From Accumulibacter sp. (lineage in GTDB: Bacteria; Pseudomonadota; Gammaproteobacteria; Burkholderiales; Rhodocyclaceae): a DNA stretch of 39,417 bases. Below are positions 1 to 39,417 of the stretch, piece by piece. The stretch lies in assembly GCF_023806635.1 (NCBI RefSeq), contig NZ_JAMTDQ010000007.1:1-39417 (forward strand), in the 5' to 3' direction. The position numbers and the translations under genes were made by a program. The notes beneath the pieces were generated by a model. The model ran no database searches. It was not told the DNA's origin and was given only the letters and a program-made list of their open reading frames with translations. Position 1 is the first letter of the stretch; each line of letters begins with the position of its first letter.

Positions 1-2
1 TC

Positions 3-95
3 TCGCCGATCGCCATGGAAGAAGGTCTGCGCTTCGCGATCCGCGAAGGCGGTCGCACCGTCGGCGCCGGCGTCGTCGCCAAGATCATCGAGTAG
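3..95 (+). CDS. tuf: Elongation factor Tu, 3' end (partial)
   Basis: The last 30 codons and the TAG stop of EF-Tu, the GTPase that brings aminoacyl-tRNA to the ribosomal A site. The visible residues [17 protein letters not shown] and the ending [10 protein letters not shown] are the strongly conserved end of domain 3. The start of the gene is outside the window. A tuf gene directly before rpsJ is the usual end of the str operon (rpsL-rpsG-fusA-tuf) in betaproteobacteria, so read-through from str into the S10 operon is likely. A hairpin lies between the two genes. Confidence 0.93.
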
Positions 96-111
96 ATCGG
101 CCAACCCCCCG

Positions 112-133
112 CAGCGGCGCCTTGGCGTCGCTG
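112..133 (+). terminator. Hairpin between tuf and rpsJ (candidate attenuator)
   Basis: CAGCGGCGCC and GGCGTCGCTG form a 10-bp stem with one G-T wobble around a TT turn, followed by a short T-rich stretch (ATCGTTCTTTGG). It ends 19 bases before the rpsJ start codon. It could be a weak terminator for the str operon or an attenuator that sets expression of S10. The T-run is poor, so full termination is unlikely. Confidence 0.45.
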
Positions 134-152
134 ATCGTTCTTTGGAAAAAAA

Positions 153-464
153 ATGCAAAGCCAGAAAATCCGTATCCGTCTGAAAGCCTTCGACTATCGC
201 CTGATCGATCAGTCGGCGCAGGAGATCGTGGACACCGCGAAGCGCACGGGAGCGGTTGTCCGCGGTCCGGTGCCATTGCCGACGCGTATCCAGCGCTATG
301 ACCTGCTGCGCTCGCCGCATGTCGACAAGACCTCGCGCGACCAACTCGAGATTCGCACGCACCTGCGCCTGATGGATATCATCGATCCGACCGACAAGAC
401 CGTCGACGCCTTGATGAAACTCGATCTGCCAGCGGGCGTGGACGTGGAAATCAAGTTGCAGTAA
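153..464 (+). CDS. rpsJ: 30S ribosomal protein S10
   Basis: S10 (103 aa, the usual length) belongs to the head of the 30S subunit and, as NusE, also joins NusB in antitermination complexes on rRNA operons. The start [19 protein letters not shown] and the central [19 protein letters not shown] are textbook S10 sequence. The ATG at 153 follows TTGGAAA, a modest ribosome binding site. It is the first gene of the S10 cluster, 57 bases after tuf. Unlike in E. coli it is separated from rplC by a 112-base gap that holds its own promoter. Confidence 0.98.
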
Positions 465-484
465 GGGCTTCTTGCGGCTATAAT
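456..484 (+). promoter_or_regulatory. Sigma-70 promoter for rplC and downstream S10 genes
   Basis: TTGCAG (456-461), a 17-base spacer and a perfect TATAAT (479-484) overlap the end of rpsJ. Transcription would start near 491 and give a leader of about 85 bases before rplC. The leader contains a small hairpin, CCGGC / GCCGG (543-560), just before the ribosome binding site AGAGGAGA. In enterobacteria L4 represses the S10 operon through a leader upstream of rpsJ. Whether this leader plays that role is not known. Confidence 0.7.
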
Positions 485-576
485 CGCCGCCTTTCGCCGG
501 GCAGACCGAGGCTGAGGCTGTCCGTTCATTCAGTAGTGCTCGCCGGCCAATCGTAGCCGGTCAGAGGAGAATAAGC

Positions 577-1221
577 ATGAGTCTAGGCCTTGTAGGGCGC
601 AAGGTCGGCATGACGCGCATCTTTACCGACGATGGAGCCAGCATCCCGGTAACCGTGCTCGATGTGTCGAACAATCGCGTTGCCCAGATCAAAACGCCGG
701 CAACGGATGGCTATACCGCCGTCCAGATCGCTTTCGGCAAGCGCCGTCCGTCACGTGTGAACAAGCCAATGGCCGGGCATCTCGCCAAGGCTGGCGTCGA
801 GGCCGGGCGCGTTCTCAAGGAATTCCCGGTTCCGGTCGACGATCTCGCCGTGCTGAAGGCCGGGGATCAGATCAGTGTGACGATATTCGCCGTGGGTCAG
901 AAAGTCGACGTCACCGCACAAACGATCGGCAAGGGTTTTTCGGGGTCGATCAAACGACACAACTTCAAGTCCCAAGGTGCCGCGCACGGCAACTCGGTGT
1001 CGCACAGGGCGCCGGGATCGACCGGCATGGCGCAGGATCCGGGGCGGGTGTTTCCCGGTCAGAAGATGGCGGGTCACTTTGGCGACGTCAAGCGCACGCA
1101 GCAGAATCTGGAAGTCGTCCGCGTCGATGTCGAGCGTCAGCTGCTCCTGCTCAAGGGTGCGGTACCGGGTGCCAAAGGGGCAGACGTGATCGTGCGGCCT
1201 GCAGTCAAGGCGGGGGCATAA
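577..1221 (+). CDS. rplC: 50S ribosomal protein L3
   Basis: L3 (214 aa) binds domain VI of 23S rRNA, is one of the first proteins to assemble, and sends a loop towards the peptidyl transferase centre. The start [16 protein letters not shown] and the loop region [21 protein letters not shown] (around residues 147-168) are characteristic. The ATG at 577 has a strong AGAGGAGA ribosome binding site and a dedicated promoter upstream. The stop TAA abuts the rplD ATG with no spacing, so the two are probably translationally coupled. Confidence 0.98.
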
Positions 1222-1842
1222 ATGGAACTCAAGCTGATCAACGAACAGGGCCTGGAGGCGAGTCGCCTGGAGGCGTCGGACACGCTCTTTGGCCGCGAGT
1301 ACAACGAGGCGCTGGTACACCAAGTGCTCGTTGCCTACCAAGCGAACGCCCGTGGCGGCAATCGCGCCCAGCGTGATCGCCACGACGTTGCGCACACCAC
1401 CAAGAAGCCGTGGCGCCAGAAGGGTACCGGCAGGGCACGGGCTGGCATGTCGTCGTCGCCGATCTGGCGCGGTGGTGGTCGGGCATTCCCGAATCTGGCG
1501 GACGAGAACTTCCGCCAGAAGCTCAACCGCAAGATGTATCGCGCCGGGATGGCGTCGATCCTGTCGCAGCTGGCGCGGGATGGTCGTTTGGCCGTTGTCG
1601 AGAATCTGACGGTCGAGGCTCCAAAGACCAAGCTATTTGCTACCAAAATCAGGAATATGGGCTACGACTCGGTGCTCGTGATCACCGATGCGCTCGACGA
1701 GAATGTCTTCTTGGCGGCGCGCAACCTGCCGAATGTCCTCGTGCTGGAGGTCCACCAGGCGGATCCGGTCTCCCTGGTCCGCTTCGGCAAGGTGCTGATG
1801 ACGCGCGCGGCGGTGGCGAAGTTTGAGGAGATCCTGGGATGA
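1222..1842 (+). CDS. rplD: 50S ribosomal protein L4
   Basis: L4 (206 aa) binds domains I and II of 23S rRNA, and its long loop lines the narrowest part of the exit tunnel. The loop is seen around residues 60-85 ([16 protein letters not shown] then RGGGRAFPN). In gammaproteobacteria L4 is also the autogenous repressor of the S10 operon; that role is unproven here. The gene starts directly at the end of rplC and overlaps rplW by four bases (ATGA), which implies coupled translation. Confidence 0.98.
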
Positions 1843-2141
1843 ATGAGCAACGTCTGATGCAGGTACTGCTGGCGCCGCAGATCTCCGAGAAGGCGACATT
1901 TATCGCCGACAAGCATGAGCAGGTGATTTTCCGCGTCGTGTCCGATGCGACCAAGGCCGAGGTCAAGGGTGCTGTCGAGCTGCTCTTCAAGGTCTCCGTC
2001 GAGTCGGTGCAGATGGCCAATGTCAAGGGCAAGAAAAAGCGCTTTGGCCGCCTTGCCGGTCGCCGCAGCGGTTGGAAAAAGGCCTTTGTCTGCCTGCAGC
2101 CCGGGCAGGAAATCAATTTCGTCGATGGAGGGGGCGTCTGA
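1839..2141 (+). CDS. rplW: 50S ribosomal protein L23
   Basis: L23 (100 aa) sits beside the exit of the peptide tunnel and is the docking site of trigger factor and of SRP. The N-terminal [15 protein letters not shown] holds the conserved glutamate of the trigger-factor contact. The C-terminal [19 protein letters not shown] is the basic loop that enters rRNA. It overlaps rplD by ATGA, and its stop TGA shares one base with the rplB ATG (TGATG). Confidence 0.98.
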
Positions 2142-2968
2142 TGGCTCTCGTCAAAGTCAAACCGACTTCGCCCGGCCGGCGTGCCGTGATTCGCGTCGTC
2201 AACGCGAATCTGCACAAGGGCGCCCCGGTTGCCCGGCTGATCGAGCAACAGTCGAAGAAGGCGGGCCGCAACAACAACGGTCACGTGACGACCCGACATC
2301 AGGGTGGCGGCCACAAGCAGCATTACCGCCTGGTCGACTTCAAGCGTACCAAGGATGGCGTGCCGGCGAAGGTGGAGCGGCTCGAGTACGATCCCAACCG
2401 CACCGCCAACATTGCCCTGCTCTGCTATGCCGATGGCGAGCGTCGTTACATCATTGCCCCGAAGGGTCTGGCGGTCGGTCAGCAGGTCTCGAGTGGCTCG
2501 GAGGCACCGATCAAGGTCGGCAACGCCCTGCCCATCCGCAACATCCCGGTCGGCACGACGATCCATTGTGTCGAGATGGTCCCTGGCAAGGGTGCCCAGC
2601 TTGCGCGATCGGCCGGAACCTCGGTGCAGTTGCTGGCGCGCGAAGGAGTGCACGCGCAGTTGCGGCTGCGCTCCGGTGAGATTCGCCGCGTGCATGTCGA
2701 GTGTCGGGCGACGATTGGTGAAGTCGGCAATGAAGAGCACAGCCTACGTTCCATTGGCAAGGCGGGTGGCACTCGTTGGCGCGGTGTTCGGCCGACTGTG
2801 CGCGGCGTCGCCATGAACCCGATCGACCATCCACATGGTGGTGGCGAAGGGAAGACGGCATCGGGCATGCATCCGGTCAGCCCGTGGGGTACCAAGACCA
2901 AGGGCTATCGTACTCGTCGCAACAAGCGTACGACTTCGATGATCGTGCAGCGCCGGCAAAAACGCTAA
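2141..2968 (+). CDS. rplB: 50S ribosomal protein L2
   Basis: L2 (275 aa) supports subunit association and the peptidyl transferase centre. The C-terminal [14 protein letters not shown] motif (about residues 225-238) carries the conserved histidine next to the active site. The ATG at 2141 is chosen because it is preceded by GGAGGGGG, gives the usual [14 protein letters not shown] start, and matches family length. The same frame stays open a further 69 bases upstream inside rplW, but that part does not resemble L2. Confidence 0.98.
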
Positions 2969-2981
2969 GGGATAGAGAACC

Positions 2982-3257
2982 ATGGGACGTTCCGTTAAAA
3001 AGGGCCCGTTTGCTGATGCCCACCTGATCAACAAGGTCAGCGCAGTCCGTGCGACTGGCGACAAGCGCCCGATCAAGACCTGGTCGCGCCGCTCAACGGT
3101 TCTGCCGGACTTCGTCGGCCTGACGATCGCCGTCCATAACGGCAAACAGCACATTCCGGTGTACATCACCGAGAACATGGTCGGGCACAAGTTGGGCGAG
3201 TTTTCTCTGACTCGTACCTTCAAGGGCCATACGTCTGGCAAGAAGGCCAAGAAGTAG
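2982..3257 (+). CDS. rpsS: 30S ribosomal protein S19
   Basis: S19 (91 aa) forms a complex with S13 in the head of the 30S subunit and contacts the A-site tRNA through its tail. The start [19 protein letters not shown] and the end [20 protein letters not shown] are diagnostic. It follows rplB by 13 bases and precedes rplV by ten. It has the normal length and nothing unusual. Confidence 0.98.
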
Positions 3258-3267
3258 GGGAATGAAT

Positions 3268-3597
3268 ATGGAAACTCGTGCTGTGTTGCGCGGTGTGCGA
3301 CTGTCGAGTCAGAAGGGCCGGCTGGTGGCAGACCAGATTCGTGGGCTGCCCGTGGACAAGGCGCTGAACATCCTTGCTTTCAGTCCCAAGAAGGGTGCCG
3401 GCATCATCAAGAAGGTGCTCGAGTCGGCAATCGCCAACTCCGAGCACAACGATGGGGCAGATATCGACGAGCTGAAGGTGAAGACGATCTTCGTCGAAAA
3501 GGGCACGGTGCTCAAGCGCTTCACCGCGCGGGCGAAAGGGCGCGGCAACCGGATCGTCAAGCCGACGTGTCACGTCTTCCTGACTGTCGGCAACTGA
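3268..3597 (+). CDS. rplV: 50S ribosomal protein L22
   Basis: L22 (109 aa) lies in the exit tunnel, where its beta hairpin (here [20 protein letters not shown], about residues 83-102) forms the constriction with L4. An in-frame ATG also exists at 3262, but the ribosome binding site AGGGG lies only about one base from it and a good seven bases from the ATG at 3268, so 3268 (METRAVLRG) is preferred. It is the eighth gene of the S10 cluster and ends nine bases before rpsC. Confidence 0.96.
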
Positions 3598-3606
3598 GGA
3601 ACAAGA

Positions 3607-4443
3607 ATGGGACAAAAGATTCATCCTACCGGCTTTCGTCTATCAGTCACCCGCGATTGGTCGTCACGTTGGTACGCCAACAGCAAGCAGTTCGCCGGCA
3701 TGCTCAACGAGGATCTGCGTGTTCGGGAGTACCTCCACAAAAAGCTGAAACACGCCTCCGTCGGTCGCATCCTCATCGAGCGCCCAGCGAAGAATGCACG
3801 CGTGACGATCTTCTCGGCGCGGCCTGGCGTCGTGATCGGCAAGAAGGGCGAGGAGATCGACAATCTGCGCGCCTCCTTGCAGAAAATCATGGGCGTGCCG
3901 GTACATGTCGGTATCGAGGAGATCCGCAAGCCGGAACTGGATGCGCAACTGATTGCCGACTCGATCACGCAGCAGCTGGAAAAGCGGATCATGTTCCGCC
4001 GGGCGATGAAGCGAGCGATGCAGAACGCGATGCGCCTCGGTGCGCAGGGGATCAAGATCATGAGCTCGGGCCGTCTCAACGGCGCCGAGATTGCCCGCCG
4101 CGAGTGGTATCGTGAGGGCCGCGTGCCGCTGCACACGCTGCGGGCCGACATCGATTACGCGACTTCGGAAGCACTCACGACCTACGGCCTGATCGGGGTC
4201 AAGGTATGGGTCTTCAAGGGTGAGATTCTGGCTCGTAGCGAGCAGGCGGCGACCTCGGACAGCGCGCTCGAAGAACAGAGGCGGCCAAGGCGCCTCGGTC
4301 CCCGGCCGGCTGACGGCGCAGACAGGGGGCGCCCAGCGAGAGGGGCGGACGAGGTTGCCAGGGTAGAAGGCGCGCCCGGGGAAGCCAGGGCGCCCGTGAA
4401 ACGAGTGAGAAAGGCAGGAACGACAGATGCTGCAGCCAGCTAG
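3607..4443 (+). CDS. rpsC: 30S ribosomal protein S3 with long C-terminal tail
   Basis: S3 lines the mRNA entry pore and takes part in ribosomal helicase activity. The type II KH domain is seen in [20 protein letters not shown] (around residues 76-95, GKKG loop), and the C-terminal domain in [20 protein letters not shown]. At 278 aa it is about 45 residues longer than the 233-aa E. coli protein. The extra tail (from about residue 213) is rich in Arg, Ala, Pro, Asp and Glu and looks disordered. Extended tails of this kind occur in betaproteobacteria, but its function is unclear. The last 17 bases overlap rplP in another frame. Confidence 0.97.
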
Positions 4444-4840
4444 AAGAAAATACCGCAAGGAGCAGAAAGGCCGCAATACCGGCCTTGCGTTACGCGGGGC
4501 GAAGGTGAGTTTTGGCGAGTATGGGCTGAAGTCGATTGGCCGCGGGCGGCTGACTGCCAGGCAGATCGAGGCCGCGCGGCGCGCCATGACCCGCCATATC
4601 AAGCGCGGTGGCCGCATCTGGATTCGCATCTTCCCCGACAAGCCGATTTCGAAGAAGCCGGCAGAGGTCCGCATGGGCAGTGGCAAGGGAAATCCGGAGT
4701 ACTACGTCGCCGAGATCAAGCCGGGCAAGGTTCTCTACGAGATGGACGGGGTGAGTGAAAGCCTGGCCCGCGAGGCCTTCTCCCTCGCGGCCGCGAAGCT
4801 GCCGATCCCGACGGTGTTCGTCACACGCATGATAGGGTGA
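4427..4840 (+). CDS. rplP: 50S ribosomal protein L16
   Basis: L16 (137 aa) organises the A-site tRNA binding region next to 5S rRNA. The start [19 protein letters not shown] is diagnostic and fixes the ATG at 4427, inside the end of rpsC. Arg82 in [13 protein letters not shown] corresponds to the E. coli Arg81 that is hydroxylated by YcfD (RoxA). The 17-base overlap with rpsC implies that ribosomes finishing S3 reinitiate on L16. Confidence 0.97.
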
Positions 4841-4842
4841 TC

Positions 4843-5034
4843 ATGAAAGCCAGTGAACTCAGAGCAAAATCGGTCGATGAGCTGAACCAGGAACTTCTCG
4901 CCCTTTTGAAGGCGCAGTTCGGATTGCGGATGCAGCTTGCTACCCAGCAGCTGACGAACAACAGCCAGGTCGGCAAGGTGCGCCGTCAGATCGCGCGCGT
5001 GCGGACGCTTCTTCGTGAAAAGGCGGTTCAATGA
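4843..5034 (+). CDS. rpmC: 50S ribosomal protein L29
   Basis: L29 (63 aa) is a helical hairpin near the tunnel exit beside L23. [19 protein letters not shown] and the downstream [20 protein letters not shown] are typical. A GTG at 4837 in the same frame lies inside the rplP stop region and has no ribosome binding site. The ATG at 4843, preceded by AGGGTGA, gives the usual family start. It overlaps rpsQ by four bases (ATGA). Confidence 0.96.
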
Positions 5035-5297
5035 GCGAGACCAAGAGCAGCAAGCGTACCCTGATTGGGCGCGTCGTCAGCGACAAGATGGAGAAGACGG
5101 TGACCGTTCTGGTCGAGCGTCGTGTCAAGCACGCGATGTACGACAAGATCATCGTCCGGTCCAGCAAGTACCACGCCCAGAACGAAAACAACGAGGCGAA
5201 ACTTGGCGACATGGTAGAAATCCAGGAGTCTCGGCCGCTGTCGAAGACCAAGTCGTGGGTGGTCAGTCGGCTGCTCCAGCGAGCTGTCGCGATATAG
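5031..5297 (+). CDS. rpsQ: 30S ribosomal protein S17
   Basis: S17 (88 aa) is a primary 16S rRNA-binding protein of the 30S body with an OB fold. [20 protein letters not shown] and the later [19 protein letters not shown] are characteristic. The start overlaps the rpmC stop by ATGA. It closes the S10 transcription unit: the next gene lies 130 bases away behind a separate promoter, with no clear terminator between. Confidence 0.98.
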
Positions 5298-5300
5298 TTC

Positions 5301-5328
5301 TTGCGTTTGTTTGCGCTCCGGCTATAAT
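5301..5328 (+). promoter_or_regulatory. Sigma-70 promoter of the spc operon
   Basis: TTGCGT (5301-5306), a 16-base spacer and a perfect TATAAT (5323-5328) stand in the gap between rpsQ and rplN. Transcription would begin near 5335 and leave a leader of about 90 bases before rplN. The gap holds no coding sequence that can be supported. No T-run hairpin is visible before it, so this promoter probably adds to read-through from S10. Confidence 0.65.
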
Positions 5329-5427
5329 CCCCGGTTTTCCTGCGCACGACGGTAGCAACCGGTCGAGCGTTTCTCCCCTAGCGGGTTCCAAGACTGACCG
5401 CCGTCGCGGGCCAAGTTGGAGTGACAC

Positions 5428-5796
5428 ATGATTCAAGTACAGACTACTCTCGATGTCGCCGACAACACCGGTGCGCGCTCGGTGATGTGCATCAAGGTGC
5501 TCGGCGGTTCCAAGCGCCGTTACGCGGGTGTTGGTGACATCATCAAGGTGGCGATCAAGGATGCCGCGCCGCGCGGGCGCGTCAAGAAGGGCGACGTTTA
5601 CAGTGCCGTCGTGGTACGCACGGCAAAGGGCGTCCGTCGCGTCGACGGATCTCTTGTCAGGTTCGACCATAACGCCGCCGTCCTGCTCAACAACAAGATG
5701 GAGCCGATCGGTACGCGCATCTTCGGGCCGGTGACGCGCGAGTTGCGTGGTGACCGCTTCATGAAGATCGTCTCCCTGGCGCCGGAAGTGCTGTAA
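5428..5796 (+). CDS. rplN: 50S ribosomal protein L14
   Basis: L14 (122 aa) sits at the subunit interface, contacts 16S helix 14 and is the target of the silencing factor RsfS. The start [19 protein letters not shown] and the end [19 protein letters not shown] are diagnostic. It is the first gene of the spc operon, with a TTGGAGTG ribosome binding site and its own promoter about 100 bases upstream. Normal length. Confidence 0.98.
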
Positions 5797-5804
5797 GGAA
5801 AGTC

Positions 5805-6122
5805 ATGGAAAAGATTCGTAAGGGCGACGACGTCGTGGTCCTCGCCGGCAAGGACAAGGGCAAGCGGGGAACCGTCCTCGCTCGTGCCGATGCCGAGCAT
5901 GTTCTCGTCGAGGGCGTGAATCGTGTCAAGAAGCACGTCAAGCCGAATCCGGTGAAGGGCGTCGTCGGCGGCATCACCGAAAAGGAGATGCCGCTGCACG
6001 TGTCGAATGTGGCGCTTTTCAACCCGGCTACCCGGAAGGCGGACCGGGTCGGCTTCAGGAAGCTTGAGGACGGTACGAAGGTACGCTTTTTCAAGTCGAA
6101 CGGTGAAGTCTTGGGGGCATAA
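5805..6122 (+). CDS. rplX: 50S ribosomal protein L24
   Basis: L24 (105 aa) is an assembly initiator that binds the 5' domain of 23S rRNA. The KOW motif is seen near the start ([20 protein letters not shown], residues 5-24), followed by [19 protein letters not shown]. It lies eight bases after rplN and nine before rplE. Nothing unusual. Confidence 0.98.
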
Positions 6123-6131
6123 GGATCAGTC

Positions 6132-6671
6132 ATGGCGCGTTTGCTGCAGTACTACAAGGATACGGTGGTTCCCGAACTGACCCATAAGTTTGGCTACAAG
6201 TCGAAGATGGAAGTGCCGCGGATCACCAAGGTGACGCTCAACATGGGTGTCGGGGAGGCGGTGGCGGACAAGAAAGTCCTGGAAAACGCAATGGGCGACA
6301 TGGTCAAGATCGCCGGCCAGAAACCGGTGATGACCAAGGCCAGGAAGTCCATTGCCGGCTTCAAGATCCGCACGGGCTATGCGATCGGTTGCATGGTTAC
6401 CTTGCGCGGCCCGCGTATGTTCGAGTTCATTGATCGCCTGGTTTCCGTCGCGTTGCCGCGTGTGCGTGATTTTCGCGGCATTTCCGGAAAGGGCTTCGAC
6501 GGCCGTGGCAATTACAGCATGGGTCTCAAGGAGCAGATCATCTTCCCGGAAATCGAGTACGACCGGATCGACGCTCTGCGCGGCATGAACATCAGTGTCA
6601 CGACTACTGCCAAGACCGATGAAGAGGCGCGTGCCCTGCTTGGCGCGTTTAAATTCCCTTTCAGGAACTGA
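6132..6671 (+). CDS. rplE: 50S ribosomal protein L5
   Basis: L5 (179 aa) binds 5S rRNA with L18 and L25-type proteins and bridges to S13 and the P-site t[23 protein letters not shown] at the start, [16 protein letters not shown] and the [14 protein letters not shown] stretch are typical. Normal length. It lies between rplX and rpsN as in the E. coli spc operon. Confidence 0.98.
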
Positions 6672-6677
6672 GACGAA

Positions 6678-6983
6678 ATGGCGAAAATCGCTGTCATCAA
6701 CCGCGGTGAAAAGCGGCGCAAGGTTGTCAAGAAGTATGCCACGAAACGTGCCGAACTGTTGGCTGTGATCGCCGATCAGAGCCGGTCGATCGAAGACCGC
6801 TTCGATGCGCGTCTCAAGATGCAGGCGTTGCCGCGCAACGCCAGCCCGGTCAGGCTGCGCAACCGATGCCAGCTCACTGGCCGTCCGCGCGGTGTCTTCC
6901 GCAAGTTTGGCCTCGCTCGCGGCAAGCTGCGCGAGTTCTTCATGCAGGGCGAAGTGCCGGGCATGGTCAAGGCTAGCTGGTAG
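6678..6983 (+). CDS. rpsN: 30S ribosomal protein S14 (zinc-free form)
   Basis: S14 (101 aa) belongs to the 30S head. This is the long form without the CxxC zinc ribbon: the region [19 protein letters not shown] (about residues 64-82) has a single cysteine. By contrast L36 and S4 in this same cluster keep their full sets of zinc ligands. It starts six bases after rplE with a short linker and is followed by rpsH after 14 bases. Confidence 0.97.
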
Positions 6984-6997
6984 CAGGAGAGAACAGA

Positions 6998-7393
6998 ATG
7001 AGTATGAGCGATCCGATCAGCGACATGCTGACCCGCATCCGCAATGCCCAGATGGCGAGCAAGGCGTCCGTCGCCATGCCATCGTCGAAGGTGAAAGTCG
7101 CCATTGCCCAAGTGTTGAAGGACGAGGGGTACGTCGAGGGCTTTTCGGTTGATCCCAACGCCGGCAAGCCGTTGCTCGAGATCGGCCTCAAGTACTATGC
7201 GGGCCGGCCGGTGATCGAGCGGATCGACCGTGTTTCCCGACCTGGGCTTCGGATCTACCGGGGCGCCGGGGATATTCCACAGGTGATGAATGGTCTTGGG
7301 GTCGCCATCGTGTCGACGCCCAAGGGCGTAATGACCGACCGCAAGGCCCGCGCCAGCCATGTTGGCGGCGAGGTTCTGTGCTTTGTCGCGTAA
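6998..7393 (+). CDS. rpsH: 30S ribosomal protein S8
   Basis: S8 (131 aa) is a primary binder of the 16S central domain and in E. coli represses the spc operon by binding a 16S-like site in the rplE m[21 protein letters not shown] and the closing [22 protein letters not shown] are diagnostic. The ATG at 6998 is favoured over the one at 7004 because AGGAG lies eight bases before it. Confidence 0.97.
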
Positions 7394-7402
7394 GGTGTAG
7401 CC

Positions 7403-7939
7403 ATGTCCCGAGTCGCAAAGAAAGCCATTGCCCTGCCGCCTGGGGTTGTCGTCGCCCTGACGAGCGAGCGGATTTCAGTCAAGGGGCCGCTCGGCCACCT
7501 CGAGTTCGCCGTCAACCCGGCGGTGAGCATCGAAGAGGAGGGCGGCAGCCTCCACTGCAGGCCGGTTGCGGGAGCGCCGCAGGCAGACGCCTTGTCGGGA
7601 ACGATGCGCGCCGTTGTCGCCAACATGGTGACGGGGGTCAGTTCGGGCTTCGAGCGAAAATTGACTCTGGTTGGGGTTGGCTATCGCGCGCAGGCCCAGG
7701 GCGATACGCTCAACCTCTCGCTGGGTTTCTCGCACCCGGTGGCGTACAGGTTGCCGGCCGGAATCACGGCGGTGACGCCGACGCAGACGGAAATCGTGAT
7801 CAAGGGCGTTGACCGCCAACTCGTTGGCCAGGTCGCGGCGGAAGTCCGCAGTTATCGCAAGCCGGAACCCTACAAGGGCAAGGGCGTTCGCCATGCGGAC
7901 GAGGTCGTCGTGATCAAGGAAACGAAGAAGAAGAAATAA
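7403..7939 (+). CDS. rplF: 50S ribosomal protein L6
   Basis: L6 (178 aa) binds the sarcin-ricin region near the factor-binding site. Its two homologous halves are visible: [16 protein letters not shown] at the start and [20 protein letters not shown] in the second half. The end [22 protein letters not shown] is typical. Nine bases separate it from rpsH. Confidence 0.98.
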
Positions 7940-7949
7940 GGGTGCTCAG

Positions 7950-8306
7950 ATGATTGACAAGAAACAGGCGCGTTTGCGCCGGGCCCGCATGACCCGGGCC
8001 AAGATCGCCGAACTCAAGACCGTGCGCTTGTCGGTGCATCGCACCAATTGCCACATCTACGCGCAGGTCATCTCGCCCTGCGGATCGCGGGTTCTCGCTG
8101 CTGCCTCGTCGCTGGAACCGGGTGTGCGGAGCATGCTGCCCAATGGCGGCGACATCAACGCGGCGAAGACGATCGGTCTGCTGATCGCCGAACGGGCGAG
8201 AAAGGCTGGAATCGAGAGCGTCTCGTTCGACCGCGCTGGTTTCCGCTACCACGGCCGGATCAAGGCGCTGGCCGACGCAGCGCGTGAAGGCGGTCTCAAG
8301 TTCTGA
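7950..8306 (+). CDS. rplR: 50S ribosomal protein L18
   Basis: L18 (118 aa) binds 5S rRNA in the central protuberance. The basic N-terminus ([19 protein letters not shown]), [15 protein letters not shown] and the end [20 protein letters not shown] are characteristic. Start and length match the family. It is followed by rpsE after 29 bases. Confidence 0.98.
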
Positions 8307-8335
8307 TCGCAGAGTGCAAGGAATTGGAGTAATCA

Positions 8336-8860
8336 ATGGCTAAACCGCAAAGCAGGAAACCACAGCAAGCCGAGAAGCCCGATGATGGCATGCGGGAGAA
8401 GATGATCTCGATCAACCGTGTGACGAAAGTCGTCAAGGGCGGTCGGATTCTCGGTTTTGCCGCGCTGACCGTCGTTGGTGATGGCGACGGGCGCGTTGGG
8501 ATGGGCAAGGGCAAGTCGCGCGAGGTGCCGGTGGCAGTGCAAAAGGCGATGGAGGAGGCGCGCCGCAACCTGATCCGCGTCAGCCTGAAGAACGGGACGC
8601 TGCAGCACACGGTGTTCGGACGACACGGAGCTTCGAGAGTGATGATGCAGCCGGCGCCGGAAGGAACCGGGATCATCGCCGGCGGCGCCATGCGGGCGGT
8701 TTTCGACGTCATCGGCATGACCAACGTCGTCGCCAAGGCGCATGGTTCAACCAATCCCTACAACATCGTCCGAGCCACGATCAACGGGCTGCGCTCCATG
8801 ACGACGCCAGCCGAGGTTGCTGCGAAGCGTGGCAAATCCGTTGCCGAAATCCTGGAGTAA
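8336..8860 (+). CDS. rpsE: 30S ribosomal protein S5
   Basis: S5 (174 aa) works with S4 at the mRNA entry side and in decoding accuracy. The double-stranded RNA-binding N-terminal domain is seen in [19 protein letters not shown], and the second domain in [19 protein letters not shown]. The conserved [18 protein letters not shown] lies between. It ends three bases before the rpmD ATG. Confidence 0.98.
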
Positions 8861-8863
8861 GAG

Positions 8864-9046
8864 ATGGCGGAGAAGACAGTGAAGGTGACCTTGGTCAGGA
8901 GTCTCATCGGCACCAAGGAATCGCATCGCGCGACCGTTCGTGGCCTCGGCCTGCGACGCCTCAACAGTAGTTCGGTGCTGGAGGACACGCCGGCGGTACG
9001 CGGAATGATCAACAAGGTGTCCTACCTTCTGAAGTGTGAGCGCTGA
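8864..9046 (+). CDS. rpmD: 50S ribosomal protein L30
   Basis: L30 (60 aa) is a small protein of the 50S subunit. [20 protein letters not shown] and [20 protein letters not shown] match the family closely. It lies directly behind rpsE and one base before rplO, so translation is probably coupled along rpsE-rpmD-rplO. Confidence 0.97.
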
Positions 9047-9047
9047 C

Positions 9048-9482
9048 ATGGAACTCAATACCGTACAGCCAGCCGAGGGATCCCGGCCGGCAAGAAAGCG
9101 AGTGGGTCGGGGCATCGGGTCCGGCTTCGGCAAGACCTGCGGCCGCGGCCACAAGGGGCAGAAATCGCGCGCAGGTGGGCTGCACAAGGTCGGCTTCGAG
9201 GGCGGGCAGATGCCTTTGCAGCGTCGCCTGCCCAAGCGTGGCTTCAAGTCGCTGACCAGGTCGCGCAACGTCGAGGTTCGCCTGTCTGAAATCGCCCGTT
9301 TGCCGGTCGATGAGATCGATCTCGCGACACTGGTCCAGGCCAGCCTGGTGGCGCAGGATGTGCTGTCGGTGAAGGTCATCCTGTCGGGAACGATCGACCG
9401 CAAGGTCTTGCTCCGCGGCGTTGGAGCGACGGCCGGCGCGCGGGCTGCGATCGAAGCGGCGGGTGGCAGCGTTGCGGAATGA
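9048..9482 (+). CDS. rplO: 50S ribosomal protein L15
   Basis: L15 (144 aa) is a late organiser of the 50S subunit. [20 protein letters not shown] and the glycine-rich [19 protein letters not shown] are diagnostic. A GTG at 9036 in the same frame would overlap rpmD. The ATG at 9048 has GTGAG seven bases upstream and gives the normal family start, so it is preferred. Confidence 0.96.
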
Positions 9483-9505
9483 ACCGGGTTCAGGGGTGAG
9501 TTCTC

Positions 9506-10831
9506 TTGGCAAATAGCGCAAATACGGTCAGCAGGGGCGGCAAGTTCGGCGACCTCAAGCGCCGGCTGTGGTTCCTCGTGGGTGCCTTGCTCGTGTATCG
9601 CATCGGCGCTCACATTCCGGTGCCAGGGATTGATGCGCGGGTCCTCAGCGAGCTGTTCAACCAGCAGCAAGGCGGCATTCTCGGCATGTTCAACATGTTT
9701 TCCGGCGGCGCGCTGTCACGCTTCACGATCTTTGCCCTGGGAATCATGCCGTACATTTCTGCCTCGATCATCATGCAACTGATGACCCATGCCAGCCCCC
9801 AACTCGAGGCGCTCAAGAAGGAAGGCGAGGCTGGGCGGCGCAAGATCACGCAGTACACCCGTTACGGTACCGTCTTCCTCGCGCTCTTCCAGGGTATCGG
9901 CATCGCGGTTGCCGTCGAGGCTCAACCCGGGCTGGTTCTGGAGCCGGGAATGATGTTCCGCCTCGTGACGGTCGTCACACTGGTGACGGGCACGATGTTC
10001 CTGATGTGGCTCGGAGAACAGGTGACCGAGCGTGGGCTCGGCAACGGCATCTCCATCATCATCTTTGCTGGCATCGCGGCCGGCTTGCCAAACGCCATTG
10101 GCGGGCTTCTGGAACTGGTCCGTACGGGTGCGATGCATCCGCTGACCGCGCTTGTGATCTGCGTCCTGGTGGTACTCGTTACGGCCTTCGTCGTCTTCGT
10201 CGAGCGTGGGCAGCGCAAGATTCTGGTCAATTACGCCAAGCGGCAGGTCGGGAACAAGATATACGGTGGTCAGAGTTCGCACCTGCCACTGAAGCTGAAC
10301 ATGGCCGGCGTGATTCCGCCGATTTTCGCCTCGTCGATCATCCTCTTCCCGGGGACCCTCGCCGGGTGGTTTGGCTCTGGCGAATCCGTGCGCTGGCTGA
10401 AGGACGTTGCCGGCGCCCTCTCGCCGGGGCAGCCGATCTACGTCATGCTCTATGCGGCGGCCATCGTCTTCTTCTGTTTCTTTTATACGGCACTGGTCTT
10501 CAATTCCAAGGAGACAGCCGACAACCTCAAACGGAGCGGCGCGTTCGTGCCCGGCATCCGGCCGGGAGACCAGACTGCGCGTTACATCGACAGGATTCTG
10601 ATGCGGTTGACCCTGGTTGGCGCTGTCTACATCACCATCGTCTGCCTGCTGCCGGAGTTTCTGATTCTCAAGTGGAACGTGCCGTTTTATTTTGGCGGCA
10701 CTTCACTGCTGATCATTGTCGTGGTGACCATGGATTTCATGACCCAGGTGCAAGCCTACGCCATGTCGCACCAGTACGAGAGCCTGCTGAAGAAGGCGAA
10801 CTTCAAGGGCTCCGGCCTGGCGGCGAAATAG
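9506..10831 (+). CDS. secY: Preprotein translocase subunit SecY
   Basis: SecY (441 aa) is the channel of the Sec translocon in the inner membrane. Ten hydrophobic segments can be followed. IPVPGID (first periplasmic loop) and the cytoplasmic loop [20 protein letters not shown] are conserved signatures. The start is a TTG at 9506 (then ANSANTVS) because AGGGGTGAG lies five bases before it and no ATG fits near the conserved N-terminus. It is a usual member of the spc operon and ends one base before infA. Confidence 0.97.
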
Positions 10832-10832
10832 G

Positions 10833-11051
10833 ATGGCAAAGGAAGACTTGATAGAAATGCAGGGAGAGGTCGTCGAGAACCTCCCCAACGCCACCTTCAG
10901 GGTGAAGCTCGAAAACGGTCACATGGTGCTCGGTTTCATTTCGGGGAAGATGCGGATGCATTACATCCGGATACTGCCGGGCGACAAGGTGACGGTGCAA
11001 CTGACTCCGTACGACCTGAGTCGCGCGCGCATCGTCTTCCGCGCCAAGTGA
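10833..11051 (+). CDS. infA: Translation initiation factor IF-1
   Basis: IF-1 (72 aa) is an OB-fold protein that occupies the A site during initiation. [38 protein letters not shown] and [16 protein letters not shown] are the conserved blocks. The ATG follows the secY stop by one base. In E. coli infA is elsewhere; its place between secY and rpmJ is common in betaproteobacteria and Gram-positive bacteria. Confidence 0.97.
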
Positions 11052-11118
11052 AGAATCTCTACGCAACAATTCGGCGAAAGGCTGGCTGCGCCTTGGTCCG
11101 GAAAATCAGGAGTCGACC

Positions 11119-11232
11119 ATGAAAGTGCTGGCATCCGTTAAGCGCATCTGCCGGAAATGCAAGATCATTCGGCGGCACGGCATCGTGCGTGTGATTTGTG
11201 CCGACCAACGTCACAAACAGCGGCAGGGTTGA
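11119..11232 (+). CDS. rpmJ: 50S ribosomal protein L36
   Basis: L36 has only 37 codons and is easily missed. The translation runs [15 protein letters not shown], then [22 protein letters not shown]. Cys11, Cys14, Cys27 and His32 form the zinc ribbon, so this is the zinc-binding form. It sits between infA and rpsM as expected, with a CAGGAG ribosome binding site seven bases before the ATG. The 67 bases before it hold no other gene. Confidence 0.96.
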
Positions 11233-11236
11233 GCGC

Positions 11237-11278
11237 GACGAGTCACCGTGGTGAGTCGTCAGACGTTCGAACTATAAT
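11237..11278 (+). promoter_or_regulatory. Hairpin and promoter of the alpha operon
   Basis: GACGAGTCACC (11237-11247) and GGTGAGTCGTC (11250-11260) can pair with one internal mismatch, directly after the rpmJ stop. A perfect TATAAT follows at 11273-11278, 30 bases before the rpsM ATG. No good -35 hexamer is visible (GTGAGT at 11251, spacer 16), and the hairpin overlaps that position. The leader would be only about 25 bases, too short for the S4-binding pseudoknot known in E. coli. Confidence 0.5.
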
Positions 11279-11308
11279 TCGAAGTTTCGTTTCTATTGGG
11301 GTGAATCG

Positions 11309-11671
11309 ATGGCCCGCATCGCAGGCGTAAACCTCCCTAACCACCAGCATGCCGAGATCGCGCTGACCGCCATCTACGGGATCGGGCGTTCGCGCGCACA
11401 GAAGATTTGTGAGGCTGCTGGGGTTGTCCGTTCAACCAAGATGAAGGATCTCAGCGAGGCCGAGCTGGAACGGTTGCGTGACGAGATCGGCAGGTACACC
11501 GTTGAAGGGGACCTGCGCCGCGAAGTGACCATGAGCATCAAGCGCCTGATGGACCTCGGCTGCTATCGGGGCCTGCGCCATCGCAAGGGGCTGCCGTCGC
11601 GTGGCCAGCGCACGCGCACCAATGCGCGGACGCGCAAGGGCCCACGCAAGCCGATCGCCGGCAAGAAATGA
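11309..11671 (+). CDS. rpsM: 30S ribosomal protein S13
   Basis: S13 (120 aa) lies in the 30S head and makes bridges to L5 and the P-site t[36 protein letters not shown] and the basic tail [20 protein letters not shown] are diagnostic. It is the first gene of the alpha operon, with GGGGTGA upstream of the ATG. Confidence 0.98.
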
Positions 11672-11691
11672 TCCGCAACTAGGACCCAAAG

Positions 11692-12087
11692 ATGGCCAAG
11701 ACCGCTACAAAAGTTCGCAAGAAAGTCAAGATCAGGAAAAACGTGGCTGAGGGCGTCGCTCACATCCACGCTTCGTTCAACAACACGATCATCACGATCA
11801 CCGATCGCCAGGGGAACGCCCTGTCATGGGCGACCTCGGGCGGTGCCGGCTTCAAGGGCTCACGCAAGAGCACACCATTTGCGGCGCAGGTCGCCGCCGA
11901 GGCTGCTGGCCGGGTGGCGGTCGAGTGTGGTGTGAAGAATCTCGAGGTGCGCATCAAGGGACCTGGCCCCGGGCGGGAATCATCGGTCCGTGCGCTGAAC
12001 GCATTGGGAATGAAGATCACGGCGATCACCGACGTCACGCCGATCCCGCACAACGGCTGCCGGCCGCCCAAGAGGCGTCGGATTTAA
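11692..12087 (+). CDS. rpsK: 30S ribosomal protein S11
   Basis: S11 (131 aa) forms part of the 30S platform near the E site. [20 protein letters not shown], the [18 protein letters not shown] block and the end [18 protein letters not shown] are characteristic, including the Asn-Gly site that is known to form isoaspartate in E. coli S11. It follows rpsM by 20 bases and precedes rpsD by 11. Confidence 0.98.
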
Positions 12088-12098
12088 GGAGAAGAAAA

Positions 12099-12728
12099 GT
12101 GGCTCGCAATCTCGATCCGAAATGCCGCCAGTGTCGCCGTGAAGGCGAGAAGCTGTTCCTCAAGGGCGAAAAGTGCTTCACGGACAAGTGCGCCATCGAA
12201 CGGCGCTCCTACGCACCCGGGCAACACGGCCAGAAGTCCGGCCAGCGCTTGTCCGACTACGGCGTCCACCTGCGCGAGAAGCAGAAGATTCGGCGTATCT
12301 ATGGCGTTCTCGAGGGGCAGTTCCGCAAGGTGTATCAGGAAGCCGACCGCCGTCGCGGGGTTACCGGCGAAGTGCTCCTGCAACTGCTGGAGTCGCGTCT
12401 GGACAGTGTCTGTTACCGCATGGGTTTTGCCGCATCACGCTCGGAGTCGCGCCAGGTGGTTCGACACAACGGCGTCCTCGTCAATGGCAGAAGAGTCAAC
12501 ATCCCTTCGTATCAAGTGCGCCCGGGAGATGTGGTCGAGGTCTGTGAAAAGACAAAGGGGCAGTTGCGGGTCAAGGCTGCTCTGGCGGCGGCGGAGGCCC
12601 GGGGCTTTCCGGCCTGGGTCGAGGTGGACGCCAAGGCAGCCAAGGGGACCTACAAGGCCAATCCCGAGCGGAGCGAGTTGCCGCCGACCATCAACGAGAG
12701 TCTGGTGATCGAACTGTATTCGAAGTAA
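12099..12728 (+). CDS. rpsD: 30S ribosomal protein S4
   Basis: S4 (209 aa, the E. coli length is 206) nucleates 16S 5'-domain assembly and in E. coli represses the alpha operon. The start is a GTG at 12099 with AAGGAG upstream, giving [16 protein letters not shown]. The same frame is open far upstream within rpsK but that part is not S4-like. The cysteines of CRQC and of GEKCFTDKC form a zinc site. The S4 RNA-binding domain ([20 protein letters not shown]) is intact. Confidence 0.97.
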
Positions 12729-12767
12729 GGGCGTCAGGGCTCGAAGGAATCAGGCAAAGGACTGTAC

Positions 12768-13742
12768 ATGCAAAGCAGTGGACTGTTTAAACCGCGCATC
12801 ATCGATGTGCAGAGCTTGTCGCCGGTGCATGCACGCGTGGTGATGGAGCCGTTCGAGCGCGGCTACGGGCACACCCTGGGCAATGCGTTGCGCCGGATTC
12901 TGCTGTCGTCGATGCCCGGATACGCGCCGACCGAAGTGAGTATCGAGGGGGTGCTGCACGAGTATTCGACGATCGACGGCGTGCAGGAAGACGTCGTGGA
13001 CATCATGCTCAACCTCAAGGGGGTGGTCTTCAAGCTGCACAACCGGGAAGAGGTCGTTCTGCACCTGCGCAAGGAGGGCAAGGGAGTGGTCAGGGCTGGC
13101 GACATCGAGGTCACACACGATGTCGAAATCATCAACCCCGAGCACGTCATTGCCCATCTTTCGGCTGGTGGCAAGCTGGCGATGGAAATGAAGGTCGAGC
13201 GTTCACGCGGCTACCTGGCAGGCAATCTGCGCGACATCGGTGACGGCTCGAAGAATATCGGCAAACTCGTCCTCGACGCTTCCTTCAGCCCGGTTCGTCG
13301 GGTGAGCTACGCGGTGGAGAGCGCTCGCGTCGAGCAGCGCACTGACCTCGACAAGCTGGTCATGGACATCGAGACGAACGGTGCCATCGAGCCCGAGGAG
13401 GCGATTCGCACCGCGGCACGGATCCTGATGGAGCAGCTTTCGGTGTTCGCCGATCTTGCCGGGACCGCGATGCCCGTGGAGTACCAGAAGACGATCCAGG
13501 TCGATCCCCTGCTGCTGCGACCGGTGGACGACCTCGAGTTGACCGTCCGCTCGGCCAACTGTCTGAAGGCGGAAAATATCTACTACATCGGTGATCTGAT
13601 CCAGAGAACCGAAAACGAGTTGCTGAAGACACCCAATCTGGGACGCAAGTCGCTCAATGAAATCAAGGAAGTGTTGGCTGCCCGCGGCCTGACCCTGGGG
13701 ATGAAGCTCGAGAACTGGCCACCGGCCGGCCTCGACAAGTGA
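12768..13742 (+). CDS. rpoA: RNA polymerase alpha subunit
   Basis: Alpha (324 aa) dimerises to nucleate RNA polymerase assembly and contacts UP elements and activators with its C-terminal domain. The N-terminal domain shows [20 protein letters not shown] (residues 28-47). The C-terminal domain shows [20 protein letters not shown] near residues 286-305. Length and order (rpsD-rpoA-rplQ) are normal. Its position ties RNA polymerase supply to ribosome synthesis. Confidence 0.98.
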
Positions 13743-13772
13743 GCAGCCGGAAAAGAACAGGAAGGAACTGAT

Positions 13773-14168
13773 ATGCGTCACCGTTTGGGTCTTCGCAAAC
13801 TGAACCGGACCAGCTCTCACAGGCTGGCCATGCTGCAGAACATGAGTGTGTCACTCTTGCGCTCGGAGGTCATCAAGACGACGCTGCCAAAAGCCAAGGA
13901 ACTGCGGCGCGTGGTCGAGCCGATCATCACCCTGGGCAAGAAGCCGAGTGTGGCCAACCGCCGGCTGGCGTTCGCTCGCTTGCGCGACCGCGACATGGTG
14001 GTGAAGGTCTTCGATGAACTCGGCCCGCGCTACGCGACACGCAACGGTGGTTACCTGCGGATTTTGAAGTGCGGCTTCCGCGAAGGCGACAATGCGCCGA
14101 TGGCTCTTGTCGAGTTGCTCGACCGGCCGCTCAACGAAGGCGAGGCCACCTCGGCGAAGGGCGACTGA
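13773..14168 (+). CDS. rplQ: 50S ribosomal protein L17
   Basis: L17 (131 aa) is at the bottom of the 50S subunit near the tunnel exit. [20 protein letters not shown], then [20 protein letters not shown] and the closing [11 protein letters not shown], are diagnostic. It is the last gene of the alpha operon and is followed after 25 bases by a strong hairpin terminator. Confidence 0.98.
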
Positions 14169-14193
14169 TCGCTCGGCGGGCAATGCGCCAACG

Positions 14194-14223
14194 AAGCCAG
14201 GCCGCCTTGCGCCTGGCTTTTTC
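14194..14223 (+). terminator. Terminator of the alpha operon
   Basis: AAGCCAGGC (14194-14202) and GCCTGGCTT (14211-14219) form a perfect 9-bp stem around an 8-base loop, followed by TTTTC. It lies 25 bases after the rplQ stop and 10 bases before the end of the convergent ABC exporter gene. It fits an intrinsic terminator for the ribosomal block. The minus-strand T-run is poor. Confidence 0.88.
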
Positions 14224-14232
14224 TTGCTGGCG

Positions 14233-16068
14233 TCAGGTGGCCTGCGCGCTGCCCTTTGGCGGCGCCTCAGCACCGGTTTCCTCGAGCTGCTGCAGCGTCC
14301 ACATGTGGGCGTAGGTGCCTGCGGACTCGAGCAGCTGCTGATGCGTTCCGCGTTCGACGATGCGGCCCGTGTCCATGACGAGTATCTCGTCGGCGTTCAT
14401 GATCGTAGACAGACGATGCGCGATGACCAGAGTCGTGCGGCCGTGCGCGGCGCGCTCCAGACTCGTCTGGATGGCCTTTTCGGTCTTCGAGTCGAGCGCT
14501 GACGTCGCCTCGTCGAAGATCAGGACCGGCGGGTTCTTGAGGATCGCGCGGGCGATTGCCACCCGCTGCTTCTCTCCCCCCGACAGCTTCAGCCCCCTCT
14601 CGCCGACGCGCGTTTCATAACCCAGCGGCAACTGGTCGATGAAGGTCGCGAGTTGCGCCGCCGCCGCGGCTGCGAGAACCTGCGAGCGGTCGGCGCCGGG
14701 GTTGCCGTACTGAATGTTGTAGTAGATGGTGTCGTTGAACAGCACGGTGTCCTGCGGCACGATGCCGACTGCCGCGCGCAGGCTGGCCTGCGTCAAGTGG
14801 CGGAGATCGCGGCCGTTGACCAGAATGGCGCCGGCAGTGACATCGTAGAAACGGAAGAGCAGACGCGCGAGCGTCGACTTGCCGGAGCCGGATTCGCCGA
14901 CGACGGCGACCGTGCGGCCGGCAGGAATCGAGAACTCCACCCCGCGCAGGATCTGCCGGTTGGCTTCGTAGGAGAAGTCCACCGCGGCGAAGCGGATCGC
15001 CACAGGCCCGTCGGCGAGGCTGACTGCGTCCGGCGAATCGCTGATCTCCCGATTGACCGCCAGCAGGTCGAAGAGTCGCTCGATGTCGGCGAGCGCCTGC
15101 CGGATCTCGCGATAGACGACGCCGAGGAAATTGAGCGGCATGTAGAGCTGCACGAGAAACGCGTTGACCAGTACCAGATCGCCGATCGTCATCCTGCCTT
15201 CGACGACGCCGGTGGCAGCTCGCCACATCATTGCCGTCACGCCGACTGCGATGATTCCCTGCTGTCCCAGGTTGAGCCACGAGAGCGACAGCTGGCTGCG
15301 CGTGGCGGCCTCCTCCCAGAGTTGCATCTGCTGATCGTAGCGCCGGGCCTCGTAGTCCTCGTTGTTGAAGTACTTGACGGTTTCGCAGTTCAGCAGGCTG
15401 TCGATTGCCCGCGTGTTGGCTGCCGAATCGGTCTCGTTGAGCTTGCGGCGAAGCATGATTCGCCAGTTGCTGACGCTCACCGTGAAGATGACGTAGGCGA
15501 CCAGCGAGGCGATCGTGATCAGTGCCAGGCTGATGTCGTAGCGCAGCAGCAGGATGGTGAGAACGATGCTGATCTCGACCAGAGTGGGCAGGATCGAGTA
15601 GAGCGTATAGCTGATCAGGCTGGAGATCGACCGGCTGCCACGTTCGATGTCGCGTGAAACTCCTCCGGTTTGCCGTTCCAGGTGAAAGCGCAGCGAGAGG
15701 TCGTGCAGGTGACGGAAGACCTCGAGAGCGATGCGCCGGACGGCGCGCTGGGTGACGCGGGCAAAAAGAATCTCACGCAACTCGGCGAACAAGGAAGCGG
15801 AGAAACGCAAGGCACCGTAGAGCAGGAGGAGCGCTGCCGGCAGGATGAGCGCTTGTTGTGGTCCGGTGAGACCGTCGATCATCTCCTTGAAGATCAGCGG
15901 CACACTGACGTTGGCGATCTTCGCTCCAACCAGACAGGACAACGCCAGCAGGAATCGCCACTTGTGCTGCCAGAGGTAGGGCAGAAGCCTGCCGAGTGTC
16001 GCTGCGACAGGCGCAGCGCCGGCCGCAGGCCTGTCGCCGGCTGGGTAGTCAGAAGCAGTACGGCGCAT
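14233..16068 (-). CDS. Atm1-family ABC exporter (half transporter)
   Basis: A 611-aa half ABC transporter with an N-terminal six-helix membrane domain (about residues 35-330) and a C-terminal ATPase. Walker A is GESGSGKST at 391-399 (Lys397), the signature LSGGE at 495-499, Walker B with Asp519 and Glu520, and the H-loop in LVIAHRLST. Wording such as DTIYYNIQYG, ATSALDSKTEKAIQ and the membrane-domain block ETVKYFNNE is typical of the Atm1/ABCB7 group. Bacterial members of that group export glutathione conjugates or metal-thiol complexes and give metal resistance. The substrate here is not known. The start at 16068 (MRRTASDYPAG) is chosen because the open frame beyond it does not resemble the family. 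It converges on the ribosomal block. Confidence 0.88.
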   Translation of the reverse strand: MRRTASDYPAGDRPAAGAAPVAATLGRLLPYLWQHKWRFLLALSCLVGAKIANVSVPLIFKEMIDGLTGPQQALILPAALLLLYGALRFSASLFAELREILFARVTQRAVRRIALEVFRHLHDLSLRFHLERQTGGVSRDIERGSRSISSLISYTLYSILPTLVEISIVLTILLLRYDISLALITIASLVAYVIFTVSVSNWRIMLRRKLNETDSAANTRAIDSLLNCETVKYFNNEDYEARRYDQQMQLWEEAATRSQLSLSWLNLGQQGIIAVGVTAMMWRAATGVVEGRMTIGDLVLVNAFLVQLYMPLNFLGVVYREIRQALADIERLFDLLAVNREISDSPDAVSLADGPVAIRFAAVDFSYEANRQILRGVEFSIPAGRTVAVVGESGSGKSTLARLLFRFYDVTAGAILVNGRDLRHLTQASLRAAVGIVPQDTVLFNDTIYYNIQYGNPGADRSQVLAAAAAAQLATFIDQLPLGYETRVGERGLKLSGGEKQRVAIARAILKNPPVLIFDEATSALDSKTEKAIQTSLERAAHGRTTLVIAHRLSTIMNADEILVMDTGRIVERGTHQQLLESAGTYAHMWTLQQLEETGAEAPPKGSAQAT

Positions 16069-16113
16069 CGGCAGGTGGCTCGATCGGGTCAATGACCCCG
16101 GCAGTATGACCTG

Positions 16114-16473
16114 TTGCCAATGGCGGTCAACAAGTGCCGACACGTGTTGCCGAGCGACCTCAGGCGGATTCGGCACTACGGTCTGCTGGCATCGGCGGCG
16201 AAGGCAACGAAGCTGGCATTGGTGCGGCAGGCCTTCTCGGATCCGGCACGCGATGCGCTGGTCACGGCGACGGTGGAGGAGTTCCGGCAGCGCTTCGGTC
16301 GCGCCGGGTGGGCGTGCTGTCCCCGCTGTCACGACGGGCGCGTCGTCCCGACAGCAGTGATTCAGCCGCTTTCAGGCCGTCCGGGCCTGGCTGGCGGCTT
16401 GGCCGGTTGCGCGCGACGCTTGGCACCCCATACAGGGTATCGCAGGGAGCCAGAAATGCCCGGGTGGTATTGA
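16114..16473 (+). mobile_element. Remnant of an IS91-family transposase (C-terminal part)
   Basis: Translation from about 16126 gives CRHVLPSDLRRIRHYGLLAS, then AAKATKLALVRQAF, and later CPRCHDGRVVP. HVLP-x-RIRHYGLL followed by a CxxC pair is the recognisable C-terminal part of IS91-type Y2 (HUH) transposases (PF04986). A stop codon stands at 16093, and the N-terminal zinc and catalytic tyrosine regions are absent, so this is a dead fragment of roughly 110 codons. It begins about 50 bases upstream of the divergent ABC exporter start and ends close to the K+-channel gene. No terminal oriIS/terIS sequences could be identified. Confidence 0.6.
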
Positions 16474-16489
16474 CGGGCTGACCTGCGGC

Positions 16490-16945
16490 TCAAACGTCCG
16501 GGCTGCGACCCTCGACGTGCATCCGGGTCAGGTGCTGCAGGATGGCCACCAACGCGGCACTGCTCAGGCCAAGCATCAGGATTCCGTTGAGCGCTTCGAG
16601 GGGACCGAGAAGCTTCCGGTCGGTGCTCATCACCACGTCGCCATAGCCCAGCGAAGTGAAGTTGACGCCCGAATGGTAGACCGCCTCGTAAAACACCGGA
16701 AACTCGCCCAGAACGAAGAACAACGCTCCCCAAAGCATGATCTGCAGGAAGTTGCCGAGCATCATGATCAGCATTGCAACCAGCAGCGCAACGATTCCCT
16801 CGATCAGTCCGCTGCTTCTCCTCGGTCGGCGAGGCGTACCCATGACGCGACGAACACTCCAGAAGGTGAACGTGACCTGCAGGATGAGGCACATCATCAT
16901 CGTCATCAGGCCAATGGCCAGATCCACCAGAATCATGTCAGCCAC
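16490..16945 (-). CDS. Small potassium-channel-like membrane protein
   Basis: A 151-aa membrane protein with hydrophobic segments near residues 5-28, 48-78 and 118-140 and a pore loop between the last two. Residues 97-103 (TSLGYGD) match the TxGYGD selectivity filter of potassium channels (ion_trans_2 type), with one extra small difference (Ser-Leu before GYG). There is no RCK or other cytosolic regulatory domain. It is the last gene of the minus-strand operon and its start overlaps the DUF2955-type gene by eight bases. The filter makes K+ conduction plausible; ion selectivity is inferred, not shown. Confidence 0.75.
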   Translation of the reverse strand: MADMILVDLAIGLMTMMMCLILQVTFTFWSVRRVMGTPRRPRRSSGLIEGIVALLVAMLIMMLGNFLQIMLWGALFFVLGEFPVFYEAVYHSGVNFTSLGYGDVVMSTDRKLLGPLEALNGILMLGLSSAALVAILQHLTRMHVEGRSPDV

Positions 16946-17981
16946 CCTCTCGACCGCTGCGGAAGAAAAGTGCTTCGGGTCTCGACGCCCGCCAGCGTTC
17001 GAGCAACCAGACCGTCACCCAGGCGTACAGCGCGACGCCGACGAACAGCCCGACGCGGACGGCGGATGCCGCCAACACGCCCGTACCGCCGGCGCTGTCC
17101 TCGATCGCCGGGCCGAGCAGGATCAGCATGGTCATCAGCGCATCGTTCCAGAACACCGGCGGGAAGGCCGTGCGCCTGACCTGGAAGAGCCGTGCGCCAG
17201 CCCACAGGGCGGCCGCCATCATCCACAGCAGCAGCATCCACAGGCTGGGCCAGAGCGACAGTCCGAACCACACGACGAGGGCCATCGCCGCCCCCATCAG
17301 GGTCGACCCGACCAGTTCCCTGCCGGCCGAGCGGGTGTCGGTCAGGCCCGCCTGCTGCCCGAGGGTGGCGGTCTTCATGATCGCCGCCAAGTAAAACGAG
17401 GGGTTGGTCAGCGCCAGGACGAACACCGGCATCACCACCAGCGTGCCGCGCAGCGCGATCCAGCTCGCCGTCTCACGGCTGGGGGGCGGCGCCTTGGCGG
17501 CCTTCGCCACCGCCCCCGGCGCGTCGGGAAAGAAGGCGTGCGACAGGCTGCTCACCAGGCCGCCGACCGCGATCCCGGCGGCGATCGTCACGCTGATCAC
17601 CGTCACCAGTGCCTGCTCGGCGACGCCGGCGACCGGGATCAGTGTGAACACCACGACCAGCAGCATGGTCAGCGGGTTGCCGGTGCGGATGCCGAAGAAG
17701 AACAGCGCGTACAGGATTGCGCCGGTCAGCAGGACCGCCGCCAGCGCGTAGTTCTCCAGCAACGGGACCATCAGCACCCCCGTCACCAGCAGGCCGGCGA
17801 GCAGCAGGGCGAAGGCCGCCGCCTTGAGCGGCGGAATCGGCGGGCCGGGCTTGCAGAGGACGATCATCGCCAGCAGGCAGACCACGTGCGGCATCTGCAG
17901 CCCGAATCCGTAGGCGACCAGCACAGACAGGCCGAGGCCTACCGCCAGCCGCAGCACCGCCTTTTCCGCCGGCGCGATCAT
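16938..17981 (-). CDS. DUF2955-type inner membrane protein of a tripartite export system
   Basis: A 347-aa very hydrophobic protein with two sets of transmembrane helices separated by a hydrophilic stretch near residues 155-175 (FFPDAPGAVAKAAKAPPPSRE). This layout resembles the DUF2955/FUSC-like proteins that pair with HlyD-type adaptors, related in plan to AaeB aromatic-acid exporters. It starts seven bases after the HlyD-type gene ends. It would be the inner membrane part of the exporter formed with the next two genes. The family name is from recall, so it is less certain than the fold type. Confidence 0.68.
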   Translation of the reverse strand: MIAPAEKAVLRLAVGLGLSVLVAYGFGLQMPHVVCLLAMIVLCKPGPPIPPLKAAAFALLLAGLLVTGVLMVPLLENYALAAVLLTGAILYALFFFGIRTGNPLTMLLVVVFTLIPVAGVAEQALVTVISVTIAAGIAVGGLVSSLSHAFFPDAPGAVAKAAKAPPPSRETASWIALRGTLVVMPVFVLALTNPSFYLAAIMKTATLGQQAGLTDTRSAGRELVGSTLMGAAMALVVWFGLSLWPSLWMLLLWMMAAALWAGARLFQVRRTAFPPVFWNDALMTMLILLGPAIEDSAGGTGVLAASAVRVGLFVGVALYAWVTVWLLERWRASRPEALFFRSGREGG

Positions 17982-17988
17982 GCTCCGC

Positions 17989-19128
17989 TCAGTAGAGGTA
18001 AGAGAGCAGGCTCATCAGCCGGATGTAGCCCGCGCCGAGCAGGTTCATCAGGAAGTTGTCGCCGGTGAAGACCATCACCTCGGCCTGACCGCCGGGGCGC
18101 AGCCTGCCCAGGCGCTCCGCTTCGGCAGCATCGAACTCGATCGCGACCGGGAAGCGTTGCGCCTGCCGCAGCCAGTCGCGGCTGTTCTGGATCGTCGGCA
18201 GGGTTCCCGGCGCTGCCTGCTGCTGCCCGGAACTGACGCCGCCGCCGACACTGCGCACGCGGCCCTTGAGCACCTCGCCGGGCAGCACGTCGAGGACGAT
18301 CGCCACCTCGTCGCCGGGATTGATATGGCCGAGGTTGTTCTCGGTCAGGTCGGCGCTGATCCACAGATCGTGCATCGCGATCAGCGTCATCGCCGCCGCG
18401 CCTGCCTGGGCAAAATGGCCGACATCGGTGCGCAGGTCGGTGACGACACCCCGGCCGGGGGCGAGCACCCGCGTACGCGCCAGGTCGAGCTCGGCCTTCT
18501 CGATCGCCGAGCGCGCGCTGCGCAGTTGCGCGTTGTTGTCGCCGCTCTCGCCGGCGGCCTCCTGCGCCTTGCGCAGGTCGGCCTCGGCGGCCTTTTCCTG
18601 GCTGCGCGCCTGGATCCGGGTGGCCTGCGCGACCTCCAGCCGGCGCACCGAAATGGCGCCGGGGTCCTCGGCGTAGAGTGTTTCCTGGCGCGTCGCATCC
18701 TTTTCGGCCTTGACGTGGTTGGCCTGCGCCGCCTGCAGCGATGCGCGAGCCGCCTCGACGGTTGCCGCCGAGGCGTTGACCGAGCGCTGCACGGACTCGT
18801 AGTCCGAGCGACTGCGCTGCAGGGCGATCCGGTACTGGCTCGGATCGATGTCGAACAGCGGCTGCCCCGGTTGCACCTGGTCATTGTTCCGCACGTGCAC
18901 CGCCAGCACCTTGCCCGCCACTTCGGCGGCGACCGGCACGACGAAGGCCTGCACCCGCGCCTGCGTGGTGTGCGGCGTCAGACGGTCGGCGGCGAAATAC
19001 CAGAGCAGGCTGGCGACGATCAGCGCCAGGACGACCGTCGCACCGAACCGCGTCGCCTTGCCCGGCTGCTCTGCTGCTTCGCCGCCGTTCGCGGTCGGCG
19101 GGTTCTGGCTGGGCGATTCCTCGGTCAT
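17989..19128 (-). CDS. HlyD-family membrane fusion protein
   Basis: A 379-aa periplasmic adaptor. A single membrane helix lies at about residues 30-47. Next comes a lipoyl-like half (RVQAFVVPVAAEVAGKVLAV), a long Ala/Gln/Glu-rich coiled coil (about 95-205), the second half (LDLARTRVLAPGRGVVTDLR) and a beta-barrel region (DEVAIVLDVLPGEVLKGRV). This is the EmrA/AaeA type order. It overlaps the outer-membrane gene upstream by four bases (ATGA) and is followed by the DUF2955-type gene, so the three form one tripartite export system. Confidence 0.88.
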   Translation of the reverse strand: MTEESPSQNPPTANGGEAAEQPGKATRFGATVVLALIVASLLWYFAADRLTPHTTQARVQAFVVPVAAEVAGKVLAVHVRNNDQVQPGQPLFDIDPSQYRIALQRSRSDYESVQRSVNASAATVEAARASLQAAQANHVKAEKDATRQETLYAEDPGAISVRRLEVAQATRIQARSQEKAAEADLRKAQEAAGESGDNNAQLRSARSAIEKAELDLARTRVLAPGRGVVTDLRTDVGHFAQAGAAAMTLIAMHDLWISADLTENNLGHINPGDEVAIVLDVLPGEVLKGRVRSVGGGVSSGQQQAAPGTLPTIQNSRDWLRQAQRFPVAIEFDAAEAERLGRLRPGGQAEVMVFTGDNFLMNLLGAGYIRLMSLLSYLY

Positions 19129-20690
19129 CGTTGTTCCCTCTCCGGTGTCATCTGTGGCGGGACAGCGTCGGGCGGCGGCAGCGGCACCGTCAGCAGTTCC
19201 CGCCAGTCGCTGCGCTCGGCCATCGTCTCGCGCGTCGCGTCGTCCACCAGTGGCCGGCTGCGCGCCGTCTGCCAGCCGCCGCCCATCGCCTTGTACAGCG
19301 TGACCAGGCTCTGGGCGACGTTGCCGAGGTTGTTCACCAGCCGTTCCTGCTGGCTGAACAGCGCTCGTTGCGAATCGAGCACGCGCTCGAAGCCGGCCAT
19401 CCCCTCGCGGTACTGGATGGTCGCGATGTCGAGCGAGCGCTGTGCGGCCTTGACCGACTCTTCGAGCAGCGGAACCTGTTCGCGGTTGGCGACGAAGCCG
19501 ACGGCCGCGTCATCGACCTCGCGCGCCGCCTGCAGTACCGTCCCCTGGTACTGCTCGTAGAGTTGCTGGAAGCGGGCATCCTGGACCAGCACCTCGTTGC
19601 TCAGGCGGCCGAAGTCGAAGACGTTCCACACCAGGCTGGGACCGATCGCCCAGTCGAACTTCCTGGGGGCACCGGAAAGCGAGGTCGTCGAGACACCGAG
19701 CGAACCGAGCAGTGTGATCGACGGGTAGAGGTCGGCGACGCTGACGCCGATCAGCGCCGATTGCGCCGCCAGTTGCATCTCGGCGGCACGAACGTCGGGG
19801 CGACGGCGCAGCATCTCGGCCGGCATGTCGGCGACGATCGCCAGTTCGCTCCGCGGGATGCGTTCCCGGCCGGCCGCCATTTCCGGCAGCGGACCCGGCG
19901 GGCGGGCGAGCAGCACGGATAGCGCGTTCTGCGTCTGGCGCAGGCTGCCCTCGATCTGCGGGATCGTGGCGAGCGTGCTCAGGTACTGCGATCTCGCCTG
20001 CTGCACGTCCAGTTCCGAGTCGTTGCCATGCTTGAACAGGCGCTCGGTGATCTCCAGGCTGCGCTTCTGCAGCACGGCGTTTTCGCGGGCAATCGTCAGT
20101 CGCAGTTCCAGCGTGCGGATGGCCACATAGAATGACGCCGTCTGCGCGGCGATCAGCACCTGCACGTCGTCGTACTGCGCGATGCTGGCGAAGTAGGCGG
20201 CATCCGCGGCCTCGATGCTGCGCCGGAACTTGCCCCAGAAATCGATTTCCCAGCCGACGCCGAAGCCGATGTTGTACGCCGTCAACGCGGTGTCCGGGCC
20301 GCTGCTCGCCTCGGTTCCCATGCGCACGACCTTGCCGGTCACCTGCTGCTGCTGCGGGTAGAGCAGGCTGCCGGCGATCGCCAGTTGCGCACGCGCTTCC
20401 ATGATGCGCATGCCGGCCGTGCGCACGTTCGGGTTGACGCGCTGCGCCTCGGCGACCAGCCCGTCGAGTATGGGGTCGTCGAAGTTGCGCCACCAATCCT
20501 CGGTCTGGGCGCGCGGCCTGCCGTGTTGTTCCGCGGCCAGTGTCGTCAGCGAGCCACCCGACCAGGCGCCGAGCCAAGGCGTTTCAGGCGACTTGAAATC
20601 CGGCCCGACTGCAGAGCAGCCGGCGAGCAGCAGCGTCGCGGCGAAGACGGAAAGCGGACGGCCGGAGACCCCGGCAAGGCATTCCCGCAC
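19125..20690 (-). CDS. NodT/OprM-type outer membrane efflux lipoprotein
   Basis: A 521-aa TolC-like outer membrane factor. The lipobox LAGC at residues 22-25 makes Cys25 the lipidated residue, followed by SAVGPDFKSPETPW, a typical NodT start. Two repeated OEP halves follow, each with long helices (for example ERLFKHGNDSELDVQQARSQ in the first and IQYREGMAGFERVLDSQR in the second). The GTG at 20690 is the only start before the lipobox and lies four bases after the permease stop. It would connect the HlyD adaptor to the outside of the cell. Confidence 0.9.
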   Translation of the reverse strand: MRECLAGVSGRPLSVFAATLLLAGCSAVGPDFKSPETPWLGAWSGGSLTTLAAEQHGRPRAQTEDWWRNFDDPILDGLVAEAQRVNPNVRTAGMRIMEARAQLAIAGSLLYPQQQQVTGKVVRMGTEASSGPDTALTAYNIGFGVGWEIDFWGKFRRSIEAADAAYFASIAQYDDVQVLIAAQTASFYVAIRTLELRLTIARENAVLQKRSLEITERLFKHGNDSELDVQQARSQYLSTLATIPQIEGSLRQTQNALSVLLARPPGPLPEMAAGRERIPRSELAIVADMPAEMLRRRPDVRAAEMQLAAQSALIGVSVADLYPSITLLGSLGVSTTSLSGAPRKFDWAIGPSLVWNVFDFGRLSNEVLVQDARFQQLYEQYQGTVLQAAREVDDAAVGFVANREQVPLLEESVKAAQRSLDIATIQYREGMAGFERVLDSQRALFSQQERLVNNLGNVAQSLVTLYKAMGGGWQTARSRPLVDDATRETMAERSDWRELLTVPLPPPDAVPPQMTPEREQR

Positions 20691-20694
20691 CGGC

Positions 20695-21828
20695 TCAGAG
20701 CATCATCGAACGTTGGTCGCCGGCAGCCGGTTGCCGCGCACGCTCCGGGTTGTCATCGACCCAGCGCATGAATATCTGGTAGCCCAGCGCAAGCGCGGCA
20801 GCACCGATGAACATGCCGAGGATGCCGTCCGTCGCCATGCCGCCCAGCGCGCCCAGGAGGATCACCGGCATCGGCGCATCGACACCGCGGCCGAGCAGCA
20901 ACGGCTTGAGGACGTTGTCGACCGAGCCGGCGACCATGATCAATGCCGTATAGGCGATGGCCGGAGTTGTCTCGTAGCTGCCGCTCGCCCAGATCCAGCC
21001 GATCACCGGCAGCGTGACGATGGCGGCCGGCACCTGCGCGACACCAAGCATGAGGACGACCAGTGCCAGCGCGCCGGCGAACGGGACATTCGCGATGACC
21101 ATCGAGATGCCGACCAGAAGCGCCTGGATGCAGGCGATGCCGATCACGCCCGAGGCGACGGCGCGCACCGTCGAGGTCGCCAGCTGGGCAAACTCGGCGC
21201 CACGGGCGACGCCGGCGACGCGCTCGAAGATCGCCTGCATCGCGCGTCCCCCCGATTCGCCGAAGGCCATCATGATGCCGGCGACGACGAACGAAAACAG
21301 GAACATGAGCAGGCCGCCGCCGAGGCTGGCAACGATGCCCAGCGCCTTGCCCGCCAGCTCGCCGATCTTCGGCTGCATGCTCTTGACCAGTCCGGGCAGG
21401 TCGGCATGCGCCTGCGACCAGGCTGCATGGGCCTTCTTGCCGACAACCGGCCATTCCGCGATGCTTGCGGGCGGTGCCGGGATGCTTAGCGTGTTGTCCT
21501 TCACCCCGTTGATCAACCCGTGGACCGAATCGCCGAACGAACTGCCCAGGATCACGGTCGGTACGACGATCAGGCCGACGCCGAGGACGACGATCAGTGT
21601 GGCCGCGCGCCCCTGCCTGCCGCCGACCTTCTGCGCGAGCTTCTGGTGCAAAGGATAGAGGGTGACCGCCAGGATCAGCGCCCACAGCATCATCGTCAGG
21701 AACGGCGAGAAGAAGTGGAAGCACAGCCACACGAGGCCAAGCACGAGGCCGACGCGGATGAACAGGTCGAACAGGCGCCGCGCAACGCGGTCTTCCAGTT
21801 CGTGATCGGCTTCGCGGGGTGGATTCAT
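20695..21828 (-). CDS. AI-2E/PerM-family permease
   Basis: A 377-aa membrane protein of the AI-2E transporter (PerM, YdiK, TqsA) family. The sequence opens with a cytosolic end, then RVGLVLGLVWLCFHFFSPF and further helices. Conserved late blocks include VPAAIVTLPVIGWIW, GSVDNVLKPLLLGRG and PVILLGALGGMATDGILGMF. The ATG at 21828 has AGGAGA eight bases upstream; the open frame beyond it is not family-like. Members export diverse small molecules or ions and true AI-2 export is the exception. It is the first gene of the five-gene operon with the tripartite exporter and channel. Confidence 0.87.
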   Translation of the reverse strand: MNPPREADHELEDRVARRLFDLFIRVGLVLGLVWLCFHFFSPFLTMMLWALILAVTLYPLHQKLAQKVGGRQGRAATLIVVLGVGLIVVPTVILGSSFGDSVHGLINGVKDNTLSIPAPPASIAEWPVVGKKAHAAWSQAHADLPGLVKSMQPKIGELAGKALGIVASLGGGLLMFLFSFVVAGIMMAFGESGGRAMQAIFERVAGVARGAEFAQLATSTVRAVASGVIGIACIQALLVGISMVIANVPFAGALALVVLMLGVAQVPAAIVTLPVIGWIWASGSYETTPAIAYTALIMVAGSVDNVLKPLLLGRGVDAPMPVILLGALGGMATDGILGMFIGAAALALGYQIFMRWVDDNPERARQPAAGDQRSMML

Positions 21829-22104
21829 CGGGCGTCTCCTGTTGTGTGGACAAGGCATCGGCACTCTTCTGCTCCGGCAGGCAGATGTCGCGGCGCCGCT
21901 CGATCGGGCGGCATCCTGGCCGGGGACGGTCGGCAAGCCGCCGTTGGCGACGAACAGGCTGCTGCAGGCCAGGTCGCCGACTCTACACCAACTCTCGGGG
22001 ACAGCGAGCATGCTGGCCCATTGGCAGCCACGCTGGACCAGCTGTGGCTCGCCGCCCGCTCCCTCGGCGCCGACCGGGTGGGCGACGGCGAGGGCTCATG
22101 CACC

Positions 22105-22542
22105 TCATTGCTTCGAAGCGCTGCTGGCGTTGCTCGTGCTCTGATCGTTCCTGTTGGACATCACCACCCCGGTCACCACCGCGCCGACGGCGGCTCCGAC
22201 CAATGCCGCGCCGATCTTGTTGTCGTGATCGTCATCGTCGTCGTAGTACCGGGCGCGATAGCGGTCAGCATAGCCGTCCCGATAGTCGCCGCGGTAATAG
22301 TCGCGCCGGTACTCGCGGTGGTGCTGGACCGCCGCGCCGGCGACGAATGCGCGCCGCTCGCGCTCGTGCTGTCGCAGATCGCGGTCCACGGCCGCGGCGC
22401 GCAGCACCTGGCCATCGTGCCGTCTGAGTTCATGCCGATATCGGTCACCCGCCATGACATCGGGTGCGCCGACGGTGCCGGCGCCGAGCAGGAACACGGC
22501 TGCCGCCATGGCGGACAGAAACCTCGAGACTCTTGCGTTCAT
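22105..22542 (-). CDS. Small exported protein with glycine zipper
   Basis: A 145-aa protein I cannot assign to a named family. A signal peptide is clear (about residues 1-31, FLSAMAAAVFLLGAG, ending PDVMA). The mature part is Arg, Tyr and Asp rich (HREYRRDYYRGDYRDGYADR, then DDDDDHDN). It finishes with a glycine-zipper helix GAALVGAAVGAVVTGVV and a Ser/Asn tail. The ATG at 22542 has AAGGAG eight bases upstream. It is the last of six small exported proteins on this strand and follows the HdeA-like gene by 35 bases. The 275 bases between it and the permease hold no supported gene. Confidence 0.72.
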   Translation of the reverse strand: MNARVSRFLSAMAAAVFLLGAGTVGAPDVMAGDRYRHELRRHDGQVLRAAAVDRDLRQHERERRAFVAGAAVQHHREYRRDYYRGDYRDGYADRYRARYYDDDDDHDNKIGAALVGAAVGAVVTGVVMSNRNDQSTSNASSASKQ

Positions 22543-22577
22543 CGTTCTATCTCCTTGAGCAGACGCTGCACTGGCGA

Positions 22578-22955
22578 CTAGCGCATGTCCTTGACGGCGT
22601 CGAGGAAGAGCTTGGAATCGTTGCCCTTGCACGTATTGAACATGACGCCGACCAGTTGCATCACACCCTTCTCGTCGAAAGGGTAACGCCTGGCGTCGAT
22701 GCCATCGCGGCCGTTCAGGTAGCCATGTGTCCAGGCCACGTAGGCAAAGGCCCGGTCCTGCGCGCCCTTGAGCATCTTCTTGTCCTTGTTCAGCTTGGGG
22801 TCGGCCGCGGCGAAGATGTCGAGGAGATCGCCGCAGGTGGTGGTCGCGAACGGGATGCTCTTGGGCTTCTTGGCGCCACCGGCCTCGCTGGCGGCAAACG
22901 CCGGAGGAAGGAGGCAGAGGGCGAGCAGGCAACCGGCAACAAGCTTTTTCTTCAT
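22578..22955 (-). CDS. HdeA-like small periplasmic protein
   Basis: A 125-aa protein with a signal peptide (MKKKLVAGCLLALCLLPPAFA). The mature part has two cysteines, in TTCGDLLDIF and MFNTCKGN, that can form one disulfide around a helical core with YVAWTHGYLNG. The cysteine spacing and helix pattern resemble HdeA/HdeB acid-stress chaperones and the related Rap1a-type fold. This is a judgement by eye. The ATG at 22955 with AAGGA six bases before it is preferred to an in-frame upstream start that lacks a signal peptide. Confidence 0.65.
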   Translation of the reverse strand: MKKKLVAGCLLALCLLPPAFAASEAGGAKKPKSIPFATTTCGDLLDIFAAADPKLNKDKKMLKGAQDRAFAYVAWTHGYLNGRDGIDARRYPFDEKGVMQLVGVMFNTCKGNDSKLFLDAVKDMR

Positions 22956-23195
22956 GGGTGGTCCTTTGCAGATGGATGGTGATGTATGCGGCGCATTCTG
23001 GAACTCGAAGAGCAAGGCGGAATTCCGGGAAAGTGAAGCCGGGCAGGCAGCTCAACCCGGTCCGGCGTTCGCGAGACGGCGGGGCAGACGGGAGAACAGC
23101 GCAAGGCGCCGCTGGCAGACGTTCGATGGCAGCAATCCGGCGCCGCCGCGTGCAGCATCGCGAATCGTTTCACCCGACGGTCGCTCGCTTGCAGC

Positions 23196-23666
23196 TCAGT
23201 CGGCGACGATCTTGCCGGTGGTCCTGGCGTCGGAATCGCACCAGGTGTCTTCGCCCTTGAGGCGGCGATCGCCCTGGATGGTGTAGGTGATGAAGCCCTG
23301 CTTGAATACCAGCGCGCCGTCGCTGCGCCTGGCCTTGACTGCCTTGCCATTGACCTTGACGTGTTCCCTGTTGTCGATGTGGATTTTCGCCACCGTATCG
23401 CCGCTGGGGCCAACCGCCAGCCAGTTGCCGGCATAGGGCGACTGGCTGGCCTGTGCGCCCTGTCCGGCGTTCCCGCCGGGCGCCTCGGTGACGAAGCCGG
23501 CCTTGGCGTTTTCCGCCCTGGTCTTGTTGATGTCACAGCCCTGCAACTCGCTCACTTGCGTGCAACCGGAGCGTTCCAGCTTCTGGCGGTACTTTGCGTC
23601 GATGGCGAAAGCCGGCGCCTGCATCAGCAGGCCGAGCGCGGCGGCCAGTGGCCAACTCTTCTTCAT
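23196..23666 (-). CDS. Exported protein of unknown function
   Basis: A 156-aa protein with a signal peptide (MKKSWPLAAALGLLMQAPAFA). The mature start IDAKYRQKLERSGCTQVSEL, with a second cysteine soon after (QGCDINKTRAENAK), looks like a small conserved disulfide module. A Gly/Gln-rich linker follows, then a beta-type domain (WLAVGPSGDTVAKIHIDN to DTWCDSDARTTGKIV). I do not recognise a family. A TTG at 23675 in frame has AAGGAG six bases upstream, a better ribosome binding site than the ATG at 23666 has. Protein starts differ by only three residues. Confidence 0.68.
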   Translation of the reverse strand: MKKSWPLAAALGLLMQAPAFAIDAKYRQKLERSGCTQVSELQGCDINKTRAENAKAGFVTEAPGGNAGQGAQASQSPYAGNWLAVGPSGDTVAKIHIDNREHVKVNGKAVKARRSDGALVFKQGFITYTIQGDRRLKGEDTWCDSDARTTGKIVAD

Positions 23667-23760
23667 CTTCTTCAATATGGTCTCCTTGTGGTCCACGGCC
23701 GTCTCCGCGGCATCGGCAGCAGCCTGGGTGCACGGGTCATTCGGTGGCGTCGACCGATTC

Positions 23761-23976
23761 CTACTTGGCAGGCTCCGGCTGTGGCACCGGGCAGGTGATC
23801 ATTTGTGAGGTATCAACGCAGACATTCCTGACGGATCCGTCAGACATCGGTCGTGAGCGGCAGTTGAGCGCTCCTTCGCAGTCCTTGTGCGCCCAGCACT
23901 CTTCGCACAACTTCTTGGGATTGCTGCAGCCGGCAAGCGTCAGTCCCAATAGCAAAGCGAGCAACATTTTCGTCAT
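23761..23976 (-). CDS. Small cysteine-rich lipoprotein
   Basis: A 71-aa protein. The signal peptide ends in a lipobox LAGC, so Cys17 would be lipidated after cleavage. The mature part has six further cysteines (KKLCEECWAHKDCEGALNC, then VRNVCVD and MITCPVP) and probably three disulfides. The ATG at 23976 has GGAGGA six bases upstream. The function is unknown. It belongs to the run of six exported small proteins and lies 94 bases from its downstream neighbour. Confidence 0.7.
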   Translation of the reverse strand: MTKMLLALLLGLTLAGCSNPKKLCEECWAHKDCEGALNCRSRPMSDGSVRNVCVDTSQMITCPVPQPEPAK

Positions 23977-24090
23977 TTCATTCCTCCATTGATCTGCGTT
24001 CATGAATCGCGACTCAGAACCGTGCGTGGTCAGGTACCCAGGACAAAAGTGGTGCTTCCCTCAACCGCCGTCCGGGGAAAGCCCCAGGGT

Positions 24091-24118
24091 AGCTGGTGGC
24101 CAGGCCTGGCCGCCAGCT
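24091..24118. repeat. Near-perfect 28-bp palindrome between two small genes
   Basis: AGCTGGTGGCCAGG (24091-24104) is followed at once by its reverse complement with one T-G wobble, CCTGGCCGCCAGCT (24105-24118). On the minus strand it starts eight bases after the stop of the 59-aa lipoprotein gene. There is no T-run after it, so it may be a factor-assisted terminator, an mRNA-stabilising hairpin or a protein site. A smaller GGGG-AAAG-CCCC hairpin is next to it (24074-24085). Confidence 0.6.
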
Positions 24119-24126
24119 GGCGATGC

Positions 24127-24306
24127 TCAGTGGTGCAGGTCTACCATCATGCCGATGCCACCACCGATCAGCGCGCCAGTGGTGCCATCGCCACCGCTCG
24201 CCTTGCCGATTCCCGCTCCGACCATGCTGCCGGCGGCGGTGTAGCAGGCAGTGCTCACCATGGCCACCACCAACATGGCGGCGACGACTTTCAGTTTCCG
24301 TCCCAT
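24127..24306 (-). CDS. 59-aa lipoprotein with glycine zipper
   Basis: A very short gene easily missed by length cut-offs. It encodes MGRKLKVVAAMLVVAMVSTAC, then YTAAGSMVGAGIGKASGGD and GTTGALIGGGIGMMVDLHH. STAC at residues 18-21 is a plausible lipobox (Cys21). The mature part is two short glycine-zipper stretches. AAAGG lies eight bases before the ATG at 24306. Glycine-zipper lipoproteins often insert in the outer membrane. It lies 13 bases after the next upstream gene ends, so the two are probably cotranscribed. Confidence 0.68.
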   Translation of the reverse strand: MGRKLKVVAAMLVVAMVSTACYTAAGSMVGAGIGKASGGDGTTGALIGGGIGMMVDLHH

Positions 24307-24319
24307 ATCCGTTGCCTTT

Positions 24320-24706
24320 CTAGGGTTGCTTCTTGACGATGTTGCGCCAGACGACGATCATCACCGGCGTCGAAAGTCTGGACGGATTCGCCTCGTACCA
24401 GCTCGTGATGCGCGCCTCGAACTCGCCCGGCTTGACCGTCTCGGTGGCCTTCATGATGCCCTCGCTGACCGGCGGGATCTTCTGGTTGGTGCCCTTGGCG
24501 TAGGCGCCCTCGGCCATGATCATGTTGGCGACGCCCTTCAGGAAAGCCATCCGTTCCGATGCCGCAGAGTTCATCCAGTCGTTGCCGGTCACCACCAGGG
24601 GATTCGTCGCTTCCGGCCGCAGGGCGTTGGACTGCTGTGCCAGGGCCGGCGTTGCAGCTGCAGCGATGCACGCTGCCGCCAGCCAATATTTCCACAACAT
24701 TGTCAT
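24320..24706 (-). CDS. Exported protein of unknown function downstream of the 82-bp block
   Basis: A 128-aa protein with a signal peptide (MTMLWKYWLAAACIAAAA, ending TPALA). The mature part has no cysteine and is helical, with DWMNSAASERMAFLKGVANM as its most family-like stretch. The KGVANMI element resembles the YVAWTHGYLNG helix of the HdeA-like neighbour in placement, but no relationship can be claimed. The ATG at 24706 has AAGGGA five bases before it. The gene is first in the run of six, and its upstream region carries copy A of the duplicated regulatory block. Function unknown. Confidence 0.7.
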   Translation of the reverse strand: MTMLWKYWLAAACIAAAATPALAQQSNALRPEATNPLVVTGNDWMNSAASERMAFLKGVANMIMAEGAYAKGTNQKIPPVSEGIMKATETVKPGEFEARITSWYEANPSRLSTPVMIVVWRNIVKKQP

Positions 24707-25149
24707 GGTTTTCCCTTCATCAGATGAAGATCGTGTCACCCGTACGAACTCTCCAGCGCGTCCGGAGAGGCGACGGCAACACGCCCGCTGCGGCTCGCTG
24801 CGAGGACAGAAGTCCCGGACAGGCTCGCGACGCGAGACTGAGTGCGGCCGCAATAGGGGCCGATTCTAGCGACGCCTGGCGTGCCCGAACAGTCAGGCAT
24901 CGCCTGTCAGGAATGCCCCGACAGGGGCCAGAATGGCGTGGCGCGCCCGGCTCGTGAACCCTGCTGGCGATCAACGCCCCGAGGGCGTCAACCGGCTCGC
25001 CGATCCCCGGGGGAATTGAAGTTCTCCCGGACACGCCGGCACGCTGGGTGCTCGAGTCGAGTGGGTCGTCCCGTCGACGTCGCTCTTCGGTGAATGTGGC
25101 CTCGGGGACTCGCTGAGGTCGCTGCCGTACGCATTGCCGACACACCAAC
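24707..25149. other. Intergenic region with regulatory block A
   Basis: About 440 bases without a supported gene. Open frames here on both strands lack ribosome binding sites and recognisable protein features. The only structure I can support is the 82-bp block at 24865-24946, whose -10-like box points towards the minus-strand gene at 24706. The remainder up to the terminator at 25150 shows nothing recognisable. Confidence 0.6.
24863..24946 (-). promoter_or_regulatory. Regulatory block, copy A (promoter-like, 82-bp repeat)
   Basis: Positions 24865-24946 align without gaps to 27250-27331 at 63 of 82 bases (77 %, counted by hand). Read on the minus strand, the block holds CCTGACAGG (itself palindromic), then GCCTGAC, so that CCTGAC is repeated at a 14-base step. 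It then runs GCCAGGCG and ends in TAGAAT (24863-24868), a good -10 box. Similarity stops at the -10 box. The start site would be near 24856, about 150 bases before the exported-protein gene at 24706. No proper -35 is present, which suggests an activator-dependent promoter. Confidence 0.55.
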
Positions 25150-25177
25150 GAAAAAGGGCCGCCCCGAGGGCGGCCCC
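25150..25177 (-). terminator. Terminator of the PEP-CTERM gene
   Basis: On the minus strand GGGGCCGCC and GGCGGCCC form a GC-rich stem around a short CTCGG-type loop, followed by TTTTT (the plus strand reads AAAAAGGGCCGCCCC then GAGGGCGGCCCC). It lies 25 bases after the stop of the PEP-CTERM gene and fits an intrinsic terminator. Confidence 0.88.
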
Positions 25178-25201
25178 GTATGGCCAGGGCGATCCGGAGA
25201 A

Positions 25202-25897
25202 TCAGGCCTTCTCCGCGCGACGCGCGCCGACCAAGCCCACCAGGCCGAGGCCGACGAGCGCCAGCGAGGCCGGTTCCGGCACCTCGTCAATGCGGCTGGT
25301 GGCAGTGTCGGTGTCCATTGTGAACTGGATCGACGCCGGTGCCGTGGCCCCGGAGAGTCCGCCTTGGATCGTCACGTTGACGCGGGTGTACAGGTCACCG
25401 TAGGGACTGGCCGGATCCCCAGCCACGGCGAGGATGTCCGTGTAGGCCGCAGCGAGCAGCAAGGTGCTCGTGTCGCTGAAGTCGGACCCGCTTGCCGAGC
25501 CCGGAGTGCCAGGGGAGGGCAAGGTGCGGTCGAACACCGTGCGGCCCGGCTGGCCGTCGAACTGGAGGAAGTTCAGCGGGGCCGCAAGCGAGGTCGTCAG
25601 CGTCCAGAGGCTGGAGAACGTGTCACCGCACATGGCGACCGACCAGCCGGTGCCCGCCGCCGAGCCGCAGTTCCCAATGCCTGCGGCCCAGGTCGCCGTC
25701 TCGGAGTAAGGGCTCAGGCCGCCAAAGGCGGCGGTGATCTGCATGCCCCCCATCTCATTGCCGTCCGTCTGGAAGCCCGTCAGCCCGGCCGTGGTGTGCA
25801 GCGTACCGTTCGACGCGGACACGGTCGTAGTCGCTTGCGCAAACGGAACCAAGCCAGCCGCAAGGGCCAGCGCCACGAGAGTTCTTTTCATTGCCAT
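25202..25897 (-). CDS. PEP-CTERM sorting-domain protein
   Basis: A 231-aa exported protein. The signal peptide is MAMKRTLVALALAAGLVPFAQA. The body is rich in Thr, Ser, Gly and Ala and looks like a beta-rich secreted domain with two cysteines (IGNCGSAAG and AMCGDTF). The C-terminus is a full PEP-CTERM signal: VPEPASLALVGLGLVGLVG followed by ARRAEKA. Such proteins are processed by an exosortase (EpsH/XrtA type) and usually belong to the exopolysaccharide or floc matrix. No exosortase is encoded in this window. The ATG at 25897 (GAGG nine bases upstream) is favoured over 25891. A sigma-54 promoter lies upstream. Confidence 0.88.
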   Translation of the reverse strand: MAMKRTLVALALAAGLVPFAQATTTVSASNGTLHTTAGLTGFQTDGNEMGGMQITAAFGGLSPYSETATWAAGIGNCGSAAGTGWSVAMCGDTFSSLWTLTTSLAAPLNFLQFDGQPGRTVFDRTLPSPGTPGSASGSDFSDTSTLLLAAAYTDILAVAGDPASPYGDLYTRVNVTIQGGLSGATAPASIQFTMDTDTATSRIDEVPEPASLALVGLGLVGLVGARRAEKA

Positions 25898-26029
25898 TTC
25901 TTGGTACCTCACTGAAATTGAGCCACGATAATCGGTTTCGTTCCAAGGGGACGCCACCCTTGACGGCTTGCCGACCCTTGCCACTTCGGTCGACTCAGCG
26001 CTGAAAGGCGAAGAGTCTGATGCGTTAAA

Positions 26030-26045
26030 GGCACATTCCGTGCCA
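26030..26045 (-). promoter_or_regulatory. Sigma-54 promoter of the PEP-CTERM gene
   Basis: On the minus strand the sequence is TGGCACGGAATGTGCC. Against the -24/-12 consensus TGGCACG-N4-TTGCW it matches all of TGGCACG and keeps T, G and C of TTGC at the right distance. The GG and GC dinucleotides are at the required spacing. The start site would be near 26019 and the leader about 120 bases. RpoN control of PEP-CTERM genes with the PrsK/PrsR pair has been described in floc-forming relatives such as Zoogloea, which supports this reading. Confidence 0.75.
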
Positions 26046-26077
26046 TGCTAAACATATGTCAATGAATCAATGGATTA

Positions 26078-26149
26078 CGGAAGCTCGCTGCATCCGGAAG
26101 CGACGCTCTGTAAGGCCGCTCGACGGAAGCTGTACGGAAGAGCCTTACA
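26078..26149 (-). repeat. Candidate enhancer: CGGAAG repeats and inverted repeat
   Basis: CGGAAGC occurs at 26078, 26095 and 26124, and CGGAAG at 26135. Around the last two stands a perfect 8-bp inverted repeat, TGTAAGGC (26109-26116) and GCCTTACA (26142-26149). Relative to the predicted sigma-54 start they lie between about -58 and -130, the usual place for the sites of a sigma-54 activator. A PrsR-type regulator is the obvious candidate, but none is encoded here. Confidence 0.45.
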
Positions 26150-26307
26150 TGCCTGATCAGGCCGTCGCCGTGCAGATGGTTCAGGTAGGCATCGTCGCGC
26201 GTGGCCGACCAGGGGTGCAGGCCGGTCATCGGCGGCTCGATCCGTTCGTCACCAATCCGGCAGCGGTCTCGGCCGCAACTCTCCGGCGCCCGCCTGCGAG
26301 TCCGCAC

Positions 26308-26949
26308 TCAGGCTTCCGGCGCGATCAGCCCGGCGCGGATGGCGAAACGGACGAGGCCCGCGACGTTGTCGATGCCGAGCTTGTCCATGAGCCGGCCACG
26401 GTAGGTCTCGACCGACTTGACGCCGAGGCCGAGGAGGTCGGCAATCTCCTGCGTCCGCCTGCCCTCGGCCAGCAGCCGCAGTACCTGCCGCTCGCGGGCG
26501 CTGAGCGCGTGCAGGTCGACCCTGGCGCTGCGCAGCGCCGCCGCCGATTCTCGACGCTGCAGGGTATTGCTCACGAACGCCGCACCGAGCAGGACCAGTT
26601 CGACGACTTCGACCAGGGCGGCGATCGGCTCGCTCTTCAGCACGTAGGCAGACGCCCCCGCCTCGCACGCGCGCTCCTGATAGCGTGCGTCGGCATACAT
26701 CGACAGGACGACGATCCTCGATTCCGGAGAAAGCTTCCTGATGCGCTGCGCCGCCTCAATGCCCGAAAGGCTCGGCATCTCGACGTCGAGCATCGCGATG
26801 CGCGGCCGCAACGTGCCCGCCAGCCGCACGGCCTCCTCGCCGTCAGCCGCCTCGGCCACCACTTCCCAGCCGTCGCGCTCGCGCAACAACGAGGCCAGGC
26901 CGTGCCGGAACACCGCGTGATCGTCAGCGATGAGGATCGTCGTCCTCAA
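26308..26949 (-). CDS. NarL/FixJ-type response regulator without adjacent kinase
   Basis: A 213-aa two-domain regulator. The receiver domain has the acidic pair Asp9-Asp10 (LIADDHAVF), the phosphoacceptor Asp55 (MLDVEMP) and Lys105 (YVLKSEP). The C-terminal LuxR-type helix-turn-helix starts near residue 150 (LSARERQVLRLLAEGRRTQE, then KSVETYRGRLMDKLG). It is the same length as, and clearly a paralogue of, the regulator at 27443, including the shared ending LVRFAIRAGLI. No kinase is attached, so it may share the neighbouring sensor. Copy B of the 82-bp block lies about 300 bases upstream. Confidence 0.92.
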   Translation of the reverse strand: MRTTILIADDHAVFRHGLASLLRERDGWEVVAEAADGEEAVRLAGTLRPRIAMLDVEMPSLSGIEAAQRIRKLSPESRIVVLSMYADARYQERACEAGASAYVLKSEPIAALVEVVELVLLGAAFVSNTLQRRESAAALRSARVDLHALSARERQVLRLLAEGRRTQEIADLLGLGVKSVETYRGRLMDKLGIDNVAGLVRFAIRAGLIAPEA

Positions 26950-27442
26950 GTCGTTCCTGTGCCCTCGCGATGACCCGGCGCTACAGTCGCCATACGCTCG
27001 ATTGACCTCGGCCGCGCCCCGGCGACGGGACTCCGCCTTGGGCCGCTGCGACGCTGATCATCCATGTTGCACTGGCCGCGCTGGATCGCGGCAGAAAGCC
27101 AGGCATTGTTGGCCCTCCGATCGGCTCGGTCAGTTTCGGCAGCAGGATTGGCGCATGCCGAACACAGGTTCCGTTCTCTGCTTTCAGGGGGACGACCCTG
27201 CCACGTTCCGCGCCGCGATCGACTGCCTCCACTTCTGGACTCGAGCGAGTCTACCGCCGCCTGGCAGGCACGAATAGTCAGGCGGTACCTGTCAGGCAGG
27301 CCACTACATCGGCCAGAATGAAGTGGCGTGCGACGCTTCGACCCGCGCCGGTCGAGGCGCTTCGCAAAGCCGTGCGGAAAGCGGAAAGTGCCGCTGGCAC
27401 GCGCCCAACGGCGGGCGCGAAGGACGCGGCGTCGGCCGCTGG
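26950..27442. other. Intergenic region with regulatory block B
   Basis: Some 490 bases between two regulator genes with no supported coding sequence. The only recognised element is block B (27248-27331). About 290 bases separate its predicted start site from the regulator at 26949, long enough for an untranslated leader or a small RNA. A weak hairpin GCCA-ACAATGCC-TGGC followed by TTTCT (minus strand, about 27095-27117) could end a short transcript, but it is not convincing. Confidence 0.5.
27248..27331 (-). promoter_or_regulatory. Regulatory block, copy B (promoter-like, 82-bp repeat)
   Basis: The partner of the block at 24865-24946, aligned without gaps. On the minus strand it reads CCTGACAGGTACCGCCTGAC, then TATTCGTGCCTGCCAGGCGG and ends with TAGACT (27248-27253) in the -10 position. 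The CCTGACAGG palindrome, the second CCTGAC 14 bases further on, the GCCAGGCG element and the distal GGCCAGAATG (plus strand) are all kept. It points to the orphan response regulator gene at 26949. Confidence 0.55.
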
Positions 27443-28084
27443 CTACGACTCCGGCGAGATCAGGCCGGCGCGAATTGCGAAGCGAACGAGTCCGGAAAGA
27501 TCGTTGATCCCGAGTTTTTGCTGCAGCCGGGCACGGTAGGTCTCGACAGTCTTGTGGCTGATCCCGAGCGTTTCGGCGATCACCACAGTCCGCTGGCCCT
27601 CGGCGAGCAACCGAAGCACCTCGCGTTCCCGTTCGCTCAACGCGTCCGCGTCGACCCGGGCGCTGCGCGCCATTGCGGCCGGTGCCGGCAGTTCCGGCAA
27701 GCCCGGCTCGTAGCCCCGGCCGCCGATGACCGCCTTGACAGCTTCAACCAGCTCGCCGATCGGCTGGCTCTTGCAGACGTAGGCCGATGCGCCCGCCCGG
27801 CGCATGCGCTGCTGGTAATGCGCACTCGAGTACATCGACAGCGCCACGATCTTCGTGCCGGGCGAGATCTCGCGAATCCGCTTCGCTGCGTCGATGCCGC
27901 CCATGCCGACCATCTCCACATCGAGGACGGCGACCGTTGGCTTGAGCAACGCGACGAGGTCGATGGCCTCCTCGCCGCTTCCGGCCTCCCCGACCACCTC
28001 CCAGCACGGCTGCTCCCGCAGTAGCGCCGCCAGCCCCTGGCGGAAGAGCACGTGGTCGTCGGCAAGGACGATGCTGATCGTCAT
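27443..28084 (-). CDS. NarL/FixJ-type response regulator coupled to the triple-domain sensor
   Basis: A 213-aa regulator with Asp9-Asp10 (VLADDHVLF), phosphoacceptor Asp55 (VLDVEMV) and Lys105 (YVCKSQP). The LuxR-type DNA-binding domain begins at LSEREREVLRLLAEGQRT and contains KTVETYRARLQQKLG. The ATG at 28084 overlaps the sensor kinase stop by four bases (ATGA), so the two are translated together and form a cognate pair. The open frame continues upstream across the kinase in another frame but has no meaning there. Confidence 0.93.
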   Translation of the reverse strand: MTISIVLADDHVLFRQGLAALLREQPCWEVVGEAGSGEEAIDLVALLKPTVAVLDVEMVGMGGIDAAKRIREISPGTKIVALSMYSSAHYQQRMRRAGASAYVCKSQPIGELVEAVKAVIGGRGYEPGLPELPAPAAMARSARVDADALSEREREVLRLLAEGQRTVVIAETLGISHKTVETYRARLQQKLGINDLSGLVRFAIRAGLISPES

Positions 28085-31000
28085 CGAGCGGCCTCGCCGC
28101 CCCTTGCCTGCAAAGAGTCCGCGGCTTGCATTGCGGGACCCGGGGCGGTCCCGGTCTGCTGCGCAACGGGCAGGTGGACCGTGACCCGGCTGCCGGCTGC
28201 CGTCGTTTCGATCGCCACTTCGCCGCCAAACAGCGTCACGCGCTCCCGGGCGCTGAACAACCCGAAGCCTTCCCGGCGCCGTCGCGCTCCGGACGGCTGC
28301 TCGAAGCCCTTGCCGTCGTCGGCGACGGTCAGGACGACATGGTGGCCGTCGGCGTCGAGCGTGATCGACGCCGTGTTGGCGGCTGCATGCTTCGCGACGT
28401 TGTAGACGAGCTCCCGGGCAACCTGAAACACCACGATCGCGAGTTCCTGCGGAAACTTCACCATGGGTGCGGCGTCCCGGAACGAAAAGGCGACGCCGAA
28501 GCGCTCCGTCGCGTGCGCCGCGAGCCATTCCAGCGCCGCCGCCAAGCCCTCGCGATACAGCAGCGGCGGACTGAGCTCGAACTGCAGCGTGTGCAGCTCG
28601 TCGAGCGCCTCGCGCATCAGGCCGAGGCCGTTGTCCAGGCGCGCGGCCAGCCCCGAATCGACTTCGCCGCTGGCGGCGCTGAACTGCAGCTGGGCCAGCG
28701 CCAGCTTCTGCATCGGGCTGTCGTGCAACTCGCCGGCAAGCCGCCGGCGCTCGCGCTCCTCGACCTGCGACAGGTCCCTGGCCAGCCGCTGCAGGCGCGT
28801 GTTCGCGCGGTTCAGACGGAGCGTGCGCTCGCCAAAGACGAGCAGCAGGATGAGCATGGCTCCGCCGGCGATCATCCACAGGATCGTGGTGTCGAAGCGG
28901 TGCTGATACTGGATCGAGATCCAGTCACGGTAGATGGCATCGCGCTCGGTGAGAGGGATCGCGTCGATGCCCTTCTGCAGGATCCCGGCGAGCATCGGCC
29001 AATCGCTGCGCACACCCATCGCGATCCGGTAGACGAAGGGCGTCTCGCCGGCGACCCGGATCTGGCTGAGACCCGACTGGCCGATGTAGTAGCTCGTGGT
29101 CACGAGGTTGCCGACAAAGGCATAGGCACGGCCATCCGTGATCGTCTTCAGGGCTGCTGGCGTGTCGGCGACCGGCAGCAGCTGCAGGTCGGGCCAGTTC
29201 TCGCGCAGCCATTCCTCGATGGCTTCCCCGCGCACGACGGACACAACCTTGCCGTTCAATCCTTCCGGCCCACCGATGTAGGTGACATCGGCCGCCGAGA
29301 AGATCGCTGCCGGGAACGACAGGTAGGGATCGGTGAAGCGGAGCTGCTGGCTTCGGGAAGGTGTCGACGCGATGGCAGCGAGCGCGTCTAGGCGCCCGTC
29401 TTGCAGCGCCTGCGTGGCCTCGGACCAGGAGAGGTCGGAACGGACGTCGAAGCGCACGCCCAGCGTCTTGCTCATGCGTTCGAGGTAGGCGAGCGACATT
29501 CCTCTGGCCGCGCCCGCTTCGTCGACGAACTCGACCGGAGCCCAGCGCGGGTCGATCCCGATGCGGATGAGGTCGCGGCCGGCAAGCCAGGCGCGCTCTT
29601 CGGCGCTGAGCCGCACCCGAACCGCCGCCACCCGGTTTGAATAGTCCGGCCCGAACCAACGCCGGTACATCTCCTCGAGCTCCGGCCTGGTTACCGCCGC
29701 CAGGCCCTTGTTCAGGATCGCAACGAGTTCCGGATGCTCCTTGTTGATCGACATGACCATGCTCGGGTCGATCTCGTGGATGGTCCGCGTCACGGCCATG
29801 CCGACGATGCCGTTGCTGGCCCGCCAGTACTCCAGCGAATAGGCAGCGACGACCGCGTCCAGATCGCCACGCAGGAGACGTCGGGCCAGCTCCGCGTAGC
29901 CGTCCACCGGGACTGCCGTGATCTCCGGATACCTCGCCAGGGCGCTGCTCTCGCGCAGCGTTCCCTTGAGATAACCCACCCGCTTGCCACGCAGGTCGTC
30001 GAGGGCAAGCGGGACCTTTCTCCTGTGCAGGTCATCGGTCCGCAGGTAGATGAACGCCGGCGAAGAATGAAAGACGTCCGTGAACAGGAAGTGTTTCCTG
30101 CGCTCGTCGAGCGGCGCGGTCAGCGTGAGGCCGTCGATTGCACCGGACTCGGCCTTCCTGACCATCTCGGGCCACGGGCCGACCTCGATTCGTACGTTGG
30201 TTCCGAGTTTGCGATTGACCAGGTCCAGGTAGTCGACCATGAACCCGGACAGGTTGCCGCGAGCATCCTTCATCACCGTCGCGGCCCAGTCCTCGCCGGC
30301 ACCGATGACGATGTCGGGACGGGCGGCGAGCCACGCTCGCTCCTCCCTGGTCAGCAGCTCGGCGTTGAACTCCCCGTGGTCCGCTGCCACGCGGCCCGGA
30401 GAGGCCGCGCCGAACCACCGCCGCTGAATCGACTCCAGTTCGCCCCGGGTGATGGCCGCAATGCCCTTGTTGAGGATGCCGACCAGTTCCGGCTCGTTCC
30501 GGTTGATCGACATGACCTGTCGCGCGTCGATCTCGTGGACGATCCGCGTGATCGCCATTCCGACGACCGCGTTGCTCACGCGCCATTGCTCGAACGCGTA
30601 CACGGCGACCACCGCATCGAGTTCCCTGCGCAGCAGTGCCTGGGCCAGCGTCGCGTAGCTCCCGAGCGGCACCGGTGTGATCTTCGGGTGCATTGCCAGG
30701 GCACGGCCGGTCCGCAGTGAGCCCTTCAGGTAGCCCACCCGCTTGCCCTGCAGACCAGCGAGGTCGGTCGGGGCCCCATCCTTGTGCAGGTCATCCGTTC
30801 GCAGATAGATGAAGTCGGGGGACTCGTGGAACACGTCGGTGAACAGGAAGTGTTTCTTCCTCTCCTCGAGCGGCGACGACACCGCCAGGCCATCGATCTT
30901 GCCGGCCTCGGCCTTGCTGACCATCTCGTGCCACGGGCCGGCCTCGATGCGGATGCTGGTGCCCAGCTTGCGGTTCATCAGGTCGAGGTATTCGACAAGG

Positions 31001-31227
31001 GGCCCGGACAGCCCCCCCGCGGCATCCTTCCTCGCGAGGACGCCCCAGTCGTCCGCGGCGCCGAGGACGATCGGCGGACGGGCGGCCAGCCAGGCCCGCT
31101 CCGCCGGCGTCAGCAGGTCGGCAGACCCATCGGCGGCGGATGAACCGGCCGCAACGAGGAGTCCAAGGCAAAACACCGCGATCACGCGCAGCCATCGTGT
31201 CGCCGCGGAGCCCTGATGGCTTCGCAT
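28081..31227 (-). CDS. Sensor histidine kinase with three tandem periplasmic binding domains
   Basis: A 1048-aa hybrid of solute-binding and kinase domains. After a signal peptide or anchor (RWLRVIAVFCLGLLVAAG, residues 11-28) come three SBP_bac_3 domains that each open with ERAWLA: about 38-275, 291-528 and 540-780. A membrane helix follows (781-799). Then come a HisKA_3 dimerisation domain with the phosphorylated His835 in GELHDSP, and an HATPase domain (ELVYNVAKHAA, VADDGKGF). Domains 1 and 2 are 66 % identical over 236 aligned residues; domain 3 is diverged and resembles ordinary amino-acid binding domains. BvgS and EvgS have two such domains. The start at 31227 is chosen for the signal peptide; a weak GCCGGG precedes it, and the frame stays open upstream. 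Confidence 0.88.
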   Translation of the reverse strand: MRSHQGSAATRWLRVIAVFCLGLLVAAGSSAADGSADLLTPAERAWLAARPPIVLGAADDWGVLARKDAAGGLSGPLVEYLDLMNRKLGTSIRIEAGPWHEMVSKAEAGKIDGLAVSSPLEERKKHFLFTDVFHESPDFIYLRTDDLHKDGAPTDLAGLQGKRVGYLKGSLRTGRALAMHPKITPVPLGSYATLAQALLRRELDAVVAVYAFEQWRVSNAVVGMAITRIVHEIDARQVMSINRNEPELVGILNKGIAAITRGELESIQRRWFGAASPGRVAADHGEFNAELLTREERAWLAARPDIVIGAGEDWAATVMKDARGNLSGFMVDYLDLVNRKLGTNVRIEVGPWPEMVRKAESGAIDGLTLTAPLDERRKHFLFTDVFHSSPAFIYLRTDDLHRRKVPLALDDLRGKRVGYLKGTLRESSALARYPEITAVPVDGYAELARRLLRGDLDAVVAAYSLEYWRASNGIVGMAVTRTIHEIDPSMVMSINKEHPELVAILNKGLAAVTRPELEEMYRRWFGPDYSNRVAAVRVRLSAEERAWLAGRDLIRIGIDPRWAPVEFVDEAGAARGMSLAYLERMSKTLGVRFDVRSDLSWSEATQALQDGRLDALAAIASTPSRSQQLRFTDPYLSFPAAIFSAADVTYIGGPEGLNGKVVSVVRGEAIEEWLRENWPDLQLLPVADTPAALKTITDGRAYAFVGNLVTTSYYIGQSGLSQIRVAGETPFVYRIAMGVRSDWPMLAGILQKGIDAIPLTERDAIYRDWISIQYQHRFDTTILWMIAGGAMLILLLVFGERTLRLNRANTRLQRLARDLSQVEERERRRLAGELHDSPMQKLALAQLQFSAASGEVDSGLAARLDNGLGLMREALDELHTLQFELSPPLLYREGLAAALEWLAAHATERFGVAFSFRDAAPMVKFPQELAIVVFQVARELVYNVAKHAAANTASITLDADGHHVVLTVADDGKGFEQPSGARRRREGFGLFSARERVTLFGGEVAIETTAAGSRVTVHLPVAQQTGTAPGPAMQAADSLQARGGEAAR

Positions 31228-31739
31228 CCCGGCACCGGCGTCTGATGAGAACTGCTTGATCGAGGGTGATCGCGGCCAGTGCGACACGGCGCTCCGCCGG
31301 ATCGGCAGGACGGGAGGTCCAACGCGGGCGCGGACCTGGCGGCCAGGGAAGCCGACTGTTCCGGTAACGCAGCAGTTGAAGCTTTGCCGGCTCGTGCGTC
31401 CGGCAAGATCGCACGCAGCCATGCCCTCGTCCAGGCGATTCGTGATCGTAGTCGTGATGGTGGAACTCCCGATCGCCATGCCGGTTGCGTTGTCGGTTCG
31501 TTGCTTGTGCATGTTGTACGGAGCCGCCAGCCTTGGTCAACTGTTTTGTCGCATGAAGTGCTGGCGGAATGCACAGTCTTCCATGCAGATGACGGCGGAC
31601 CGGTCATCCCGCGTGAAGCAACCATCGGGACGCGCACAAGGCCGTCGCGCATGATCTGGCCGAAGCCCGGGAGCGGTGTCTCGCCTCTCCTCAAGCCGAG
31701 GACGGTGGAAAAAAGCTTGCATTCCCTGCGCTCACGCCC
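31228..31739. other. Intergenic region between the sensor kinase and psrA
   Basis: About 510 bases between divergent genes. The frame of the sensor stays open over its first 285 bases, but the translated part has neither signal peptide nor domain character. I see no gene or repeat in it. The right end leads into the psrA promoter. Confidence 0.55.
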
Positions 31740-31760
31740 TAGAATTAAAACGAACGTTTG
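31717..31760 (+). promoter_or_regulatory. psrA promoter with PsrA-type operator
   Basis: TTGCAT (31717-31722), a 17-base spacer and TAGAAT (31740-31745) form a good sigma-70 promoter. Starting two bases later, AAAACGAACGTTTG (31747-31760) matches the PsrA site G/CAAAC-N2-4-GTTTG/C in all but the first base. It covers the transcription start, so bound PsrA would block the promoter. The same layout recurs at 38821-38863. Confidence 0.75.
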
Positions 31761-31770
31761 AAAGAGTGCC

Positions 31771-32580
31771 GTGTCCGATGAGCAACGGCAACTTCCACAG
31801 ACCCATCCGGTGACCAGTCAGCAGATGCCAGAACAGAAGACCAACAGTGATACCCGCGATCGGATCCTCGATGTCGCCGAGCGCCTGTTCATGGAGAACG
31901 GCTATGAGGCGACCTCGATGCGCATGATCACTGGCGAGGCCGAGGTCAATCTGGCAGCCGTCAACTATCACTTCGGCGGCAAGGAGGCGCTGTTGCGCGA
32001 GGTGTTCCGACGTCGTCTGGGCTGGCTCAACGAGCATCGCCTGCAGGCCCTCGATCGTCTCGAGGCGCAGGCCGGCGGTGGGGCGCTGAAGCCGTCGCAG
32101 ATTCTCGAGGCGTTTTTTGGCACCCTGCTGCGCATGGGCGAGGACCAGACCCTGGGTGGGATGACCTTCCTGCGGCTCCTCGGTCGCACGTTGACCGAAC
32201 CGGCAGAGTTCATCCGCACCTTTTTTGCCGGCGAGTACGCCGAGGTCATCGAGCGCTACAAGCAGGCCCTGTACCGGGCCTTGCCCGACGTGCCGCAGGC
32301 GGAGATCGTCTGGCGCCTGCACTTCATGCTCGGTGCCATGTCGTACGCGATCGCCGGTACCGACGTCCTGCGCGTGGTGACCGGCGTCGAACTCGACGAT
32401 CTGGCTGGCGAGCGACCCGCGCAGGACGACGACACGATTCGCGCCAGACGGCTCGCACAGCGGCTGATGCCCTTCCTGCTCGGCGGCCTGCGGGCTCCGC
32501 TGCCGCAGTTCGACGAGCCAGGTGGAATCCAAAAAGAGTCGCCGAGCAAGGCGGCCAGACAAAGCAGACCCCAGATCTAG
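31771..32580 (+). CDS. psrA: TetR-family fatty-acid regulator PsrA
   Basis: A repressor of beta-oxidation genes, relieved by long-chain fatty acids or their CoA esters in the family. The helix-turn-helix is at about residues 32-65 (ILDVAERLFMENGYEATSM, then AEVNLAAVNYHFGGKEALL). The C-terminal part with FLRLLGR and WRLHFMLGAMSYAIAG resembles Pseudomonas PsrA closely. It is translated from GTG at 31771 (AAAGAG before it; 269 aa) or from ATG at 31825 (251 aa, weak ribosome binding site). PsrA is 233 aa in Pseudomonas; the C-terminal 20 residues here are extra. An operator overlaps its own promoter, so it is autoregulated. Confidence 0.87.
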   Translation: MSDEQRQLPQTHPVTSQQMPEQKTNSDTRDRILDVAERLFMENGYEATSMRMITGEAEVNLAAVNYHFGGKEALLREVFRRRLGWLNEHRLQALDRLEAQAGGGALKPSQILEAFFGTLLRMGEDQTLGGMTFLRLLGRTLTEPAEFIRTFFAGEYAEVIERYKQALYRALPDVPQAEIVWRLHFMLGAMSYAIAGTDVLRVVTGVELDDLAGERPAQDDDTIRARRLAQRLMPFLLGGLRAPLPQFDEPGGIQKESPSKAARQSRPQI

Positions 32581-32610
32581 AACCCAAGACCCATCACAGG
32601 AGAAACAGCC

Positions 32611-34962
32611 ATGATCGCGACGATCATCTGGAGTGCAATCGGTATCACGCTGGCGAGCGTGGTCGTGCTGTTCAGCGTCCGTCCGCTGCGACGGGCGCTC
32701 GTCAGCCGACCCATCTTCAGGACCTACAAGCGGATTCTGCCGCAGATGTCGGAGACCGAGCGCGTCGCGCTCGAGGCAGGTACCGTCTGGTGGGACGGCG
32801 AGCTGTTTCGCGGTGACCCGGACTGGAACAAGCTGCTTGCGTACCCGGTTCCGAAGCTGACGCCGGCGGAGCAGTCGTTCCTGGACAACGAGGTCGAGCA
32901 GGCCTGTGCGCTGGTCGATGACTGGCAGGTGACCAGCGAACTCCACGACCTGCCGGCCGAGGCCTGGCAGTACATCAAGGACAAGGGCTTCCTCGGCATG
33001 ATCATTCCCAAGCGCTACGGCGGCCTCGAGTTTTCGGCCTATGCGCACTCGCAGATCGTCACCAAGCTGTCGACGCGCTGTTCGGCGCTGTCGGTGTCGG
33101 TGATGGTGCCGAACTCGCTCGGGCCAGCCGAACTGCTGCTGCACTATGGCACCGAGGCGCAGAAGAATCATTACCTGCCGCGCCTGGCGAAGGGTCTGGA
33201 GATTCCCGCTTTCGCCCTCACCAGTCCGTGGGCGGGTTCGGACGCCGGGTCGATTCCCGATGTCGGCATCGTCTGCAAGGGGATCTGGCAGGGCAGGGAG
33301 GTGCTCGGCATGCGCGTGACCTGGGACAAGCGCTACATCACGCTCGGGCCGGTCTGCACCATCCTCGGCCTGGCTTTCCACCTGTACGATCCGGATGGCC
33401 TGCTTGGCGGCAGGAAGCACGTCGGCATCACCTGCGCGCTCGTTCCGCGCGATACGCCCGGTGCCGAAATCGGCCGCCGGCATTTTCCGCTCAACGCCAT
33501 GTTCATGAACGGGCCGACGCGTGGCAAGGACGTCTTCATGCCCCTCGATTACGTCATCGGTGGTCCGGCAATGGTTGGCCAGGGCTGGCGCATGCTCATG
33601 GAGTGCCTGGCAGCGGGCCGTTCGATCTCGCTGCCCTCGTCCAACACCGGCATGGCGCAACTGACTGCCCGCAGCGTCGGCGCCTATGCACGCGTGCGCA
33701 GCCAGTTCAAGATGGCGATCGGTCGCTTCGAGGGGGTCGAGGAACCGCTGACCCGGATCGGCGCGTACACCTACATGATGGATGCCGTGCGCAAGATGAC
33801 TGCCGGCGCCATCGATCTCGGCGAGAAGCCTTCAGTGGTCTCGGCGATTGCCAAGTACCATGTCACCGAACGCGCCCGGCAGGTGGTCAATGACGGCATG
33901 GACATCGTCGGCGGCAAGGGCATCTGCCTGGGTCCATCGAACTTCATCGGCCGCGCCTACCAGCAGATCCCGATCGGCATCACGGTCGAGGGCGCCAACA
34001 TCCTGACACGCAGCATGATCCTCTTCGGCCAGGGGGCCATTCGCTGTCACCCCTACGTGCTGAAGGAAATGAAGGCGGCGTTCAACCCGGACACGCGCCA
34101 GGGCCTGGACGATTTCGACCGCGCGCTGTTTGGTCACGCCGTATTCACCGCCCGGCACGCCTTCAGCGCCCTGCGCAAAGGGCTCACCGGCTCGCACTTC
34201 GTCTCCGTGCCGGCCAACGTCGCACCGGAAACGCGGCGCTACTATCAGCAGCTGACCCGCTTCTCGTCGGCGTTCGCCTTCCTGGCCGACATCTCGATGC
34301 TGGTGCTCGGCGGCGAGCTCAAGCGTCGCGAGAAGCTCTCGGCGCGTCTCGGCGACATCCTGTCGATGCTCTACCTGTGCTCGGCGACGCTCAAGCGCTA
34401 TGAGTCGGAAGGACGCCAGCAGGCCGACGCCCCGCTCATGCACTGGGCGATCTGGGACGCGATGTACAAGGCGCAGATGGCTTTCGACGGTGCCATCGCC
34501 AACTTCCCGATCCGCTGGATCGGCCGCCTGCTCTACCGCATGGTCTTCCCGCTGGGGCATCCCTACGATGTTCCGTCCGACCGCATCGGTCACCGCGTGG
34601 CCAAGCTCCTGATCGAGCCATCGGCCGCACGCGACCGGCTGACCGCCGAGACCTACGTGCCGAAGGGCGAGTCGGAAGCCGTTGGTGCCCTTGAACTCGC
34701 GCTGCTGGCGACCATCGAGGCCGAGCCGATCGAGGCAAAGATCCGCGCCGCGGAGAAGAAGGGCGTGCTGGTCGACAATCCCGACGCCAATGTGCGCGAT
34801 CTGGCGCACGCCGCATTCGCTGCCGGCATCGTCACCCCCGCCGAGTACGCGGTCCTCAAGCGGCGCAACGAGTTGCGCGACATCGTCATCCATGTCGACG
34901 ATTTCCCGCACGATCTCGGTCGCACGCGGCAGCAGACCCTGCTGCACAAGGCTGCCGCCTGA
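32611..34962 (+). CDS. fadE: Long-chain acyl-CoA dehydrogenase FadE
   Basis: FadE (783 aa; E. coli 814) catalyses the FAD-dependent first step of beta-oxidation, acyl-CoA to trans-2-enoyl-CoA. An N-terminal membrane helix (IIWSAIGITLASVVVLFSV, residues 5-23) is followed by the dehydrogenase core with FLGMIIPKRYGGLEFSAYAH and FALTSPWAGSDAGS. The conserved VEGANILTRSMILFGQGAIR leads into the long C-terminal region special to FadE (DUF1974). CAGGAGAAACAGCC precedes the ATG. It starts 30 bases after psrA without a terminator, so it is probably in one transcript with the regulator. Confidence 0.95.
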   Translation: MIATIIWSAIGITLASVVVLFSVRPLRRALVSRPIFRTYKRILPQMSETERVALEAGTVWWDGELFRGDPDWNKLLAYPVPKLTPAEQSFLDNEVEQACALVDDWQVTSELHDLPAEAWQYIKDKGFLGMIIPKRYGGLEFSAYAHSQIVTKLSTRCSALSVSVMVPNSLGPAELLLHYGTEAQKNHYLPRLAKGLEIPAFALTSPWAGSDAGSIPDVGIVCKGIWQGREVLGMRVTWDKRYITLGPVCTILGLAFHLYDPDGLLGGRKHVGITCALVPRDTPGAEIGRRHFPLNAMFMNGPTRGKDVFMPLDYVIGGPAMVGQGWRMLMECLAAGRSISLPSSNTGMAQLTARSVGAYARVRSQFKMAIGRFEGVEEPLTRIGAYTYMMDAVRKMTAGAIDLGEKPSVVSAIAKYHVTERARQVVNDGMDIVGGKGICLGPSNFIGRAYQQIPIGITVEGANILTRSMILFGQGAIRCHPYVLKEMKAAFNPDTRQGLDDFDRALFGHAVFTARHAFSALRKGLTGSHFVSVPANVAPETRRYYQQLTRFSSAFAFLADISMLVLGGELKRREKLSARLGDILSMLYLCSATLKRYESEGRQQADAPLMHWAIWDAMYKAQMAFDGAIANFPIRWIGRLLYRMVFPLGHPYDVPSDRIGHRVAKLLIEPSAARDRLTAETYVPKGESEAVGALELALLATIEAEPIEAKIRAAEKKGVLVDNPDANVRDLAHAAFAAGIVTPAEYAVLKRRNELRDIVIHVDDFPHDLGRTRQQTLLHKAAA

Positions 34963-35052
34963 AGCGACCGCTTGACGCCAGCGGCCGGCGGCGAGGAGCC
35001 GCACTCCTGGCCACCGCGCCGCTGCCAGAGGACCTGCGAGAAGGAGAAGGTA

Positions 35053-36354
35053 TTGGGATCTGAGCCGGTATTTGTTGTCGATGGAGCGCGCACCCCCTTT
35101 CTCAAGGGGCGCAATGCCCCGGGTCCGTTCGCGGCCAGCGACCTGGCGGTGCAGGCGGGGCGTGCGCTGCTGATTCGGCAGCCGTTCTCTGCCACCGACC
35201 TCGATGAGGTGATTCTCGGTTGTGCCAGTCCGTCGCCAGACGAAGTCAACATCGGTCGCGTCGTCTCTTTGCGTCTCGGCTGCGGGCAGCAGGTGCCGGC
35301 GTGGACGGTGATGCGTAACTGCGCCAGCGGCATGCAGGCCATCGATTCGGCAATGGCCAACATCCGCAGCGGGCGTTCGCAGCTGGTGCTTGCCGGTGGC
35401 GTCGACGCGCTGTCGCGTGCGCCGCTGCTCTACAACGATGTGATGGTGCAGTGGTTTGCGGGGATGATGCAGGCCAGGAGCCTCGGCCAGAAGCTCGCGA
35501 TGTTCAGCCGGTTGCGCCCGGCGCAGCTGTTGGCGCCGGTCATCGGCCTGCTCAAGGGGTTGACCGATCCGGTCGTCGGGTTGCTGATGGGCCAGACGGC
35601 GGAGAACCTCGCCTGGCGCTTCGCGATCTCGCGCCAGCAGATGGACGAGTTCAGCGTCCGCAGTCACCAGCGCGCCGTTGCTGCGCGCGAGGCGGGGCGT
35701 TTCGGCGAGATCGTGCCGCTGGTCGATGGCCAGGGCCAGGTGTACCTCGACGATGATGGGGTTCGTCCGCACTCGAGCCTGGTCGGGCTGGCCAAATTGA
35801 AGCCATTCTTCGACCGCCGCTACGGTCGGATCACGCCCGGCAACAGTTCGCAGATAACCGACGGTGCGGCGTGGCTGCTGCTTGCTTCGCAGGCAGCCGT
35901 CGAGAAGTGGCAACTGCAACCGCTTGGCCGGATCACGGACAGCGAGTGGGCCGGTCTCGACCCCGCCGAGATGGGTCTGGGGCCGGTGCATGCGGCGACA
36001 CCGATCCTGCAGCGCCAGCAACTCGGGCTTGACGACATCGACCTGTGGGAGATCAACGAGGCTTTCGCCGCGCAGGTACTCGGCTGCCTCGCAGCCTGGG
36101 AGTCGGACGCCTGGTGCCGCGAGCAGCTCGGTCTGCCGGCGGCGCTCGGTTCGCTGTCGCCCGAGCGTCTCAACGTCGACGGCGGTGCCATCGCCATCGG
36201 CCACCCGGTCGGTGCATCCGGCGCGCGTATCGTCCTCCATCTGCTGCACGCCCTGCGTGTCGCCGGTGCACGCCGTGGCATCGCGGCGATCTGCATCGGC
36301 GGCGGTCAGGGCGGAGCGATGCTGGTCGAGAACCTGCAGGCAGGTGTCGCATGA
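35053..36354 (+). CDS. Acetyl-CoA C-acyltransferase (3-ketoacyl-CoA thiolase)
   Basis: A thiolase of 433 aa for the last beta-oxidation step, cleaving 3-ketoacyl-CoA to acetyl-CoA and a shortened acyl-CoA. Cys90 in MRNCASGMQAID is the nucleophile, His384 in AIGHPVGASGARIV the general base and Cys414 in CIGGGQGG the second catalytic cysteine; WEINEAFAAQ is intact. It resembles FadI-type thiolases. The TTG at 35053 is chosen because AAGGAG precedes it and because it gives the normal start (M)GSEPVFVVDGARTPFLKG; an ATG-like start at 34972 would add 27 unrelated residues. It overlaps the next gene by ATGA. Confidence 0.92.
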   Translation: MGSEPVFVVDGARTPFLKGRNAPGPFAASDLAVQAGRALLIRQPFSATDLDEVILGCASPSPDEVNIGRVVSLRLGCGQQVPAWTVMRNCASGMQAIDSAMANIRSGRSQLVLAGGVDALSRAPLLYNDVMVQWFAGMMQARSLGQKLAMFSRLRPAQLLAPVIGLLKGLTDPVVGLLMGQTAENLAWRFAISRQQMDEFSVRSHQRAVAAREAGRFGEIVPLVDGQGQVYLDDDGVRPHSSLVGLAKLKPFFDRRYGRITPGNSSQITDGAAWLLLASQAAVEKWQLQPLGRITDSEWAGLDPAEMGLGPVHAATPILQRQQLGLDDIDLWEINEAFAAQVLGCLAAWESDAWCREQLGLPAALGSLSPERLNVDGGAIAIGHPVGASGARIVLHLLHALRVAGARRGIAAICIGGGQGGAMLVENLQAGVA

Positions 36355-38318
36355 AACTGATGACGGAAAACGAGTATCAAGGAAAGGTGATGAATCCCGA
36401 CACGCATGGCTGGCGTAACTGGCGGCTCGAGGTCGACGCGCAGGGACTCGCCTGGGCGACTCTCGACAAGGCGGGCGAATCGACCAACTCGCTGTCGAGT
36501 GCGGTCATGGCGGAACTGTCGCAGCTCCTCGATGAGCTCGACCGGCAACCGCCAAAGGGCCTCATCTTCCGCTCCGGCAAGGCAGCGGGCTTCATCGCCG
36601 GCGCCGACATCCAGGAGTTCACCCAACTCGATACGCCGGCCAAGGGCATCGAGCTGGTGGCACGCGGCTGGCAGCTCTTCAATCGCCTGGCTGCCCTGCG
36701 CTACCCGACGCTCGCTCTCGTGCGCGGACACTGCCTCGGTGGTGGCCTCGAACTGGCGCTCGCCTGTCGTTACCTGCTCGCCATTGACGAATCGTCGACG
36801 CGCATGGGTCTGCCGGAAGTCATGCTGGGCATCGTTCCCGGCTGGGGTGGCATGCTCCGCCTGCCCGAACGAATCGGCCCGCAGGCGGCGCTCGACATGA
36901 TGCTGACCGGGAGGACGATCGATGCGAAGAAGGCGAAGCGGCTCGGCCTCGCCGACGACTGCGTGCCACCGCGGGTGATGGATGCCGCGGCGGCCATGCT
37001 CGTCCTGAGCGGCCAGGCGCGGCGGCGTCCGCCCGTCCTGCAGCGCCTGCTCAACGGGCCGCTCAGGAGCATCGTTGCCAGTGGCGCGACCAAGCAGGTC
37101 GCGCGGCGCGCTCGTCGCGAGCACTACCCGGCGCCCTACGCGATCATCGACATCTGGGCGCGGCATCAGGGCAACGCCCTGGCGGCACCGGAGCTGATCG
37201 ACAGCATCGTCCGCTCGCCGACAGCGCGCAACCTGGTGCGCGTCTTCTTCCTCCAGGAGCGCCTCAAGAGTTTCGGCAAGGCCAGCAACTTCAGTGCCCG
37301 CCGCGTGCATGTCGTCGGCGCCGGTGTCATGGGCGGCGACATCGCGGCCTGGTGTGCCTTGCGCGGCTTGACCGTGACCCTGCAGGATCAGGGCATCGAG
37401 CGGATCGCGCCGGCCTTGCAGAGGGCATGCACCGCCTGGGGGAAGCGCATCCGCGATGCGCGCGAGTTGCGCCGGGTGATGGATCGGCTGATCCCCGATC
37501 CCGAAGGACACGGCGCCGCGCAGGCCGACGTCGTCATCGAGGCGATCTTCGAGGACCTCGAAGCCAAGCGCGTCCTGCTCGCTGGTCTGGAAGCGCGCAT
37601 GCGGCCGGAGGCTGTTCTCGCCAGCAATACTTCCAGCCTGCGGATCGAGGATCTCGCCGCCGTGCTGACGCGCCCCGAGCGGCTGGTCGGCATCCACTTC
37701 TTCAATCCGGTGGCGAAGATGCCGCTGGTCGAGGTCGTCGCCGCCGTGGAGACGGACGCCGAAACCGTTCAGCGTGCGACCGCCTTCGTCCGCCAGATCG
37801 ACCGGCTGCCGCTACCGGTGAAGAGCGCGCCCGGCTTCCTGGTCAACGCCGTGCTCGGGCCGTACATGCTCGAGGCAATGCGTGCGGTCGACGAAGGGAT
37901 CACGCCAGCGACCGTCGACGAGGCGATGCTTGCGTTCGGCATGCCGATGGGACCGATCGAGCTCGTGGACATGGTCGGCCTCGATGTCGCGATGGCTGCC
38001 GGCAGGAGCCTGGCCGGCAGCGGGGCGGAACCGCCGCGCTGCCTGCTCGATCGCTTCAACGCCGGCCACTTGGGGCGCAAGAGTGGCCGCGGGTTCTATG
38101 AGCATCGGGGTGGCAAGGTGGCGAAGCCTCCCGCCGGACCCGTGCCGCCCGGTCTTGCCGAGCGCCTCGTGCGTCCGCTGCTCGAGAGAACCAGGGAACT
38201 GGTCGCCGACGGCGTCGTTGCCGACGCCGACCTGGCTGACGCCGGCGTGATCTTTGGTACCGGATTCGCTCCGTTCACCGGTGGCCCACTGAACTACCTG
38301 CGGAGCCAGCATGCCTGA
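36351..38318 (+). CDS. FadB/FadJ-like enoyl-CoA hydratase and 3-hydroxyacyl-CoA dehydrogenase
   Basis: A bifunctional beta-oxidation enzyme of 655 aa, shorter than E. coli FadB (729) and FadJ (714). The N-terminal hydratase has Glu134 (GGGLELALACRY) and Glu156 (GLPEVMLG) as catalytic pair and the oxyanion loop SGKAAGFIAGADIQEF. The dehydrogenase begins with the NAD motif VVGAGVMGGDIAAW (about 320) and shows GIHFFNPVAKMPLVEVV with the catalytic histidine. The C-terminal 3HCDH domains are present. It starts in the thiolase stop (ATGA), so both subunits of the multienzyme complex are coupled. Confidence 0.92.
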   Translation: MKLMTENEYQGKVMNPDTHGWRNWRLEVDAQGLAWATLDKAGESTNSLSSAVMAELSQLLDELDRQPPKGLIFRSGKAAGFIAGADIQEFTQLDTPAKGIELVARGWQLFNRLAALRYPTLALVRGHCLGGGLELALACRYLLAIDESSTRMGLPEVMLGIVPGWGGMLRLPERIGPQAALDMMLTGRTIDAKKAKRLGLADDCVPPRVMDAAAAMLVLSGQARRRPPVLQRLLNGPLRSIVASGATKQVARRARREHYPAPYAIIDIWARHQGNALAAPELIDSIVRSPTARNLVRVFFLQERLKSFGKASNFSARRVHVVGAGVMGGDIAAWCALRGLTVTLQDQGIERIAPALQRACTAWGKRIRDARELRRVMDRLIPDPEGHGAAQADVVIEAIFEDLEAKRVLLAGLEARMRPEAVLASNTSSLRIEDLAAVLTRPERLVGIHFFNPVAKMPLVEVVAAVETDAETVQRATAFVRQIDRLPLPVKSAPGFLVNAVLGPYMLEAMRAVDEGITPATVDEAMLAFGMPMGPIELVDMVGLDVAMAAGRSLAGSGAEPPRCLLDRFNAGHLGRKSGRGFYEHRGGKVAKPPAGPVPPGLAERLVRPLLERTRELVADGVVADADLADAGVIFGTGFAPFTGGPLNYLRSQHA

Positions 38319-38709
38319 GCTGGTGACCATGCTGCCCGACAGGCAGCCGATCCTGCGTGTCGTACCGATGCCGTCCGAGGTGAACCCGCAGGGCGACGTC
38401 TTTGGCGGCTGGATCATGGCGCAGGTGGACGTTGCCGGCGCCATACCGGCGATGCGGCGAGCACGCGGCCGGGTGACCACCGTGGCGGTGAACTCGTTCC
38501 TTTTCAAGCAGCCGGTATCGGTCGGTGACGTCGTCAGCTTCTTTGCCGAGGTCGTCGGCACCGGTCGTACCTCGATCACCGTCCGGGTCGAGGTCTACGC
38601 GGAACGTCACCCGGCGCAACCGATCACGGTGAAGGTGACCGAAGCGGTACTGACCTATGTCGCGATCGACCAGGACGGCGGCAAGCGGGAACTGCCAGCT
38701 CCCGTCTGA
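38311..38709 (+). CDS. YciA-like acyl-CoA thioesterase
   Basis: A 132-aa hotdog-fold protein. NPQGDVFGGWIMAQVDVAGA (about residues 24-43) aligns with the active-site helix of YciA-type thioesterases (NANGDIFGGW in E. coli), and the later VSFFAEVVGTGRTSITVRVE fits the fold. It hydrolyses acyl-CoA to free acid and CoA. It overlaps the FadB-like gene by eight bases. As the last gene of a beta-oxidation operon it may relieve CoA trapping when acyl-CoAs accumulate. Confidence 0.85.
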   Translation: MPELVTMLPDRQPILRVVPMPSEVNPQGDVFGGWIMAQVDVAGAIPAMRRARGRVTTVAVNSFLFKQPVSVGDVVSFFAEVVGTGRTSITVRVEVYAERHPAQPITVKVTEAVLTYVAIDQDGGKRELPAPV

Positions 38710-38820
38710 TCGCAGCCAACGCCGGTCGACCGGCTTCGAGCCGTCCAGTGCCCAGGCCCTTGACGGCGCCGTTCAGTGGCCCATTCAGGCAAGACCCCGA
38801 GACTCGTGCAACACGCGGAG

Positions 38821-38863
38821 TTGACGTTGGCTGTTATCGGCGTATAATTCAAACGTTCGTTTG
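38821..38863 (+). promoter_or_regulatory. Promoter and PsrA operator before the second 3-hydroxyacyl-CoA dehydrogenase
   Basis: TTGACG (38821-38826), 16 bases and a perfect TATAAT (38843-38848) form a strong promoter. CAAACGTTCGTTTG (38850-38863) starts two bases after it and fits the PsrA consensus CAAAC-N4-GTTTG without mismatch. The start site lies inside the operator. The 110 bases before the promoter (38710-38820) hold a short palindrome GCCGGTCGACCGGC (38721-38734) but no T-run. Confidence 0.82.
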
Positions 38864-38932
38864 ACCGGTCTCGTGCAGGGCCGGCGCGGGGCATTCCCGG
38901 CGGACAGAGTCGACCCATAACAGGAGAACAGC

Positions 38933-39417
38933 TTGAGCAACTTCATAGTACGCAAGGCCGCCGTACTCGGAGCGGGCGTCATGGGCGCGCAGATCGCCGC
39001 GCATCTCGCGAATGCCGAAGTGCCAGTGGTGCTTTTCGATCTGCCGGCTGCCACGGGTGATGCCAACGGGATCGTCCGCAAGGCGATCGACGCGCTCGGG
39101 AAACTCGAGCCGTCGCCGCTGGCGACCAAGGACCGCGTCGCTTACATCGACGCCGCCAACTACGGGCAGGACCTGGAGCAACTCCGGGATTGCGACCTGA
39201 TCATCGAGGCGATTGCCGAGAAGATGGAATGGAAGGATGACCTCTACCGCAGGATCGCACCCTTCATCGCGCCAACGGCGATCATCGCCTCGAACACTTC
39301 CGGCCTGTCGATCAACCGTCTCGCCGAGGGTCTGCCGGAGGCGCTGCGGCCGCGCTTCTGTGGCATCCACTTCTTCAATCCGCCGCGCTACATGCATCTG
39401 GTCGAACTGATCGCCAC
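38933..39417 (+). CDS. 3-hydroxyacyl-CoA dehydrogenase, partial
   Basis: The first 161 codons of a second 3-hydroxyacyl-CoA dehydrogenase, which oxidises 3-hydroxyacyl-CoA with NAD. The NAD-binding motif VLGAGVMGAQIAAHLANAEV is at residues 11-30, IASNTSGLSIN near 122, and GIHFFNPPRYMHLVELI at the cut end with the catalytic histidine. Full-length relatives are near 800 aa and carry a hydratase domain at the C-terminus. The start is a TTG at 38933 with CAGGAG seven bases upstream. It runs off the window and has its own PsrA-controlled promoter. Confidence 0.92.
   Translation, partial: MSNFIVRKAAVLGAGVMGAQIAAHLANAEVPVVLFDLPAATGDANGIVRKAIDALGKLEPSPLATKDRVAYIDAANYGQDLEQLRDCDLIIEAIAEKMEWKDDLYRRIAPFIAPTAIIASNTSGLSINRLAEGLPEALRPRFCGIHFFNPPRYMHLVELIA

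Follow-up and report, generated by a model that had tools for sequence, protein, structure and literature searches.

Two copies of a putative promoter block left by a local duplication at a NarL-type regulator locus in Accumulibacter sp.

The window analysed here, i.e. the whole stretch of 39,417 nucleotides from Accumulibacter sp., contains two similar non-coding copies of a block, 2.4 kb apart. One, copy A, stands before the gene of a small exported protein (EXP) and the other, copy B, between the genes of the NarL-type response regulator RR2 and its paralog RR1 (Table 1). This raises the question whether the block is a promoter region that has been kept for its function, or a piece of DNA carried along in a larger event, and which regulator, if any, acts on it.

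A block pair and a regulator gene stub

Alignment of 24865-24946 with 27250-27331 on the minus strand gave 63 identical bases of 82 without gaps, just as an earlier note on this DNA had stated, and shuffling one copy 400 times never gave as high a score. By blastn of 22000-31600 against itself the pair extends over 24861-24946 and 27246-27331 (86 bp, 76.7%, E 1e-12). The shared parts listed earlier, CCTGACAGG, CCTGAC again 14 bases further along, GCCAGGCG and TAGAMT, were all recovered; the similarity had been said to stop at TAGAMT and was instead found to continue to TAGANTCG (24861/27246). When the 82-base direct matches in the window were ranked, the pair only tied for second with the RR1/RR2 gene pair (also 63), behind an internal repeat of the kinase gene (68). 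Taken alone, clustering of the identities within the 82 bp was not significant (runs test z -1.0; longest run of identity, p 0.83; four runs of at least 8, p 0.06). The distance from copy B to RR1 is about 300 bases, and the leaders of A and B showed no alignment, 141 of 400 shuffles being equally good.

The flanks of the two copies had been described as different. This description failed at the upstream edge of copy A, which is abutted by a stub of a NarL-type regulator gene, 24945-25005, matching 27701-27761 within the RR2 gene in 47 of 61 bases (blastn, E 3e-7). The score was reached by 0 of 2000 shuffles of 24947-25201, and when both strands of the window were cut into 642-base tiles, a score above 30 was obtained for the two RR2 tiles and otherwise just for tiles that overlap this stretch. 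Read in frame, the stub gives IGEPVDALGALIASRVHEPG against IGELVEAVKAVIGGRGYEPG of RR2, and about 370 bases are missing between it and copy A. Copy A is consequently located behind a regulator stub and copy B behind the whole RR2 gene, in a parallel arrangement. The locus has undergone a local duplication, and the block is, as judged from the sequence, the part that survives at both sites of a duplicated regulator gene with its downstream promoter region. The stub matches the decayed regulator of the relative G015 at 40 of 48 bases and RR2 at 36 of 48, which is too few bases to give the order of events.

Table 1. Features of the locus, in order of position in the window.
Feature	Position	Strand	Remarks
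E131, exported protein, farther along the same strand	22578..22955	-	HdeA 0.023, sub-threshold
Glycine-zipper protein, downstream of EXP	24127..24306	-	Gly-zipper_YMGG E 8e-4, below cut-off
EXP, small exported protein behind copy A	24320..24706	-	53% to G023 ortholog
Copy A of block	24861..24946	-	before EXP gene; 63/82 to copy B; blastn extent
Copy A, -10-like TAGAAT	24863..24868	-	read from sequence; no -35 by scan
Copy A, second CCTGAC half-site	24892..24897	-	read from sequence
Copy A, first CCTGAC half-site	24906..24911	-	read from sequence
NarL-type regulator gene stub	24945..25005	-	47/61 to RR2 27701-27761; 40/48 to decayed G015 regulator
RR1, response regulator, RR2 paralog behind copy B	26308..26949	-	Response_reg + GerE (Pfam)
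Copy B of block	27246..27331	-	between RR2 and RR1; 63/82 to copy A; blastn extent
Copy B, -10-like TAGACT	27248..27253	-	read from sequence; no -35 by scan
Copy B, second CCTGAC half-site	27277..27282	-	read from sequence
Copy B, first CCTGAC half-site	27291..27296	-	read from sequence
RR2, NarL-type response regulator	27443..28084	-	Response_reg + GerE (Pfam); overlaps kinase gene end
Sensor histidine kinase	28081..31512	-	start codon provisional; three SBP_bac_3, HisKA_3, HATPase_c (Pfam)

The block in two relatives

A profile search of the genome and its relatives, as proposed in the earlier note, revealed strong copies at A, at B and in the relative G023, and a weak, decayed one in G015. 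The genes behind them are EXP (A), RR1 (B), an EXP ortholog (G023) and a broken E131 homolog (G015). With the profile of A and B alone the block in G023 (G023:C98:10778-10841) scored 34 bits at E 1.3e-7, the next match having E 0.004. It is located directly upstream of the EXP ortholog (53% identity), and the neighbouring DNA, 87.5-89% identical, identifies it as the same locus.

When G023 had been added to the profile, the G015 block (G015:C1:1367253-1367323) scored 26.0 bits (E 4.4e-5), and the other genus matches listed at E 0.05 reached at most 17.3 bits. The score alone proves little, since a match in an unrelated gene of the genome G158 has 25.7 bits, and the G015 block is accepted solely on its position. 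It stands in a syntenic series of broken kinase gene, broken regulator gene, block and broken E131 homolog, with 5.6 kb of 91% identical DNA downstream. The broken regulator is 63% identical to RR2 over 89 residues, after which the frame changes, and no DNA-binding part was found for it. The block itself has CAGACT in place of TAGACT and agrees with copy B in 42 of 68 positions plus 14 gapped columns (46 of 71 under the profile alignment). The upstream flank and the leader of copy B also match G015 (93/126 and 67/100; none of 400 shuffles was as good in either case), and do so no less closely than the block. The earlier picture of a block conserved between unrelated flanks was not supported. 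Apart from the stub, no match to G015 was found in the flanks of copy A. For G015 we propose that the whole locus is being lost.

The stub at A and the match of the flanks of B with G015 mean that much of the similarity between A and B can be put down to common descent of a larger segment. Moreover, the stub is as similar to RR2 (77%) as one block is to the other (77%), so the match between the blocks need not mean constraint.

The CCTGAC pair and possible control of the block

Copies A and B each contain two CCTGAC half-sites and a -10-like box. A sigma-70 scan called no site at either block and no -35, which bears out the earlier statement that a good -35 is lacking. The spacing from half-site to -10 is 23 bases, identical in A, B and G023, and with a start assumed about 7 bases past the -10 the repeats would lie at about -55/-41. 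The half-sites are better conserved than the rest of a 55-column core, "rest" being the core outside the half-sites and the -10: across the three copies A, B and G023, no variation is seen in 11 of the 12 half-site columns, compared with 17 of 37 for the rest (permutation p 0.011); with G015 added the numbers are 10 of 12 and 12 of 37 (p 0.006). Since A and B supplied the motif, G023 and G015 are the only independent copies in this comparison. The corresponding figures for the -10 columns are 5/6 and 4/6. As in promoters activated by NarL/LuxR-type response regulators, the block has genes for regulators of this type beside it, copy B following RR2 and preceding RR1, and a repeated upstream site, the CCTGAC pair (chosen from A/B), is kept in relatives. 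Sites of UhpA may hold a CCTGR motif, which was not used as evidence here. A literature search for CCTGACAGG together with promoter and response regulator brought up, among the papers listed, only a study in rice.

Quite probably the block is a promoter region, and its control by RR2/RR1 has about as much in favour as against; promoter activity, start sites and the binding of RR2/RR1 are what we infer from these elements. The fullest reading, for which we see roughly an even chance, is a sigma-70-type promoter region with activator sites that ancestrally lay between a kinase/NarL-type regulator pair and an operon for exported proteins. The simplest ancestral order would be kinase, regulator, block and small exported proteins. 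Local duplication of the regulator gene with the block region left the two copies in this genome: copy B, which would have kept its original upstream neighbour RR2 and its leader, now stands before the paralog RR1, and copy A stands before EXP with the regulator stub retained on its upstream side. Each copy would most likely be a sigma-70 promoter that has a fair -10 but lacks a -35 and is switched on through the CCTGAC direct repeat. The kinase would signal to RR2, and RR2 would act on both the exported-protein operon and the second regulator, RR1, as a feed-forward arrangement.

Promoters of this general kind have been described. The mctP promoter of Sinorhizobium fredii, activated by RpuS/RpuR, needs for this an imperfect direct repeat between -80 and -43 and has a -10-like box with no -35 identified; the minimal promoter extends from -82 to +1 and the gene is located beside a two-component system (PMC9100948). 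The adjoining two-component system, the direct repeat, the -10-like box and the lack of a -35 are thus shared with the locus studied here, whereas the position of the repeat and the target differ, and activation was tested for mctP and is predicted from sequence here (PMC9100948). The best NCBIfam models for the regulators and the kinase are MctR and MctS, both far below cut-off (NF052443/NF052445; RR1 148.7 and RR2 148.6 of 300, kinase 120.2 of 700). In the CrbR-dependent acs promoter of Pseudomonas fluorescens a LuxR-family site at -52 to -36 lies just upstream of an RpoD promoter, close to the place predicted for the CCTGAC pair, but the CrbR site is an inverted repeat of another sequence (PMC5715377). 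EvgS/EvgA, compared via NCBIfam models, likewise combines a kinase having tandem periplasmic SBP-like sensor domains with a NarL-type regulator, and an HdeA-like hint, below cut-off, appears among the exported proteins here (0.023 and 0.003, both sub-threshold). The kinase in this locus differs in having HisKA_3 and no receiver or Hpt match, and the EvgS/EvgA cut-offs were not reached (kinase 55.6 of 1995 bits, regulators 109.3 and 98.7 of 251). EXP gave a sub-threshold match to Rap1a (0.086), and single-sequence structure models were poor, with a mean pLDDT of 59 for EXP and 45 for E131.

A clearly less probable reading, still to be taken seriously, is that the promoter is real and its CCTGAC sites are read by a more widely kept regulator, RR1 and RR2 merely having been copied along. 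This would fit G023, which keeps the block before EXP, gave no kinase or regulator relatives on its 13.3-kb contig (tblastn E 0.01) and contains, as the best RR1-like proteins found, two that are 39% and 37% identical. The G023 genome is, however, 93% complete, and a search at E 1e-30 would not detect a broken regulator, just as it did not detect that of G015; we propose that the kinase-regulator pair at this block was either lost or never present. Against another activator also stands the position of the G015 and B-side blocks, directly behind a kinase-regulator pair.

It is rather unlikely that one copy, or both, survives as an inert relic and owes its match to DNA carried over neutrally with the duplicated segment. 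The equally similar dead stub beside copy A, the lack of significant clustering of identities, and the flanks of B, as conserved towards G015 as the block or more so, would all be expected of such a relic. In G023, however, the block can be aligned (50 of 77 bases with copy A) and its flanks and leader cannot, and the half-sites have changed less than the remainder of the core.

If the promoter reading with control by RR2/RR1 is extended to the history of the locus, the latter may be a fossil of rewiring, a proposal which we hold tentatively and somewhat short of an even chance. Through the duplication, a paralogous regulator would have come to lie behind the promoter targeted by its own two-component system, as a second, feed-forward regulator, and CCTGAC would be the site of an undescribed NarL-family regulator. 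The scar would be the regulator stub fused to the target promoter, with un-rewired and decayed states in sister species. If true, this would be a two-component system that gained a second regulator by promoter duplication, with the other states seen in sister species, and CCTGAC-N8-CCTGAC would be a candidate operator for a regulator of NarL type whose partner kinase has three sensors. The element is of an ordinary kind; its history is unusually readable. It also calls for caution, as an island of non-coding DNA that looks conserved may be a trimmed duplicated segment and not reflect constraint on the island alone.

Searches for further copies and for the regulators

Two similar non-coding copies 2.4 kb apart could come from a dispersed or mobile repeat, an explanation that the genome searches make highly improbable. 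With up to 3 mismatches allowed, A and B are the sole sites of the shared core in the 4.47-Mb genome. Of 25 genomes searched for a shorter core, this one alone contained it, and pattern and profile searches gave no further strong copy in this genome and hence no occurrence at several unrelated places. A looser pattern (up to 3 mismatches over 18 bases) gave 21 matches in the genome including A/B against 2 in a reversed control; this excess was read as coding bias since 18 of the 19 others lie inside open frames of at least 364 codons, the nineteenth being locus L061. The copies in relatives are syntenic, and with two strong genome copies, a third before the G023 EXP ortholog and a decayed syntenic fourth in G015 the earlier preference for a promoter over a mobile repeat has held. 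A structured RNA or attenuator is equally implausible. Although A and B gave better folds than their shuffled versions (z -3.2/-2.2 on the minus and -2.4/-3.1 on the plus strand), the two predicted folds differ; for the G023 copy there was no gain over shuffles (z +0.7), and 22000-31600 has no Rfam match at E 0.1.

The profile of A and B alone gave matches at E 1 in 27 of 28 genus genomes, nearly all of them weak. With the profile extended by G023, 150 (genus) and 11 (order) first-look candidates were scored per genome, so weak copies could be missed; under strict filters 2 of 399 order genomes passed E 0.001, this genome and G158. The G158 match (25.7 bits) lies inside a TctC-like receptor gene and a match of the A/B-only profile, in G000:C8, inside a cytochrome c-type gene, both named from translation, and both were judged to be chance. 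For the block profile 23 sources were used, which do not include L122-L124 (same places as L011-L013), L110 and L111; no match at E 1 was obtained at the 19 loci around more distant EXP relatives, from all 16 genomes with one. A DNA search with copy A in this genome and 40 relatives found only A itself, which for the relatives is a weak negative as the search missed B. In a genome contig collection, from which near-identical records may be absent, the exact core gave 0 matches and the kinase 11 pattern stretches, none confirmed.

RR1 and RR2 share 58% amino acid identity (427 of 638 nucleotides). Their next-best matches are at most 47% identical across 399 order genomes, in a search that scored 7 candidates in each (E 1e-42 was passed by 20 of the 399, this genome counted), and 43% in the genus (28 genomes; 19 of 28 pass E 1e-30, own counted). 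In a plasmid collection EXP had no match and the regulator gene one match of 104 bases. Between RR1 and copy A lies a PEP-CTERM gene, followed by a terminator-like hairpin; the total for the hairpin scan was 1 against a shuffle mean of 2.7, i.e. no excess.

The kinase receptor and the PEP-CTERM gene

A tandem DNA repeat (72.7% over 743 columns when positions 22000-31600 were run against themselves with blastn) makes up two of the three sensor domains of the histidine kinase, and the receptor was therefore enlarged through internal duplication.

A candidate site, TGGCACGGAATGTGCC, resembles a sigma-54 -24/-12 promoter, and the PEP-CTERM gene starts ~135 bases downstream of it. This gene scores below threshold with the floc-associated PepA model (40 of 80 bits). 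RpoN-dependent PEP-CTERM genes have been reported (PMC9850573).

Coordinates of the features discussed
Feature	Sequence	Position	Strand
Sensor-domain repeat	window	29622-31122	-
Sigma-54-like site	window	26030-26045	-
PEP-CTERM gene	window	25202-25894	
Decayed locus	G015, L137	7420-8732	
Start region, exported-protein ortholog	G023, L108	6700-6760	

The exported-protein gene and its relatives

Distant relatives of the small exported protein are present in 16 other genomes of the genus. At the two such loci read (L005 and L009) the duplicated block was absent in a block-profile search (no match at E 1), and in both a glycine-zipper gene lies downstream, as in the window.

The ortholog in G023 carries an AAGGAGG ribosome site with no obvious ATG, GTG or TTG just 3' of it. 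In G015, at a position syntenic with the window locus, kinase, regulator, block and exported-protein gene follow in series, decayed.
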